Of a stretch of DNA of 64,000 bases, positions 1-64,000 are shown piece after piece (the first letter of the stretch is position 1; every line of letters starts with the position of its first letter). A program made the position numbers and the translations under genes. Below the pieces are notes generated by a model. The model was not told where the DNA came from and did not search any database. It saw only the letters and a list, made by a program, of their open reading frames with translations. Source of the stretch: Streptosporangiales bacterium (GTDB taxonomy: Bacteria > Actinomycetota > Actinomycetes > Streptosporangiales > WHST01); NCBI GenBank assembly GCA_009379955.1, contig WHST01000017.1, positions 1 to 64,000 of the forward strand, written 5' to 3'.

Positions 1-1
1 C

Positions 2-2608
2 CAGAACCTGCTCGGCAAGCGGGTCGACTACTCGGGCCGTTCGGTCATCGTCGTCGGTCCGCAGCTCAAGCTGCACCAGTGCGGCCTGCCCAAGGGCATG
101 GCGATCGAGCTGTTCAAGCCGTTCGTGATGAAGCGGCTGGTCGACCTCAACCACGCGCAGAACATCAAGAGCGCCAAGCGCATGGTCGAGCGGGCGCGCC
201 CTGTCGTGTGGGACGTGCTCGAAGAGGTCATCACCGAGCACCCGGTGCTGCTGAACCGTGCGCCCACGCTGCACCGGCTCGGCATCCAGGCGTTCGAGCC
301 GCAGCTCATCGAGGGCAAGGCCATCCAGATCCACCCGCTCGTGTGCGCGGCGTACAACGCCGACTTCGACGGTGACCAGATGGCCGTGCACCTGCCGCTG
401 TCCGCCGAGGCCCAGGCCGAGGCGCGCATCCTGATGCTCTCGACCAACAACATCCTCAAGCCGGCGGACGGTCGCCCGGTCACCATGCCGACTCACGACA
501 TGGTCATCGGCATCTACGTCCTCACCGCCGACCTCGAGGACGCTCCGGGAGCCGGTCGCGCGTTCACCTCGGTCTCCGAGGCGATCATGGCGTACGACCG
601 CGGCGAGATCGCGCTGCAGTCGAAGGTCAAGATCAGGTTCACCGACTTCGTGCCGCCCGAGGGGTACGAGCCCCCCGAGGGCTGGGAGCCTGGACAGCCG
701 ATCACGGTCGAGACCACGCTGGGTCGCGCGTACTTCAACGAGACGCTGCCCGCGGACCACGCCTACGTCGAGGGCGAGGTGGGCAAGCGCCAGCTGTCCT
801 CGGTCGTCAACAACCTGGCGGAGAACTACTCCAAGGTCCAGGTGGCGGCCACCCTCGACGCGCTCAAGGAGCTCGGCTTCCACTGGGCGACGAGGTCCGG
901 CATCACGATCTCGATGGACGACATCATCGTGCCGCCCGCCAAGCCCCGCATCATGGAGAACTACGAGGGGATGGCGGACAAGGTCCAGAAGCAGTACGAG
1001 CGCGGTCTCATCACCGACGACGAGCGCCGCCAGGAGCTCATCGAGATCTGGACCAAGGCGTCGGCGGAGATCGCCGACGAGGTGGAGGCGAGCTTCCCGA
1101 AGCTCAACCCCATCTTCATGATGGTCAACTCCGGCGCCCGCGGCAACATGATGCAGGTCCGGCAGATCTCGGGCATGCGTGGCCTGGTGGCCAACCCCAA
1201 GGGCGAGATCATCCCGCGGCCGATCAAGGCGAGCTACCGCGAGGGGCTGTCCGTGGTGGAGTTCTTCATCTCCACCCACGGTGCCCGCAAGGGTCTCGCC
1301 GACACGGCGCTGCGCACCGCCGACTCCGGATACCTCACCAGGCGACTGGTCGACGTCTCGCAGGACGTCATCATCCGCGAGGAGGACTGCGGCACCGATC
1401 GCGGCATCATGTTCTCGATCGCCGACCGCAGGGCCGATGGCACGCTGCTCAAGTCGGAGACTGCGGAGACGCGGGCCTACGCACGCATCCTCGCCGAGGA
1501 CATCGAGGTCGGTGGGAAGGTCGTCGCGGCGGTCGACACCAACCTCGGTGACAAGGTCATCGACCGGCTGGTGGAGGCCGGCGTCGAGAAGGTCAAGGCG
1601 CGCAGCATCCTGACCTGTGACGCCAAGAGCGGGCTGTGCGCCAAGTGCTACGGCCGGTCGCTCGCGACCGGTGAGCTCGTCGACATCGGCGAGGCGGTCG
1701 GCATCATCGCCGCCCAGTCGATCGGCGAGCCGGGCACGCAGCTGACGATGCGCACGTTCCACACCGGCGGCGTCGCGGGTGACGACATCACCCACGGTCT
1801 GCCGCGTGTCGTCGAGCTGTTCGAGGCGCGCACCCCCAAGGGCGTCGCCCCGATCACCGAGGTCGACGGCCGGGTGCGCGTCGAGGAGACCGACAAGGCA
1901 CGACGCATCGTCATCGTGCCCGACGACGGCTCCGAGGAGATCGCCTACCCGGTGTCGAAGCGGTCGCGCCTGCTGGTGCAGGACGACGACCACGTCGCCG
2001 TCGGTCAGCAGCTCGTCGTCGGCACGGTGAACCCGTCCGAGGTGCTGCGGATCCTCGGCCCGCGTGCGGTGCAGGTGCACCTCGTCGACGAGGTGCAGGA
2101 GGTGTACCGGTCGCAGGGTGTGTCGATCCACGACAAGCACATCGAGATCATCGTCCGCCAGATGCTCAAACGGGTGAACGTCCTCGAGTCCGGTGCCACC
2201 GACCTGCTCCCCGGCGAGCTGGTCGAGCGGCCGCGGTTCGAGGAGACCAACCGCCAGGTCGTGGCGGAGGGTGGCACCCCGGCGTCGGCGCGTCCGGTGC
2301 TCATGGGCATCACCAAGGCCTCGCTCGCGACCGAGTCGTGGCTGTCGGCGGCCTCCTTCCAGGAGACGACGAGGGTGCTCACCGAGGCGGCGATCCACGC
2401 CAAGAGCGACTCGCTGGTCGGCCTGAAGGAGAACGTCATCATCGGCAAGCTCATCCCGGCGGGTACCGGCACGCAGCGGTACCTCAACGTCCGGGTCGAG
2501 CCCACCGAGGAGGCGAAGGCCCAGATGTACTCGATCACGTCGTTCGGCGAGGCGGAGTACGGTATCCCGCTCGAGCCGTACGACCTGGGGGAGTACGAGG
2601 CGAGGTAG
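2..2608 (+). CDS. rpoC: RNA polymerase beta' subunit, C-terminal part (5' end outside window)
   Basis: Largest catalytic subunit of RNA polymerase. The reading frame is open from base 2, so the N-terminal part (clamp and first zinc site) is missing. The active-site motif NADFDGDQ, whose three Asp bind the catalytic Mg2+, is encoded at 356-379. Further on are the second zinc site (Cys in EEDCGTD, then [11 protein letters not shown]) and the bridge-helix/trigger-loop segment with [19 protein letters not shown]. The C-terminus is the usual one for actinobacterial RpoC (ending LGEYEAR). rpoB should lie just upstream. A hairpin terminator follows at 2639-2672, so the next genes are a separate unit. 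Identity is certain; only the 5' truncation by the window edge is unusual. Confidence 0.99.
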
Positions 2609-2638
2609 GCGATTTCGCCGAGAGCGAAACCCGAGCAC

Positions 2639-2672
2639 GTGGCGGCTGTCGTTTCCTTACGGCAGCCGCCAC
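2639..2672 (+). terminator. Hairpin terminator after rpoC
   Basis: A 13-bp stem (2639-2651 with 2660-2672, one G-U pair) closes an 8-base loop about 30 bases after the rpoC stop. No long T run follows, as is common for actinobacterial terminators. It separates the rpoBC unit from the DUF4190 gene. Confidence 0.7.
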
Positions 2673-2744
2673 ACGCTACGGTGCTGCGGACACAGTGCTG
2701 ACTGCCTCCGGCGGTCTGCGACAGAGAGCGAAACGGAGTGGCTG

Positions 2745-3836
2745 ATGACGGAGCAGGGCGGTTACACGCCCGGACCGCGTGACGAGTCGGCCGAGGAGCA
2801 GCAGGGTCCGGCCGAGGGTCAGCAGCCGGCACCCGAGCACGACTACGGCTCCTCGATCGCCGACGCGATGCGCTCCGGTAACGATGATCCACCGGCCGAC
2901 GAGGGCGTCACCCAGCCGGGCTACGGCGACCCTGGGCAGGCGGGCCCGGCGTACGGTGCGCCGTCGTCGCCGTACGAGCAGCCGTCGGCCCCCGCGGGCG
3001 GCGACCAGCCGACGAGCCCGTACACCCAGCAGTCCACGCCGTACGGCCAGCAGCAGTCGTCGCCGTACGGGCAGGACCCCGGCCAGCCGCCTGCGTCGCC
3101 GTACGGGGAGCAGCCGCCGGCGTACGGCCAGGAGCAGGGCCAGCCGCCCGCCTCGCCGTACGGTCAGCAGCCCCCGTACTCGCCGTACGGGCAGGACCAG
3201 GGTCAGCAGCCGCCGTCCTCGCCGTACGGGCAGGACCAGGGTCAGCAGCCGCCGTCCTCGCCGTACGGGCAGGACCAGGGTCAGCAGCCGCCGTCCTCGC
3301 CGTACGGGCAGGACCAGGGTCAGCAGCCCGCCTCGCCGTACGGGCAGCAGGACCCCGGCCAGGCGTCGCCCTACGGCGGAGAGGCCGCCTCGCCCTACGG
3401 GCAGCAGGACCCCGGCCAGTCCTACGGCCAGAGCGCGTCCGGCTACGGCAGCGCCGGGTACGCCGACCCGAGCCAGGGCCAGGGTGCGGGCTACGGCCAG
3501 CCGAGCTACGGGCAGCCGCCCGCCTACGGCGCGCCCGCCTACGGGCAGCCGGCCGCGTACGGGCAGCAGGGCGGCTACGGACAGACCCAGCAGACCGACG
3601 GCATGGCGATCGGTGCGCTCGTCTGCGGCATCGCCAGCCTGTTCTGCTTCGGGTTCGTCACCGGCATCGTCGGGGTCATCCTCGGTTTCCTGAGCCGCAA
3701 GCGCATCGAGGAGTCCGGCGGCGCCAAGACCGGTTCCGGCATGGCGCTCGCCGGAATCATCTGTGGCTTCATCGGCATCGCGGGCTGGCTCTTCTGGCTC
3801 GTCATCACGATCGCCAGCGCCGCAAGCAGCAGCTGA
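2745..3836 (+). CDS. DUF4190 membrane protein with Tyr/Gln/Pro-rich repeat tail
   Basis: Protein of 363 residues. Residues 1 to about 285 are low-complexity, rich in P, Y, G and Q, with many SPYGQ-type repeats. The C-terminal 75 residues are a DUF4190 domain: two hydrophobic helices (about 287-312 and 330-357) joined by a short polar loop containing RKR, with the GIVGVILGF and GxGMALAGI motifs. No signal peptide; the repeat region should be cytoplasmic. Function is unknown. Proteins of this layout are common in actinobacteria and the gene sits alone between the rpoBC and str units, bounded by hairpins at 2639-2672 and 3857-3890. The repeat is also visible as DNA (39-bp unit, 3180-3335). The ATG at 2745 is preceded by a purine-rich stretch. 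Confidence 0.85.
   Translation: MTEQGGYTPGPRDESAEEQQGPAEGQQPAPEHDYGSSIADAMRSGNDDPPADEGVTQPGYGDPGQAGPAYGAPSSPYEQPSAPAGGDQPTSPYTQQSTPYGQQQSSPYGQDPGQPPASPYGEQPPAYGQEQGQPPASPYGQQPPYSPYGQDQGQQPPSSPYGQDQGQQPPSSPYGQDQGQQPPSSPYGQDQGQQPASPYGQQDPGQASPYGGEAASPYGQQDPGQSYGQSASGYGSAGYADPSQGQGAGYGQPSYGQPPAYGAPAYGQPAAYGQQGGYGQTQQTDGMAIGALVCGIASLFCFGFVTGIVGVILGFLSRKRIEESGGAKTGSGMALAGIICGFIGIAGWLFWLVITIASAASSS
3180..3335 (+). repeat. 39-bp tandem repeat, four copies, inside the DUF4190 gene
   Basis: Units at 3180-3218, 3219-3257, 3258-3296 and 3297-3335. The first three are identical at the DNA level and the fourth diverges near its 3' end. Each unit is in frame and encodes the 13-residue block SPYGQDQGQQPPS. 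DNA-level identity points to recent slippage or unequal crossing-over. Confidence 0.93.
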
Positions 3837-3856
3837 CGACCGCGGAACTCCGCGAC

Positions 3857-3890
3857 GAGCCCCCCGGTTTTGACCTCTTCCGGGGGGCTC
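3857..3890 (+). terminator. Hairpin terminator after the DUF4190 gene
   Basis: Perfect 11-bp GC-rich stem (3857-3867 with 3880-3890) and a 12-base loop, starting 20 bases after the stop codon. The rest of 3891-4135 contains no gene. It is the str-operon promoter/leader region, with a small inverted repeat (CGGGC and GCCCG) around 4010-4025, but I cannot place a promoter with confidence. Confidence 0.75.
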
Positions 3891-4135
3891 GGTAGTCTTG
3901 TCCCTCGTGCCTGGGAATCTCCAGGCACGGCGTGCCCCGCGAGGCCCTTTCCGGGTTTCTTGCGGCGCGCACTTCCGATCCCCTTCGATCACGTGTTGAT
4001 CGAAGTGTGCGGGCGACACGCCCGACCGCGGGGGTCGGAGGAATCGGGTCATCCGAGGCTCGGCGAGCGTCCGTCTCGCGGGGTGGAGGACCCGGACCCA
4101 CGACCAACCAGAATTCGGGACTTGGGAGACGTCGG

Positions 4136-4507
4136 TTGCCCACGATTCAGCAGCTGGTCCGCAAGGGCCGCAAGGAGAAGGTCGGCAAGACCAAGACTCC
4201 GGCGCTCAAGGGAAGCCCGCAGCGCCGCGGAGTCTGCACGCGCGTCTTCACCACGACCCCGAAGAAGCCCAACTCCGCGCTGCGCAAGGTCGCGCGCGTG
4301 CGCCTCACGCACGGCGTCGAGGTCACCGCGTACATCCCCGGCGTGGGCCACAACCTGCAGGAGCACTCGATCGTCCTGGTCCGCGGTGGCCGGGTCCGTG
4401 ACCTGCCGGGCGTGCGGTACAAGATCGTCCGCGGCCCGCTCGACACGCAGGGTGTCCGCAACCGCAAGCAGGCGCGTAGCCGGTACGGCGCGAAGAGGGA
4501 GAAGTAG
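4136..4507 (+). CDS. rpsL: 30S ribosomal protein S12
   Basis: S12 lies at the decoding centre of the 30S subunit and controls accuracy. 123 residues from a TTG start at 4136, chosen because it gives the family N-terminus [11 protein letters not shown]; a purine-rich GGGAG lies just upstream. Lys43 (in TTPKKPNSA) is kept. Residue 88, normally Lys in the RVKDLPG loop, is Arg here (codon 4397-4399). Residue 70, normally Glu in PGEGHN, is Val (codon 4343-4345). Lys88 to Arg is a well-known streptomycin-resistance substitution in mycobacteria and streptomycetes. First gene of rpsL-rpsG-fusA-tuf; rpsG follows after 4 bases. Confidence 0.98.
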
Positions 4508-4511
4508 TCCG

Positions 4512-4982
4512 ATGCCACGTAAAGGCCCCGCGCCGAAGCGCCCGGTCATGGTCGACCCGGTATACGGCTCGCCGATGATCACCCAGCTGGTCAACAAGGT
4601 GCTGCTGTCCGGCAAGCGCTCCATCTCCCAGCACATCGTGTACGGCGCCCTCGAGGGCGTCAGGGAGAAGAGCGGCAACGACCCGGTCGTCACGTTCAAG
4701 CGCGCGCTCGACAACGTCAAGCCGGCGCTCGAGGTCAAGAGCCGCCGCGTCGGCGGCGCGACCTACCAGGTGCCGATCGAGGTGCGCCCGCAGCGCGCCA
4801 ACACCCTCGCGCTGCGATGGATCGTCCGCTTCGCCCGCGCCCGTCGCGAGAAGACGATGACCGAGCGGCTCACCGGCGAGATCCTCGACGCGAGCAACGG
4901 TCTCGGCGCGAGCGTCAAGCGCCGCGAGGACACCCACCGCATGGCCGAGGCCAACAAAGCATTCGCCCACTACCGCTGGTGA
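4512..4982 (+). CDS. rpsG: 30S ribosomal protein S7
   Basis: 156 residues, the standard bacterial length. S7 nucleates assembly of the 30S head and contacts E-site tRNA. The N-terminus [11 protein letters not shown] and the [11 protein letters not shown] and [21 protein letters not shown]-like segments are typical. Start ATG at 4512, four bases after the rpsL stop, so translation is probably coupled. It is followed 42 bases later by fusA. In other bacteria S7 is the autogenous repressor of the str operon; no such RNA site could be identified here by eye. Confidence 0.98.
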
Positions 4983-5024
4983 ACACCGGCGAACACGTGC
5001 TGAGACGAGGAACGAAGAGCCACC

Positions 5025-7124
<2,100 letters not shown>

Positions 7125-7184
7125 TCCACGGTCCGGCAACACCACGGCACCACGCGTATACCGAGAGGCCCACAGGGAGAAGCA

Positions 7185-8378
7185 GTGGCGAAGGCGAAGT
7201 TCGAGCGGAACAAGCCGCACGTCAACATCGGGACCATTGGTCACATCGACCATGGCAAGACGACGCTGACGGCGGCGATTACCAAGGTCCTGCATGACAA
7301 GCACCCGGACCTGAACCCGTATATGCCCTTCGACGAGATCGACAATGCGCCGGAGGAGCGGGAGCGCGGCATCACGATCTCGATCGCGCATGTCGAGTAC
7401 CAGACCGACAAGCGGCACTACGCCCACGTCGACTGCCCGGGCCACGCGGACTACATCAAGAACATGATCACCGGTGCCGCGCAGATGGACGGCGCGATCC
7501 TCGTGGTCTCGGCGGCCGACGGCCCGATGCCGCAGACCAAGGAGCACGTGCTGCTCGCCCGTCAGGTCGGCGTGCCGTACATCCTGGTCGCGCTCAACAA
7601 GGCCGACATGGTCGACGACGAGGAGATCCTCGAGCTCGTCGAGCTGGAGGTCCGTGAGCTGCTCACCGACAACGAGTTCCCCGGCGACGACCTGCCGGTC
7701 GTGCGGGTCTCGGCGCTCAAGGCACTCGAGGGCGACGAGGAGTGGGGCAACAAGATCGTCGAGCTGCTCCAGGCGTGCGACGACAGCATCCCGGAGCCGG
7801 CGCGCGACATCGACAGGCCGCTCCTCATGCCGGTCGAGGACGTCTTCACGATCACCGGTCGCGGCACGGTCGTGACCGGTCGCATCGAGCGCGGCAAGGT
7901 CAACACCGGTGACGAGGTCGAGATCAGCGGCATCAAGGAGAAGCCGATCAAGACCACGGTCACCGGCGTCGAGATGTTCCGCAAGATCCTCGACGAGGGT
8001 CAGGCGGGCGACAACGTCGGGCTGCTCCTGCGCGGTACCAAGCGCGAGGACGTGCAGCGCGGCATGGTCGTGAGCAAGCCGGGCTCGATCACTCCGCACA
8101 CGGAGTTCGAGGGCCAGGTCTACGTCCTGTCCAAGGACGAGGGCGGGCGGCACACGCCGTTCTTCAACAACTACCGCCCCCAGTTCTACTTCAGGACGAC
8201 CGACGTCACGGGCGTGGTGGACCTCCCCGAGGGCACCGAGATGGTCATGCCGGGCGACAACACCACGATGCACGTCAAGCTGATCCAGCCCATCGCCATG
8301 GAGGAGGGCCTGCGGTTCGCCATCCGTGAGGGTGGCCGCACCGTCGGCTCGGGCCGGGTCACGAAGATCACCGGCTAG
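7185..8378 (+). CDS. tuf: Elongation factor Tu
   Basis: GTPase that delivers aminoacyl-tRNA to the ribosomal A site. 397 residues from GTG at 7185. G1 GHIDHGKT at 19-26, G3 DCPGHADY near 84, G4 NKADM near 138, and the ending [21 protein letters not shown]. Residues around the kirromycin pocket look ordinary (MPQTKEH). Last gene of the str operon; a hairpin at 8415-8442 lies before the S10 operon. Confidence 0.98.
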
Positions 8379-8414
8379 CTAGCACAACAGCAGGACGCAG
8401 GACGACGATGCGGT

Positions 8415-8442
8415 GGGCCGGGACCCTCCGGGGTTCCGGCCC
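8415..8442 (+). terminator. Hairpin between tuf and rpsJ
   Basis: Seven-base GC stem (8415-8421 with 8436-8442) in the 132-base gap between str and S10 operons. It may be a terminator for tuf or an attenuator of the S10 leader. No promoter could be assigned with confidence in 8443-8510. Confidence 0.45.
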
Positions 8443-8510
8443 CCGTGCCGCGTCAACACCAAGACCACGGCACGCTGCGGCACGGACTGAAGTGAGGAAC
8501 CGAGGCCACC

Positions 8511-8819
8511 ATGGCGGGACAGAAGATCCGCATTCGGCTCAAGGCCTATGACCACGAGGTCATCGACAACTCGGCGCGCAAGATCGTCGACACGGTGACG
8601 CGTACCGGCGCGAAGGTCGCGGGACCGGTGCCGTTGCCGACCGAGAAGAACAGGTTCTGCGTGATCCGTTCGCCGCACAAGTACAAGGACTCGCGGGAAC
8701 ACTTCGAGCTGCGTACCCACAAGCGGCTCATCGACATCCTCGACCCCACGCCCAAGACGGTCGACTCGCTGATGCGTCTCGACCTGCCGGCCGGCGTCGA
8801 CATCGAGATCAAGCTGTAG
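8511..8819 (+). CDS. rpsJ: 30S ribosomal protein S10 / NusE
   Basis: 102 residues, standard. S10 is part of the 30S head and, as NusE, links ribosomes and antitermination complexes to RNA polymerase through NusG and NusB. The [15 protein letters not shown] start and the [19 protein letters not shown] loop are family hallmarks. First gene of S10-L3-L4-L23-L2-S19-L22-S3-L16-L29-S17; GAGGAACCGAGG lies upstream of the ATG. rplC starts 9 bases downstream. Confidence 0.98.
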
Positions 8820-8828
8820 GGAAGACTG

Positions 8829-9491
8829 ATGAGCAACGTGACAGGCGTGCTGGGCGAGAAGCTCGGCATGACCCAACTGTGGGACGAGGACGGCAGGGTC
8901 GTCCCGGTCACCGTCGTCAAGGCGGGTCCGTGTGTCGTCACGCAGGTGCGTACTCCCGACTCCGACGGGTACTCCGCGGTGCAGATCGCGTACGGCGCGA
9001 TCGACCCGCGGAAGGTGACCAAGCCGGTCACCGGCCACTTCGCCAAGTCGGGTGTGCCGCCGCGCCGGTTCCTCGTCGAGGTCCGCACCGACGACACGTC
9101 CGAGTACACGCTCGGCACCGAGCTCACGGTCGAGAGGTTCGACGTCGGCCAGCGCGTCGACGTGGTCGGCCGCAGCAAGGGCAAGGGCATCGCCGGCGTC
9201 GTCAAGCGGCACGGTTTCAAGGGCCTCAGCGCCTCGCACGGCACCGAGCGCAAGCACCGGTCGCCCGGCTCGATCGGCGGCTGCGCCACCCCGTCGCGGG
9301 TGTTCAAGGGCCACCGCATGGCCGGCCGGATGGGCAACGCACGCACGACGGTCCAGAACCTCCGGGTCCAGGACGTCGACGCCGACGAGGGCCTGATCTT
9401 CCTGCGGGGCGCGATCCCCGGCCCGTCCGGGACGGTCGTGCTCGTCCGCACGGCGGCCAAGGCCGCCGCGACCGACGGAGGTGCCGAGTGA
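8829..9491 (+). CDS. rplC: 50S ribosomal protein L3
   Basis: 220 residues. L3 binds near the 3' end of 23S rRNA and its extended loop reaches the peptidyl transferase centre. N-terminal [17 protein letters not shown] and the loop segment [30 protein letters not shown] are typical; the Gln methylated in enterobacteria is not in the same context. Its TGA overlaps the GTG of rplD (GTGA), so the two are translationally coupled. Confidence 0.98.
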
Positions 9492-10345
9492 CTGACCTCA
9501 CGGTTCACGACGCCAAGGGCAAGAAGACCAAGCGGTCCGTCGAGCTGCCCGACCAGCTCTTCGACGTCCAGGTCAACATCCCGTTGATCCACCAGGTCGT
9601 CGTCGCGCAGCTCGCCGCGGCCCGCCAGGGCACGCACGCGGTCAAGGGTCGCGGCGTCGTCCGCGGCGGTGGGCGCAAGCCGCACCGCCAGAAGGGCACC
9701 GGGCGCGCCCGGCAGGGCTCGACCCGCGCGCCGCAGTTCACCGGCGGTGGCGTGGTCCACGGTCCGACGCCGCGGAGCTACGCCCAGCGCACGCCGAAGA
9801 AGATGAAGGCGGCCTCGCTCGCCGGCGCCCTGTCCGACCGCGCACGCGGCGACCGGGTGCACGTCGTCTCGGCGCTCCTCACCGGCGACAAGCCGTCGAC
9901 GAAGAAGGCCGTCTCGGCGCTCACCTCGATCACCGAGCGCCGCCCGGTGCTCGTCGTGGCGCCGCGCGAGGACGAGGTCACGTACCTCAGCCTGCGCAAC
10001 GCGCCGGAGGTCAACGTGCTGGCGCCCGACCAGCTCAACACCTACGACGTGCTCGTCTCCGACGACATCGTGTTCACCGAGAAGGCGCTCGAGGCGTTCT
10101 GCGCCGGCCCGGTCGGTGCGCGACTCGGCGCCGCCGAGCTCTCGGCCACCGGTGCCGAGGTCGTCGACGAGATCGACGACGAGGACGACGACGAGGTCGA
10201 GGCAGCGGCCGAGGAGAAGAAGCCGGCGAAGAAGACCGCAGCCAAGAAGACCGCGGCGAAGAAGACGGCCGCGAAGAAGGACGACGAGGCCAAGGACGAC
10301 GAGGCCGACTCCGACGACGACGCTGAAGGGGAGGGCGACAAGTGA
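9488..10345 (+). CDS. rplD: 50S ribosomal protein L4 with acidic/lysine-rich C-terminal tail
   Basis: 285 residues from a GTG start at 9488 that overlaps the rplC stop. The core (about 1-220) binds 23S rRNA domain I and lines the exit tunnel: [30 protein letters not shown] is the tunnel loop. After [14 protein letters not shown] the protein runs on for about 60 residues of Asp/Glu blocks and a triple KKTAA repeat, absent from ordinary L4 (about 205-220 residues). The tail ends in the GTGA overlap with rplW. In enterobacteria L4 represses the S10 operon; no evidence for that here. Confidence 0.97.
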
Positions 10346-10647
10346 GCAAGATCGCCGACCCGCGTGACGTGCTCCTCGCTCCGGTCATCTCGGAGAAGAG
10401 CTACGGCCTGCTGGACGAGAACAAGTACACGTTCCTCGTCCGCAAGGACGCGAACAAGATCCAGATCCGCGAGGCGGTCGAGGCGGTCTTCAGCGTCAAG
10501 GTCACCGGCGTCAACACGCTGAACCGCGGGGGCAAGCGCACGCGACGCACCCGCACGGGGTGGGGCCGCAGGCCCGACACCAAGCGCGCGATCGTGAGCG
10601 TCGCCCAGGGCGACCGCATCGACATCTTCGGAGGCCCGGTCAGCTGA
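10342..10647 (+). CDS. rplW: 50S ribosomal protein L23
   Basis: 101 residues, GTG start overlapping the rplD stop. L23 sits at the tunnel exit and is the docking site for trigger factor and [29 protein letters not shown] and the basic loop [24 protein letters not shown] are typical; the trigger-factor contact (Val-Ser-Glu type motif, here ISEK) is kept. A 52-base gap separates it from rplB. Confidence 0.98.
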
Positions 10648-10699
10648 CCGGGAAAACCCTTCCACCGCCAGAGCAGAGGACGAGGACGAGGACCGACTG

Positions 10700-11533
10700 A
10701 TGGCCATCCGCAAGTACAAGCCGACGACCCCGGGTCGTCGCGGTGCGAGCGTCGCCGACTTCGTCGAGGTGACCCGCGACGAGCCGGAGAAGTCGCTGGT
10801 GCGTCCGCTGCCCAAGAAGGGCGGCCGGAACGGCAGCGGCAAGATCACGACGCGCCACCGCGGTGGCGGGCACAAGCGGTCGTACCGGCTGATCGACTTC
10901 CGCCGGCACGACAAGGACGGCGTGCCGGCCAAGGTCGCGCACATCGAGTACGACCCCAACCGCACGGCGCGGATCGCCCTGCTCCACTACGCCGACGGCG
11001 AGAAGCGCTACATCCTCGCGCCGAACCGGCTCCGCCAGGGCGACCCGATCGAGAACGGCCCGTCGGCCGACATCAAGCCGGGCAACTGCCTGCCGCTGCG
11101 CAACATCCCGGTCGGCACCGTGGTCCACGCGATCGAGATGCGGCCGGGCGGTGGCGCCAAGATCGCGCGGTCCGCGGGCATGAGCGCCCAGCTCGTCGCC
11201 AAGGAGGGCGCGCACGCACAGCTGCGCATGCCGTCCGGCGAGATCCGCAACGTCGACGCGCGCTGCCGCGCCACCGTCGGCGAGGTCGGCAACGCCGAGC
11301 AGTCGAACATCAACTGGGGCAAGGCCGGCCGCATGCGGTGGAAGGGCCGGCGCCCGTCGGTCCGCGGTGTCGCCATGAACCCGATCGACCACCCGCTGGG
11401 CGGCGGCGAAGGCAAGTCGTCCGGTGGTCGCCACCCGGTGAGCCCGTGGGGCAAGCCGGAGGGTCGCACCCGTAAGCAGCACAAGCCGAGCGACGGCCAG
11501 ATCGTCCGCCGTCGGCCGAAGAAGAAGCGCTAG
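10700..11533 (+). CDS. rplB: 50S ribosomal protein L2
   Basis: 277 residues. L2 is needed for subunit joining and peptidyl transferase activity. RNA-binding region [20 protein letters not shown] near 35-55 and the C-terminal [27 protein letters not shown] loop with the essential His are intact. ATG follows a GAGGACGAGGACGAGG tract. rpsS starts 11 bases downstream. Confidence 0.98.
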
Positions 11534-11544
11534 GAGCCAGCTCG

Positions 11545-11826
11545 ATGCCGCGCAGCCTGAAGAAGGGTCCCTTCGTGGACGACCACCTGTTGAAGAAGGT
11601 GGAGGTCCAGAACGAGAAGGGCACCAAGAACGTCATCAAGACCTGGTCCAGGCGCTCGATGGTCGTGCCCGAGATGCTCGGTCACACCATCGCCGTGCAC
11701 GACGGTCGCAAGCACATCCCCGTGTTCGTGACCGAGGCGATGGTCGGCCACAAGCTCGGGGAATTCGCACCCACGCGCACCTTCCGGGGGCACGTGAAGG
11801 AGGACCGGAGGTCTCGCCGTGGGTAA
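11545..11826 (+). CDS. rpsS: 30S ribosomal protein S19
   Basis: 93 residues, standard. S19 forms a complex with S13 in the 30S head and touches A- and P-site t[21 protein letters not shown] and [36 protein letters not shown] are family signatures. Its last eight bases overlap the GTG start of rplV, so L22 translation is coupled to S19. Confidence 0.98.
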
Positions 11827-12544
11827 GCAGAGCAAGGCCGAGACATTGGCCGACAACGAGGCGGTCGCGTCCGCGAAGTACGTGCGGATGGGCCCGCGCA
11901 AGGTCCGCCGCGTCGTCGACGTGATCCGTGGCATGAAGACCGACGAGGCCCTGACGGTGCTGCAGTTCTCGCCGTGGCGGGCCTGCGACCCGGTCTCGAA
12001 GGTGCTGCGCAGCGCGGTCGCCAACGCCGAGAACAACAAGCAGCTCGACGGTGAGCTGCTGTGGATCAGCGAGGCGTACGTCGACGAGGGCCCCAGCCTC
12101 CGCCGGTGGCGTCCCCGCGCACAGGGCCGCGCGTACCCGGTGCACAAGCGCACCAGCCACATCACCGTGGTGGTCGAGGAGCGCGGCGACGACGACGCCG
12201 AGGAGACGGGCGGCAGGCGCGCGTCGAGGTCGGCCGACCGGCGGGCGAAGAAGTCCACGGCCAAGGACGACAAGACCAAGGCCAAGGACGACAAGGCCGA
12301 GGACGACAAGGCCGAGACCGCCAAGGCCGAGTCCGACGAGGCCGAGACCGCCAAGGCCAAGGGCAGGCACGCCAAGGACGACGCCGGCGAGACCGAGGAG
12401 ACCGGGTCGGCGGAGAAGACGTCCACGACCGAGAAGCCGGCGAAGAAGACCGCGGCCAAGAAGGCGTCGGCGGAGAAGGATGCCGACGAGGCGGACGACG
12501 CGGGCAAGGCGTCCGACGCCGCGACTGAAGGAGAGTCTTCCTAG
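11819..12544 (+). CDS. rplV: 50S ribosomal protein L22 with about 120-residue charged tail
   Basis: 241 residues, about twice the usual 110-120. The core (1 to about 125) is ordinary: [19 protein letters not shown], the tunnel hairpin loop ([27 protein letters not shown]), and the beta end ITVVVEE. The rest is a low-complexity K/D/E/A tail with repeated KAKDDK and AETAKAES-like units, ending [12 protein letters not shown] start at 11819 inside rpsS; the TAG overlaps the rpsC start by one base. The core fold would place the tail on the solvent side of the subunit (inference). Confidence 0.97.
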
Positions 12545-13449
12545 TGGGTCAGAAGATCAACCCGCACGGCTTCCGGCTGGGTATCACCACCGACTTCAAG
12601 AGCCGGTGGTACGCCGACAAGCTGTACAAGGACTACGTCAAGGAAGACGTCGCGATCCGGCGGATGATGACCCGCGGCCTCGAGCGCGCGGGCATCTCCA
12701 AGGTCGAGATCGAGCGCACCCGTGACCGCGTCCGCGTCGACATCCACACCGCACGTCCCGGCATCGTCATCGGCCGGCGCGGCGCGGAGGCCGACCGTAT
12801 CCGCGGCGACCTCGAGAAGCTCACCAGCAAGCAGGTGCAGCTGAACATCCTCGAGGTCAAGAACTCCGAGGTCGACGCGCAGCTCGTCGCCCAGGGCGTC
12901 GCCGAGCAGCTTGCCAGCCGCGTGGCGTTCCGGCGGGCGATGCGCAAGGCGATGCAGACCGCGACCAAGGCCGGTGCCAAGGGCATCAAGGTGCAGTGCT
13001 CCGGTCGCCTCGGCGGCGCGGAGATGTCGCGGTCGGAGTTCTACCGCGAGGGCCGGGTCCCGCTGCACACGCTGCGCTCCGACGTCGACTACGGCTTCTT
13101 CGAGGCGCGCACGACCTTCGGCCGGATCGGCGTGAAGGTCTGGATCTACCGGGGCGAGCTCCTGCAGAGCAGGTCCGAGCGCCAGGCCGCCGAGGCGGCG
13201 TCGCGCGCGGCCGCCCAGCGTGGCCGGGGCGACCGTCCCGACCGCGGTGGTCCGCGCCGGGGCGGCGGTCGCCGTGAGGGCGGCGGCCGTGACGGCGGGG
13301 CTCGTGACGGCGGCGGCCGCGGACCGGGTGGCGAGCGAGCCGCCCAGCCGCAGCAGGAGCGTCCCGCCGCGGAGCCGGCCGCCGATGCCGGCGGCTCCAC
13401 GACCGCACCGTCTGCCGGCCAGGCGGAGCAGCCGGGAACGGAGGGCTAG
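12544..13449 (+). CDS. rpsC: 30S ribosomal protein S3 with Gly/Arg-rich tail
   Basis: 301 residues from GTG. The KH domain (about 40-110, with [16 protein letters not shown]) and the C-terminal S3 domain ([33 protein letters not shown]) make up the first 215 residues. S3 lines the mRNA entry channel and has helicase activity with S4 and S5. From about residue 220 the chain is an RGG-like tail ([22 protein letters not shown], then Q/P/A-rich). Tails of this kind occur in actinobacterial S3, but this is long. rplP follows after 2 bases. Confidence 0.97.
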
Positions 13450-13451
13450 TC

Positions 13452-13871
13452 ATGTTGATTCCGCGGAAGACCAAGCACCGCAAGCAGCACCACCCGAAGC
13501 GCGGTGGCAACGCCAAGGGCGGCACGCGGGTCAACTTCGGGGAGTACGGCATCCAGGCGCTCGAGCCGTCGTACGTCACGAACCGGCAGATCGAGGCCGC
13601 CCGTATCGCGATGACCCGGCACATCAAGCGTGGCGGAAAGGTGTGGATCAACATCTTCCCCGACCGCCCGATCACCAAGAAGCCCGCCGAGACCCGGATG
13701 GGTTCCGGCAAGGGCTCGCCGGAGTGGTGGATCGCGAACGTGAAGGCCGGCCGCGTGATGTTCGAGCTGTCCGGCGTTCCGGAGCCGATCGCTCGCGAGG
13801 CGTTGCGCCGCGCGATCCACAAGCTCCCGATGAAGTGCCGGTTCGTCAAGCGTGAGCTCGGGGAGTCCTGA
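13452..13871 (+). CDS. rplP: 50S ribosomal protein L16
   Basis: 139 residues, standard. L16 sits by the A-site tRNA elbow and organises the peptidyl transferase centre. [19 protein letters not shown] and the [26 protein letters not shown] segment are typical; the Arg hydroxylated in gamma-proteobacteria lies in a similar RMGSGKG context. Its TGA shares the A with the ATG of rpmC. Confidence 0.98.
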
Positions 13872-14116
13872 TGAGCGAGAGTGCAGCTGACCTGCGCGTC
13901 CTCGACGAGGAGGAGCTGGTGTCCAAGCTGAAGGAGGCCAAGGAGGAGCTGTTCAACCTCCGCTTCCAGGCGGCCACCGGCCAGCTGGAGAGCCACGGTC
14001 GCCTGCGCGCCGTGCGCCGCGACATCGCACGGGTCTACACGGTCATGCGCGAGCGCGAGCTCGGCATCGTGGAGATCGTGGAGGAGACCGACAGTGAGTC
14101 CGAGGACGTGGCATGA
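13871..14116 (+). CDS. rpmC: 50S ribosomal protein L29
   Basis: 81 residues, slightly long because of acidic ends ([16 protein letters not shown] and [12 protein letters not shown]). Two-helix protein near the tunnel exit, contacting L23. The core [26 protein letters not shown] matches the family. Overlaps rplP by one base and rpsQ by four (ATGA). Confidence 0.97.
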
Positions 14117-14406
14117 GTGAAGCAGTGACCGAAGACAACGCGACCGCGAAGGTCCAGCGGGGCCAGCGCAAGATCCGCGAGGGCTACGTCGTCAGCGACA
14201 AGATGGACAAGACGGTGGTCGTCGCGATCTACGACGACGTGACCCACCCGCTGTACGGGAAGGTCATCCGTCGCAGCAGGAAGTACAAGGCGCACGACGA
14301 GACCAACGAGTGCGGTGTCGGCGACCGGGTCGAGCTGATGGAGACCAGGCCGCTGTCCGCGACGAAGCGCTGGCGCGTCCTGCGCGTCGTGGAGAAGGCC
14401 AAGTAA
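14113..14406 (+). CDS. rpsQ: 30S ribosomal protein S17
   Basis: 97 residues. Early-assembling OB-fold protein of the 30S body. [45 protein letters not shown] is diagnostic. Start ATG at 14113 overlaps rpmC. The last gene of the S10 cluster proper; a 62-base gap then precedes rplN. Confidence 0.98.
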
Positions 14407-14468
14407 CAGCTGGCCAGGTAGGAAACGCAGTACACAGCGGTCATCGGACCGACGAAACGGGAGTTGAC

Positions 14469-14837
14469 GTGATCCAGCAGGAGTCGCGGCTCAAGGTCGC
14501 CGACAACACGGGTGCGAAGGAGATCCTCTGCATCCGGGTGCTCGGCGGCTCCGGCCGGCGGTATGCGGGCATCGGCGACGTGATCGTGGCCACGGTGAAG
14601 GACGCGATGCCCGGCGCCCCGGTCAAGAAGGGCGAGGTCGTCAAGGCGGTCATCGTGCGCACCGCCAAGGAGCGGCGCCGCACCGACGGTTCGTACGTCC
14701 GTTTCGACGACAACGCGGCCGTTCTCATCAGGGACGGACGCGAGCCACGCGGTTCGCGCATCTTCGGCCCGGTGGGTCGCGAGCTGCGCGAGAAGCGGTT
14801 CATGCGCATCATCTCGTTGGCTCCGGAGGTGCTCTGA
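14469..14837 (+). CDS. rplN: 50S ribosomal protein L14
   Basis: 122 residues from GTG at 14469, chosen because it gives the invariant N-terminus (M)[17 protein letters not shown]; in-frame sequence upstream is open but unlike L14. L14 forms inter-subunit bridges B5 and B8 and binds the silencing factor RsfS. First gene of the spc cluster; one base separates its stop from rplX. Confidence 0.98.
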
Positions 14838-14838
14838 G

Positions 14839-15174
14839 ATGCGGGTCAAGAAGGGCGACACCGTCCTCGTCGTCGCCGGCAAGGACAAGGGTGTCAAGGG
14901 CAAGGTCCTGATGGCGTACCCCGAGCGCGACCGCGTGCTCGTCGAGGGCGTCAACCGGATCAAGAAGCACACCAAGGTGTCGACCTCGCAGCGCGGCGCC
15001 AAGACCGGCGGCATCGTCACGCAGGAGGCGGCGATCCACGTGAGCAACGTGATGGTCGTCGACGACGAGGGCAGGACGCGGGTCGGCTACCGCAAGGAAG
15101 AGACCGAGCTGCCCTCGGGCAAGATCAAGCAGCGCAGCGTGCGGGTCTCGAAGCGCACCGGGAAGGACCTCTGA
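14839..15174 (+). CDS. rplX: 50S ribosomal protein L24
   Basis: 111 residues. One of the two assembly initiators of the 50S subunit. KOW motif in [24 protein letters not shown], then [12 protein letters not shown]. Normal length. The TGA overlaps the ATG of rplE (ATGA-type junction), so L5 is coupled. Confidence 0.98.
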
Positions 15175-15737
15175 TGGCGACGACGGCTACCGAGCGGCCG
15201 CGCCTGCGGCAGCGGTACCTCGACGAGATCGTGCCCGAGCTCTCCAAGGAGTTCGCGTACGGCAACGTCATGCAGGTGCCGACGGTCAGCAAGATCGTCG
15301 TCAACATGGGTGTCGGCGAGGCGGCCAGGGACGCGAAGATCATCGAGGGCGCCGTCCGCGACCTCACGCTGATCACCGGGCAGAAGCCGGCCGTGGCGAA
15401 GGCGAAGAAGTCGATCGCGCAGTTCAAGCTCCGCGACGGCATGCCGATCGGCGCGTTCTCGACGCTGCGCGGCCCGCGGATGTGGGAGTTCCTCGACCGG
15501 CTGCTGTCGATCGCGCTCCCGCGCATCCGTGACTTCCGCGGACTGGCGCCGACCCAGTTCGACGGCAACGGCAACTACACGTTCGGGCTCAACGAGCAGC
15601 TGATGTTCCACGAGGTCAACCCGGACCGCATCGACCGCACCCGCGGCATGGACATCACGGTCGTGACGTCCGCCAAGACCGACGACGAGGGCCGTGCGCT
15701 GCTTCGCGCGCTGGGCTTCCCGTTCAAGGAGAGCTGA
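15174..15737 (+). CDS. rplE: 50S ribosomal protein L5
   Basis: 187 residues. Binds 5S rRNA together with L18 and forms a bridge to S13. The family motifs [32 protein letters not shown] and the [22 protein letters not shown] end are intact. Followed after 2 bases by rpsN. Confidence 0.98.
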
Positions 15738-15739
15738 CC

Positions 15740-15925
15740 GTGGCGAAGAAAGCACTGATCTACAAGAGCCAGCAGAAGCCGAAGTTCGCGGTTCGCGCGT
15801 ACACGCGGTGCAACCGGTGCGGACGTCCGCACTCGGTCTACCGCAAGTTCGGCCTCTGCCGGATCTGCCTGCGGGAGATGGCACACCGGGGCGAGCTCCC
15901 CGGCGTGACCAAGTCCAGCTGGTGA
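15740..15925 (+). CDS. rpsN: 30S ribosomal protein S14, zinc-binding type
   Basis: 61 residues, the short zinc-containing (type Z) form. Four Cys at 24, 27, 40 and 43 form the ribbon. GTG start at 15740. Actinobacteria often also encode a longer Cys-free S14 elsewhere that replaces this one in zinc starvation; none is in this window. An 82-base gap with a small inverted repeat (TCCCCG and CGGGGA) precedes rpsH. Confidence 0.98.
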
Positions 15926-16007
15926 ACGACGCGACACCCATCCATCCGTCTACGCCGCAGGTCCCCGGCCCAGGTCGGGGAAACCGCAGTGAGAGAGGCC
16001 GCCGGCC

Positions 16008-16406
16008 ATGATGACCGACCCGATCGCAGACATGCTGGCCCGTCTGCGCAACTCCAACACCGCGCACCACGACAGCGCGGCGATGCCGTACTCCAAGATC
16101 AAGGCGAACGTCGCCGAGCTCCTGCAGCGTGAGGGCTACATTCTCGGCTGGAGCGTCGCGGACAACGAGGGCGTCGGCCGCACGCTGACCGTCGACCTCA
16201 AGTACGGCCCCAACCGGGAACGCTCGATCGCCGGCATCCGGCGCGTCAGCAAGCCCGGACTGCGCGTGTACGCCAAGTCCACGTCGCTGCCGAAGGTGCT
16301 GGGCGGGCTCGGAATCGCGATCATCTCGACGTCGTCGGGACTGATGACCGACAAGCAGGCCGCGAAGCGGCGCGTAGGCGGGGAAGTCCTCGCCTACGTC
16401 TGGTAA
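16008..16406 (+). CDS. rpsH: 30S ribosomal protein S8
   Basis: 132 residues. Binds the central domain of 16S rRNA; in E. coli it is the translational repressor of the spc operon. [16 protein letters not shown] and the C-terminal [27 protein letters not shown] are typical. Two adjacent ATG codons (16008, 16011) could serve; GAGAGAGG lies upstream. rplF follows after 12 bases. Confidence 0.98.
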
Positions 16407-16418
16407 GGAGCAAGGGAC

Positions 16419-16955
16419 ATGTCGCGTATCGGACGGCTTCCGATCACCGTCCCCGGCGGGGTGAGCGTGCGCGTCGACGGCAAGACCGTGACGGTGAACG
16501 GCCCCAAGGGCGAGCTGGCGCACCAGGTGGCAGGCCCGATCGACGTCACCGAGGACGACGGCACGGTCACGGTGACCAGGCCCGACGACGAGCGGGACAA
16601 CCGTGCGCTGCACGGGCTCACCCGCACGTTGATCGCCAACATGGTCACCGGCGTCACCGACGGCTTCGCGAAGAAGCTCGAGATCGTCGGCACCGGCTAC
16701 CGGGTGCAGGCGAAGGGCAGCAACCTTGAGTTCGCGCTCGGCTTCAGCCACTCGGTGGTCGTCCGGCCGCCGGACGGCATCGCCTTCGCGGTCGAGTCGC
16801 CGACCAGGTTCGAGGTGTCGGGCATCGACAAGCAGAAGGTCGGCGAGGTCGCCGCGAACATCCGTAAGATCCGCCCGCCGGAGCCGTACAAGGGCAAGGG
16901 CGTGCGGTACGAGGGCGAGCGCGTGCGGCGCAAGGCCGGAAAGAAGGCGAAGTAG
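16419..16955 (+). CDS. rplF: 50S ribosomal protein L6
   Basis: 178 residues, two repeated alpha/beta domains. Stabilises the base of the stalk near the sarcin-ricin loop. [16 protein letters not shown] and the signature [25 protein letters not shown] are both present. Followed after 2 bases by rplR. Confidence 0.98.
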
Positions 16956-16957
16956 CC

Positions 16958-17329
16958 ATGGCTGGCACCAAGAGGGTCCCGGGTCGCCGTGCGGCGCGTC
17001 TGCGCCGGCACTTCCGGGTGCGCAAGCGCGTCAACGGCACCGCCGAGCGGCCGCGTCTCGTGGTCAGCAGGTCCGCGCGGCACGTCGTCGCGCAGGTCGT
17101 CGACGACACCGTCGGCCGCACCCTGGTCTCCGCGTCGACCATGGAGGCCGACCTCCGTGCGACCGACGGCGACAAGAAGGCCAAGGCCCGCAAGGTCGGC
17201 GCGCTCGTCGCCGAGCGCGCGAAGGCCAAGGGCGTCGAGGCGGTCGTGTTCGACCGCGGCGGCTACCGCTACCACGGACGCGTCGCGGAGCTCGCGGACG
17301 GCGCGCGGGAAGGCGGGCTGACGCTGTGA
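16958..17329 (+). CDS. rplR: 50S ribosomal protein L18
   Basis: 123 residues. 5S rRNA-binding protein of the central protuberance. [30 protein letters not shown] and [26 protein letters not shown] are the family signatures. Then a 34-base gap to rpsE. Confidence 0.98.
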
Positions 17330-17363
17330 ACTACGTAGGCAACGCGGGAAGAGGACACTGCTG

Positions 17364-17951
17364 ATGGCTGGACCCAGGGGTCGCGGCGGCGAGCGCCGTG
17401 ATCGACGCGACCGCAAGGACGGCGGGCCCGACAAGGGCACGTACATCGAGAAGGTCGTGAAGATCAACCGCGTCGCCAAGGTCGTGCAGGGTGGCCGGCG
17501 CTTCAGCTTCACAGCGCTGGTCATCGTCGGTGACGGCAACGGCCAGGTCGGCGTCGGCTACGGCAAGGCCAAGGAGGTGCCCGCGGCGATCGCGAAGGGC
17601 GTCGAGGAGGCGAAGAAGAGCTTCTTCCGCGTCCCCCGCATCCAGGGCACGATCCCGCACCCGATCACGGGTGAGGAGGCCGCGGGAGTCGTGCTGCTCA
17701 AGCCGGCGAGCCCCGGCACCGGCGTCATCGCCGGCGGTCCGGTGCGTGCCGTGCTCGAGTGCGCGGGCGTCCACGACGTGCTGACGAAGTCGCTCGGCTC
17801 GTCCAACCCGATCAACATCGTGCACGCGACGGTGGCGGCGCTTCGCGGCCTCACCAACCCCGAGGACATCGCGATCCGTCGCGGCCTGCCCGTCGAGGAC
17901 GTCGCGCCGAGCGCGATGCTGAAGGCGAAGGCAGCCGAGGGAGCAGCATGA
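17364..17951 (+). CDS. rpsE: 30S ribosomal protein S5
   Basis: 195 residues with a charged N-terminal extension ([19 protein letters not shown]). S5 helps keep decoding accurate; the loop where spectinomycin-resistance changes map ([10 protein letters not shown]) looks wild type. The double-stranded-RNA-binding-like domain and [18 protein letters not shown] helix follow. Overlaps rpmD by four bases (ATGA). Confidence 0.98.
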
Positions 17952-18139
17952 GCAAGCAGCTCAGGATCACGCAGCTGCGTTCGGAGATCGGTGGCAAGCA
18001 GAACCAGCGCGACACCCTCCGTACGCTTGGACTCAAGCGCCGCGGCCACACGGTGGTACGGGACGACCGTCCCGAGGTCCGCGGCATGATCGCGACGGTG
18101 ACGCACCTGGTCACCGTCGAGGAGGTAGAGAACTCATGA
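17948..18139 (+). CDS. rpmD: 50S ribosomal protein L30
   Basis: 63 residues from ATG at 17948 overlapping rpsE. Small one-domain protein of the 50[39 protein letters not shown] is typical. Overlaps rplO by four bases (ATGA). Longer in-frame upstream sequence is the S5 gene read out of frame and is not L30. Confidence 0.97.
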
Positions 18140-18576
18140 CGCTCAAGGTGCATCACCTGCGCCCGGCGCCCGGTGCGAAGACCAAGCGCACCCGGGTCGG
18201 TCGCGGTGAGGGGTCGAAGGGCAAGACCGCCGGGCGCGGCACCAAGGGCACCAAGGCCCGCGGTCAGGTGTCGCCGCGGTTCGAGGGCGGTCAGATGCCG
18301 CTGCACATGCGGCTGCCCAAGCTGCGTGGTTTCACCAACCGCAACAAGGTCGAGTTCCAGGTCGTCAACGTCGCGAGGCTCGCCGACCTGTTCCCCGAGG
18401 GTGGCGACGTGACGATCGCGGACCTCGTGGAGCGCGGGGCCGTGCGCAAGGGCCGTCCGGTCAAGGTGCTGGGCCACGGCGACATCTCCGTCGCCGTCAA
18501 CATCACGGCCGACGCGGTCTCGTCGTCCGCCAGGGACAAGATCACCGGGGCGGGCGGGAGCGTCACCGAGGCGTAG
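18136..18576 (+). CDS. rplO: 50S ribosomal protein L15
   Basis: 146 residues. Late-assembling organiser of the 50[37 protein letters not shown] and [18 protein letters not shown] are the family signatures. The last ribosomal gene before secY; the 99-base gap downstream probably holds a secY promoter (a TAGAGT -10-like box near 18590). Confidence 0.98.
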
Positions 18577-18675
18577 TCCGCGCACTGTTAGAGTCCCCTG
18601 GCGGCCACTTACCCCAGACCGGCGGGTCGCCGTGTTCGACGAGAGGCACACGAACTGTGCCGCGCAGGAGGAAGA

Positions 18676-19989
18676 GTGCAGCTGTCGGCGTTCACCCGGG
18701 CGTTCCGCACCCCGGATCTGCGCAAGAAGCTGCTGTTCGTCCTGTTCATCATCATCGTGTTCCGGATGGGCTCGATCGTGCCCACACCCGGCGTCTCCTA
18801 CGAGGCGATCACGAGGTGTGCGGAAGCGGCTTCGGGCGGTGAGAACAGCAGCGTCTACGGCCTGCTGAACCTCTTCAGCGGCGGTGCGCTGCTGCGGCTG
18901 TCGATCTTCGCGCTCGGCATCATGCCGTACATCACGGCGAGCATCATCATCCAGCTGCTCACCGTGGTGATCCCGCGCTTCGAGGAGCTGAAGAAGGAAG
19001 GACCGGGCGGCACCAGCAAGCTGACCCAGTACACCCGGTACCTCACCATCGCCCTGGGCATCCTCGAGGCGACCGGCTACATCGCCATGGCGCGGTTCGG
19101 CCAGCTGTTCGGCAACGCCCCCGGCTGTTCCGGCGACGACATCATCCCCGACCAGGGGGTCTTCACGATCATCGTGATGGTGTTCACGATGACCGCGGGC
19201 GTCGCCGTGATCATGTGGCTGGGCGAGCTGATCACCGACCGCGGCATCGGCAACGGCATGTCGATCCTGATCTTCTGCCAGATCATCGCGGTCTTCCCAT
19301 CCCAGCTCGGCGCGATCTTCACCCAGAGCAAGTGGAAGTTCGCCGTCGTCATGGTGGTCGGCATCCTGCTCGTCGCCGCCGTCGTGTTCGTCGAGCAGGC
19401 ACAGCGGCGCATCCCGCTGCAGTACGCGAAGCGCATGATCGGCCGCAAGATGTACGGCGGCAGCTCGACCTACATCCCGCTGAAGGTGAACCAGGCCGGT
19501 GTCATCCCGGTCATCTTCGCCTCGTCCCTGCTGTACCTGCCGCAGCTCGCCTCGCTGATCTGGCAGGACAACCAGGGGTTCGTGTCGTTCGTGAACAGGT
19601 ACCTGATCAAGGGCGACCACCCGCTCTACATGGCCATCTACGTCCTCCTGATCTTGTTCTTCACGTTCTTCTACGTGAGCATCACGTTCAACCCGGTCGA
19701 GGTCGCGGACAACATGAAGAAGGCCGGCGGCTTCATCCCGGGCATCCGCCCGGGCCGGCCGACCGCCGAGTACCTCGACTTCGTCCTGACGAGGGTCACC
19801 GCCCCAGGATCGCTGTACCTTGCCTTCATCTCGTTGATCCCGCTCATCGCGATCGGCCTGGTACAGGCGACCCAGCAGTTCCCGTTCGGCGGTACCAGCC
19901 TGCTGATCATCGTTGGCGTCGGTCTCGACACGGTCAAACAGATCGAGAGCCAGCTCCAGCAGCGCAACTACGCGGGCTTCCTGCGGTAG
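18676..19989 (+). CDS. secY: Preprotein translocase subunit SecY
   Basis: 437 residues, ten transmembrane helices. Channel of the Sec translocon in the cytoplasmic membrane. GTG at 18676 is preceded by AGGAGGAAGA, a strong ribosome-binding site. Motifs: [12 protein letters not shown] at helix 1, [16 protein letters not shown] in the pore region, [18 protein letters not shown] in cytoplasmic loop C5 with the conserved Arg needed for SecA function. Five bases before adk. Confidence 0.98.
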
Positions 19990-19994
19990 GCGCG

Positions 19995-20657
19995 ATGCGC
20001 ATCGTGCTGGTCGGTCCTCCTGGAGCGGGCAAGGGGACCCAGGCTCAGTTCATCAGCTCCCACCTGGCGATCGCCAACATCTCCACCGGTGACCTGTTCC
20101 GGGCCAACGTCAGCCAGGGCACGCCGCTCGGCGTCGAGGCCAAGAGGTACATGGACACCGGCGACCTCGTGCCCGACGAGGTGACGATCAAGATGGTCCG
20201 TGAGCGACTGGCCGAGGAGGACGCCCGCGACGGGTTCCTCCTCGACGGCTTCCCCCGCACCGTGCCGCAGGCCGAGGTGCTCGGCGGCATGCTCGACGAG
20301 CTCGACCGCGGCCTCGACGTCGTGCTCGAGCTCGTTGTCGACGACGACGAGGTCGTCCGCCGGCTCGCCGGCAGGCGCACCTGCCGCCAGTGCGGCACCG
20401 TCTGGCACATCGACTTCGACCCGCCGACCGACGCCAACTCCTGCGACCACTGCGGCGGCGAGCTGTTCCAGCGCGACGACGACCGCGAGGAGACCGTCCG
20501 CCACCGCCTCGAGGTCTACAACGACCAGACCGCGCCGCTCGTCGCGTACTACGCCGACCGGGGCATCCTCGTCGGCATCGACGCCACGGGGCCGGTCGAG
20601 GAGGTCACCGACCGTGCGATCGGCGCGCTGAACCCCCTCGATAACGCCTGGTCCTGA
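19995..20657 (+). CDS. adk: Adenylate kinase, zinc-lid type
   Basis: Converts AMP and ATP to two ADP. 220 residues from ATG at 19995. P-loop [10 protein letters not shown] at 7-16, AMP-binding region [11 protein letters not shown] and [10 protein letters not shown]. The LID contains a four-Cys zinc site (Cys130, Cys133, Cys150, Cys153), typical of Gram-positive and some actinobacterial enzymes. Standard secY-adk-map order. Confidence 0.98.
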
Positions 20658-20765
20658 TCTCCTGCGTCGGCGTGCCCTACTCGTGACGGTTGTCAGGGCC
20701 GGTCGGCCGTTCCGCGTGCGACGATGGAACGACGACGAGGGGACCTGAACGGAGCCGCACCCGCC

Positions 20766-21644
20766 ATGGTGGAGATGAAGTCCGAGGCCGAGATCGCGCA
20801 CATGCGCGAGGCCGGCCTGGTGGTGGCCCGCACGCTTCGTACCGTGTCCGCCGCCGTGGCACCGGGCGTGACGACCGGCGAGCTCGACGAGATCGCCGAG
20901 GAGTCGATCCGCGCCGCAGGCGCGGTGCCGAGCTTCCTCGGCTACCAGGGCTTCCCCGCCTGCATCTGCACGTCGGTGAACGACGAGGTCGTGCACGGCA
21001 TCCCGAGCACGGAGCGGGTGCTCCGCGACGGCGACGTCGTCTCGATCGACTGTGGCGCGATCATCGACGGGTGGCACGGCGACGCTGCCGTCACCGTCGC
21101 GGTCGGTGAGGTGTCCGGCGAGCTGCAGACTCTGATGGAGACGACCGAGACCTCGCTGTGGCGCGGCCTCGCCGTCGCGCGTCCCGGCGGGCGGCTGGTC
21201 GACATCGGCAGGGCCGTCGAGGACACCGTCCGCGCGGCGGGGACGTACGGCATCCCGCGTGAGTACGGGGGTCACGGTATCGGCACCGCGATGCACCAGG
21301 AGCCCTTCGTCGCCAACTACGCCACCCGCAGGGGCGGGGCGTCGCGGCGCCTCGAGCCGGGGCTGGTCCTCGCCGTGGAGCCGATGGTGACGCTGGGCAC
21401 GCACCGGTCCCGGGTGCTCGACGACGAGTGGACCGTGGTCACCAGGGACGGCTCGTACGCCGCGCACTTCGAGCACACGGTCGCGGTCACGGAGCGCGGG
21501 CCGTGGGTGCTCACCGCGTTCGACGGCGGCCGGCAGCTCCTCGGCGACGCATACGGCGGTCCGGCGGAGGCCGACGCAGGCAACGACGTGGACAACGCCA
21601 CCGCGGGCGCGTCCCCAGGGCTGGCAGGTGATGATGTCCGATAA
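20766..21644 (+). CDS. map: Methionine aminopeptidase, type I
   Basis: Removes the initiator Met from nascent proteins. 292 residues from ATG at 20766 (GGAG 11 bases upstream); ATG at 20775 (MKSEAEIAHMREAG) and an ATG at 20724 are alternatives. The five metal ligands can be seen: two Asp around SIDCGAIIDGWHGDAAVT, His in GIGTAMHQEP, Glu in AVEPMVTLG and Glu in FEHTVAVTE. The last 30 residues are an acidic extra tail that overlaps the next gene by 14 bases. Confidence 0.96.
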   Translation: MVEMKSEAEIAHMREAGLVVARTLRTVSAAVAPGVTTGELDEIAEESIRAAGAVPSFLGYQGFPACICTSVNDEVVHGIPSTERVLRDGDVVSIDCGAIIDGWHGDAAVTVAVGEVSGELQTLMETTETSLWRGLAVARPGGRLVDIGRAVEDTVRAAGTYGIPREYGGHGIGTAMHQEPFVANYATRRGGASRRLEPGLVLAVEPMVTLGTHRSRVLDDEWTVVTRDGSYAAHFEHTVAVTERGPWVLTAFDGGRQLLGDAYGGPAEADAGNDVDNATAGASPGLAGDDVR

Positions 21645-22149
21645 CCACCCGGAGCTGCGTTGTGCCGACTCCGACCGCGAGCGCGTGGCCGAGGAGCTTC
21701 GCGAGCACTACGCGGACGGCCGGCTCACCCTCGAGGAGTTCCACGAGCGGTCCGACGCGGCGTACGCCGCCAAGACGTTCGGCGAGCTCGTCCCGCTGAC
21801 CGGTGACCTGCCCGCGCGCGTACCGAGCACGGCCGAGGCCAAGCCGGCGAAGCGGGAGGTGCTCGACGCGGACGCCCGCAAGCGGCTCGCCGCCATGTGG
21901 GGTCCGTGGGCGTCGGTGTCCGTCATCTGCTTCGCCATCTGGCTCTTCTCGATGCTGGCGAGCGGGATGCAGTGGATCTACCCCTGGCCGCTCTGGGTCG
22001 CCGGACCGTGGGGCATCATGCTGCTCGCCGGCACGCTCGGCGGCGCCAGGTCGCAGCAGCGCCACGTGGAGCAGCGGCGGCAGCGCCTGGAGCGGCGCCG
22101 CGGTGGCAGCGACGACCCGCACGGGCGCTACCCCCACCGCGAGCTCTAG
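21631..22149 (+). CDS. DUF1707 protein with two transmembrane helices
   Basis: About 172 residues. N-terminal DUF1707 domain: ELRCADSDRERVAEELREH, then RLTLEEFHERSDAAYAAKT and FGELVPLTGDL. A linker leads to two hydrophobic helices (about 87-110 and 114-135), then a basic Arg-rich end. Function unknown; DUF1707 is found on many small actinobacterial membrane proteins. GTG 21628, ATG 21631 or ATG 21634 may be the start. Overlaps map, so co-expressed. Confidence 0.88.
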   Translation: MMSDNHPELRCADSDRERVAEELREHYADGRLTLEEFHERSDAAYAAKTFGELVPLTGDLPARVPSTAEAKPAKREVLDADARKRLAAMWGPWASVSVICFAIWLFSMLASGMQWIYPWPLWVAGPWGIMLLAGTLGGARSQQRHVEQRRQRLERRRGGSDDPHGRYPHREL

Positions 22150-22386
22150 GGCCGTCGCGGCGGGCCGCGGACGGGCCTGTCCGCGCGCTATGCTGGACGT
22201 TGGTGCGCCCCCGGGTAGGGCCCGCTGAGCGGGTCATCGACCGGTGGCGTAAACTTGTCTGTCGTGCCCCGGCGCCACCCGGCGCGTCGCCTCTGGCGGT
22301 GCGGGTGGCTGTCCACACCGGGGCGTCCAGGCAGTCACCCACCGACGATCCGCCCGAACCGACGAGCCGTTGTGAGACGGGAGAGA

Positions 22387-22608
22387 ATGCCCAAGAAGGA
22401 AGGTGTCATCGAGGTCGAGGGCACCGTCGTCGAGTCTCTTCCCAACGCCACGTTCCGGGTCGAGCTCGAGAACGGGCACAAGGTGCTCGCGCACATCAGC
22501 GGCAAGATGCGGATGCACTACATCCGGATCCTGCCCGACGACCGCGTCGTCGTCGAGCTCAGCCCCTACGACCTGTCTCGCGGTCGGATCGTGTTCCGCT
22601 ACCGATGA
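22387..22608 (+). CDS. infA: Translation initiation factor IF-1
   Basis: 73 residues from ATG at 22387 (GGGAGAGA upstream). S1/OB-fold protein that blocks the A site during initiation. [50 protein letters not shown]-like sequence is diagnostic, here with [15 protein letters not shown]. The 237 bases upstream (22150-22386) hold no gene and probably carry the promoter: a TAAACT -10-like box at 22250-22255. rpmJ follows after 10 bases. Confidence 0.98.
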
Positions 22609-22618
22609 GAGCCACGCC

Positions 22619-22732
22619 ATGAAGGTCCAACCGAGCGTCAAGAAGATCTGCGACAAGTGCAAGGTGATCCGGCGTCACGGCCGCATCATGGTGATCTGCG
22701 AGAACCCCCGCCACAAGCAGCGGCAGGGTTGA
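22619..22732 (+). CDS. rpmJ: 50S ribosomal protein L36, zinc type
   Basis: 37 residues: the smallest gene in the window. Cys11, Cys14, Cys27 and His32 form the zinc site (CDKC then CENPRH). Located as usual between infA and rpsM. The 136 bases to rpsM contain a compact perfect hairpin (22761-22769 with 22772-22780). Confidence 0.97.
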
Positions 22733-22760
22733 GGCAGCAGACAACGTACGCGTGCCGCAC

Positions 22761-22780
22761 CTCCGACCACCTGGTCGGAG
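22761..22780 (+). other. Hairpin in rpmJ-rpsM gap
   Basis: Nine-base perfect inverted repeat (CTCCGACCA and TGGTCGGAG) separated by two bases, in the leader of rpsM. It could regulate or process the message, or be a weak terminator; nothing decides between these. Confidence 0.5.
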
Positions 22781-22868
22781 CACCCCCGGACGGAGGCCGG
22801 GGCCACGCCCACCACGGGCGGGGATGCGGCGCGGAGGACCTCCGGAACGGCAAGGAGTAGCCACCCAG

Positions 22869-23249
22869 ATGGCACGTCTCGTCGGCGTCGACCTCCCGCG
22901 TGACAAGCGGGTCGAGGTCGCGCTCACCTACATCTTCGGCATGGGGCGCACCCGTGCGCAGCAGACCATCGCCGGCACCGGCGTCGATCCCAACCGCCGC
23001 GTCCACCAGCTCGGTGACGAGGAGCTCGTCAAGCTGCGCGACTGGATCGAGGACCACTACCAGATCGAGGGTGACCTGCGGCGCGAGGTCGCAGCGGACA
23101 TCCGCCGCAAGGTCGAGATCGGGTGCTACCAGGGCATCCGGCACCGCCGCGGCCTGCCGGTCCACGGCCAGCGCACCCACACCAACGCGCGCACCCGCAA
23201 GGGTCGCCGCAAGACCGTCGCCGGCAAGAAGAAGGCGACCAAGAAGTAG
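22869..23249 (+). CDS. rpsM: 30S ribosomal protein S13
   Basis: 126 residues. Head protein that bridges to L5 and touches P-site tRNA with its basic C-terminal tail. [25 protein letters not shown] and [22 protein letters not shown] are signatures. AAGGAG upstream of ATG at 22869. First gene of the alpha cluster rpsM-rpsK-rpsD-rpoA-rplQ. Confidence 0.98.
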
Positions 23250-23314
23250 TCGGCTGGACGGATTTCGCAGCCGGACAGCTCTGACCGACGACCTCCCGAG
23301 GAGAAGCAGGCAGC

Positions 23315-23719
23315 ATGCCGCCGAAGACTCGTACCGGCGCCGCCAAGAAGGTGCGCCGCAAGGAAAGAAAGAACGTCGCCCACGGGCACGCTCACATCAA
23401 GAGCACGTTCAACAACACCGTCATCTCGATCACCGACCCGGTGGGCAACGTGATCGCCTGGTCGAGCTCCGGCCAGGTGGGCTTCAAGGGTTCGCGCAAG
23501 TCGACCCCGTTCGCCGCGCAGCTCGCGGCGGAGGCCGCCGCGCGGCGTGCGATGGAGCACGGCATGCGCAAGGTCGACGTCTACGTCCGCGGCCCGGGCT
23601 CCGGACGCGAGACCGCGATCCGTTCGCTGTCCGCCGTCGGACTCGAGGTCGGCTCGATCCAGGACGTCACCCCGAGCCCGCACAACGGTTGCCGTCCGCC
23701 GAAGCGCCGGCGAGTCTGA
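23315..23719 (+). CDS. rpsK: 30S ribosomal protein S11
   Basis: 134 residues. Platform protein by the E-site m[42 protein letters not shown] and [18 protein letters not shown] are signatures; the Asn converted to isoaspartate in other bacteria lies in the NGCRPP turn. GAGGAGAAG ribosome-binding site. rpsD follows after 15 bases. Confidence 0.98.
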
Positions 23720-23734
23720 GGAGAGCACGGACGA

Positions 23735-24361
23735 ATGGCCCGTTACACCGGCGCGGACTGCAAGCGTTGCCGCCGCGAGAAGATGAAGCTGTTCCTCAAG
23801 GGCAGCAAGTGCGAGTCCGCGAAGTGCCCGTTCGAGAGCCGGCCATACCCGCCGGGTGAGCACGGTCGCGGACGCACCAAGGAGACCGAGTACCTGCTGC
23901 AGAAGCGCGAGAAGCAGAAGTGCGCGCGCATCTACGGCGTGCTCGAGCGCCAGTTCCGCGGCTACTACGAAGAGGCGAGCGGTCGGCAGGGCAGGACGGG
24001 CGACAACCTCCTGCAGATCCTGGAGAGCCGGCTCGACAACGTCGTGTTCCGCGCCGGGTTCGCCAAGAGCCGTGACATGGCGCGGCAGGTCGTCACCCAC
24101 GGCCACATCACCGTCAACGGCCGCAAGGTCGACATCCCCTCCGCCCGCGTGAAGCCGACCGACATCGTCGAGGTGCGACACAAGTCGCTCGAGATGACGC
24201 CGTTCGTCGTGGCGCGGGCCGAGGCCGGCGAGCGGCGGGTTCCTGCCTGGCTCGAGGTCCGGCCGGACCGCATGCGGGTGCTCGTGCACGCGCTCCCGGG
24301 CCGGCAGGTCATCGACACCCAGGTGCAGGAGCAGCTGATCGTCGAGCTGTACTCCAAGTAG
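23735..24361 (+). CDS. rpsD: 30S ribosomal protein S4, zinc type
   Basis: 208 residues. Assembly initiator of the 30S and fidelity protein at the mRNA entry. Cys9, Cys12, Cys26 and Cys31 form an N-terminal zinc knuckle. The S4 domain includes [20 protein letters not shown]. In E. coli S4 represses the alpha operon. A seven-base stem (24367-24373 with 24378-24384) lies directly after the stop, ahead of rpoA. Confidence 0.98.
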
Positions 24362-24431
24362 GCACAGCCTCGCTCCGGCGAGGCACCATCGCGACCGTCA
24401 AATAGCGGACGTCGCGGAAAGGAATCCGACA

Positions 24432-25460
24432 GTGCTCATTGCCCAGCGTCCCCTTCTGTCCGACGAGCAGCTCGACGAGTACCGCTCGAGGTTCGTCATC
24501 GAGCCGCTCGAGCCGGGCTTCGGCTACACGATCGGCAACTCGCTTCGCCGCACGCTGCTCTCCTCGATCCCCGGTGCCGCGGTCACCAGCATCCGCATCG
24601 AGGGCGTGCTGCACGAGTTCTCGACGATCCCCGGGGTCAAGGAGGACGTCACCGACCTCATCCTCAACCTCAAGGAGCTCGTGGTCAGCTCCGACCACGA
24701 CGAGCCCGTCACGATGTACCTGCGCAAGCAGGGTGCCGGCGAGGTCACCGCGGCCGACATCACCCCGCCCGCGGGTGTCGAGGTGCACAACCCCGACCTG
24801 CACATCGCGACGCTCAACGCCAAGGCGAAGCTCGAGGTCGAGCTGACCGTCGAGCGCGGCCGCGGCTACGTCTCGGCCGCGCAGAACAAGCGTGCGGACG
24901 CCGAGATCGGCCGCATCCCCGTCGACTCGATCTACTCGCCGGTGCTCAAGGTGACCTACAAGGTCGAGGCCACCCGTGTCGAGCAGCGCACCGACTTCGA
25001 CCGGCTGGTCGTCGACGTCGAGACCAAGCCCTGCATGCGCCCTCGCGACGCCGTCGCGAGCGCCGGCAAGACCCTGGTCGAGCTGTTCGGGCTCGCCCGT
25101 GAGCTCAACGCCGAGGCCGAGGGCATCGAGGTCGGCCCGTCGCCGGTCGACGCGCAGCTCGCCGCCGACCTGGCCATGCCGGTCGAGGACCTCGACCTCA
25201 CGGTCCGCTCGTACAACTGCCTCAAGCGCGAGGGCATCCACACCGTGGGCGAGCTGATCGGTCGCAGCGAGGCCGACCTGCTCGACATCCGCAACTTCGG
25301 CGCGAAGTCCATCGACGAGGTCAAGGCCAAGCTCGAGGAGCTCGGTCTCGCCCTCAAGGACTCCGCACCCGGGTTCGACCCCAACGCCGTCGTGCGTGAC
25401 TCGTACGACGACGACACGTACGACGACGACCAGAGCTACGCCGAGACCGAGCAGTTCTGA
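24432..25460 (+). CDS. rpoA: RNA polymerase alpha subunit
   Basis: 342 residues from GTG. N-terminal dimerisation domain ([29 protein letters not shown]) assembles beta and beta'. C-terminal domain (about 245-320: [42 protein letters not shown]) contacts UP elements and activators. Ends with an acidic [11 protein letters not shown] tail. rplQ starts 15 bases downstream. Confidence 0.99.
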
Positions 25461-25475
25461 GAGGAGACGACCCCG

Positions 25476-26057
25476 ATGCCCAGCCCTCCCAGGGGCCCGC
25501 GTCTTGGCGGAAGCCCAAGTCATCAGCGGCTGATCCTGGCCAACCTCGCCACCCAGCTCTTCGAGCACGGCCGGATCACGACGACGGTGACCAAGGCCAA
25601 GCGGCTGCGGCCGCTCGCGGAGCGTCTGATCTCCAAGGCGAGGCGCGGTGACCTGCACGCACGCCGGCAGGTCGGTCGCGTCATCCGCGACAAGGACGTC
25701 GCACACGTGCTGTTCGCGGAGATCGGCCCGCGCTACGTGAACCGTCCCGGCGGCTACACCAGGATCACCAAGATCGGTGCGCGCAAGGGCGACAACGCGC
25801 CGCTCGCGGTGATCGAGCTCGTCGAGGAGCTCGTGGAGCGCCAGGCGCCGGCCAAGAAGGCCACGGCGAAGAAGGCGGCCAAGAAGGCCGCCGAGAAGCC
25901 CGCGGCCGCCGACACCGACGCCGACGCCGACGAGAAGGACCAGAAGGACGACGCGCCCGACGAGGCGGCAGAGAGCACGGACGACGTCGAGGCGAAGGCA
26001 GACGACGCCGACGACAAGGCCGACGACGGTGGGGACGAGGACAAGGACAAGTCCTGA
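25476..26057 (+). CDS. rplQ: 50S ribosomal protein L17 with charged C-terminal tail
   Basis: 193 residues; bacterial L17 is usually about 120-130. The core [48 protein letters not shown] and the [22 protein letters not shown] end are ordinary. From about residue 125 a low-complexity tail begins with a [15 protein letters not shown] block and turns acidic ([30 protein letters not shown]). Last gene of the alpha cluster; the hairpin 26077-26108 follows. Confidence 0.97.
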
Positions 26058-26076
26058 GCCTTCTCTCGGACCCGAA

Positions 26077-26108
26077 CGAGCCCGCCTCCCAGCCCGGAGG
26101 CGGGCTCG
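26077..26108 (+). terminator. Hairpin after rplQ that also covers the truA ribosome-binding site
   Basis: Perfect 13-bp stem (26077-26089 with 26096-26108) and a 6-base loop, 20 bases after the rplQ stop. The right arm contains GGAGG, the only good ribosome-binding site for truA, and ends on the first base of its GTG start codon. It may end the alpha-operon message and would hide the truA start in any read-through RNA. Confidence 0.8.
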
Positions 26109-26908
26109 TGCGCATCCGGCTGGACGTCGCGTACGACGGCACCTCGCTGTCCGGCTGGGCGGCGCAGCCGGGGCGCCGCACCGTGCAGGGGCTGCTCGAG
26201 GAGGCGCTCGGCCGGGTGCTGCGCCTCGCGGAGCCGCCCGCACTGACCGTGGCCGGGCGCACCGACGCGGGCGTGCACGCGCGCGGACAGGTCGCCCACG
26301 TCGACCTGCCGCCTGACCGCTGGGACGACGGCCGCACCCTGGTCCGGCGACTCGCGGGCGTCCTGCCCGGCGAGGTCCGGGTCCTGGCCGCGTCCGCGGC
26401 GCCCGCCGGCTTCGACGCGCGGTTCTCCGCGCTGTCGCGGCGGTACGCGTACCGCCTCTGCGACGACCCCGCGGGCCCCGACCCGCTGCGCCGGTTCGGC
26501 ACCACCTGGCACCGCCGGCCGCTCGCGGTCGAACCGATGGCGCGGGCGTGCGCGGCGCTGGAGGGCGAGCACGACTTCGCCGCGTTCTGCCGTCGCCGCG
26601 AGGGAGCCAGCACCGTCCGCGGGCTGCTCCGCTACGCCTGGCGGCGCGACGAGTCCGGCCTCCTCGTCGCCGACATCGAGGCCGACGCGTTCTGCCACCA
26701 CATGGTCCGTGCGCTCGTCGGCGCGGCCGTGGCGGTCGGCGAGGGCAGGCGGCCCGTCGACTGGCCGGCCGCGGTGCTCGCCGCCGGCGTCCGCGACTCC
26801 GGCGTCACGGTGATGCCGCCGCAGGGCCTCACCCTGGAGGAGGTCCGTTACCCCCCGGACGCCGACCTCACGAGCCGCGCCCGCGTCACCAGGAACCGCC
26901 GCGCCTAG
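26108..26908 (+). CDS. truA: tRNA pseudouridine(38-40) synthase
   Basis: Makes pseudouridine at positions 38-40 of the tRNA anticodon arm. 266 residues from GTG at 26108, giving the canonical start (M)RIRLDVAYDGTSLSGWAAQP. Catalytic Asp53 in AGRTDAGVHARGQV; the second half has RRYAYRLCD, DFAAFCRR and CHHMVRALVG motifs. The ribosome-binding site and first base of the start lie in the stem at 26077-26108. Neighbour order rplQ-truA is conserved in actinobacteria. Confidence 0.97.
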   Translation: MRIRLDVAYDGTSLSGWAAQPGRRTVQGLLEEALGRVLRLAEPPALTVAGRTDAGVHARGQVAHVDLPPDRWDDGRTLVRRLAGVLPGEVRVLAASAAPAGFDARFSALSRRYAYRLCDDPAGPDPLRRFGTTWHRRPLAVEPMARACAALEGEHDFAAFCRRREGASTVRGLLRYAWRRDESGLLVADIEADAFCHHMVRALVGAAVAVGEGRRPVDWPAAVLAAGVRDSGVTVMPPQGLTLEEVRYPPDADLTSRARVTRNRRA

Positions 26909-26984
26909 TGCCGGGGCCTACACTGGCGCCGGACCTCGGCCGTGCGGGCGGCTCGGCGCCGGGGCCTCGCGATGACGGAGAAGC

Positions 26985-28217
26985 ATGGCCGGATCCCGCC
27001 CGCCGAGTCTCTGGGTGCCGTTACGCAACGCCGAGTTCCGCGTCCTCTTCGTGGCCGAGACGCAGTCGGTGGCCGGCGACCAGCTCGCCAAGGTGGCGCT
27101 GGCGATCCTCGTCTACGACCGCACCGGCTCGCCGCTGTGGACCGCGATCGTCTACTCGCTGAACTTCGTCCCCGCGCTCCTCGGCGGAATCGGCCTGGCG
27201 AGGATCGCCGACATCCTCCCGCGTCGCGAGGTGCTCGCCGTCGCCGCGCTGGCGCAGGGGGCGCTCCTGGTGCTCATGGCCGTGCCCGGGGTCCCGCTCG
27301 TCGTGCTGTGCGTGCTGGTCTTCGCGGTGCAGCTCATCGGGTCGGTGTCGCACGCGGCGATGGTGTCGCTCGGGCGGGACGTCTTCGCGGACACGCCGGA
27401 GTACCTGCGCAGCCAGGACCTGCGCAGCATGAGCACGAACACGGTCATGCTGTGCGGCCTCGCCGCCGGCGGGCTCCTCGTCACCGTGATCGGGCCGTCC
27501 TGGGCCCTGCTGCTCGACGCCGCGACGTTCCTGTTCATGGGCATGTCCGCGTGGGCGTTCCTCGCCCGCCGGCCCGCCGCGCGGACGGTGTCGCCGGAGA
27601 AGGGCGAGGGGGCCGTGCGCTGGCTGTTCGGGCGGTCGCGGCCGCGCCTGCTGCTGGCGTTCGCCTGCCTGGTGGGCTTCGCGGTGGTCCCCGAAGGGCT
27701 CGCCGCTCCGCTGGCCGACCAGGTCGGGCTCGGCGACCGAGGCGTGGGGCTGCTGCTCGCCGCCGACCCGCTGGGGTTCGTCATCGGCGTCTTCGTGCTG
27801 TCGCGGCTGCTGGACGCCGAGCAGCGCAGCCGCGCGCTCGGCCCGCTCGCCGTCGCGTCGGTCGCGCTGCTGGTCGCCTTCTGGCTCCAGCCGCACCCGG
27901 TGCTCGCGCTCGCGCTGCTGATGCTGTCGGGGACGGCCGGCGCGTACATCGTCACCGCCAACGCCCTGTTCACGACCATGGTCCCCGACGCGATCCGCGC
28001 CTCCGCGATCGGCCTCTACCGGACGGGTCTGCGGGTGGCGCAGGGGATCGGGGTCGGCCTCGGCGGGGTCTTCGCCGAGGCGTCGGGCTCGGTGACCGGG
28101 ACCGTCGGCGCCATGGCCGCGGCCGGCACGCTGCTCGCGGTGCTGGTCGCGATCGCCTGGGCCCGGGCGTCGGCTAGGGTCGCGCCAGGATCATCCGGAG
28201 GGACAGCGGCCGGTTGA
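26985..28217 (+). CDS. MFS transporter, 12 transmembrane helices
   Basis: 410 residues, polytopic throughout. The N-terminal half starts LRNAEFRVLFVAETQSVAGDQLAKVALAILVYDRTGS, typical of the group of MFS efflux proteins related to macrolide exporters (MFS_3). Loop 2-3 reads LARIADILPRREVL, a divergent form of the MFS motif A (D in RIAD and the RR pair kept). Central loop about 205-220 (RRPAARTVSPEKGEG). Substrate cannot be told. A TACACT -10-like box at 26919-26924 may drive it. The 3' end overlaps the minus-strand gene 28174-29259 by 44 bases. Confidence 0.88.
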   Translation: MAGSRPPSLWVPLRNAEFRVLFVAETQSVAGDQLAKVALAILVYDRTGSPLWTAIVYSLNFVPALLGGIGLARIADILPRREVLAVAALAQGALLVLMAVPGVPLVVLCVLVFAVQLIGSVSHAAMVSLGRDVFADTPEYLRSQDLRSMSTNTVMLCGLAAGGLLVTVIGPSWALLLDAATFLFMGMSAWAFLARRPAARTVSPEKGEGAVRWLFGRSRPRLLLAFACLVGFAVVPEGLAAPLADQVGLGDRGVGLLLAADPLGFVIGVFVLSRLLDAEQRSRALGPLAVASVALLVAFWLQPHPVLALALLMLSGTAGAYIVTANALFTTMVPDAIRASAIGLYRTGLRVAQGIGVGLGGVFAEASGSVTGTVGAMAAAGTLLAVLVAIAWARASARVAPGSSGGTAAG

Positions 28218-29259
28218 TCATGTCGGACATGTCGCCCCGGGCGTTGAACATCTTCGCCGACACCGACGAGGGCGACCTGTTGGTGTACGTGACCGCGCTG
28301 ACGACGACGTAGTGGCCGATCGCGGTCGCGAACTCGGCGAAGTTCTTGCCGCTGAACGTCGCCCCCTTGCCGTTCAACGGGACGAACAGCCGGTTGGCTG
28401 TCGGCTTGACGGCGGAGGCGACCCTCTCGCTTGCCTTGATGTCGACCATGTTGGCCAGGCCGATCGTGGTGACGGTCTTGTTCTTGCTGTCGACGTAGGT
28501 GCCCATGGCGACCTGGGTGCACTTGCCGGACTTGAGCGCTCTCACCAGCCGGGCGCCGCGCACCGACTTGGCGCAGCTCGAATGCATCTTGGTCGTCTTG
28601 CGGACGTACCGGCGACCTTCGTCGGACTTGTACGTCCGGGGGAAGAGCTCGGCGGCGGTGAGCGCCTTCGGGTCCGATGACCGCTTGTTCAGGCGTTCGG
28701 TCAGCGGGACGGTGCTGGTCGGGCTCGGCGAGGACGTCGTCGCGGACGGCGTCGGTGTGGGTGACGACGTCGTGGGCGAGGGACTGCTCTGTGTGGCCGT
28801 CGGGGTGGGGCTCGGCTTGTCGCGGGACGCGACGACCGCGACGCCGCCCGCGGTGATCCCGCCGAGGACGAGCACACCGACGACGACGAGCACGATGATC
28901 AGCGGCATCTTCGAGCCGCCCGGCTTGCCAGGCGGCGGACCGTACGGCGGTCCGGGTGGACCGCCGCCCGGACCGCCGGGACCGCCGGGTGCCGGTCCGA
29001 ACGGACCCTGCACGCCGCCCAGCGGCGGTGGGCCGCCCTGCGGTCCCTGGGGCATCGGCGGCATCGGCTGGGTGGGCGGGTTCCCGCCAGGGGGAGGCTG
29101 TGCCGGCTGGTACGGGCCCGGCGGGCCGTACGGCGGGGGTCCGCCGCCCTGGACGGTCTCCGCGGGGGGCGGCTGGCCGCCCTGCTCCCACGGGTTGGTG
29201 CCCCAGTGCCCCGGGGGTTGCCCGGGGCCTGGCCGTGTCGGATCCGTCCCGCCGCTCAT
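28174..29259 (-). CDS. Single-pass membrane protein with Pro/Gly-rich cytoplasmic tail
   Basis: 361 residues from ATG at 29259, chosen because a TAGGCT -10 box sits exactly 7 bases before it and no ribosome-binding site is seen (leaderless). An upstream in-frame ATG at 29286 is less likely. Residues 1-115: P/G/Q-rich ([13 protein letters not shown]). Transmembrane helix about 117-143 ([17 protein letters not shown]). Then a Thr/Ser/Pro-rich linker (about 150-190) and an extracellular domain of about 170 residues with two Cys (HSSCAK, SGKCTQ). The ectodomain is not recognised. Tail-to-tail with the MFS gene. Confidence 0.8.
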
Positions 29260-29266
29260 GAGGGGC

Positions 29267-29272
29267 AGCCTA
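29267..29272 (-). promoter_or_regulatory. -10 box (TAGGCT) of the 28174-29259 gene, leaderless
   Basis: On the minus strand TAGGCT is followed by 7 bases and the ATG. This TANNNT-N7-ATG geometry without a ribosome-binding site is the actinobacterial leaderless pattern. Confidence 0.55.
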
Positions 29273-29511
29273 CGGGGCGGCCACATGGCGCGGGGGACGT
29301 CGCAGACCCAGGTGCTCGCGGGTCGGGCGCAGCGTCACGACGCCGTGCCGAGGGTGAGGGAGCACGCCGCGAGGGCCCGGCGAGGGGGCGTTTTGCCGGG
29401 GCCGGGGGGCGCCGGGTATTCTTGCCGGGAGTTACGCCGTGCGATGCGCGGTGTTCGCGTGGCCGACCGCAGGTGCCGGCCCATCCGGATACACGAACCG
29501 AAGCAAAGGCC

Positions 29512-29961
29512 ATGCCCGTGCGCACGTACAGCCCGAAGCCCGCCGACACGTCTCGGCAGTGGCATGTGATCGACGCCGACGACGTCGTCCTCGGCCGCCT
29601 GGCGAGTCAGACGGCCGTGCTGCTTCGTGGCAAGCACAAGGCGACCTTCGCTCCCCACGTCGACGACGGTGACTTCGTCGTCGTGGTCAACGCGGCCAAG
29701 ATCGCCCTCACCGGCAACAAGCGCAAGGACAAGCTGGCGTACCGGCACTCCGGCTACCCCGGCGGCCTGCGCAGCATGCCGTACGAGGAGCTGCTGACCA
29801 AGCACCCGGAGCGGGCGATCGAGAAGGCGGTACGCGGCATGCTGCCGAAGACCCGTCTCGGCCGCCGGATGCTGAAGAAGCTCAAGGTGTACGCCGGACC
29901 CGAGCACCCGCACCGCGCCCAGCAGCCGGTGCCCTTCGAGATCACCCAGGTGGAGCAGTGA
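29512..29961 (+). CDS. rplM: 50S ribosomal protein L13
   Basis: 149 residues from ATG at 29512. Early assembly protein of the 50[31 protein letters not shown], and [30 protein letters not shown] are diagnostic. The 252 bases upstream (29260-29511) hold the divergent promoters: a TATTCT -10-like box near 29417 is a candidate for rplM. The GTG of rpsI overlaps the stop (GTGA). Confidence 0.98.
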
Positions 29962-30476
29962 CAGAACAAGCACAAGAGCAGACCGGCGGGGCCGAGGCCG
30001 ACGTGGTGCCCGAGGGCGGCGTCTACACCAGCGAGACCCCGGGCGACGCGGCACCGGGCGGTGCGGCGGCGCCCAAGCGCGCGGTCGTGACCGGCTCGGC
30101 GATCGCCACCGGCCGCCGCAAGGAGGCCGTCGCCCGTGTCCGGCTGTCACCCGGCACCGGTGAGTGGCGGATCAACGGCCGCCCGCTCGACGTGTACTTC
30201 CCCAACAAGGTGCACCAGCAGATCGTGCGCGAGCCGTTCGTCACGCTCGAGGCCGACGGCGCCTTCGACATCGTCGCGCGGCTCCACGGTGGCGGCGTGA
30301 GCGGCCAGGCCGGGGCATTGCGTCTCAGCATCGCCCGTGCGTTGATCGACGTCGACAGCGAGCACCGTCCGCCGCTGAAGAAGGTCGGCTTCCTCACCCG
30401 CGACCCGAGGGCCAAGGAGCGGCGCAAGTACGGTCTGAAGAAGGCCCGCAAGGCGCCCCAGTACTCCAAGCGCTAG
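29958..30476 (+). CDS. rpsI: 30S ribosomal protein S9 with N-terminal extension
   Basis: 172 residues from GTG. The S9 core starts near residue 46 ([18 protein letters not shown]) and ends with the P-site tRNA-touching tail [18 protein letters not shown]. The first 45 residues are an acidic/Gly-Ala-rich extension ([15 protein letters not shown]) often seen in actinobacterial S9. Coupled to rplM by a 4-base overlap; glmM follows after 15 bases. Confidence 0.98.
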
Positions 30477-30491
30477 ACCGCGTCACCACCC

Positions 30492-31850
30492 GTGGCCAGT
30501 GTTGGTCCCCGGCTGTTCGGCACCGACGGCGTCCGTGGCGTCGCCAACCGTGACCTCACGGCCGAGTTCGTGCTCGACCTCGCGGTGGCGGCCGCCCACG
30601 TGCTCGGTGAGGTCGGCGCGTTCGCCGGTCACCGGCCCAAGGCCGTCGTCGGCCGCGACACCCGCGCGTCCGGAGAGTTCCTCGAGGCAGCCGTCGTCGC
30701 CGGGCTGGCCAGCGCGGGAGTCGACGTCGTCCGCGTGGGCGTCCTGCCGACGCCGGCGATCGCCTACCTGACCGACCACCTCGGCGCCGACATGGGTGTC
30801 GTGCTCTCGGCGAGCCACAACCCGGCGCCCGACAACGGCGTGAAGTTCTTCGCCCGCGGCGGCCTGAAGCTCCCCGATGCCGTCGAGGACGCCGTGGAAG
30901 CCCGCCTGGGCGAGGACTGGACGCGACCCGTCGGCCCGGACGTCGGCAGGGTGAGCGGCGGGGAAGGGCTCGACGACACCTACGTGACGCACCTCGTCGA
31001 GGCGACGCCGCACCGCCTCGACGGCCTACGCATCGTCGTCGACTGTGCCCACGGCGCCGCCTTCCGGGTGGCGCCCGCCGCGCTCGCCGCGGCCGGCGCC
31101 GACCTCGTCACGCTCGGCGTCGAGCCGGACGGCCTGAACATCAACCAGGGATGCGGCTCCACCCACCTCGACACGCTGGCCAAGGCCGTCGTCTCGCACG
31201 GCGCCGACGCGGGCGTGGCCTTCGACGGCGACGCCGACAGGTGCCTCGCCGTAACCGGCGACGGCGACGTCGTCGACGGCGACCAGATCATGGCCGTACT
31301 CGCCCTGGCCATGCGCGACCGCGGGGAGCTGCGGCACGGCGCCGTCGTCGCCACCGTGATGTCCAACCTCGGCTTCCGCCAGGCGATGGAGGGTGCCGGC
31401 CTACGCGTCGTCGAGACCGCGGTCGGTGACCGCTACCTGCTCGAGGCGATGCACGCCGACGGGTACAACCTCGGCGGCGAGCAGTCGGGTCACCTGCTGC
31501 TGCTCGATCACGCCACGACGGGTGACGGCGTGCTCGCCGCTCTCCACCTACTCGCCCGGGTGGCGGAGACCGGCCGGCCGCTGCACGACCTGGCGGGCGT
31601 CGTCAAGCGGCTGCCCCAGGTGCTCGTCAACGTCGCCGGCGTCGACAAGTCGCGGGTGGAGAGCTCACCGGAGCTGCGCGCGGCCGTGGCGGCCGAGGCG
31701 GAGCGCCTCGGCGACGAGGGCCGCGTCCTCCTCCGCCCGAGCGGCACGGAGCCGAAGGTGCGGGTCATGGTCGAGGCGCCCACCGAGGCCGAGGCCGGAG
31801 CCGTCGCCGACCGTCTCGCCGACGTCGTCCGCACCCAGCTCACTCTCTGA
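30492..31850 (+). CDS. glmM: Phosphoglucosamine mutase
   Basis: Interconverts glucosamine-6-phosphate and glucosamine-1-phosphate on the way to UDP-GlcNAc and peptidoglycan. 452 residues from GTG. Phosphorylated active Ser108 in [14 protein letters not shown]; Mg2+-binding DGDADR loop; GGEQSGH sugar-specificity loop; phosphate-binding [12 protein letters not shown] near the C-terminus. Standard actinobacterial place after rpsI. The 3' end overlaps the convergent DUF389 gene by 11 bases. Confidence 0.98.
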
Positions 31851-32811
31851 CCCGGCGGGCTTGCCGGGCCCGACGGGCGGTGCGTACGCGCTGCCTGACG
31901 CGTGCCCAGAGCACCCGCTGCACGACGAGCGTGACCGCGCCGGCCGCGATGATGCCGGCGAGGTTGACGCCGAGCTGGATCGCCGACAGCGACACCTGGC
32001 TCCACACGCCCAGGGCCATGGCCACCGCGATGTTGCCGGCGGCCGGCACGGTGGTCACCGAGATGAAGACCCCCACGAGGGTCGAGGACTTGGCGGACGT
32101 CAGCGACAGCACGCCCGCGCAGCCCGCGAGCACCGCCACGATGAACGACCACTTGTCCGGATGCACGACGAACTCGGTGAGCGGGCGGGAGCCGGTCTGG
32201 ACCACGTCCGGCGTGATCCACCCCCACCAGCGGCTGACCAGCGCGCACACGAACGTCACGAGGATCGCCACGGCGAAGCCGATGACGAGGGTCCTGATCC
32301 CCTGCCATGCCCAGCGCGGCTTGCGGCGCAGCAGCGCCACGGAGATCCGCGCGAGCGGCGCGAACTCCGGGCCGAGCACCATCGCGCCGACGATGAGGAT
32401 CGGGCTGTCGATGACGACCGCGATGCCGGCCAGCTGGGTGGCGATCGCGAGGAAGACGATGTACGACCAGGTCAGGCTGGTGTCGTCCTCGGTCTGGCGC
32501 TCGAGGGTGTTCCACAAGACGGCGTCGGATCCCGCGCCCGGCGCGGCGTGCTCGGCGCGCTTCGCGGCCTCGGAGAGCACCACCGTGTCGTCGAGCGCGA
32601 TGCCGCCGTACCTCTCCACGCCGAGCGCGCGCAGGTCGACCAGCAGGGAGTCGGCCGCCTCGCGGGCGACGTCGCAGACGATGACGTCGCCCGCGGGCCG
32701 GACCGACGCGCCCTCGTGCACGGCGATGTGCGCGACGCCGGTGTCGGCCTCGAGCAGGTCGACGACCTCGGCCGTATGGGCGGCGGGGCACATGACCCGG
32801 ACACTGAGCAC
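31840..32811 (-). CDS. DUF389 (TIGR00341-like) membrane protein
   Basis: 323 residues from GTG at 32811. Residues 1-90 are a soluble ACT-like region ([30 protein letters not shown]). After an [10 protein letters not shown] start there are about six hydrophobic helices with [27 protein letters not shown]-like sequence, the DUF389 hallmark. A basic tail ends the protein. Function unknown. An ATG at 32877, base-paired with the glmS ATG in a shared CATG, is a possible but longer start. Divergent from glmS. Confidence 0.85.
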
Positions 32812-32862
32812 GGCAGGATCATCGCAGAACGCCTTCGCCGGACGGGGCGCGACGGCGACACG

Positions 32863-32868
32863 TACGCT
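32863..32868 (+). promoter_or_regulatory. -10 box (TACGCT) of glmS, leaderless
   Basis: TACGCT followed by 7 bases and the glmS ATG, with no ribosome-binding site in between. Fits leaderless transcription of glmS. Confidence 0.55.
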
Positions 32869-32875
32869 GGTCGCC

Positions 32876-34726
32876 ATGTGCGGAATCGTGGGGTACACGG
32901 GCCATCGGTCTGCTCTCGACGTGGTCGTCGGCGGCCTGCGGCGGCTGGAGTACCGCGGGTACGACTCCGCCGGTGTCGCCGTGATCACCGAGGGCAAGCA
33001 GCACACCGACAAGCGAGCCGGCAAGCTCAGCGCGCTCACCGACGCGCTCGACGTCACGCCGCTGCCGGAGGGCGCCGTGGCCATCGGGCACACCCGGTGG
33101 GCCACCCACGGTGCCCCGACCGACCGCAACGCCCATCCGCACCTCGACTGCACGGGCTCGATCGCGGTCATCCACAACGGCATCATCGAGAACTTCGCGC
33201 TCCTGCGCGCCGAGCTCGCCGAGCGCGGCCACGCGCTGGTCTCCGACACCGACACCGAGGTGGTGGCGCACCTGCTGGAGGAGGAGTGCGCGCAGGCGGG
33301 CGTCTCGCTCGCCGAGGCGATGCGCCGCTGCTGCCGGCAGCTGTCCGGTGCCTTCACGCTGCTGGCGACGTCCACGGGCGATCCCGACGTCGTGGTGGCG
33401 GCACGCCGCAGCTCGCCGCTCGTCGTCGGCGTCGGGGAGGGCGAGCACTTCCTCGCCAGCGACGTCGCCGCGTTCATCGCGCACACGCGCGAGGCGCTGG
33501 AGCTCGCCGATGACCGCGTGGTCGAGGTGCGGGCGTCGGACGTGCGGATCACCGACTTCGACGGCAACGCCGCCGAGGGCCGGCCGTTCCACGTCGACTG
33601 GGACGCCTCGGCCGCCGAGAAGGGCGGCTACCCGTACTTCATGCTCAAGGAGATCGAGGAGCAGCCACGTGCGGTGGCCGACACCCTCCTCGGCCGGGTC
33701 GGGGTCGACGGCCGCCTCACCCTCGACGAGATGCGCATCGCTGACGACGAGCTGCGCGAGGTCGACAAGATCGTCGTGATCGCGTGCGGCACCGCGTACC
33801 ACGCCGGGCTCATCGCGAAGTACGCCATCGAGCACTGGACCCGGGTGCCGTGCGAGGTCGAGCTGGCGAGCGAGTTCCGGTACCGCGACCCCGTCGTCGA
33901 CCGCGGCACGCTCGTCATCGCGATCAGCCAGTCGGGCGAGACGATGGACACCCTGATGGCCGTCCGCCACGCCCGCGAGCAGCGGGCGCGCGTGCTCGCG
34001 ATCTGCAACACGATCGGCTCGACCATCCCGCGCGAGTCCGACGGCGCCCTCTACACCCACGCGGGTCCTGAGGTCGGCGTCGCCGCGACGAAGACGTTCC
34101 TCACCCAGCTGGTCGTCTGCTACCTGATCGGGCTCTACCTGGCGCAGGTACGCGGCAACAAGTTCGGCGACGAGATCGACGACGTCATCACCCAGCTCGC
34201 GGCGATGCCGGAGACCGTCGAGCGCGTGCTCGGCACGATCGGTCCGGTGCGCGAGCTCGCGCGGGAGCTGCGCGACGCCTCGACGGTGCTGTTCCTCGGC
34301 CGGCACGTCGGCTTCCCCGTCGCGATGGAGGGCGCGCTCAAGTTGAAGGAGCTCGCCTACATCCACGCCGAGGCGTTCGCGGCCGGTGAGCTGAAGCACG
34401 GTCCGATCGCGCTGATCGAGGACGGCCTGCCCGTCGTCGTCATGGTGCCGCCGCCGCGCGGTCGCAGCACGCTGCACGACAAGATCGTCTCCAACATCCA
34501 GGAGATCAGGGCCCGCGGCGCCCGCACCATCGTGCTCGCCGAGGAGGGTGACGACTCGGTGCGTCCCTACGCCGACGTCCTCGTCGAGCTGCCCACCGCG
34601 CCGACCCTGCTGCAGCCGCTCGTCTCCACCGTGCCGCTGCAGGTGTTCGCCTGCGAGCTGGCACTGGCGAAGGGCCTCGACGTCGACCAGCCGCGCAACC
34701 TCGCCAAGTCCGTCACGGTCGAGTGA
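32876..34726 (+). CDS. glmS: Glutamine-fructose-6-phosphate aminotransferase (isomerising)
   Basis: Makes glucosamine-6-phosphate from fructose-6-phosphate and glutamine, feeding GlmM. 616 residues from ATG at 32876. Cys2 (MCGIVGYTG) is the glutaminase nucleophile; WATHGAPTDRNAHPH follows. Two SIS domains: ISQSGETMDT near 345, and the FLGRHVGFPVAMEGALKLKELAYIHAEAF region; C-terminal LAKSVTVE tail needed for sugar binding. No ribosome-binding site; see the -10 box at 32863-32868. The in-frame open stretch upstream is not part of the protein. No glmS ribozyme is visible. Confidence 0.98.
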   Translation: MCGIVGYTGHRSALDVVVGGLRRLEYRGYDSAGVAVITEGKQHTDKRAGKLSALTDALDVTPLPEGAVAIGHTRWATHGAPTDRNAHPHLDCTGSIAVIHNGIIENFALLRAELAERGHALVSDTDTEVVAHLLEEECAQAGVSLAEAMRRCCRQLSGAFTLLATSTGDPDVVVAARRSSPLVVGVGEGEHFLASDVAAFIAHTREALELADDRVVEVRASDVRITDFDGNAAEGRPFHVDWDASAAEKGGYPYFMLKEIEEQPRAVADTLLGRVGVDGRLTLDEMRIADDELREVDKIVVIACGTAYHAGLIAKYAIEHWTRVPCEVELASEFRYRDPVVDRGTLVIAISQSGETMDTLMAVRHAREQRARVLAICNTIGSTIPRESDGALYTHAGPEVGVAATKTFLTQLVVCYLIGLYLAQVRGNKFGDEIDDVITQLAAMPETVERVLGTIGPVRELARELRDASTVLFLGRHVGFPVAMEGALKLKELAYIHAEAFAAGELKHGPIALIEDGLPVVVMVPPPRGRSTLHDKIVSNIQEIRARGARTIVLAEEGDDSVRPYADVLVELPTAPTLLQPLVSTVPLQVFACELALAKGLDVDQPRNLAKSVTVE

Positions 34727-34789
34727 CGCCAGGCCCTTCACCTACGCTGCGTTATGTCCGCGTCCCTGGTGTCGGGGCCGCCGACTTTG

Positions 34790-34806
34790 TACTGTCTGAC
34801 AGACAG
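34790..34806 (+). promoter_or_regulatory. Palindromic operator-like site overlapping a -10 box
   Basis: CTGTCT-GAC-AGACAG (34792-34806) is a perfect inverted repeat that overlaps a TACTGT -10-like box at 34790-34795, 40 bases upstream of the first beta-propeller gene. Fits binding by a dimeric repressor. The rest of the 119-base gap holds no gene. Confidence 0.45.
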
Positions 34807-34845
34807 AGATGAGCCGGCTCGTCACGGTGACCCTCGGAAGGTGGT

Positions 34846-36849
34846 GTGGCGGTGTCCGCGGGAGGTGGGTACGGGGGTCGGCCCGACGACCATCCGGACT
34901 ACGGTCGTGACTACAGCCGACCCGATCCTCGTGACCCCGAGTCCGACCCGTGGCAGCAGGACGACCCGGCCGACCAGTGGGGACAGCAGCCCGAGCAGCC
35001 GGGTCAGTGGGCAGGGCAACAGCAGGCTCCCTGGCCGCCGCCGTGGCAGCAGGGCGAGCAGCCCCAGCACCCGCCGCAGCAGCCTCAGCACCCGCAGCAG
35101 GGCTACCCACAGCAGCCCACCCCTCAGCAACCCAGCCCTCAGCAACCCCCTCCCCCCCAGCAACCCCCTTCTCAGTACCAGCAGCACCAGCAGTCCTGGC
35201 CACCGCCCGCGCCGCAGCAGGGGGACCAGTGGGGCCAGCAGCAGAACCAACAGCAGCAATACCAGGGCCAGCAGCAGTGGGGCGGTCAGCCGCCGCACTC
35301 CCGTCCCCAGCAGCCGCAGCAGCAGCCGCAGCACCCACAGCAACCCCACCCGCAGCAACCGCCGGGTGCACCCCAGCAGCACCAGCAGTGGTCGGGCGGG
35401 ATGCAGGAGCAGCAGTGGGCGGCGCGCCCTCCCGGCTGGGAGGACGGCGCCGCGCCCGGGCAGCCGCAGCCGCCGTGGCAGCAGTGGGCGGGCCCACGGC
35501 ACGGCGTGCCGTCGCGGTCGCGGTCGCGTGGCGGTGGCGGCAGGAAGCGGCTGCTGCTGGTCGGCGGGGGCGCTCTCGTCCTCGCGCTGGTGGTCGTCCT
35601 CGTCGTCGTCCTCGTGGTCCGCGGCACCGGTGACGAGGGCACGTACGAGGTCGCGTGGGAGGTGCCGGCCGCGAAGGGCGACGGCCAGCTCGTCGATGCC
35701 TACCTGGCGGGCGACGTCCTCGTCCGGGCGACCACGTCCGGCGTGTCCGGCTACGCCGTCGACGATGGCAAGCGGGCGTGGCAGGCCAAGCCGCCGACCG
35801 GCCAGCAGGTGTGCACGATCTCGCCGCCGGCGCCGGGCAACGTCGCGATCGCCGTCACAGGTCCCGCCAAGCAGGGCAGTGACCCGGGCCAGTGCACCGA
35901 GGCCGCCGCGATCGACGTGACGAGCGGCAAGGAGCTGTGGCGCAAGCGCCTCGTCGCCGGCACCGACGCCCAGACCCCGACCGCGGCAGCCGCCGCGGTG
36001 GTGCAGGGTGTCGCCGTCGTCTCCAACGGGCGCGTCACCGCGTTCGACGTCAACGGCGGCGCGCAACGGTGGACCGTCGGGCCGAAGGACAACGCGAACT
36101 GCCATGCCGGCGACCTGATGGCGTCCGACGACGCGCTGGTGGCGTTCGTCGACTGCGCGGGCAAGGCCACGAGCCGGCAGGACGACTCGCTCGTCTCCCT
36201 GAGCCCGACCGACGGCGCCGGCGTGTGGACCGCCAAGGTCAAGAACGACAAGGGTGAGGCCGCGCCCAGCGTGGTCAGCGTCTCCCCGACCGTGATCCGC
36301 GTCCAGGACGAGAAGGGCACCGCGGCACAGCCGGCGCCGGCGGAGTTCGCCGTTCTCGACGACCAGGGCAAGGTGACCGCCACCTTCGGCGCGGCGGGAG
36401 CGGGGGGTGACCTCGACACCACGGACGTCGGCCGGGCGCCTGGCTTCCACGGCAGGTACCCGCTCGCCGTCGTCGGCACCACCCTCGTCGGCCTGGGGCG
36501 TGCCGAGAGCGGCTCCCTCTCCCACGCCGTCGGCGTCGACCTGACCGACGGACAGCGCGCCTGGAACAAGAGCCTCGGTGCCGGCGCGAACGGCGCGATG
36601 GTGTTCGGTGACGGCGTCTCGAAGAGCAAGGCGACCGTCTACACCGCGGGCTCCGCGGAGGGGCAGACATGGTTCTCGACCGTCGACGCGAAGAGCGGCA
36701 CGGTGACCAAGAGCGAGGTCGTCACCACGATCTCCGACGGGTCGGCCCTGGGCCAGCGTCTCTACGTCCGCTCGGGGGAGACCCTGCTCGAGGTCGACGT
36801 CAGCGCGAAGGGCAACCCGCCGGCGATCAGGGCGTACGCCCCCGCCTGA
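34846..36849 (+). CDS. Membrane-anchored PQQ-like beta-propeller protein, copy 1
   Basis: 667 residues from GTG at 34846 (GGAAGG 5 bases upstream). Residues 1 to about 220 are cytoplasmic and extremely Q/P-rich (QQPQHPQQG, QQNQQQQYQGQQQW). Basic RKR then a transmembrane helix about 233-256. The extracellular part has repeating PQQ/WD-like blades (VSGYAVDDGKRAWQAK; ITSGKELWRKRL; VTAFDVNGGAQRWTVG; GVDLTDGQRAWNKSL), each with a G-K-x-x-W core. Such propellers bind ligands or proteins; no enzymatic residues are evident. Paralogue of the next gene. Confidence 0.85.
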   Translation: MAVSAGGGYGGRPDDHPDYGRDYSRPDPRDPESDPWQQDDPADQWGQQPEQPGQWAGQQQAPWPPPWQQGEQPQHPPQQPQHPQQGYPQQPTPQQPSPQQPPPPQQPPSQYQQHQQSWPPPAPQQGDQWGQQQNQQQQYQGQQQWGGQPPHSRPQQPQQQPQHPQQPHPQQPPGAPQQHQQWSGGMQEQQWAARPPGWEDGAAPGQPQPPWQQWAGPRHGVPSRSRSRGGGGRKRLLLVGGGALVLALVVVLVVVLVVRGTGDEGTYEVAWEVPAAKGDGQLVDAYLAGDVLVRATTSGVSGYAVDDGKRAWQAKPPTGQQVCTISPPAPGNVAIAVTGPAKQGSDPGQCTEAAAIDVTSGKELWRKRLVAGTDAQTPTAAAAAVVQGVAVVSNGRVTAFDVNGGAQRWTVGPKDNANCHAGDLMASDDALVAFVDCAGKATSRQDDSLVSLSPTDGAGVWTAKVKNDKGEAAPSVVSVSPTVIRVQDEKGTAAQPAPAEFAVLDDQGKVTATFGAAGAGGDLDTTDVGRAPGFHGRYPLAVVGTTLVGLGRAESGSLSHAVGVDLTDGQRAWNKSLGAGANGAMVFGDGVSKSKATVYTAGSAEGQTWFSTVDAKSGTVTKSEVVTTISDGSALGQRLYVRSGETLLEVDVSAKGNPPAIRAYAPA

Positions 36850-36966
36850 CGACGCGAAGGAACCCGTTGCCGTAGGTCAACCGTCGCACCCGGTACCTTT
36901 CTACCGGTGGTCTGCACGAAACCGTCGTGGCGGACCTATGAGCCGTGCGTGCGCAGGAGGCATTTC

Positions 36967-38733
36967 GTGTCGTCATCTGGAGGCCACTACGGTGGCGGGA
37001 ACTGGGGTCAGGGCGATGACCCCTGGGGGCAGGGTGGCCAGCCGGCTCCCGACCCGGCGCAAGGGAACCAGCAGCAGCAGCCCTGGGTGCAACCCACCCA
37101 GGAGTGGGGCGGCCAGGCGCAGGAGCCGCCGGCCCCCGGCAGCTGGGACGCCGGCCCGCCGAGCAGCCAGGGCTGGGACACCGGCCCACCGCCACAGGGC
37201 GACCAGGGCTGGGGTGGCCAGCAGCAGCAGCCCCCTCCGGGTCAGCAGCCCCCTCCGGGTGGATACGCCCCCGGCGGGCAGCCGCAGTGGGGGGCTCCGC
37301 CTCCTCCACCGGGTGGTGGTTACGGGCCTCCGCCGCCCAAGCCGCCGGGCGGCTCGAACAAGGGCCTGATCATCGGACTCAGCGCGGGTGGCGGCGTCTT
37401 CGTCCTCATCATCATCATCGTCATCATCGTCGTGGCCACGTCGGGCGGGGGCGGGTCGCCCACCGGCGGACCGAGCGGCAGCGCGAACGTCGAGACCCAG
37501 CGCAAGCAGTCGTGGTCCGTGCCGGAGCCCGACTCGGAGAAGTCCGCCACCACGCTCAGCGCCTTCCCGTCGAAGGACAACTCCACCCTGGTGCGGATCA
37601 GCCAGGCGGGCATCACCGGCTACAACGCCCAGGACGGCAAGGAGAAGTGGACCATCGCCGTCCCCGAGGGCACCGCGCTCTGCGCGGCCTCGCGTGAGGC
37701 GCCCGACGACGTCGCCGCGATGGTCTTCGGCGCGGACGAGAAGTGCACGACGGTCGCGGCCGTCGACGTGGTCCAGGGCAAGCAGCTCTGGTCGAACAAC
37801 TTCAAGGTCAACGACGCGAACTACGCGCCGAGGAACGCCGCGGTGTCCGCCGCCGCCGGCAAGATCTACGTGTCGACCGGCGAGCGGGTGATCAGGTACG
37901 ACGCCAAGCTGGCGCCGGCCTCGTCCGGTGAGGCGCTGCCGCTGTCCGCGGCGCCGAAGGAGGAAGGCTGCTCGACCGGTGACGTCCGGGCGACCGACAA
38001 GGGTGCGCTCGCGACGATGACCTGCGGCTACGGCGAGAAGAGCTACCTGATCGCCCTGACCCCGTCCGACAAGGGCCTGACCTCGGTGTTCACCACGGAG
38101 ATCAAGTCCGAGAGCAGGCTCTCGAGCTTCGGCATCGTGAGCGCCACCCCGCCGATCATCCACGTCGACAACGCCTCCGACCACGGCGAGCTGCGACTGT
38201 TCGACGACAAGGGCGTGCAGACCAAGGTCATCCAGTCCCGCGGCGACGGCGGCGCCATGGCCCTGCGGCCGAGCTTCGGGACGACCGGGTTCAACGACAT
38301 GCGCGACGACTACCCGGTGCAGGTCGTCGGCACCACCCTGATCGCGATGAAGGACAAGGGGTCCGACTACAAGGCGAAGCCCGCGGTCATCGCCGTCAAC
38401 CTCACGACCGGCGAGCGGGAGTGGACGAAGGAGATCGACACGCCGGGGGATGGGGTCATGGTGCGTACCGCGGACGCCGCCAAGGTCACCATCCTGACGA
38501 CGGGTGGCTACGACGCCGACTACACGACGAAGCACCCGCCGCAGCTGTCGACGATCGACCCGGCGAAGAAGGGGGCGACCGCCCCCGGGGACAAGATCGA
38601 CATCGGCGACGACAGCGCCTCGTCGACCAGCTTCAGCTACAGCGGTCTCTACTCGATGGGGAAATACCTGCTCATGCTGAAGCTCAACAAGTCCGGTGAC
38701 GGTGCCATGCTCACCGGCTTCGGCCCGAAGTAG
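36967..38733 (+). CDS. Membrane-anchored PQQ-like beta-propeller protein, copy 2
   Basis: 588 residues from GTG at 36967, chosen because AGGAGG ends 6 bases before it; an in-frame GTG at 36907 lacks one. Residues 1-125: G/Q/P-rich (QPPPGQQPPPGGYAPGG). Transmembrane helix about 130-158 (LIIGLSAGGGVFVLIIIIVIIVV). Ectodomain with blades such as ITGYNAQDGKEKWTIAV, VDVVQGKQLWSNN and AVNLTTGEREWTKEI. Paralogous to the preceding gene, so a local duplication. A small inverted repeat (CCGGTA and TACCGG, 36890-36907) lies upstream. Confidence 0.85.
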   Translation: MSSSGGHYGGGNWGQGDDPWGQGGQPAPDPAQGNQQQQPWVQPTQEWGGQAQEPPAPGSWDAGPPSSQGWDTGPPPQGDQGWGGQQQQPPPGQQPPPGGYAPGGQPQWGAPPPPPGGGYGPPPPKPPGGSNKGLIIGLSAGGGVFVLIIIIVIIVVATSGGGGSPTGGPSGSANVETQRKQSWSVPEPDSEKSATTLSAFPSKDNSTLVRISQAGITGYNAQDGKEKWTIAVPEGTALCAASREAPDDVAAMVFGADEKCTTVAAVDVVQGKQLWSNNFKVNDANYAPRNAAVSAAAGKIYVSTGERVIRYDAKLAPASSGEALPLSAAPKEEGCSTGDVRATDKGALATMTCGYGEKSYLIALTPSDKGLTSVFTTEIKSESRLSSFGIVSATPPIIHVDNASDHGELRLFDDKGVQTKVIQSRGDGGAMALRPSFGTTGFNDMRDDYPVQVVGTTLIAMKDKGSDYKAKPAVIAVNLTTGEREWTKEIDTPGDGVMVRTADAAKVTILTTGGYDADYTTKHPPQLSTIDPAKKGATAPGDKIDIGDDSASSTSFSYSGLYSMGKYLLMLKLNKSGDGAMLTGFGPK

Positions 38734-38772
38734 CCGCGGAGGCTCCGACGCGCGATCTGCCAAGCTGGGGGC

Positions 38773-39123
38773 GTGATCGTCGGAGTGGGTGTGGACGTCG
38801 TCCCCGTCGAGCGGTTCGCGACGGCGCTGGAGCGGACGCCCGGGCTGGCCGCCCGGGTGTTCACTCCCGCCGAGCGCCAGCTGCCGGTGGCGTCGCTCGC
38901 GGCCAGGTTCGCCGCCAAGGAGGCGGTGGCCAAGGCGCTGGGCGTGCCGGCCGGCCTGGAGTGGCATGACTGCGAGGTCGTCGGGGGCGGCGGCGGGCGT
39001 CCCGTGCTCGAGGTGCGGGGCACCGTGCAGGACTGGGCGGCCAGGCTCGGCGTCCGCAGCTGGCACCTCTCGCTGAGCCACGACGGCGGCATGGCCGTCG
39101 CCATGGTGGTGGCGGAGGCATGA
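38773..39123 (+). CDS. acpS: Holo-[acyl-carrier-protein] synthase
   Basis: Transfers phosphopantetheine from CoA to the ACP of fatty acid synthesis. 116 residues from GTG. Mg2+-binding Asp in [12 protein letters not shown] and the [12 protein letters not shown] motif (Glu ligand, catalytic Lys) are intact; [14 protein letters not shown] closes the domain. A CAAGCT box 6 bases before the GTG and no ribosome-binding site suggest leaderless expression. First of acpS-nnr-alr. Confidence 0.96.
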
Positions 39124-39139
39124 GCGGGCGCGTGGGCGG

Positions 39140-40633
39140 ATGAGACGGGCGCACGTGGTCGACGACGTCCGCGCCGCCGAGCGGGCGCTGATGGCGCGGC
39201 TACCGGATGGTGCGCTCATGCAGCGCGCCGCCGCCGGGCTCGCCTCGACGTGCGCGCGCCTGCTGCCCCGCGTGTACGGCTCCCGCGTCGTGCTGCTCGT
39301 CGGCAGCGGTGACAACGGCGGCGACGCGCTGTACGCGGGCACGCGGCTCGCCCGGCGCGGTGCGCGGGTCAGCGCCCTGCTCGTCGGGTCGCGCGTGCAC
39401 GAGCAGGGGATCGCCGCGCTTCGTCGCGCCGGCGGGGCCGTGGTGACGGATCCGGCTGCTCTCGCCGTCCTCGACGACGCCGACCTCGTCGTCGACGGGC
39501 TGCTGGGTATCGGCGGGCGCGGCGGGCTCCGCGAGCCGGCGGCGACGGTGGCCGGGCGCGTGGCCGAGACGGGCGCGACCGTGGTGGCGGTCGACCTGCC
39601 GAGCGGGGTCGACGCCTCGACCGGTGAGGTCGACGGCGTCGCCGTACGGGCCGACGTCACCGTCACCTTCGGCACCTGGAAGCCCGGCCTGCTCGTCGAC
39701 CCCGCGGCGACGTACGCGGGCGCGGTCGAGCTCGTCGACATCGGCCTCGCGGACGACCTGCCGGCCGCGGCCGTCGAGGCGCTGCAGGCTGCGGACGTCG
39801 CGGCGCTGCTGCCCGCGCCGGCCGGCGAGTCCGACAAGTACCGGCGCGGCGTCGTCGGGGTCGTCGCCGGCAGCGACCGCTTCCCCGGCGCGGCCGTGCT
39901 CGCCGTCACCGCCGCGGCCAGGGCCGGAGCCGGCATGGTGCGCTACTCGGGTCCGCGGCGGGTAGCCGACGCCGTGCTCGCCGAACTGCCGTCGACGGTG
40001 GTCCACGAGGGCATGCCCGCCGACGCCGGCCGCGTCCAGGCATGGATCGTCGGGCCGGGCGTCGACACCGACGAGATCGCCGCGGAGCGACTCGCCCAGG
40101 TGCTCGCGAGCGACGTGCCCGTCCTGGTCGACGCCGACGGCCTCGGCGTCCTCGCCGCCACGCTGGGCGACGGTCCCCTCGACCGGTCGGCGCCCACCCT
40201 GCTGACGCCGCACGCCGGCGAGTTCGCAAGGCTCGCCGGCGCCGATCGGGCCGAGGTCGAGGCGCGCCGGCTGACCCACGTACGCGACCTCGCCGACCGG
40301 CTGGGGGTCACGGTCCTGCTGAAGGGGTCGACCACCCTCGTCGCCGCCCCCGGCATGCCCGTCCGCGCCAACCCGACGGGCACCCCGTGGCTCGCGACCG
40401 GGGGCACCGGCGACGTGCTCTCCGGCCTGTGCGGGGCCTTGCTCGCGCAGGGGCTGTCGCCGCGTGACGCCGGCAGCGTCGGCGCGTACCTGCATGGCCT
40501 CGCCGCCCGCCTCGCGGCCGACAGTGTTGACTGCCTCCGGCGGCCTGGCGGCAGTGCTCCGATCTCGGCGGAGCGCCTCGTCCCCGCGATCACCGACGCC
40601 TGGCGCTCGCTCTCCGGGGGCCTGGGACAATAG
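39140..40633 (+). CDS. nnr: Bifunctional NAD(P)H-hydrate epimerase / ADP-dependent dehydratase
   Basis: Repairs hydrated NADH and NADPH. 497 residues. Epimerase (YjeF_N) domain about 1-215: LVGSGDNGGDALYAGTRLARRG and DLPSGVDASTGEV with catalytic Asp. Dehydratase (carbohydrate-kinase-like) domain about 225-490: GVVAGSDRFPGAAVLA, ADGLGVLA, LTPHAGEFARL, LLKGSTTLVA and the nucleotide-site ATGGTGDVLSG. Normal fused architecture. alr starts 4 bases after the stop. Confidence 0.96.
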   Translation: MRRAHVVDDVRAAERALMARLPDGALMQRAAAGLASTCARLLPRVYGSRVVLLVGSGDNGGDALYAGTRLARRGARVSALLVGSRVHEQGIAALRRAGGAVVTDPAALAVLDDADLVVDGLLGIGGRGGLREPAATVAGRVAETGATVVAVDLPSGVDASTGEVDGVAVRADVTVTFGTWKPGLLVDPAATYAGAVELVDIGLADDLPAAAVEALQAADVAALLPAPAGESDKYRRGVVGVVAGSDRFPGAAVLAVTAAARAGAGMVRYSGPRRVADAVLAELPSTVVHEGMPADAGRVQAWIVGPGVDTDEIAAERLAQVLASDVPVLVDADGLGVLAATLGDGPLDRSAPTLLTPHAGEFARLAGADRAEVEARRLTHVRDLADRLGVTVLLKGSTTLVAAPGMPVRANPTGTPWLATGGTGDVLSGLCGALLAQGLSPRDAGSVGAYLHGLAARLAADSVDCLRRPGGSAPISAERLVPAITDAWRSLSGGLGQ

Positions 40634-40637
40634 AGCT

Positions 40638-41798
40638 GTGGACGTCATGGTTCCGGGCGAGGCGAGGATCGACCTCGACGCCGTCAGTTCCAACGTCGCG
40701 GCGCTGCGCGAGCACGCCGGCGGCGCCGGGCTGATGGCGGTGGTCAAGGCCGACGGTTACGGGCACGGCATGCTGCCCGTAGCGCGGGCCGCGCTCGCCG
40801 GCGGCGCGGGCTGGCTCGGCGTCGCCCTGATCGACGAGGCCCTGGAGCTGCGTGTGGCCGGCGTCTACGCCCCGCTGCTGGCCTGGCTCACGGTTCCCGG
40901 TGACAGGTTCGCCGCCGCCGTGGCCGCCGACGTCGACCTCGGTGCGGGTGCGTCCTGGACGCTCGACGAGATCGCGAAGGGCGCTGTGGAGGCCGATCGG
41001 CCCGCGCGCGTCCACCTCAAGATCGACACCGGGCTCTCGCGCGGCGGCGCGACGGTCGCCGACTGGCCCGAGCTGGTGCGGTCGGCGCGGCGGCACGAGG
41101 CCGACGGCCTCGTCCGGGTGGTCGGCGTGTGGTCGCACCTCGCATGCGCCGACGAGCCGGGACACCCGTCCCTCGACGCCCAGCTCACGGCCTTCCGCGA
41201 CGCCCTGGCGTATGCGGAGGCGCAGGGACTCCGTCCCGAGGTGCGGCACCTGGCGAACTCGGCGGCGACGCTCACGCTGCCCGGCGCACGGTACGACCTC
41301 GTCCGCACGGGCATCGCGGCGTACGGGCTCACCCCGGTGCCGCAGCTCGGCGGGCCGGAACGCTACGGCCTGCGTCCGGCCATGACCCTGCTCGGGCGAC
41401 TCGCCGTGGTGAAGCGGGTGGCAGGGGGCGCCGCGGTCTCGTACGGACACACCTACCGCACCGAGCGGCCGACCACGCTCGCGCTGGTGCCATTGGGCTA
41501 CGGCGACGGCGTGCCGCGCGCGGCGTCGAGCCGGGCGGAGGTCCTCGTGGCGGGTCGGCGGCGGCGGATCGCGGGGCGGGTGTGCATGGACCAGTTCGTC
41601 GTCGACCTCGGCGACGACGCCGCGGCCGCCGGCGACGAGGCCGTCCTGTTCGGTCCCGGCGACGCCGGGGAGCCGACCGCGCAGGACTGGGCGGAGGTCC
41701 TCGACACGATCTCGTATGAGATCGTCACGAGAGTCGGTGCGCGGGTGCCGCGTACGTACGAGGCGCCGCGTGACGGACGGGAGGAGCGGAGGTCGTGA
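40638..41798 (+). CDS. alr: Alanine racemase
   Basis: PLP enzyme making D-alanine for peptidoglycan. 386 residues from GTG at 40638; ATG 40647 is the alternative. PLP Lys37 in AVVKADGYGHG; catalytic Tyr269 in AVSYGHTYRTERP; GYGDGVPRAASSRAEVLV and the GRVCMDQFVVDLGD end. A GACAAT box lies 6 bases before the GTG, overlapping the nnr stop, so alr may also have its own leaderless start. Overlaps the hydrolase gene by 4 bases. Confidence 0.97.
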   Translation: MDVMVPGEARIDLDAVSSNVAALREHAGGAGLMAVVKADGYGHGMLPVARAALAGGAGWLGVALIDEALELRVAGVYAPLLAWLTVPGDRFAAAVAADVDLGAGASWTLDEIAKGAVEADRPARVHLKIDTGLSRGGATVADWPELVRSARRHEADGLVRVVGVWSHLACADEPGHPSLDAQLTAFRDALAYAEAQGLRPEVRHLANSAATLTLPGARYDLVRTGIAAYGLTPVPQLGGPERYGLRPAMTLLGRLAVVKRVAGGAAVSYGHTYRTERPTTLALVPLGYGDGVPRAASSRAEVLVAGRRRRIAGRVCMDQFVVDLGDDAAAAGDEAVLFGPGDAGEPTAQDWAEVLDTISYEIVTRVGARVPRTYEAPRDGREERRS

Positions 41799-42859
41799 AC
41801 CGGGGGCCCAAGGTTGCCGGCATCGTGGCCGGCGCGGCGGCCGGAGTGCTCGCCGCCGGTGTCGCGGCGGGCATCGCCGCGGAACGCTATGCCGTCGGAC
41901 GCTTGCGCCTCGGCCCCGATCCCGAGGCGCGTGAGCCGTTCGGTCGGCTGCGCGGCAGACCGCTGACCGTGCTCGCCGACGACGGTGTGCCGCTGCACGT
42001 CGAGATCGACGGAGACGACGACGCCGACGTGACCGTGGTGTTCTGCCACGGGTACGGCCTGCGCTCGGACTGCTGGCACTACCAGCGCCGCTACCTCAGG
42101 CACCTCGGCCGGCTGGTGTTCTGGGACCAGCGCAGCCACGGGCGGTCAGGACGCAGCCCCGCCGAGCACTGCACCATCGAGCAGCTCGGGCGCGACCTGC
42201 ACGCCGTGCTCAACGCCGCCGTGCCCCGCGGACCCGTCGTGCTGATGGGCCACTCCATGGGCGGCATGACGATCATGTCCCTCGCCGAGCGGCAGCCGGA
42301 CCTGTTCGGCGACCGGATCGTCGGCGTCGGGTTCGTGGCGAGCGCGGCGGATCCCGTCTCGGTCGTGGCCCGCAACCTGCCGGTCAGGCTCGACCGGTTC
42401 ACCGAGTCGGTGGTGGGCGTGCTCGGCAAGCAGGTCACCTTCGTCGAGGGCGCCCGCAGGCTCGGCAGCGACATCGGCTACCTCCTCGTGCGCAGGTACG
42501 CGTTCGGCTCGCGTCGGGTGAGCCCGTCGGTCGCAGCGTTCCAGGAACGCATGGTCAACTCGACGCCGATGGACGTGCTCTCCGCGTTCTACCCGGTCTT
42601 CGCCGCCCATGACCTGCGCGACGCGCTCCCGATCATCGACCGGGTCGAGACCCTCGTCGTCGTCGGCGAGGACGACCGGCTGACCCCGGTGTTCCACGCC
42701 GAGACGATCGTCGAGGCCCTGCCGGGAGCGGAGTACGTCGTCGTCCCCGGCACGGGGCACATGGTCATGCTGGAGGACCCCGGCATCGTCAACGAGGCCA
42801 TCGGCCAGCTCGTCGACCGCGCGCTGGTGGCGGTCCGCGCCGGCGGCAAGTCGGCTTGA
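41795..42859 (+). CDS. Alpha/beta hydrolase, membrane-tethered
   Basis: 354 residues from GTG. An N-terminal hydrophobic helix (about 6-31, VAGIVAGAAAGVLAAGVAAGIAA) acts as signal anchor. Alpha/beta hydrolase fold: VVFCHGYGLRSDCWHYQ oxyanion region, nucleophile Ser154 in LMGHSMGGMT, Asp in VVGEDDRLTP and His in VPGTGHMVMLED. Substrate unknown. It lies between alr and tsaE in many actinobacteria, and both ends overlap (GTGA with alr, TGATG with the next gene). Confidence 0.92.
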   Translation: MNRGPKVAGIVAGAAAGVLAAGVAAGIAAERYAVGRLRLGPDPEAREPFGRLRGRPLTVLADDGVPLHVEIDGDDDADVTVVFCHGYGLRSDCWHYQRRYLRHLGRLVFWDQRSHGRSGRSPAEHCTIEQLGRDLHAVLNAAVPRGPVVLMGHSMGGMTIMSLAERQPDLFGDRIVGVGFVASAADPVSVVARNLPVRLDRFTESVVGVLGKQVTFVEGARRLGSDIGYLLVRRYAFGSRRVSPSVAAFQERMVNSTPMDVLSAFYPVFAAHDLRDALPIIDRVETLVVVGEDDRLTPVFHAETIVEALPGAEYVVVPGTGHMVMLEDPGIVNEAIGQLVDRALVAVRAGGKSA

Positions 42860-43782
42860 TGCAGCTCGCCGTCACCGAGGCGGGCCCGTCCGACGCTCCC
42901 GCGGTGCACCGGGTGATCCACGAGGCGTTCGCCGCGCGTCCCCGGCTCGACCCACCCGCGCCCGCGCTGGCCGAGACCGTCGAGTCCGTCCGCGCGGCGC
43001 TGGCGGGGCACGGCGGGCTGCTGTGCACCGTCGACGGCGACCCCGCCGGTGCACTCCTGCTCGACCCCGACGGCCGCGTCATGTGGTTGCGCCGGGTCGC
43101 GGTCGAGCCGCGTTACCACAAGCACGGCATCGCGTCCGCGCTCGTCGCCTACGCCGAGGACCTCGCGGCGGCCCGCGGGTTCGCGATCGTCCGGATCGTC
43201 GCGCGCGCCGAGCTGCCGGACACGGTCAGGTTCTGGCGGCACCGCGGGTTCCTCGACGAGTCGGCCACCGGCACGTCCCTGGTCCTCGCCCGCCCGCTGC
43301 CCGTCGACGTCGAGGTCCCGTCGGCGCACGACATGCGCGCGCTGGGCGTCAGGCTGGCGGCGTTGACCGACCCGGGTGACGTCCTGCTCCTGACCGGTGA
43401 CCTCGGCGCGGGCAAGACGACCCTGGTGCAGGGCATCGCCGCGGGACTCGACGTCCGCGGCCAGGTGACGTCACCGACGTTCGTCATCGCCCGCGTGCAC
43501 CGTCCGCGGGGGGAGGGACCAGCGCTCGTGCACGTCGACGCGTACCGGCTCGGCGGCGTCGCGGAGGTCGACGACCTCGACCTCGACGCCGCGCTCGACG
43601 AGTCCGTCACCGTGATCGAGTGGGGCGCTGGCCTCGTCGAGGATCTCGCCGACGACCGCCTCGAGGTCGCGATCACCCGGCCGTCGGGCGACGAGAGCGG
43701 AGACACACGTCGGGTGCGCGTCGAGGCCGTGGGCGCCCGCTGGCGTGACGCCGAGCTACGCGCCCTCCTGCCGTCCGCGTAA
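42859..43782 (+). CDS. tsaE: GNAT acetyltransferase fused to TsaE (t6A synthesis ATPase)
   Basis: 307 residues from ATG at 42859. Residues 1 to about 150 are a GNAT domain (LRRVAVEPRYHKHGIASALVAYAEDLAAARGFAIVRIVA, with a variant acetyl-CoA loop YHKHGIAS). Residues about 155-307 are TsaE, the P-loop ATPase that cycles the TsaB-TsaD complex making t6A37 on ANN-decoding tRNAs: Walker A GDLGAGKTT at 180-188, TSPTFVIARVH, VDAYRL and VIEWGAGL. No separate start for TsaE is evident, so a true fusion. The usual partners tsaB and tsaD are 14 kb downstream, not adjacent. Confidence 0.92.
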   Translation: MQLAVTEAGPSDAPAVHRVIHEAFAARPRLDPPAPALAETVESVRAALAGHGGLLCTVDGDPAGALLLDPDGRVMWLRRVAVEPRYHKHGIASALVAYAEDLAAARGFAIVRIVARAELPDTVRFWRHRGFLDESATGTSLVLARPLPVDVEVPSAHDMRALGVRLAALTDPGDVLLLTGDLGAGKTTLVQGIAAGLDVRGQVTSPTFVIARVHRPRGEGPALVHVDAYRLGGVAEVDDLDLDAALDESVTVIEWGAGLVEDLADDRLEVAITRPSGDESGDTRRVRVEAVGARWRDAELRALLPSA

Positions 43783-43793
43783 ACCGATTGCCT

Positions 43794-43811
43794 GCCCCAC
43801 CCGGTGGGGGC
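43794..43811 (+). terminator. Weak GC hairpin after tsaE
   Basis: CCCCA and TGGGG arms around a short GC loop directly after the tsaE stop. It may mark the end of the alr-hydrolase-tsaE unit and the left edge of the accessory island. Confidence 0.35.
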
Positions 43812-43824
43812 TTCACTGTGAGCC

Positions 43825-44376
43825 ATGCCTGAACTGATCAAGCCCGACGTACGGGTGCGGAAGTCGTTCCTCGCCGCGATGGCGGAGTTCCGCGAGGAGG
43901 GTCGCGGCGATGCCGACGATGACTCGATGATCGGCTCCGAGCACCGGACGTACGGCGACAGCTGGCACACCGAGGAGGGCTTCGCCGCGTACACCGCGGC
44001 CCTGCGCGCGGACGCCCGCGAGGACACACCGCGCGCGGAAGACCGGGTGCCCTGCACCACGCTGTGGTGGGTCGACGGCGACACGTACCTCGCCAGGCTT
44101 GCCATCAGGCACCGGCTGACTGACCACCTGCGTGAGCTCGGCGGCCACATCGGCTATGACGTCCGCCCGACCGCGCGACGGCGGGGCCACGCGACGGCGA
44201 TGCTCGGCGCGGCACTGCCGATCGCGCGCCGGCTCGGTATCGGGTCGGCCCTGGTCACCTGCGACGTCGACAACGTGGCGTCCCGCAAGGTGATCGAGGC
44301 GCACGGCGGCGTGTTCGAGGACGAGCGAGGCGGCAAGTTGCGCTTCTGGGTGCCGACGAACGGCGCGGCAGGCTAG
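43825..44376 (+). CDS. GNAT family N-acetyltransferase
   Basis: 183 residues. COG3981-like acetyltransferase: N-terminal LIKPDVRVRKSFLAAMAEFREEG, central WWVDGDTYLARLAIRHRLTDHLRELGGHIGYDVRPTARRRGHAT with the acetyl-CoA pyrophosphate loop RRRGHAT, then CDVDNVASRKVIEAHGG. Substrate unknown. The stop lies in CTAG, which also gives the stop of the convergent aminotransferase gene. Confidence 0.9.
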   Translation: MPELIKPDVRVRKSFLAAMAEFREEGRGDADDDSMIGSEHRTYGDSWHTEEGFAAYTAALRADAREDTPRAEDRVPCTTLWWVDGDTYLARLAIRHRLTDHLRELGGHIGYDVRPTARRRGHATAMLGAALPIARRLGIGSALVTCDVDNVASRKVIEAHGGVFEDERGGKLRFWVPTNGAAG

Positions 44377-45608
44377 GCCGGATGGAGTGCGCGGCCGATG
44401 CGGTCGACGCCCTCGCGCACTGCCTCGTGGTCGCTTGCGTAGCAGAGCCGGAACCAGCCGGGTTCGGCGCAGTGGAAGACGTCGCCGGGCGAGATGCTGA
44501 CCCTGGCGTCGTCGAGTAGTCGCAGCCACAGGGCGCGCTCGGCGTCGAACGTCGGCCGGGACAGCCACGGGCGCAGGTCAACCCAGACGTAGAGTCCCGC
44601 GTCGGCGGGTGCGGTGGTGACGCCGTACGACGCGAGGTGTGACGTGACGTCGTGGTGTGCCGCGGCCAGCCTACGCCGGTTCTCGGTGCGCAGCCGGTCG
44701 ACCCACGCGGCGTCGTCGAGCATCGTGCGCAGCAGCACCTGGGTGTCGGTCGAGACGGGGCCGAACGCGGCGAGGTGGCCGGCCGCGGCGCGGACGCCCT
44801 CGTGCCTGGTGTGCAGCACGCCGACCTTGAAGCCGGACATGCCGAAGTCCTTCGCGAAGCCCCAGACGACGTGCACCCGCGTCGGGTCGAGCACGGAGGC
44901 GGGCAGCCGGGCGGCGGTGAAGAACGGCGTGCCGCCGAACACCGAGCCCGCGTAGATCTCGTCGACGACGAGGTGCAGGTCGTGCCGGCGTGCGACCTGC
45001 GCGGCGGCCGCGATCGTCTCGGCGTCGTACGTGCGCGCGAGCGGGTTCGCCGGTGAGATCAGCAGGATCGCCCGGACGGTCACACCGCCGGCGGTCGCGG
45101 TGCGGATGGCCTCGTCGAGCACCTCGGGTCGCAGCGCGAAGCCGTCGGCACTGCTGAGCGGAGCGGGAACCACGCGCGCCCCGGCACGACCGCCGAGGTC
45201 GTCGTCGAGGCCGGTGTAGTACGGCGTCGGGACGACGACGCCCTCGCCGGGCGAGCAGAGCGCGTACGCGAGCGTGTCGAGCGCGGCCGTGGCGCCGCCG
45301 ACCACGACGAGGTCGTCGGCGTCGACGGCGACGTCGTACGCGCGGGAGAGGAACGCGGCCGTCGACGCGCGGAAGCCGGCCATGCCGAACATCGGGTGGT
45401 AGTGCGTGTCGTCCGGGGTGAGCGGCCGCTTGCCGGTGAGTGCGGGCTCGAGGAGGTCCCACAGCAGGTGGTTCTCCGACGTGCCGAGGTTGACGTAGCC
45501 GCCCCTGTTGCGGTCGGGGTCGAACAGGTCACCGGCGATCCGGTAGTGCGCGGCGACGAGCGGTGACACCCCGCCCAGGAGCCGTTCGGCACGGGGGGAG
45601 ATGGTCAC
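44373..45608 (-). CDS. ACC-synthase-like class I/II aminotransferase
   Basis: 411 residues from GTG at 45608. PLP enzyme of fold type I. The motifs follow 1-aminocyclopropane-1-carboxylate synthases: LGTSENHLLWDLLEP (compare GLAENQLxxDLIE), VVVGGATAALDTLAYALCSPGEGVVVPTPYY, LISPANPLARTY, VVDEIYAGSVF and WGFAKDFGMSGFKVG with PLP-binding Lys253. Could be an ACC synthase (SAM to ACC) or a related lyase/transaminase; the product cannot be told. Starts inside the stop of the upstream SDR gene (GTGA), so strongly coupled to it. Confidence 0.85.
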   Translation of the reverse strand: MTISPRAERLLGGVSPLVAAHYRIAGDLFDPDRNRGGYVNLGTSENHLLWDLLEPALTGKRPLTPDDTHYHPMFGMAGFRASTAAFLSRAYDVAVDADDLVVVGGATAALDTLAYALCSPGEGVVVPTPYYTGLDDDLGGRAGARVVPAPLSSADGFALRPEVLDEAIRTATAGGVTVRAILLISPANPLARTYDAETIAAAAQVARRHDLHLVVDEIYAGSVFGGTPFFTAARLPASVLDPTRVHVVWGFAKDFGMSGFKVGVLHTRHEGVRAAAGHLAAFGPVSTDTQVLLRTMLDDAAWVDRLRTENRRRLAAAHHDVTSHLASYGVTTAPADAGLYVWVDLRPWLSRPTFDAERALWLRLLDDARVSISPGDVFHCAEPGWFRLCYASDHEAVREGVDRIGRALHPA

Positions 45609-46411
45609 GAGCCGTCCTCGGGAGCGAGCATCCCAGCGGTCAGCAGGCCCGGATGCACGCCGAGGCCGAGGGACGCGTCGAGCACGGCGCCGTGCAGGAC
45701 GCGCCCGGCGTCGGTGGTCAGCCAGTGCACCACCTCGGCGATCTCCGCCGGCTCGATCAGCCGACCCTTGGGCATCCGCGCCTCCACGGCTCGACGCTCG
45801 CCGGCGTCGAGGCCGTCGAGCGTGCTCGCCCGGAACATCGGGGTGTCGACCGCGCCGGGGCAGACGCACGTCACGTCGACGGGCGTGTGGACCAGCTCCG
45901 CGGCGAGCTGCCTGGCCAGGTACGCGACCCCTGCCTTCGCCATCTGCTCGGCCCGCCGGAACTGCGGGAACACCGCGATGCCGCCGCCCACACTGGCGAC
46001 GAACACCACCTTCCCGTACCCGCGGTCGAGCATGCCCGGCACCAGCAGGTCGGTGAGCCACAGCGGTCCCAGGCCGTCGACCCGCATGAGCGCCTCGTCC
46101 TGCGCCCGCGCCGACCCCGGCGCGTGCGCCTCGACGGTCTTCGTGCCCAGCCCGGCATTGTTGACCAGGACGTCGACGGGACCCGGCAGCGCGTCGACCA
46201 TGCGTTCGAGGCTGTCCTCGTCGCCCTGGTCGAGCTCCAGCGCCAGCGCGTCGGCACCCTCGGCCCTCAGCTCGTCCACGAGCTGCGTCGCGCGGTTACG
46301 TCCCGACCGGTACGTGAACCACACCGCCTCACCCGCCGCGGCGAACCGCCGCACGGTCGCCTCCCCGATCCCGCTCGACCCACCGGTGACGAGCACGTTG
46401 CGCGCAGCCAT
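45605..46411 (-). CDS. SDR-fold protein lacking the catalytic tyrosine
   Basis: 268 residues from ATG at 46411. Rossmann nucleotide site TGGSSGIG at 9-16, NNAG motif, Ser140 (VASVGG) and a PGAVDTPMF motif are classical SDR. Where YxxxK is expected the sequence is AEQMAKAG: Lys159 is present but the tyrosine position is Glu155, and no Tyr lies between Ser140 and Lys159. It may be a non-redox SDR, or use another acid. Leaderless TAGAGT promoter and palindromic operator lie directly upstream. Coupled by GTGA to the ACC-synthase-like gene. Confidence 0.85.
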   Translation of the reverse strand: MAARNVLVTGGSSGIGEATVRRFAAAGEAVWFTYRSGRNRATQLVDELRAEGADALALELDQGDEDSLERMVDALPGPVDVLVNNAGLGTKTVEAHAPGSARAQDEALMRVDGLGPLWLTDLLVPGMLDRGYGKVVFVASVGGGIAVFPQFRRAEQMAKAGVAYLARQLAAELVHTPVDVTCVCPGAVDTPMFRASTLDGLDAGERRAVEARMPKGRLIEPAEIAEVVHWLTTDAGRVLHGAVLDASLGLGVHPGLLTAGMLAPEDGS

Positions 46412-46418
46412 GATCGCC

Positions 46419-46424
46419 ACTCTA
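46419..46424 (-). promoter_or_regulatory. -10 box (TAGAGT) of the SDR-aminotransferase operon
   Basis: Minus-strand TAGAGT, then 7 bases, then the SDR ATG; no ribosome-binding site. A leaderless promoter. Confidence 0.55.
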
Positions 46425-46427
46425 GGG

Positions 46428-46441
46428 CGGCTGTACAGCCG
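46428..46441. promoter_or_regulatory. 14-bp palindrome between -35 and -10 of the SDR promoter
   Basis: CGGCTGTACAGCCG is a perfect palindrome. It fills the spacer between the TAGAGT -10 box and a weak CTTCAC -35 region, where a bound dimer would block RNA polymerase. No regulator gene for it is adjacent. Confidence 0.5.
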
Positions 46442-46444
46442 TGA

Positions 46445-46484
46445 AGGGCACCTCGATGTCGTCATGGCAGCATCGAGGTGCCCT
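46445..46484 (-). terminator. Hairpin terminator after the HNH gene
   Basis: Perfect stem of 13-14 bp (46445-46458 with 46471-46484) and a 12-base loop, starting 18 bases past the HNH stop in its direction of transcription. Confidence 0.75.
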
Positions 46485-46501
46485 CATGCCGTGGTGGGGG
46501 C

Positions 46502-47818
46502 TCAGTCGTCGCGGTGGTCGTGGGGATGGCGGTGGTAGACCCGGCCGGTGGGGCTGGTCCAGGTGCTGGTGGCGTTCTCGTGGTTGCGTAATCGCCACTT
46601 CACGTCGTCGCGGTCTTTCCAGCGGTGATGTCGACGGCATAAGGGATGCAGGTTCTTCGCGGAGGTCGCGCCGCCGTGTTCCCACCTGGTGGTGTGGTCG
46701 AGGTCGCAGCCCTTGGCGCGGCGGCGGCAGCCGGGGAATATGCAGCGGACGTCTCTGGTCTTCACGTACCGGTCCAGCGCCGCACTCGGCTTCCGGGTGG
46801 GGACCGCTGCCGGGACCGGTTCGATCCGGTCGGTGAGGAGCGTGGTCCAGTCGCCGGGCCGGTAGGTCTTCTCCCCACACGCTCGCAACCAGCCGGTGTG
46901 CGGGTCGATCACCAGCCTGCGCCAGGTCGAGCCTTGCCGGGACGCGAGTGCTCTCGCGGTGGGGGCGGGGATCGGGCCGTGGCCGTGCAGTTCACCTGGT
47001 TCGTCGCCGCCGAGCAGGGTGTCGGCGGAGATCGTGACTTCGACGCGGGCGGCGGGTGCCTGATGGTGTCCGGGGGCGGTGCCGAGGAGCAGGTCAGCGA
47101 CGGTGTCGGCTCGCCGCTGGTCCAACGTCCGGTCATCACCTGGTGTGGTCGTGCGGGCGAGGTCGTCGACGCGGGTCCATGCCGCGGTCGCCACGTCACC
47201 GGCCATGACCGCGGTCAACGAGGAGACCCCGTCGCCCAGCGGCTTCACCCACGCGGCGCGGTCCCTCACCCGCCATGCCATCCGTTCCTGCGCACCTGCC
47301 GGGTCCACGGCCGCGACCGCGCGGCGGACCGCGGCGCGGTACTCGCTGAGAGTCTGGCCCGGCGCCTTGGGCAGCACCCGCGCCTCCACCGCCAGCGCGA
47401 AGGCGGGGGTGAGGGGCTGGGTCTCGTCGACCAGGGCGCGTAGGTGCCAGTACGTGACCTGCCCGCCCGCGAGCAGGGCCAGCGTGGCGGTGAACGTATC
47501 GGTCGACGCCTCGGCGACCGACAACCGGGAATGCACCGTGCCCTCGGACAGCCGCAGCAGCGGCGCGAGCTCCCCGCGGGTGTCGTGATCTCCGGCCGGG
47601 TCGTCGCCGTAACCGAACGCGGCAAGTACGTGCTGCTGCCGCGCGGCGAGCGCGGCCTCGCATCGCTGGTACAGCTCGACCATCCGCAGCCGCGAGTCAT
47701 CGCTCACCGCGGCGGGGTCGATCGTGTCCAGGACACGCTGCATCTCCGGTCCCGGTGCCCGGGTCTCGGCGGCGAACACGTGCATGTCCGCCACCGTCAA
47801 CCTCAGGCATTCGATCAT
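46502..47818 (-). CDS. DUF222 / HNH endonuclease (13E12-type)
   Basis: 438 residues from ATG at 47818. N-terminal and central DUF222 region (about 30-330), C-terminal HNH nuclease: CIFPGC, then CDLDHTTRWEHGGATSAKNLHPLCRRHHRWKD with the HNH His, Asn and His and the zinc-binding Cys pairs. Families like this occur in many copies in actinobacteria and behave as mobile or repeat-like genes; biological role unproven. TAGAAT at 47826-47831, 7 bases before ATG, gives a leaderless promoter in a locally AT-richer stretch. Confidence 0.9.
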   Translation of the reverse strand: MIECLRLTVADMHVFAAETRAPGPEMQRVLDTIDPAAVSDDSRLRMVELYQRCEAALAARQQHVLAAFGYGDDPAGDHDTRGELAPLLRLSEGTVHSRLSVAEASTDTFTATLALLAGGQVTYWHLRALVDETQPLTPAFALAVEARVLPKAPGQTLSEYRAAVRRAVAAVDPAGAQERMAWRVRDRAAWVKPLGDGVSSLTAVMAGDVATAAWTRVDDLARTTTPGDDRTLDQRRADTVADLLLGTAPGHHQAPAARVEVTISADTLLGGDEPGELHGHGPIPAPTARALASRQGSTWRRLVIDPHTGWLRACGEKTYRPGDWTTLLTDRIEPVPAAVPTRKPSAALDRYVKTRDVRCIFPGCRRRAKGCDLDHTTRWEHGGATSAKNLHPLCRRHHRWKDRDDVKWRLRNHENATSTWTSPTGRVYHRHPHDHRDD

Positions 47819-47825
47819 ACGTTCG

Positions 47826-47831
47826 ATTCTA
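47826..47831 (-). promoter_or_regulatory. -10 box (TAGAAT) of the HNH gene, leaderless
   Basis: Minus-strand TAGAAT, 7 bases, ATG. The best match to the TANNNT consensus among such sites in the window. Confidence 0.6.
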
Positions 47832-47877
47832 CCAGAAATACCCGACCATTAACCCGCCCACTTCCGGCCAAATTCAC

Positions 47878-49017
47878 TCATCTCTGCGAGCGGAACAACC
47901 ACTCCAACCGTGGCTCCACGACAGGTCGGAACAGTGCGCGCACCGGGGGACTGGCGAGGATCAGCGTGAGGACCAGTGCGCCCCCGACGAGTGCGAGGAC
48001 GCCGAGTGGTGTCTGGATCCACGCGATGTCGTAGAGGCCGTTGTACTCGGCGGCCTTTACGACGAACCGGTGCAGCAGGTAGACGTACAGGCTCGCGGCG
48101 CCCAGTGCGGTGATCCACGTGCGCCTGCGCGGCACGAGCGCGAGGAACGCGGTCACCATGACGAAGCCGCCGGCGAGGACGAGCGCTCGTCCCGCGATGC
48201 CGAGCAGGTCGGTCGTCCCGATCGCGTGGTAGCCGTCGGTGTAGTACAGCCACTGTGTCGGGTAGTGCGGCAGGACGACGTAGGCGAACGCGAACATGCC
48301 GGCGAGTGCGGGTGCCGCCAGGATGCGCGTGATCCGGTGGCGGACGAGGGTGAAGAAGCGCTCGGCCGGGATCACCAGACCGACCACGAAGAACGGGAGG
48401 AAGCCGAGGATCCGGTACAGGTCGAGCACCGGCGGGAGCTCGAGGACGCCAGACAGCAGCGAGATCGTGACGGCGGCGGCGATGGCGGCGACCGGTGTCA
48501 TCACACGCCACAGCGGCGCCGACAGGCGCCACACGAAGAGCGCGATGAGGAACCACATCGCGTAGCTCGGGTCGAGGATGTCGATGCTCGCCGACCCGTT
48601 CGCCAGGTAGTGGTTGAAGAGCTCGTACGTCACCTCGAAGACGAGGTAGGGCACCACGATCGCCGAGATCACGCGCTGCGCGTGGCCCGGCCTCGTACCG
48701 AAGTCGCGGGAGAGGTAGCCGGCGACGAGAACGAACACCGGCATGTGGAACGAGTAGATCGTGACGTACGCCGCCCGCGCCAGTGGGACCGCGCCATCGC
48801 CGGTGCGCATGTCCCCGATCGTCAGCTCGATCGCGTGGCCGATCACCACCAGGGCGATCGCGAGGAACTTCGCGTTGTCGAGGAGGGGGTCGCGCGCGGT
48901 TCGGGGTGCGCGGTCCGCGCCGTTCGCCACGACAGGACGGGTCGACGCGGCGGGCGCGACGGTTCGATGCGTGGCGGCTGGCGGGGGAGCGGACCGCGGC
49001 AGAACGTCCTCTGCCAT
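47878..49017 (-). CDS. Acyltransferase 3 family membrane protein
   Basis: 379 residues, about ten transmembrane helices. After a cytoplasmic N-terminus comes DPLLDNAKFLAIALVVIGHAIELTIGD (conserved His in the acyltransferase motif), then YSFHMPVFVLVAGYLSRDFG, as in fucose 4-O-acetylase-like proteins (COG3594). Likely O-acetylates an extracytoplasmic sugar or polymer; substrate unknown. Probable -10 TACGGT at 49064-49069, next to the palindrome TCACGTGA (49071-49078). Not obviously linked to its neighbours. Confidence 0.88.
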   Translation of the reverse strand: MAEDVLPRSAPPPAATHRTVAPAASTRPVVANGADRAPRTARDPLLDNAKFLAIALVVIGHAIELTIGDMRTGDGAVPLARAAYVTIYSFHMPVFVLVAGYLSRDFGTRPGHAQRVISAIVVPYLVFEVTYELFNHYLANGSASIDILDPSYAMWFLIALFVWRLSAPLWRVMTPVAAIAAAVTISLLSGVLELPPVLDLYRILGFLPFFVVGLVIPAERFFTLVRHRITRILAAPALAGMFAFAYVVLPHYPTQWLYYTDGYHAIGTTDLLGIAGRALVLAGGFVMVTAFLALVPRRRTWITALGAASLYVYLLHRFVVKAAEYNGLYDIAWIQTPLGVLALVGGALVLTLILASPPVRALFRPVVEPRLEWLFRSQR

Positions 49018-49101
49018 GCGGGTCGGTACTCCGGGTCGGGGGGTCGGGTGGGGGGAGGCACTACCGTAACATCACGTGACCGGATGATCACCCCCCACAC
49101 C

Positions 49102-49938
49102 TCACGCGAGGTACGCCTCCACCTCGCGGATCCGCGAGTAGTCGTGGTTCACGGAGTCCAGCCCCACGATCTGCACCTGCGTGGCCGTGACCGGTGCGAA
49201 CGTCGACCCTCGTGACGCCGCGGAGTTGTCCCTGACCGCCGCCACGGTCCGCCACCCGGTGCTCGTCAGGACGCGGACGTCCCAGTCGGTCATCCCGGCG
49301 GTCGCGTGCGTGTACACGTCGACCCGGTTCATCTTCGCCGCCTTCGGCAGGGTCACGGTGTAGTGGTCGGGGAACTCGCCGCTGCTGGCCGAGTTCCACG
49401 CCGACGTCGACCAGGTGCGGTCCCCGTCGACGCCACCGCAGGGGTCGAACTCCTGCGCCCCCGTGACGTACGTCGACGACGGGTCGGCCCGCTCGCCCAG
49501 CAGCAGGTTGTCACCCGGGCTCTTCACCGGTGGCGCGACGACCTCGATCGGCACCCGCAGGTGCCGTCCGCCGGACTGCAGCGTGACGGCGTACGACCCC
49601 GGCTTCGTGCCGTACGCGGCGCCGACCGACAGGGGTGCGGTCGCCTTCGTCTTCGCCGGCAGGTAGCTGGAGAACATCCCGCGCGACAGCTGCAGCGGGT
49701 CGTCGGTCGTCACGAACATGTCCGCGTACACCGCGTCGCCCGTGGTGTTCGTCAGCCCGAGGTCGACGGGCGGTGCCGGCAGGCAGGGCAGGCCCGCCCT
49801 GACCCGTTGCTCGCCGGGCGTGGCGGAGATCGTCACCGGGGACGAGGGCTTCTCCGCCTTGCCGACGGTCGCCGGGGACACGAGCAGGACGGCGGCCACC
49901 GCGACGACCGTCGACCTGACGAGAGGGACCGTGATCAT
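49102..49938 (-). CDS. Secreted two-domain protein with discoidin-like C-terminus, copy 1
   Basis: 278 residues. Signal peptide 1-28 (VPLVRSTVVAVAAVLLVSPATVGKA). Domain A about 30-130: Ig-like or NEW3-like beta domain (AGLPCLPAPPVDLGLTNTTGDAVYADMF). Domain B about 135-278: F5/8 type C (discoidin)-like fold (SPGDNLLLGERADPSSTYVTG, DRTWSTSAWNS, MNRVDVYTHATAG, SRIREVEAYLA). One Cys in each domain might pair. Likely binds carbohydrate or lipid outside the cell. The ATG overlaps the stop of phoD copy 1 (ATGA), with CAGGAG as ribosome-binding site. Close paralogue of 51708-52565. Confidence 0.82.
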   Translation of the reverse strand: MITVPLVRSTVVAVAAVLLVSPATVGKAEKPSSPVTISATPGEQRVRAGLPCLPAPPVDLGLTNTTGDAVYADMFVTTDDPLQLSRGMFSSYLPAKTKATAPLSVGAAYGTKPGSYAVTLQSGGRHLRVPIEVVAPPVKSPGDNLLLGERADPSSTYVTGAQEFDPCGGVDGDRTWSTSAWNSASSGEFPDHYTVTLPKAAKMNRVDVYTHATAGMTDWDVRVLTSTGWRTVAAVRDNSAASRGSTFAPVTATQVQIVGLDSVNHDYSRIREVEAYLA

Positions 49939-51569
49939 GGCTGCGCTCCTGACGTGGACTGGATGCGTGAGCTGCCGTCCTCGACGACCAGGCGCGTGCG
50001 GGTGGACACCGTGCCGCCCGGGTCGGTGACCTGGTTCGCCACCCGGAACTCGGACTGCCACTCGCTCGGGGTGACGGTGCAATGCACGTAGCCGCGTTGC
50101 ACGTTCACGAACCGCACGTGTGGGTTCTCGTCGAGCGTCCGCCGGCCGGACGCGTCGAGGTCGACGCCGTCGCCGCCTGACGAGATCGACGTGCCGGTGA
50201 ACTCCACGCCGACGTTCGGGGACTTCTGGTCGCCGAAGTCCAGTTTCAGGTCCGACGCGATGCTGCGGTGGACGTCGCCGCCGAGTGACACCAGGTTGCG
50301 TACGTGCCGTTCGTGCGCGCCGGCGAGGATGCGCCTGCGGGACGCGGGGTAGCCGTCCCACATGTCCATCGAGTAGCGCGTGCCCGCGCCCTCGAGGGAG
50401 TCGAGCCGGGAGAGCGCGTTCTGCTGTGCCACGACCTTCCATCGCTGGGCGGACCCGGCCAGTCCGGTCAGCAGCCAGTCCTCCTGCTTCTTCCCGGTCA
50501 TCGTCCGCGCCGGGTCCTGCCACGCCGAGCTGTCCTGCTCGACCTGGTCCGACCGGTGCTGCCTGGTGTCGAGGACGTTGAACTGCGCGAGGTCGCCGAA
50601 GGTGAACCTCCGGTAGATCCGCATGTCAGGTCCGGTGGGTAGCTGGGAGAGCCGCAGCGGCATGTGCTCCCAGTGCGCGCGCAGGGCGTTGGCGCGCCGC
50701 AGCAGGAACCGCGCCCAGGGGGTTTCGTCCTTGTCGATCCGCCCGGCCCAGTTGTCCACGACCTCGTGATCGTCGATCGTGACGATCCACGGAGCGATCG
50801 CATGCGCGGCCTGCAGGTCGGGGTCGCTCTTGAACAGCGCGTACTGGTCGCGGTACTGGTCCAGGGTCTCCGTCTCGACCATGCTCGGGAACGCGAGCCG
50901 CGACGGCACCGCGACGTCGCGCGCCACGTCCGGCCGCACGCCGTACTCGTAGATGTAGTCGCCGAGGTGCAGGATCACGTCGAGGTCCTGTCGGGCCATG
51001 TCGGCGTACGCGGTGTAGTGGCCGGCGGTCCACGACTGGCAGGAGGCGAACGCGAACGCCAGGCGGTCCAACGGTGCGCCGTCCGCCGGCGCAGTCCTGG
51101 TGCGCCCGACGGGGCTGATCTCCCCACCCGCGTTGAACCGGTAGAAGTAGTCCCGGCCCGGACGCAGGCCGCGCACGTCGACGTGCACCGCGTGGGTCGA
51201 CTCGGGTCGCGCCTGCGCGGTCCCCGACTTCACGATCGTGCCGAAGCGTTCGTCCTCGGCGACCTGCCACAAGACCGGCACCGCCTCGTACTCCATGCCG
51301 CCGAACGGGGCGAGCGGTTCGGGGGCGAGCCGGGTCCAGATCACGACCGCGTTCGACAGCGGGTCTCCGGAGGCGATGCCGAGGCCGAACGGGTTCCCGC
51401 GCAGTTTGCTGCCCGGTCGCGGTGCGGCGTGGTCCCGCGCGATGCCGAGCAGGTCGGGGGTGAGTGCCGCGGCGGCCGCGGCGCCCGTGAAGGTGAGGAA
51501 CCGCCTGCGGGTGGCGACGATCCCCTCGAGTCGGTCAGGTGTGCTCAGGACGGATCGTCGCGTGCGCAT
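49935..51569 (-). CDS. phoD: PhoD-type alkaline phosphatase/phosphodiesterase, copy 1 (Tat-exported)
   Basis: 544 residues from ATG at 51569; a TTG at 51575 is the alternative. Twin-arginine signal TRRRFLTFTGAAAAAA. N-terminal PhoD domain (GIASGDPLSNAVVIWTRLAPEPL, DYFYRFNAGGEISPVGRTRTAP) then the metallophosphatase: FASCQSWTAG, HLGDYIYEYG, TIDDHEVVDNWAG, LGGDVHRSIASDL. Metal sites (Fe/Ca in PhoD) look complete. Releases phosphate from esters outside the membrane. 132 bases separate it from discoidin copy 2; no clear PHO box was found there. Confidence 0.93.
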   Translation of the reverse strand: MRTRRSVLSTPDRLEGIVATRRRFLTFTGAAAAAALTPDLLGIARDHAAPRPGSKLRGNPFGLGIASGDPLSNAVVIWTRLAPEPLAPFGGMEYEAVPVLWQVAEDERFGTIVKSGTAQARPESTHAVHVDVRGLRPGRDYFYRFNAGGEISPVGRTRTAPADGAPLDRLAFAFASCQSWTAGHYTAYADMARQDLDVILHLGDYIYEYGVRPDVARDVAVPSRLAFPSMVETETLDQYRDQYALFKSDPDLQAAHAIAPWIVTIDDHEVVDNWAGRIDKDETPWARFLLRRANALRAHWEHMPLRLSQLPTGPDMRIYRRFTFGDLAQFNVLDTRQHRSDQVEQDSSAWQDPARTMTGKKQEDWLLTGLAGSAQRWKVVAQQNALSRLDSLEGAGTRYSMDMWDGYPASRRRILAGAHERHVRNLVSLGGDVHRSIASDLKLDFGDQKSPNVGVEFTGTSISSGGDGVDLDASGRRTLDENPHVRFVNVQRGYVHCTVTPSEWQSEFRVANQVTDPGGTVSTRTRLVVEDGSSRIQSTSGAQP

Positions 51570-51707
51570 ATTCAAAATAGTTCGGGATATCGCTAAATGG
51601 CGTTCATCGATCTCCAGGCCCGAGAGTGAACGCTGGGATCAGGGCAGGCAAACGAGTGCGTTGCGCGCGAATGATGAAGAAAGTCGAGATGAAGAGCGGC
51701 CGACGTT

Positions 51708-52565
51708 CTATCCGGCCGGAGGTGGTCCGCCGAGGTACGCCTCGATCTCGCGGATCCGCGAGAGGCCGTGATCGACGGAGTCCAGCGCCACGATCTCCAC
51801 CTTCGCGGCCTCGACGTCGGGGAAGGTGGACGACACGAACGCCGCGGTGTTGCCCCGTACCTCCGCCACGGTCCGCCACGCGCCGTCGCTCGTCTCGACC
51901 CGCACGTCCCAGGCGGACAGGCCCTGGGTCTCGTGGGTGTACATGTCCAGCCGGTTCATCCACGCCGGCTCCGGCAGCGTCACGGTGTACGTGTCGGGGA
52001 ACTCGCCGAAGGTGTCGGAGCTCCACGCGGCCGATGTCGACCAGGCGTGGTCCCCGTCGACCGCACCACAGGGATCGAACGCGGTCTCGGCCGTCACGTA
52101 CGTGGAGGACGGGTCCGCCTGCTCGCCCAGGAGCAGGTTGTCGCCCGGGGCCCTCGCCGGCGGCGCGGTGACCGTGATCGGGACCACCAGGTCCTGTCCG
52201 GCGGAGTCGAGGGTGACGTCATAGCGCCCCGGCTCGGTGCCGTACGGCGCCTCGACCGTCAGGGGTGCGGTCACCGTGGTGCCCGCGGGCACGTAGCTGG
52301 AGAACATGGCACGGGACAGCTCCAGTGGACGGTCGGCCCGCAGGAACGTGTCGGCGTAGACCGCCTCGTCGCCGGTGTTGGTCATGCCGAGGGTGACGGG
52401 CGGTGCCGGTAGGCAGGGCAGGCCGGCCAGGATCTCCTGCCGGTCGGGCGTGGCGGAGAGCTCGATCGGCGACGACTCCGACGCATGCGCGAGGCCCGCC
52501 GGCGCCACGAGCAGTGCGGTGGCCAACGCGACGATCGCCGCCCTGACGCCCGGATGCATGGTCAT
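51708..52565 (-). CDS. Secreted two-domain protein with discoidin-like C-terminus, copy 2
   Basis: 285 residues from ATG at 52565 with GAGGAGA ribosome-binding site. Signal peptide about 1-28 (ALATALLVAPAGLAHA). Same two domains as 49102-49938 (AGLPCLPAPPVTLGMTNTGDEAVYADTF; SPGDNLLLGEQADPSSTYVT; MNRLDMYTHETQG; SRIREIEAYLGG), with both Cys kept. Starts 10 bases after the phoD copy 2 stop, so the two form one unit, mirroring the phoD copy 1 pair. Confidence 0.82.
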   Translation of the reverse strand: MTMHPGVRAAIVALATALLVAPAGLAHASESSPIELSATPDRQEILAGLPCLPAPPVTLGMTNTGDEAVYADTFLRADRPLELSRAMFSSYVPAGTTVTAPLTVEAPYGTEPGRYDVTLDSAGQDLVVPITVTAPPARAPGDNLLLGEQADPSSTYVTAETAFDPCGAVDGDHAWSTSAAWSSDTFGEFPDTYTVTLPEPAWMNRLDMYTHETQGLSAWDVRVETSDGAWRTVAEVRGNTAAFVSSTFPDVEAAKVEIVALDSVDHGLSRIREIEAYLGGPPPAG

Positions 52566-52575
52566 GGCGGTCTCC

Positions 52576-54180
52576 TCACACGGTGCGGATCTGCGGCTGC
52601 CCGTCCTCGACGACCAGGCGGATGCGGGTGGACAACGTCCCGCCGGGATCGGTGATGAAGTCCGCGACCCGGTACTCCGACTCCCACTCCCGCGGAGTGA
52701 CCGTGCAGTTCACGTAGCCGCGCTGCACGTTGACGTACTTCACGTGCGGGTTCTCTGCGAGCGTCACGCGGGCGGCCGCGTCGAGGTCGACGCCGTCGCC
52801 GCCGGACGAGATCGAGGTGCCGGTGAACTCGACACCCACGCGGGGCGAGGCCGGGTCGTCGAAGTCCAGCTTGAGATCCGAGGCGATGCTGCGGTGCGCG
52901 TCGCCGCCGATGGACACCAGGTTGCGCACCTCACGCTCGTACACGCCGGTGAGCACGCGGTCGCGGGACGCCGGGTAGCCGTCCCACCTGTCGATGCCGA
53001 GACGCAGACCCGGGCCGGGAAGTGAGTCGAGCCTGGCCATCGAGTTCTGCTGCGCGATGACGTTCCACCGGCGCCTCGACCCGCCGAGCCCGTCGAGGAG
53101 CCAGGCCTCCTGCTTCGCCCCGGTGAACGTCCGTGCCGGGTCCTCGAACCCCGGGTCGTCCTGCTCGAGGATGCGCGTGCGGTACTGCCTGGTGTCCATG
53201 ACGTTGAGCCGCAGCAGGTCGCCGAAGTCGAACCTGCGGTAGATCTGCATGTCGGGGCCGACCGGCCGCTGCGCCCGCCGGAGCGGCATGTGCTCCCAGT
53301 GGGCGCGCAGGGCGTTGGCGCGCCGGATCATGAACGTCTCCCAGGGCTCGCCGTCCTCGTCGAACATGCCGGCCCAGTTCTCCGCGACCTCGTGGTCGTC
53401 GATCGTGACGATCCACGGGGCGACCCGGTGCGCGGCCTGGAGATCGGGATCGGCCATGAAAAGCGCGTACTGGTCGCGGTACTGGTCCAGGGTGCGCGTC
53501 TCGACGACGTTCGGGAAGGTGAGCCGGGACGGGATCTCGACGTTGCGCGCGACGTCGGGCCGCACTCCGAACTCGTAGATGTAGTCGCCCAGGTGGACGA
53601 TCACGTCGTTGTCGTATCCGGCGACGTCGGCGTACGCGGTGTAGAAGCCCGAGGTCCACGACTGGCACGAGACGAACGCGAACTTCATGCGGCGCAGGTG
53701 CGCGCCCGCCGGTGGTGCGGTCCTGGTGCGCCCGACCGGGCTGATCTCGCCGCCCGCCTCGAACCGGTAGAAGTAGTCCCGGCTCGGGCGGAGGCCGCGC
53801 ACGTCGACGTGCACCGCGTGGGTCACCTCGGGCTCGGCACGGGTGCTGCCGGACCTCACGACCTTGCGGAAGCGCTCGTCCTCGGCGACCTGCCATCTGA
53901 CCCGCACCGGCTCGTAGTCCATGCCGCCGAACGGCGCGAGCGGGTCGAGCGCCAGCCGCGTCCAGATCACCACCGCGTCGGGGAGCGGGTCGCCCGACGA
54001 GACGCCGAGGGTGAACGGGTAGCCGCTCGACCGGCCCGGCCGTGGAGCCGCGCGGGCCTCCTCGATGCCGAGCAGGTCGGTGTTGAGCGCCAGGGCGGCG
54101 GCGGCACCGGTGAGGGTGAGGAAACGCCTGCGGGTGGCGACGATTCCCGCGCTTCGGGCACCGGGGCTGAGGGGGTCCAC
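52576..54180 (-). CDS. phoD: PhoD-type alkaline phosphatase/phosphodiesterase, copy 2 (Tat-exported)
   Basis: 534 residues from GTG at 54180. Tat signal ATRRRFLTLTGAAAALA. Very similar to copy 1 over the whole length: GVSSGDPLPDAVVIWTRLALDPLAPFGGMDYE, FVSCQSWTSG, HLGDYIYEFGVRPDVARN, TIDDHEVAENWAG, IGGDAHRSIASDL. Metal and active-site residues appear intact (GGDAH instead of GGDVH). Starts 12 bases after the PHP gene stop and ends 10 bases before its discoidin-like partner, so co-transcribed. Confidence 0.93.
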   Translation of the reverse strand: MDPLSPGARSAGIVATRRRFLTLTGAAAALALNTDLLGIEEARAAPRPGRSSGYPFTLGVSSGDPLPDAVVIWTRLALDPLAPFGGMDYEPVRVRWQVAEDERFRKVVRSGSTRAEPEVTHAVHVDVRGLRPSRDYFYRFEAGGEISPVGRTRTAPPAGAHLRRMKFAFVSCQSWTSGFYTAYADVAGYDNDVIVHLGDYIYEFGVRPDVARNVEIPSRLTFPNVVETRTLDQYRDQYALFMADPDLQAAHRVAPWIVTIDDHEVAENWAGMFDEDGEPWETFMIRRANALRAHWEHMPLRRAQRPVGPDMQIYRRFDFGDLLRLNVMDTRQYRTRILEQDDPGFEDPARTFTGAKQEAWLLDGLGGSRRRWNVIAQQNSMARLDSLPGPGLRLGIDRWDGYPASRDRVLTGVYEREVRNLVSIGGDAHRSIASDLKLDFDDPASPRVGVEFTGTSISSGGDGVDLDAAARVTLAENPHVKYVNVQRGYVNCTVTPREWESEYRVADFITDPGGTLSTRIRLVVEDGQPQIRTV

Positions 54181-54192
54181 GGGGTGCCCCGG

Positions 54193-55689
54193 TCAGCCGA
54201 GGAAGATCGGGTTGGTGAACGCGACCATCGTGTCCGGCGTCGTCGGCGTCGGCACGGGTCGGCGCACCTCGGCACGGACGTACGCCGACTGCTGCGGCGT
54301 CGTGGTCCACGTGACGGTCTGCTCGGCGGCGTCGGCGAGGGTGAACTGCGCGAGCTGCCCCTCGTCGGTGAGGATCCTGACGACGCCTGCGGTGACGCCG
54401 CGGACGGTCAGCTCGACCGTGACCTTCGCGTCCCCGCGGGCGCGTAGCCGCTCGCCGATGCCGGCCGTACGTCCCTCCGCCGTCGCGCCGAACGTCAGCC
54501 CGACGCTCGCGGACTCCGCGACGTACACGTGGCCCGCGCGGATGCCGGAGAGGATCGCGTCGCGACGCAGGCCCGAGGCGAGCACGACGTTCTGCGGGAG
54601 CCCGACGACCTGGGTGTCGTTGTGCGAGTCGCTGTCACCGACGGCGGGAGTCCACCGGCCGCCGCGCCGCGCCGACGTGACGAGGGTGCCGTCCCACTCG
54701 TACAGCGAGACCTCGTCGTCGGCGGTCCACGGGCCGTTCCACACCTCGATCGCGTCGAAGTCCTCGAAGCCGAACTTCCACGAGCACCCGACGAACGGGC
54801 AGTGCGGGTGCGCGGCGATCGCGAGCGCACCCTGCCGGTGGATCTGGCGCAGGAAGCGGGGAAGTGCGTCGTCGACCGAGCGGTAGCGCCAGTCGATCCA
54901 GGTGCCGGGCTCCAGCCCGGCGGCGACGTAGTGCCCGTTGCGCGTCGTGATCTCCTCGCCGTCGATGATCAGGAGGTCATCGGATGCGTGGTGACCCCAG
55001 ATGCCCGCGGCGCTGGAGGTGTTGTGCTCGCTGGAGTTGACGAAGTCGAGGCCGGCTTCCTTCGCCGCGGCGACGAGCTGGGCCGGCTCCCACCGTCCGT
55101 CGGAGTGCTGCGTGTGCAGGTGCAGGTCGCCGCGGTACCAGTCCTTCCCGCGTCCCTTCGCCTCGCGCGGCGCATGGCTCGGGACGAACGGCTCGCCCGG
55201 CGTACCCCTGCGCAACGTGATCTCGACCTTGTACGTGAGGCCCTGCGGCGCCACCGTGTACGGCCCGAGGACGACGTGCCAGGTGCCCTGCCGGACGGGC
55301 CCCGGCAGGTAGCCGGGCGTCGCCTCGGTCGCGCTGATCGTGAACGAGTCGCGGAAGCCGCCGGACCACCCGCGGAAGCCCTTGGCGTCGGCGAGCTCGT
55401 GGCCGCTCTCGTCGAAGACGCCGATGTCGAGCGCGTTCCCCTGCTCGCCCGGCGGCACCGTCGGCTTGTCGTACGAGTACGTCACCGCGATCTCGCGGAT
55501 GCCCGCCGGTACCCGCACCGGGAGGTACACCCAGTCGGCGACGCCGCGGTCGAGCGTGCCCTCGACGACGCGGGTCTCCTCGTCCGCCTGGTCGGCGAAC
55601 GCGAAGCCGACAGGGTCGAGCACGACGATCGCGCCGGCCGTGCCGGCGGCGACGAGGAACTGGCGTCGGTCGATCGGTGTCGAAGGCAT
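54193..55689 (-). CDS. CehA/McbA-type PHP phosphoesterase, Tat-exported
   Basis: 498 residues from ATG at 55689 (GGGGAG 7 bases upstream). Twin-arginine signal DRRQFLVAAGTAGAIVVL. A beta-rich N-terminal domain (about 40-180), then the PHP hydrolase: DLHLHTQHSDG with the metal-binding His190 and His192, FVNSSEHNTSS, AIAAHPHCPFVG and VGDSDSHND; a C-terminal beta domain follows. CehA/McbA proteins hydrolyse carbamates, but many in this family are uncharacterised phosphoesterases. Operon with phoD copy 2 downstream points to phosphate release. Confidence 0.9.
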   Translation of the reverse strand: MPSTPIDRRQFLVAAGTAGAIVVLDPVGFAFADQADEETRVVEGTLDRGVADWVYLPVRVPAGIREIAVTYSYDKPTVPPGEQGNALDIGVFDESGHELADAKGFRGWSGGFRDSFTISATEATPGYLPGPVRQGTWHVVLGPYTVAPQGLTYKVEITLRRGTPGEPFVPSHAPREAKGRGKDWYRGDLHLHTQHSDGRWEPAQLVAAAKEAGLDFVNSSEHNTSSAAGIWGHHASDDLLIIDGEEITTRNGHYVAAGLEPGTWIDWRYRSVDDALPRFLRQIHRQGALAIAAHPHCPFVGCSWKFGFEDFDAIEVWNGPWTADDEVSLYEWDGTLVTSARRGGRWTPAVGDSDSHNDTQVVGLPQNVVLASGLRRDAILSGIRAGHVYVAESASVGLTFGATAEGRTAGIGERLRARGDAKVTVELTVRGVTAGVVRILTDEGQLAQFTLADAAEQTVTWTTTPQQSAYVRAEVRRPVPTPTTPDTMVAFTNPIFLG

Positions 55690-55701
55690 GCGCTGCTCCC
55701 C

Positions 55702-55746
55702 GTCGGCCGGACACACTCGGACGCGGTCCAAGAGTGTCCGGCCGAC
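55702..55746 (-). terminator. Strong hairpin between phoD copy 3 and the PHP gene
   Basis: Perfect 13-bp stem (55702-55714 with 55734-55746) and a 19-base loop, in the 98-base gap. It lies 41 bases past the phoD copy 3 stop and just ahead of the PHP ribosome-binding site, so it can lower read-through. Confidence 0.65.
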
Positions 55747-55787
55747 TGTCGGTTGGCGAGACGTACGACGATGCGTAGCGAACGGCG

Positions 55788-57485
55788 TCAGGGCCGCTTC
55801 GTCTCCCATGCGATCGTGCGCTCGATCTCTGCGCGGTCGCTGCCCAGAGTGCGGTTGGTCGACGGCGGCCGGTCGTACGTCTGGTGGACGCCCGGCGTAC
55901 CGTCCTCGATCGCGAACGTCGCCCGCGTGAACGCCGCCGCGCCCTGTTCCTGGACGTACGGCAGGCACCGGAAGTCGGACGACATCTCGCCGGGCGTGAC
56001 CGTCGTCCGGATGTACCCGCGGAGGTTGTTGTAGAACTTCAGGTGCGGGTTGATGGTGAGGTACGGGTGGTCCGAGGGAATGGAGTCCGCACCGTTCCCG
56101 CCCGAGGTGATCGAGCTGCAGACGAGTTCGGAGCCGACCGTGTGCGAGTCCGGGTCGTCGTAGTCCGCCTTGAGATCGCTTGCCCAGTGCGCGTGTACGT
56201 CACCGGTGAGGACGACGGGATTGCGCACCTTCGCGTCCAGCCATCCGCTGGTGATCCGCTCGCGCGAGGCGACGTAGCCGTCCCAGGAGTCCATGCTCGT
56301 GCGGTGCACGGGCCCGGCGTCGGCGTCGCGCTGGGCGAAGAACACCTGCTGCCCGAGCACGTCCCACCGCGCACGCGATCGGCGGAAGCCGTCGAGCAGC
56401 CACTTCTCCTGCTCACCGCCCGTGATCGAACGCTTCGGGTCGACCGCCGCGGGGCAGTCGTTCTGGTACCCGTCGCCGCATCCCTGATCGTCCCTGAACT
56501 GCCGCGTGTCCATCATGTGGAACGTGGCGAGTCGCCCCCAGCCGCCGCGACGGTAGATCTGGATGTTCGGGCCGTTCGGGATCGAGGTCCGGCGCAGTGG
56601 CATGTTCTCGTAGTACGCCTTGAACGCCGCGGTACGCCGCTGCAGGAACGTCGGCTGGTCGACGGGGTTCTCCGGGATCTCGTCCGCCCAGTTGTTGTCG
56701 ACCTCGTGGTCGTCGAAGACGACGAGCCATGGCGCCGCCGCGTGGGCCGCCTGCAGGTCCACGTCCGCCTTGTACTGGGCGTGTCGCTGGCGGTAGTTGG
56801 CGAGCGTGACCGTCTCCGGGCCCTCGTGGTCGCGGACGTTGCCGCCTGGGGCGACGTACTCGCCGGCCTTGTACTCGTACTGGTAGTCGCCGAGGTGCAG
56901 CACGATGTCCGGGTCGTCGGCGGCGAGTGCGCGGTACGCGTCGAAGAAGCCGTGCTCGTACTGCGAGCACGAGACGACCGCCAGGTGCAGCTTCGACACC
57001 ATGACGTCGCGCGCCGGTGCCGTGCGCGTACGAGCGACCGGCGAGACGTACGAGCCGGCCTTGAAGCGGTACCAGTAATGCCGGTGCGGCGCCAGGTCGT
57101 CGACCTCGACGTGCACGCTGTGCGCGTGTTCCGGCCGGGCCTGGGTGACGCCCTTGCGGACGATCTGCCGCATCCGCTCGTCCTTCGCGACCTGCCACTC
57201 CACCGAGACCGTCCGGTTCGGCATGCCACCGAGCCCGTCGTCGGCGAGCGGCTCGGGAGCGAGGCGCGTCCACAGCACGACACCGTCGCTCGTCGGGTCA
57301 CCCGACGCGACGCCGAGGGTGAAGGGATCCTTGCTCAACGTGCCGCCGGCGGGCGAGGACGGCGCTGCCGCCGCGTCGTCCGCCAGGGCGAGGGAACCGG
57401 CGGCGGCCGCGCCGATCGCCGCGGCGCCGGACATCAGCGTCCGTCGCGTCAGCCGTGGCCGGGTGGGTTCATCGCGTTCGTTCAC
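55788..57485 (-). CDS. phoD: PhoD-type alkaline phosphatase/phosphodiesterase, copy 3 (Tat-exported)
   Basis: 565 residues from GTG at 57485 with GAGGAG upstream. Tat signal RLTRRTLMSGAAAIGAAAAGSLALA. More distant from copies 1 and 2: GVASGDPTSDGVVLWTRLAPEPL, VVSCSQYEHGFFDAYR, HLGDYQYEYKAGEYV, FDDHEVDNNWADEIP and LTGDVHAHWASDL. This is the commoner actinomycete PhoD type. It has no discoidin partner. The first gene of the leftward phosphoesterase cluster; its upstream region carries a 13-bp direct repeat. Confidence 0.94.
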   Translation of the reverse strand: MNERDEPTRPRLTRRTLMSGAAAIGAAAAGSLALADDAAAAPSSPAGGTLSKDPFTLGVASGDPTSDGVVLWTRLAPEPLADDGLGGMPNRTVSVEWQVAKDERMRQIVRKGVTQARPEHAHSVHVEVDDLAPHRHYWYRFKAGSYVSPVARTRTAPARDVMVSKLHLAVVSCSQYEHGFFDAYRALAADDPDIVLHLGDYQYEYKAGEYVAPGGNVRDHEGPETVTLANYRQRHAQYKADVDLQAAHAAAPWLVVFDDHEVDNNWADEIPENPVDQPTFLQRRTAAFKAYYENMPLRRTSIPNGPNIQIYRRGGWGRLATFHMMDTRQFRDDQGCGDGYQNDCPAAVDPKRSITGGEQEKWLLDGFRRSRARWDVLGQQVFFAQRDADAGPVHRTSMDSWDGYVASRERITSGWLDAKVRNPVVLTGDVHAHWASDLKADYDDPDSHTVGSELVCSSITSGGNGADSIPSDHPYLTINPHLKFYNNLRGYIRTTVTPGEMSSDFRCLPYVQEQGAAAFTRATFAIEDGTPGVHQTYDRPPSTNRTLGSDRAEIERTIAWETKRP

Positions 57486-57556
57486 GCTCCGTACTCCTCG
57501 CAGTCGACCGACCCCCCGGCCGCGGTCAGCGTCAGCGGCAGGGCTTGCGTGGAGTT

Positions 57557-57701
57557 GGCGAACGCGTGAGTTCTCGGCGTCTGCTTGGTGGCCGGACGAC
57601 GGTGGTCACCCGGTCGTCATCGAAGCGTCGTCACGACGTCGCCCGGGAGGCCCGCTGTTCATCCAACATGCGAGAAGCTGCATTCAACTGGCGAACGCGT
57701 G
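57557..57701. repeat. 13-bp direct repeat between phoD copy 3 and tsaB
   Basis: TGGCGAACGCGTG occurs at 57557-57569 and again at 57689-57701. Both lie in the 259-base gap between divergent phoD and tsaB. They could be regulator-binding half-sites or remnants of a short duplication. Nothing else gene-like is seen in the gap. Confidence 0.7.
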
Positions 57702-57732
57702 GTCGCCGACAGTGACCGGCCGCCGAGGTCGA

Positions 57733-57738
57733 TAGCCT
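57733..57738 (+). promoter_or_regulatory. -10 box (TAGCCT) of tsaB
   Basis: TAGCCT followed by 6 bases and the GTG of tsaB, with no ribosome-binding site. It would give the tsaB-rimI-tsaD unit its own leaderless promoter, which it needs now that it is separated from tsaE. Confidence 0.5.
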
Positions 57739-57744
57739 TTCTTC

Positions 57745-58403
57745 GTGCTGCTTGCCATGGACACCGCGACGCCCGCCGTCACCGTCGCCCTCTACGACGA
57801 CGGCGTGCGCGCCGAGTCGACGGAGATCACCGCGGGCGGCCGGCATGGTGAGCTGCTCGCCCCCGGCATCGCGCGGGTGCTCGCCGAGGCCGGCGCGACG
57901 CCGGCCGACCTCACGGCGATCGCGGTAGGCGTCGGCCCCGGTCCGTTCACCGGCCTGCGGGTCGGTCTCGTCACGGCCCGCGCGATGGGTGACGCCCTGG
58001 GCCTGCCTGTGCACGGCGTCGGCACGCTCGACGTGCTCGCCTGGCAGTCGGCGGCGACCGGGCCGTTCCTCGCGGTCACCGACGCGCGGCGCAGGGAGGT
58101 CTACTGGGCCAGGTACGCCGACGCGCGCACGCCCCGCACCGGCCCGCAGGTGAGCCGACCCGCCGAGATCGCGACGCCCGAGCCCGTGGTGGGCACCGGC
58201 CCCGGTTGTACCCGGACGCGTTCCCGGGCGGCCGGGAGCCGGTGCACCCGTCGGCCGCGTCGCTGGCGGAGCTCGTCGCGTCACGGCTCCGTGCGGGCGA
58301 CCCGCTCCCGCTCCCGCACCCGCTCTACCTGCGCCGGCCCGACGCCCGTACGCCGGGCCCGCGCAAGCGGGTGCTGCCGGACTCGCACCCGGCGCCGCGA
58401 TGA
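57745..58403 (+). CDS. tsaB: TsaB, t6A synthesis subunit, with apparent one-base frameshift
   Basis: ASKHA-fold partner of TsaD in making t6A37 of tRNA. N-terminal part in frame from GTG 57745: LLAMDTATPAVTVALYDDG, GVGPGPFTGLRVGLVTARAMGDAL, LAWQSAATGPFLAVTDARRREVYWARY. After VVGTGPG (to about 58205) the frame turns into Arg-rich nonsense. The real C-terminus (LYPDAFPGGREPVHPSAASL to DSHPAPR) is in the frame starting at 58206 and stops at 58403, overlapping rimI by ATGA. A missing base at 58203-58206 explains this. With it restored the protein is about 219 residues, normal for TsaB. tsaB is usually essential, so a sequencing or assembly error is most likely. Confidence 0.85.
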
Positions 58404-58897
58404 GCACCGTGACGGGCACGACGAGACAGATGCGCTGGTGGCACGTCGAGGCCGTCGCGACTCTCGAGCGGCGCCTCTTCCCCGACGACGCGTGGAGCCC
58501 CGAGTCGTTCTGGGCCGAGCTCGCGCGAGAGGAGTCCCGCTACTACGTCGTGGTGGAGCGCGACGGCGCGGTGGTGGCGTACGGCGGCCTCCTCGCGGTG
58601 CCCGGCGGCCCGGACGCGGACGTGCTCACCGTCGCGGTCGACCCGGCCGAGCACGGCCGGGGTCTGGGCGGCACCGTGCTCGGTGAGCTGCTCGCCGAGG
58701 CGGACCGCCGGCGGTGCGTCGACGTGCACCTGGAGGTGCGCGACGGGAACACGGCGGCGCTGTCGCTGTACGCCAGGCACGGCTTCGAGCACGCCGGCGT
58801 GCGGCGGCGGTACTACGCGAACGGCGACGACGCGATCGTGATGAGGCGGAGCCGGCGCCGCCGGAGCGGGGCCGCCGCGGGGGAGGAAGAGCGATGA
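58400..58897 (+). CDS. rimI: Ribosomal-protein-alanine N-acetyltransferase (RimI-like)
   Basis: 165 residues, GNAT fold. RimI acetylates the N-terminus of S18 in enterobacteria; in actinobacteria it acts more widely. [55 protein letters not shown] (acetyl-CoA loop) and [30 protein letters not shown] are typical. The tail is Arg-rich (RRSRRRRSG). ATG overlaps the tsaB stop and its own stop overlaps the tsaD ATG, so all three are coupled. Confidence 0.95.
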
Positions 58898-59943
58898 GGC
58901 GGGCGCGCATGAGCACCGACGAGCCGCTGGTGCTGGGCATCGAGACGTCGTGCGACGAGACGGGCGTGGGCATCGTCCGTGGGCACACGCTGCTGGCCGA
59001 CGCGATCGCGTCGAGCGTCGACGAGCACGCGCGGTTCGGTGGGGTGGTACCCGAGGTCGCCAGCCGGGCGCATCTCGAGGCGATGGTGCCGACCATGCAT
59101 CGCGCGCTGTCCGGCGCCGGCGTGACGCTTCGCGACGTCGACGCGATCGCGGTGACGGCCGGCCCCGGCCTCACCGGCGCGCTGCTCGTCGGGGTCGCGG
59201 CCGCGAAGGCGTACGCCCTGGCGGTGGGCAAGCCGCTGTACGGCGTCAACCACCTCGCCGCGCACGTGGCGGTCGACCGGCTCGAGCACGGCCCGTTGCC
59301 CGATCCCTGCGTGGCACTGCTGGTGTCCGGCGGCCACTCCTCGCTGCTCGTCGTCGAGGGTGCGACGCGGCGCGTGACGCCGCTCGGCAGCACCGTCGAC
59401 GACGCCGCGGGGGAGGCGTACGACAAAGTCGCGCGGGTGCTCGGGCTGCCCTTCCCCGGCGGCCCGCCGATCGACCGGGCCGCGCGCGACGGCGACCCCG
59501 CCGCGATCGCGTTCCCGCGCGGCAAGGCCCGTGACGGCACGCTCGACTTCTCGTTCGCCGGCCTCAAGACCGCGGTGGCCCGCTGGGTCGAGGGTCGCGA
59601 GCGCGCGGGCGAGCCAGTGCCCGTCGCCGACGTGGCCGCGTCGTTCCAGGAGGCGGTCGTCGACGTGCTCACGGGCAAGGCCGTCGAGGCCTGCCGTCGC
59701 CGCGGCATCGACGACCTCGTGCTGGGTGGCGGCGTCGCCGCGAACTCGCGGCTGCGCGCGCTGGCCGGGGAGCGTTGCGCCGCCGCGGGCATCAGGCTGC
59801 GCGTGCCGCGGCCCGGCCTGTGCACCGACAACGGGGCGATGGTCGCCTCGCTCGGCGTCGAGCTGGTGGCGAACGGCGTGGGTCCCTCGGCCCTCGATCT
59901 CCCCGTCGACTCCGCCCTCGACCTCGAGATCGTCTCGCTCTAG
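58894..59943 (+). CDS. tsaD: TsaD, tRNA N6-threonylcarbamoyladenosine synthase catalytic subunit
   Basis: 349 residues from ATG at 58894, which has GGGAGGAAGA before it; ATG 58909 is an alternative. Transfers threonylcarbamoyl to A37 of t[18 protein letters not shown], metal-binding HLAAH (HxxxH), [52 protein letters not shown] and [13 protein letters not shown] are all present. Last gene of the tsaB unit. Confidence 0.97.
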
Positions 59944-60066
59944 CGGAGCACAGGTCCCGCCTGACCAGGCGATTCGTCACCGGTGTCCGTTTCGCCGGTG
60001 CGGATCTGTGACCGGCCGGTTCTGTTGCGTCTTACCGTGAAAAGAAATCTTCCGAACGCAGAAACG

Positions 60067-60107
60067 AGGATGAGCCCAACCCTAGGGGCGGGGGTTGGGC
60101 TCATCCT
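60067..60107 (+). terminator. Hairpin 1 after tsaD
   Basis: Perfect 16-bp stem (60067-60082 with 60092-60107), 9-base loop, followed by GGTTTTGG. The most convincing terminator of the tsaBD unit; may also work on the minus strand. Confidence 0.8.
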
Positions 60108-60117
60108 GGTTTTGGAA

Positions 60118-60162
60118 GTGAGACCGGGCACCGGCTCGGGGCTACTCAGTGCCCGGTCCCAC
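60118..60162 (+). other. Hairpin 2 of the triple hairpin region
   Basis: 14-bp stem with one mismatch (60118-60131 with 60149-60162) and a 17-base loop, 10 bases after hairpin 1. Confidence 0.65.
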
Positions 60163-60173
60163 TGGCTGGGGAT

Positions 60174-60215
60174 GGGGCGGCGCCGACCAGGCGGTAGACG
60201 GTGCGGCGCCGCCCC
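60174..60215 (+). other. Hairpin 3 of the triple hairpin region
   Basis: Perfect 12-bp GC stem (60174-60185 with 60204-60215) and an 18-base loop. On the minus strand it lies just after the stop of the possible small gene 60238-60444 and could terminate it. Confidence 0.65.
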
Positions 60216-60237
60216 GACTCGGGGCTAGGCGGGCGGG

Positions 60238-60444
60238 TCATCCACGGGAGGCGCCTACGGCGATCGCGCTACTCGACGGCCTGCTCTCAGCGACCGCGAC
60301 CCCGTGTGGGGTCAGCGGGAGCTTCCAGCGGGGCCTTACGGCCTGCGGGTCGTCCGCTTGGAAGCTCTTCCCACACCTGAGGCACCACACGCGAGCGGCG
60401 TTGCCACAGAGGTTGGGATGGGGGCAGGCGTCCGTGGAATACAT
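60238..60444 (-). CDS. Possible small zinc-ribbon protein
   Basis: 68 residues from ATG at 60444, with a purine-rich GGGAAGAGAGAG directly before it. MYSTDACPHPNLCGNAARVWCLRCGKSFQ: Cys7, His9, Cys13 and the CLRCG pair (about 21 and 24) look like a small zinc ribbon; the rest is P/R/S-rich with no known domain. On the minus strand, divergent from the XRE regulator, with hairpin 3 after its stop. It could be a DNA- or protein-binding adaptor, or a spurious frame. No homologue recalled. Confidence 0.45.
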   Translation of the reverse strand: MYSTDACPHPNLCGNAARVWCLRCGKSFQADDPQAVRPRWKLPLTPHGVAVAESRPSSSAIAVGASRG

Positions 60445-60656
60445 CTCTCTCTTCCCTGTCGTGCCTAGTCCCCGAGCGAGCTTCGCGAAAAGTCTGCCGC
60501 CGAAAATTCTGCGCTGTCGGTAACGGTGTGACCACCAATCGCGATAGCACATACAGTGACACACGATCGACTGACTGTCAAGAGCAATCCGCAAATTGCA
60601 GATCCTCGTTGGTCGACGACTTGATTACTCGGTGACGTCGGAGAGACACTTCCCTC
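60445..60656. other. Divergent promoter region, locally AT-rich
   Basis: 212 bases without a gene, lower in GC than the surroundings. A perfect TTGACA lies on the minus strand at 60576-60581, pointing to the small zinc-ribbon frame; the matching -10 is not clear. On the plus strand the XRE gene has no ribosome-binding site, and the nearest boxes (TTGATT near 60631, GACACT near 60645) are weak. Confidence 0.4.
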
Positions 60657-61517
60657 ATGGTGAAGGCGATCGGACCCACCGTTCCCCGCTGGCAGCTGGG
60701 CGAACGGCTCTGCCGGCTGCGCGAGGACGCGGGCATGTCCTTCGGCGACGTCGCCGACGAGATGGACTGCTCGGAGTGGAAGATCCGCAGGATCGAGCAG
60801 GGCCAGGTCGGTGTCACCCGCCCCGAGCTCCGCACCCTCCTCGACCTCTACGACGTCGAGGACCGCGAGCCGCTCGAGGAGCTACAGCAGCTCGGACGGC
60901 AGCGCGGGTGGTGGTCGCGGTTCAGCCGCTTCCTCGCCCCGGCGCACGTCAACCTGCTCGGCATCGAGTCGGCGGCCAGGTCCATCCAGGCGTGGGAACC
61001 CCTGGTCGTGCCGGGCCTGCTGCAGACCGAGACGTACGCACGTGGACTGGCGCGCGCCAACCTGCAGCCGGACGAGGACGCGGCCCGCACGGTGGAGATC
61101 CGGATGGCGCGGCAGAAGCTGGTCTGGGACGACGAGCCGCCGGCCGCGTGGTACATCCTCGACGAGAGCGTCCTGCATCGGACGATCAGCGACGGGCACA
61201 TCATGCGGGAGCAGCTCGAGCGGCTGCTCCACCTACCCGATTCCTGTACGGTCCAGATCCTGTCGTTCGACAGGGGCGACCACCCGGGGACGGCCGGGGG
61301 CCTCACGGTCTTCGAGTTCGACCCGGCCCTGCACTCACCGATCGCGTACGTCGAGAGCCAGGCAGGCTCTCTTTACCTCGAAGAGGGCGAGCTCGATCGG
61401 TGTAAGAGCGTCATCGATCACATGATGGCGCTGGCGCTGTCCCCCGCGGAGAGTGTCACGTTCATCCGAGGGGTCCTGGGAACTATCGGCCCCGATAACC
61501 AGGAGGACATGGAATGA
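60657..61517 (+). CDS. XRE-family regulator with DUF5753 domain
   Basis: 286 residues. Helix-turn-helix about 13-67 (RLCRLREDAGMSFGDVADEMDCSEWKIRRIEQGQVGVTRPEL). The remainder is DUF5753: SIQAWEPLVVPGLLQTETYARGLARA, MARQKLV, WYILDESVLHR, QLERLL and VQILSFDRGDHPGTAGGLTVFEF. Regulators of this type (as WhiJ of Streptomyces) work with a DUF397 partner in control of development or antibiotic production. The ATG of the DUF397 gene overlaps its stop. Confidence 0.93.
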   Translation: MVKAIGPTVPRWQLGERLCRLREDAGMSFGDVADEMDCSEWKIRRIEQGQVGVTRPELRTLLDLYDVEDREPLEELQQLGRQRGWWSRFSRFLAPAHVNLLGIESAARSIQAWEPLVVPGLLQTETYARGLARANLQPDEDAARTVEIRMARQKLVWDDEPPAAWYILDESVLHRTISDGHIMREQLERLLHLPDSCTVQILSFDRGDHPGTAGGLTVFEFDPALHSPIAYVESQAGSLYLEEGELDRCKSVIDHMMALALSPAESVTFIRGVLGTIGPDNQEDME

Positions 61518-61714
61518 GCAAGCAGATCGACCTGACCAGTGCGAAGTGGCACAAGTCCACCTTCAGCCAACCCGACAACTGCGTCGAGGTCGCGCGCGTG
61601 CGCGGTCACTTCGCGGTGCGCGACAGCAAGAACCCGCAGGGCGGCGCCCTCGTCTTCGACTCGGCCGAGTGGGCCGCGTTCGTGAAGGGCGTCGACGCCG
61701 GCGAGTTCAACTGA
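61514..61714 (+). CDS. DUF397 protein, partner of the XRE regulator
   Basis: 66 residues. DUF397 signature: WHKSTFSQPDNCVEVARV, then VRDSKNPQGGALVFDSAEWAAFVKGVDAGEF. These small proteins are encoded next to DUF5753 regulators and are thought to inhibit or modulate them. The 4-base ATGA overlap implies fixed stoichiometry. A 16-bp hairpin follows. Confidence 0.93.
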   Translation: MSKQIDLTSAKWHKSTFSQPDNCVEVARVRGHFAVRDSKNPQGGALVFDSAEWAAFVKGVDAGEFN

Positions 61715-61736
61715 CCGATCAGCTCCTTCTCGCACG

Positions 61737-61773
61737 ACCGGGCCCGACCTCGTTGACCGAGGTCGGGCCCGGT
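61737..61773 (+). terminator. Terminator after the DUF397 gene
   Basis: Perfect 16-bp stem (61737-61752 with 61758-61773), 5-base loop, 23 bases after the stop. It isolates the regulator pair from groES. Confidence 0.85.
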
Positions 61774-61806
61774 CTCGCTTCTCCGGTCCCTCACGCGCGG
61801 CGCTTG

Positions 61807-61833
61807 CTGGCACCCGAGTTGACGGAGTGCTAG
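61807..61833 (+). promoter_or_regulatory. CIRCE-like element 1 (HrcA operator), imperfect
   Basis: CTGGCACCC-N9-GAGTGCTAG: 9-base arms with the exact CIRCE spacing, two arm mismatches. The spacer holds the -35 box TTGACG. Confidence 0.7.
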
Positions 61834-61847
61834 CCGCCGAATAGTGT
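61819..61847 (+). promoter_or_regulatory. groES promoter
   Basis: TTGACG (61819-61824), 17-base spacer, TAGTGT (61842-61847). It sits between and overlaps the two CIRCE elements, so HrcA binding would block it. Confidence 0.7.
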
Positions 61848-61884
61848 CTGCATTGGCACTCAGTAGTAGAGAGTGCCAATGCAG
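61848..61884 (+). promoter_or_regulatory. CIRCE element 2 (HrcA operator), perfect
   Basis: TTGGCACTC (61853-61861), 9 bases, GAGTGCCAA (61871-61879). The symmetry extends to 14-bp arms (61848-61861 with 61871-61884). Classic HrcA site at the transcription start. Confidence 0.92.
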
Positions 61885-61984
61885 TGCAGAACGCGACGAG
61901 GTAGGTCTGATACCCGCGACGGCAGGCCGCCGAGGTCGCCTCTCATCCATTCTGGACAAGACTTCCGGAGGGGGAGGTCAGATC

Positions 61985-62299
61985 GTGACGACGACCCAGA
62001 CCAAGGTTGTCATCCGGCCGCTCGAGGACCGCATCGTGGTTCAGCCGCTGGAGGCGGAACAGGTGACGGCCTCAGGCCTGGTCATCCCGGACACCGCCAA
62101 GGAGAAGCCGCAGGAGGGCAAGGTCATCGCTGTCGGACCCGGTCGTTTCGACGACTCGGGCACCAAGCGTGTCCCGCTCGACATCAACGAAGGTGACGTC
62201 GTGCTGTACAGCAAGTACGGCGGCACCGAGGTGAAGTACGGCGCGGACGAGTACCTCGTGCTCTCGGCCCGCGACGTGCTCGCGGTCATCGACAAGTAA
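61985..62299 (+). CDS. groES: Co-chaperonin GroES
   Basis: 104 residues from GTG at 61985 (GGAGGGGGAGG upstream). Forms the heptameric lid of Gro[47 protein letters not shown] and [23 protein letters not shown] are diagnostic; the mobile loop is 17-35. Controlled by the CIRCE/promoter region upstream. The in-frame stretch upstream from 61844 is the leader, not protein. Confidence 0.98.
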
Positions 62300-63988
<1,689 letters not shown>

Positions 63989-64000
63989 GCGGAGCCCACA

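Follow-up and report, generated by a model that had tools for sequence, protein, structure and literature searches.

The window, as we call the whole stretch of 64,000 nucleotides of Streptosporangiales DNA analysed here, carries three phoD genes on its minus strand, two of which are followed by a gene for a discoidin-like protein (disc1 and disc2, hereafter the partners; PhoDs with such a gene downstream are called paired). On that strand the order is phoD3, CehA/McbA PHP gene, phoD2, disc2, phoD1, disc1 and acyltransferase-3, with the following features:

49017-47878, minus strand: acyltransferase-3 gene, next after disc1
49102..49938, minus strand: disc1, Ig-like + CBM32 (F5/8C) partner of 278 aa, with Cys52 and Cys167, predicted secreted
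49935..51569, minus strand: phoD1, PhoD of 544 aa with a Tat-type signal (RRRFL), in the paired clade
51708..52565, minus strand: disc2, Ig-like + CBM32 partner of 285 aa, with Cys51 and Cys166, predicted secreted
52576..54180, minus strand: phoD2, PhoD of 534 aa with a Tat-type signal (RRRFL), in the paired clade
54193..55689, minus strand: CehA/McbA-family PHP metallohydrolase with a Tat-type signal, a neighbour only, within the extra block described below
55788..57485, minus strand: phoD3, PhoD from outside the paired clade, unpaired, with a C-terminal tail of 29 residues, a neighbour only

The phoD1 stop and the disc1 start share an ATGA, giving a 4-bp overlap, and 10 bp separate the phoD2 stop from the disc2 start; for phoD1, TTG at 51575 is a possible alternative start. 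PhoD1 and PhoD2 are 72% identical and disc1 and disc2 63%, and PhoD3 is about 47% identical to each of the other two PhoDs. The two tightly spaced, paralogous tandem modules described in the sequence-only reading are therefore present, as are the CehA-type PHP protein and the third PhoD upstream of them, and the identities mark the two pairs as the probable outcome of a tandem duplication of one phoD-partner pair. Pho-box-like repeats are not enriched in the window, with 12 present where chance would give 21.

All three PhoDs begin with a twin-arginine signal, match the Pfam families PhoD (PF09423) and PhoD_N (PF16655) far over the cut-offs, and carry the conserved DDHE(V) and GD.H motifs in a motif scan. 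The NCBIfam equivalog AlkPhosPhoDBac (cut-off 1000 bits) is not reached by any of them (595, 565 and 682 bits), and by these profiles they would rank as members of the family and not as AlkPhosPhoDBac equivalogs. Cys177 of phoD1 falls in the column of the Fe-ligand Cys-180 of Bacillus subtilis PhoD, as read from the alignment to 2yeq, and a Kribbella PhoD model superposes on the same structure with a TM of 0.89 at 46% identity. The likeness to the B. subtilis enzyme (PDB 2YEQ) thus takes in the fold, the PhoD + PhoD_N architecture, the Tat signal and the position of the Cys Fe ligand; it differs in having a C-terminal cap helix, absent in nearly all paired PhoDs, which in turn differ from it by the separate gene for an Ig + CBM32 partner.

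Both partners match F5_F8_type_C_2 (PF22633, NedA-like F5/8C; 35.4 and 33.6 bits, cut-off 27.8), disc2 also has a weak match to the Ig domain NPCBM_assoc (NEW3), and disc1 scores as a full-length member of the partner family (301 bits). The AlphaFold2 model, built on 45 aligned partners, has a pLDDT of 91.5. Across both domains, Foldseek matches it best to the Ig + galactose-binding region of the Micromonospora viridifaciens sialidase NedA (E 4e-15), followed mainly by CBM32 modules with a target TM up to 0.88, and a profile search likewise returns NedA as best match (E 2e-10), together with chitosan- and fucose-binding modules. The partners begin with an ordinary hydrophobic signal, from which we infer export by Sec. 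A secreted Ig-like plus F5/8C protein had been proposed from the letters alone; the predicted model confirms the architecture of an Ig-like domain and a CBM32 jelly roll. In one respect the proposal needs correction, as it gave each partner one conserved Cys: there are two, one per domain, kept in 58 of 58 partners, and some have a third. Because this Cys pair occurs in all 58 and is missing from the GH78 tails that were read, a disulfide joining the two domains is suggested.

The domain order is that of NedA (PDB 1EUT, 2BZD), from which the partner differs by standing alone, with no propeller, by the two conserved cysteines and by not keeping the galactose-site His. The nearest partner sequences outside PhoD loci are the Ig + CBM32 tails of actinobacterial GH78 alpha-L-rhamnosidases (L091, L093-L095; 149-184 bits), which differ in being part of a large enzyme. 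A further likeness was seen at four loci (L135, L148, L172 and L176), where a PhoD of a different clade is followed by a predicted secreted protein of about 500 aa that ends in an Ig + F5/8C module and carries an additional N-terminal domain that matches no Pfam family; unlike the partner, it keeps the typical galactose-type His/Arg/Asn motif of CBM32.

The galactose pocket of CBM32 is built from Glu, His, Arg, Asn and aromatic residues (PMC12926856), and in the alignment the partners do not reproduce it. At the position of the NedA His all 45 aligned partners have A, S, D or G, and the pocket Arg has no aligned counterpart; Trp181 is invariant. Unusually, disc1 and disc2 also lack a number of consensus residues: Asn182, Asp183, Asn264 and the YPA loop, which nearly all other partners keep, and Arg217/Asp218. 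Since several family-conserved CBM32 loop residues are lost, the ligand of the window's copies may have changed, following transfer or duplication; and because the NedA-type His is missing from the whole family and more is lost from these two copies, the sugar binding predicted for the partner is not assured. The fold points to carbohydrate over phospholipid as ligand.

The pairing reaches far beyond this genome. Partner matches were found in 33 of 201 genomes of an order-level set, and in all 22 fetched loci of the order with a full-length partner (window excluded) phoD lies immediately upstream. A GTDB-wide scan with an alignment as query yielded 61 strong partner loci, in 59 of which phoD immediately precedes the partner on the same strand; the remaining two are L084, which runs into a contig end, and L091, the tail of a GH78 rhamnosidase. 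These loci come from Jiangella, Kribbella, Microlunatus, Streptomyces, Micromonospora, Actinoplanes, Actinopolymorpha, Streptosporangium, Nonomuraea, Saccharopolyspora, Pseudonocardia and others, the pair spanning at least eight families of soil actinobacteria. Spacing is mostly -4 to +18 bp, and three loci have broken or partial frames (phoD in L046 and L087, partner in L066 and L087). A class-wide sample of 297 genomes was picked regardless of the partner, with a PhoD threshold of E <= 1e-100. All 17 stand-alone partners in it, two of them the window's own, follow a phoD (contig-cut in L247, partial in L249), and two GH78-type tails do not. Because PhoD occurs in 118 of the 297 genomes and the partner in 14, yet every stand-alone partner follows phoD, the adjacency is, judged by gene order, not due to chance. 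The search for conserved phoD-discoidin pairs in other genomes, which the sequence-only reading had put forward, thus bears out co-conservation both across GTDB and in the class.

Trees place the paired PhoDs together. In a tree of 50 PhoDs, 35 paired and 15 unpaired members split on one branch (100/99), and a tree of 80 gave the same split (SH-aLRT 98), both sets having been found partly via the partner. When sampling was by PhoD alone, a clade of 42 members (SH-aLRT 99) held 37 paired PhoDs and 5 without a partner downstream, and the 46 other unpaired PhoDs all fell outside it. A rule of universal pairing within the clade, true in the first two trees, failed here. Partner presence appears to depend on PhoD clade, with a minority of the clade lacking it, and PhoD would work alone in part of the clade because five members have no partner. 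The idea of an obligate partner accordingly stands from the partner's side and only mostly from that of PhoD within the clade; most PhoDs sit in other clades without one.

Distances among PhoDs and among partners correlate with r 0.93 over 58 pairs (permutation maximum 0.24), a value from which shared ancestry is not fully removed. The two trees also share groupings that run against taxonomy, placing Streptomyces TRM68367 and SBT349 with a Streptosporangiaceae-type genome of the window's order, and so the pair would move as a unit. With trees that mirror each other, phoD and partner appear to evolve together; in these trees the window pairs lie closest to Jiangella.

Other genes around the pair differ between taxa. 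The PHP protein belongs to CehA/McbA, scoring 233 bits on NF038032 (cut-off 80), and matches a Tat signal weakly; none of 19 other PHP loci has a PhoD within 1.5 kb. In a sister species (G001, contig C71, L169) the acyltransferase-3 gene adjoins phoD3, and the block disc1-phoD1-disc2-phoD2-CehA (49102-55689) is missing; comparison of the two sequences indicates that these five genes were gained in the window's genome or lost in G001. Membership of the PHP protein and PhoD3 in the module is accordingly dropped, the former for its relatives without a nearby PhoD and the latter since it stands without the block in the sister species. Some pairs (Jiangella, several Kribbella) lie shortly after genes for a sugar ABC transporter or a rhamnosidase, which hints at polysaccharide use in some species; as a general rule a conserved polysaccharide-degradation context was discarded, being present at some loci only. 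Two Kribbella loci (L048 and L050) have a very large protein of about 1300 aa directly before the pair, with no Pfam match in either copy and, in L050, weak NCBIfam similarity to the rhamnosidase AlphaRhamBT4145. Elsewhere in the window's genome, a further PhoD (L114, G000, contig C90) has a glycerophosphodiester phosphodiesterase (GDPD) gene about 0.6 kb on.

About 17 loci have the partner in frame with phoD and its stop. Programmed read-through between the genes was rejected, as frame and spacing vary (-4 to >25 bp), and linkage was used for modelling only. The chain chosen, from Kribbella L044 with the stop read as Gly, has 794 aa and an alignment of 46 rows, 17 of them paired. AlphaFold2 gave this single chain, whose short linker forces proximity, a pTM of 0.83, against at most ~0.68 expected if undocked, a ceiling defined by two folded parts placed at random. 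As the value lies above that ceiling, the model docks PhoD and partner with fair confidence. A complex of the two is likely on this model, and the interaction assumed in the sequence-only reading gains the backing of a prediction from one linked chain.

Our preferred reading, held with moderate confidence, is that the pair is a two-subunit secreted PhoD phosphodiesterase: its CBM32 subunit would attach to the enzyme and confer recognition of a phosphodiester polymer that bears sugars. The catalytic subunit would be the Tat-exported PhoD with its Fe/Ca site. The partner would be an Ig-like + CBM32 module that has turned into a protein of its own, exported by Sec; modules of this type form the C-terminal end of bacterial sialidase and GH78 rhamnosidases. 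Outside the membrane the partner would dock on PhoD, its CBM32 face recognising the polymer (a phosphoglycan such as glycosylated wall teichoic acid) and presenting it to the active site of PhoD. These actinobacteria commonly carry glycosylated teichoic acids, and teichoic acid, one of the two ligands first proposed, would be a plausible one. Wall teichoic acid is the presumed target of B. subtilis PhoD (PMC4223295). The pairing, the single-clade distribution, the matching trees and the domain architecture come from sequence and the complex from prediction, and to these the reading adds by inference the glycan ligand, the substrate, the interdomain disulfide and the Sec export. We hold only tentatively to a more specific form, in which the detached CBM32 subunit docks so as to close over or frame the active site, replacing the missing C-terminal cap, and directs PhoD to a phosphate-linked glycan.

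The cap also underlies an alternative that we consider unlikely, namely that the partner is a maturation or stability factor which lies over the active site and keeps the Fe/Ca cofactor bound in place of the C-terminal helix, sugar binding being secondary or lost. When that helix is cut from B. subtilis PhoD, activity and Fe absorption are lost (PMC4223295). In 54 of 56 paired PhoDs the C-terminus lies <=7 residues past the last shared column, against tails of 25-35 residues in 26 of 52 unpaired ones, and both the predicted docking and the absence of the known galactose residues would suit such a role. The other 26 unpaired PhoDs, however, have no tail either and no such partner, and five members of the paired clade do without one; moreover, these are raw counts uncorrected for kinship, and the cap role of the unpaired tails is putative. 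Replacement of the cap by the partner is thus weakened as a rule.

It is rather improbable that the partner acts on its own, binding a glycan of the wall or of the environment, and shares transcription with PhoD but no physical complex. CBM32 modules act alone in many enzymes, an operon layout would by itself yield linkage, and no natural PhoD-partner fusion was found among the 58 phoD-bearing loci checked; the near-absolute pairing with one PhoD clade, the matching trees and the docked model speak against it. Some F5/8C domains bind lipids. A phospholipid-directed pair would have a discoidin domain that binds membrane lipids and a PhoD acting as a phospholipase D, like that of Streptomyces chromofuscus, a PhoD-family enzyme that attacks phospholipids (PMC4223295). 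Such a pair is very improbable, as the closest folds are nearly all CBM32 and lectins, with coagulation factor C domains lower in the Foldseek list, and the profile matches are sialidase, chitosan- and fucose-binding modules; the phospholipid ligand first proposed is disfavoured on the same grounds.

The sequence-only reading knew of no described PhoD-discoidin system, and none turned up in our searches of open-licence papers. The two-gene PhoD + Ig/CBM32 arrangement is absent from the literature searched; the enzyme family and the type of binding module are already known. The pairing is also more general than the window alone could show. Few bacterial extracellular phosphatases are as common as PhoD, a usual marker of soil organic phosphorus turnover, yet to our knowledge only very few of its members have known natural substrates. 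If the two-subunit reading is true, it bears on how helix-less PhoDs hold their Fe/Ca site, and a dedicated sugar-binding subunit would mean that some PhoD activity has particular glycan-phosphate polymers as its target, for the finding of which the partner's ligand would be a direct handle.
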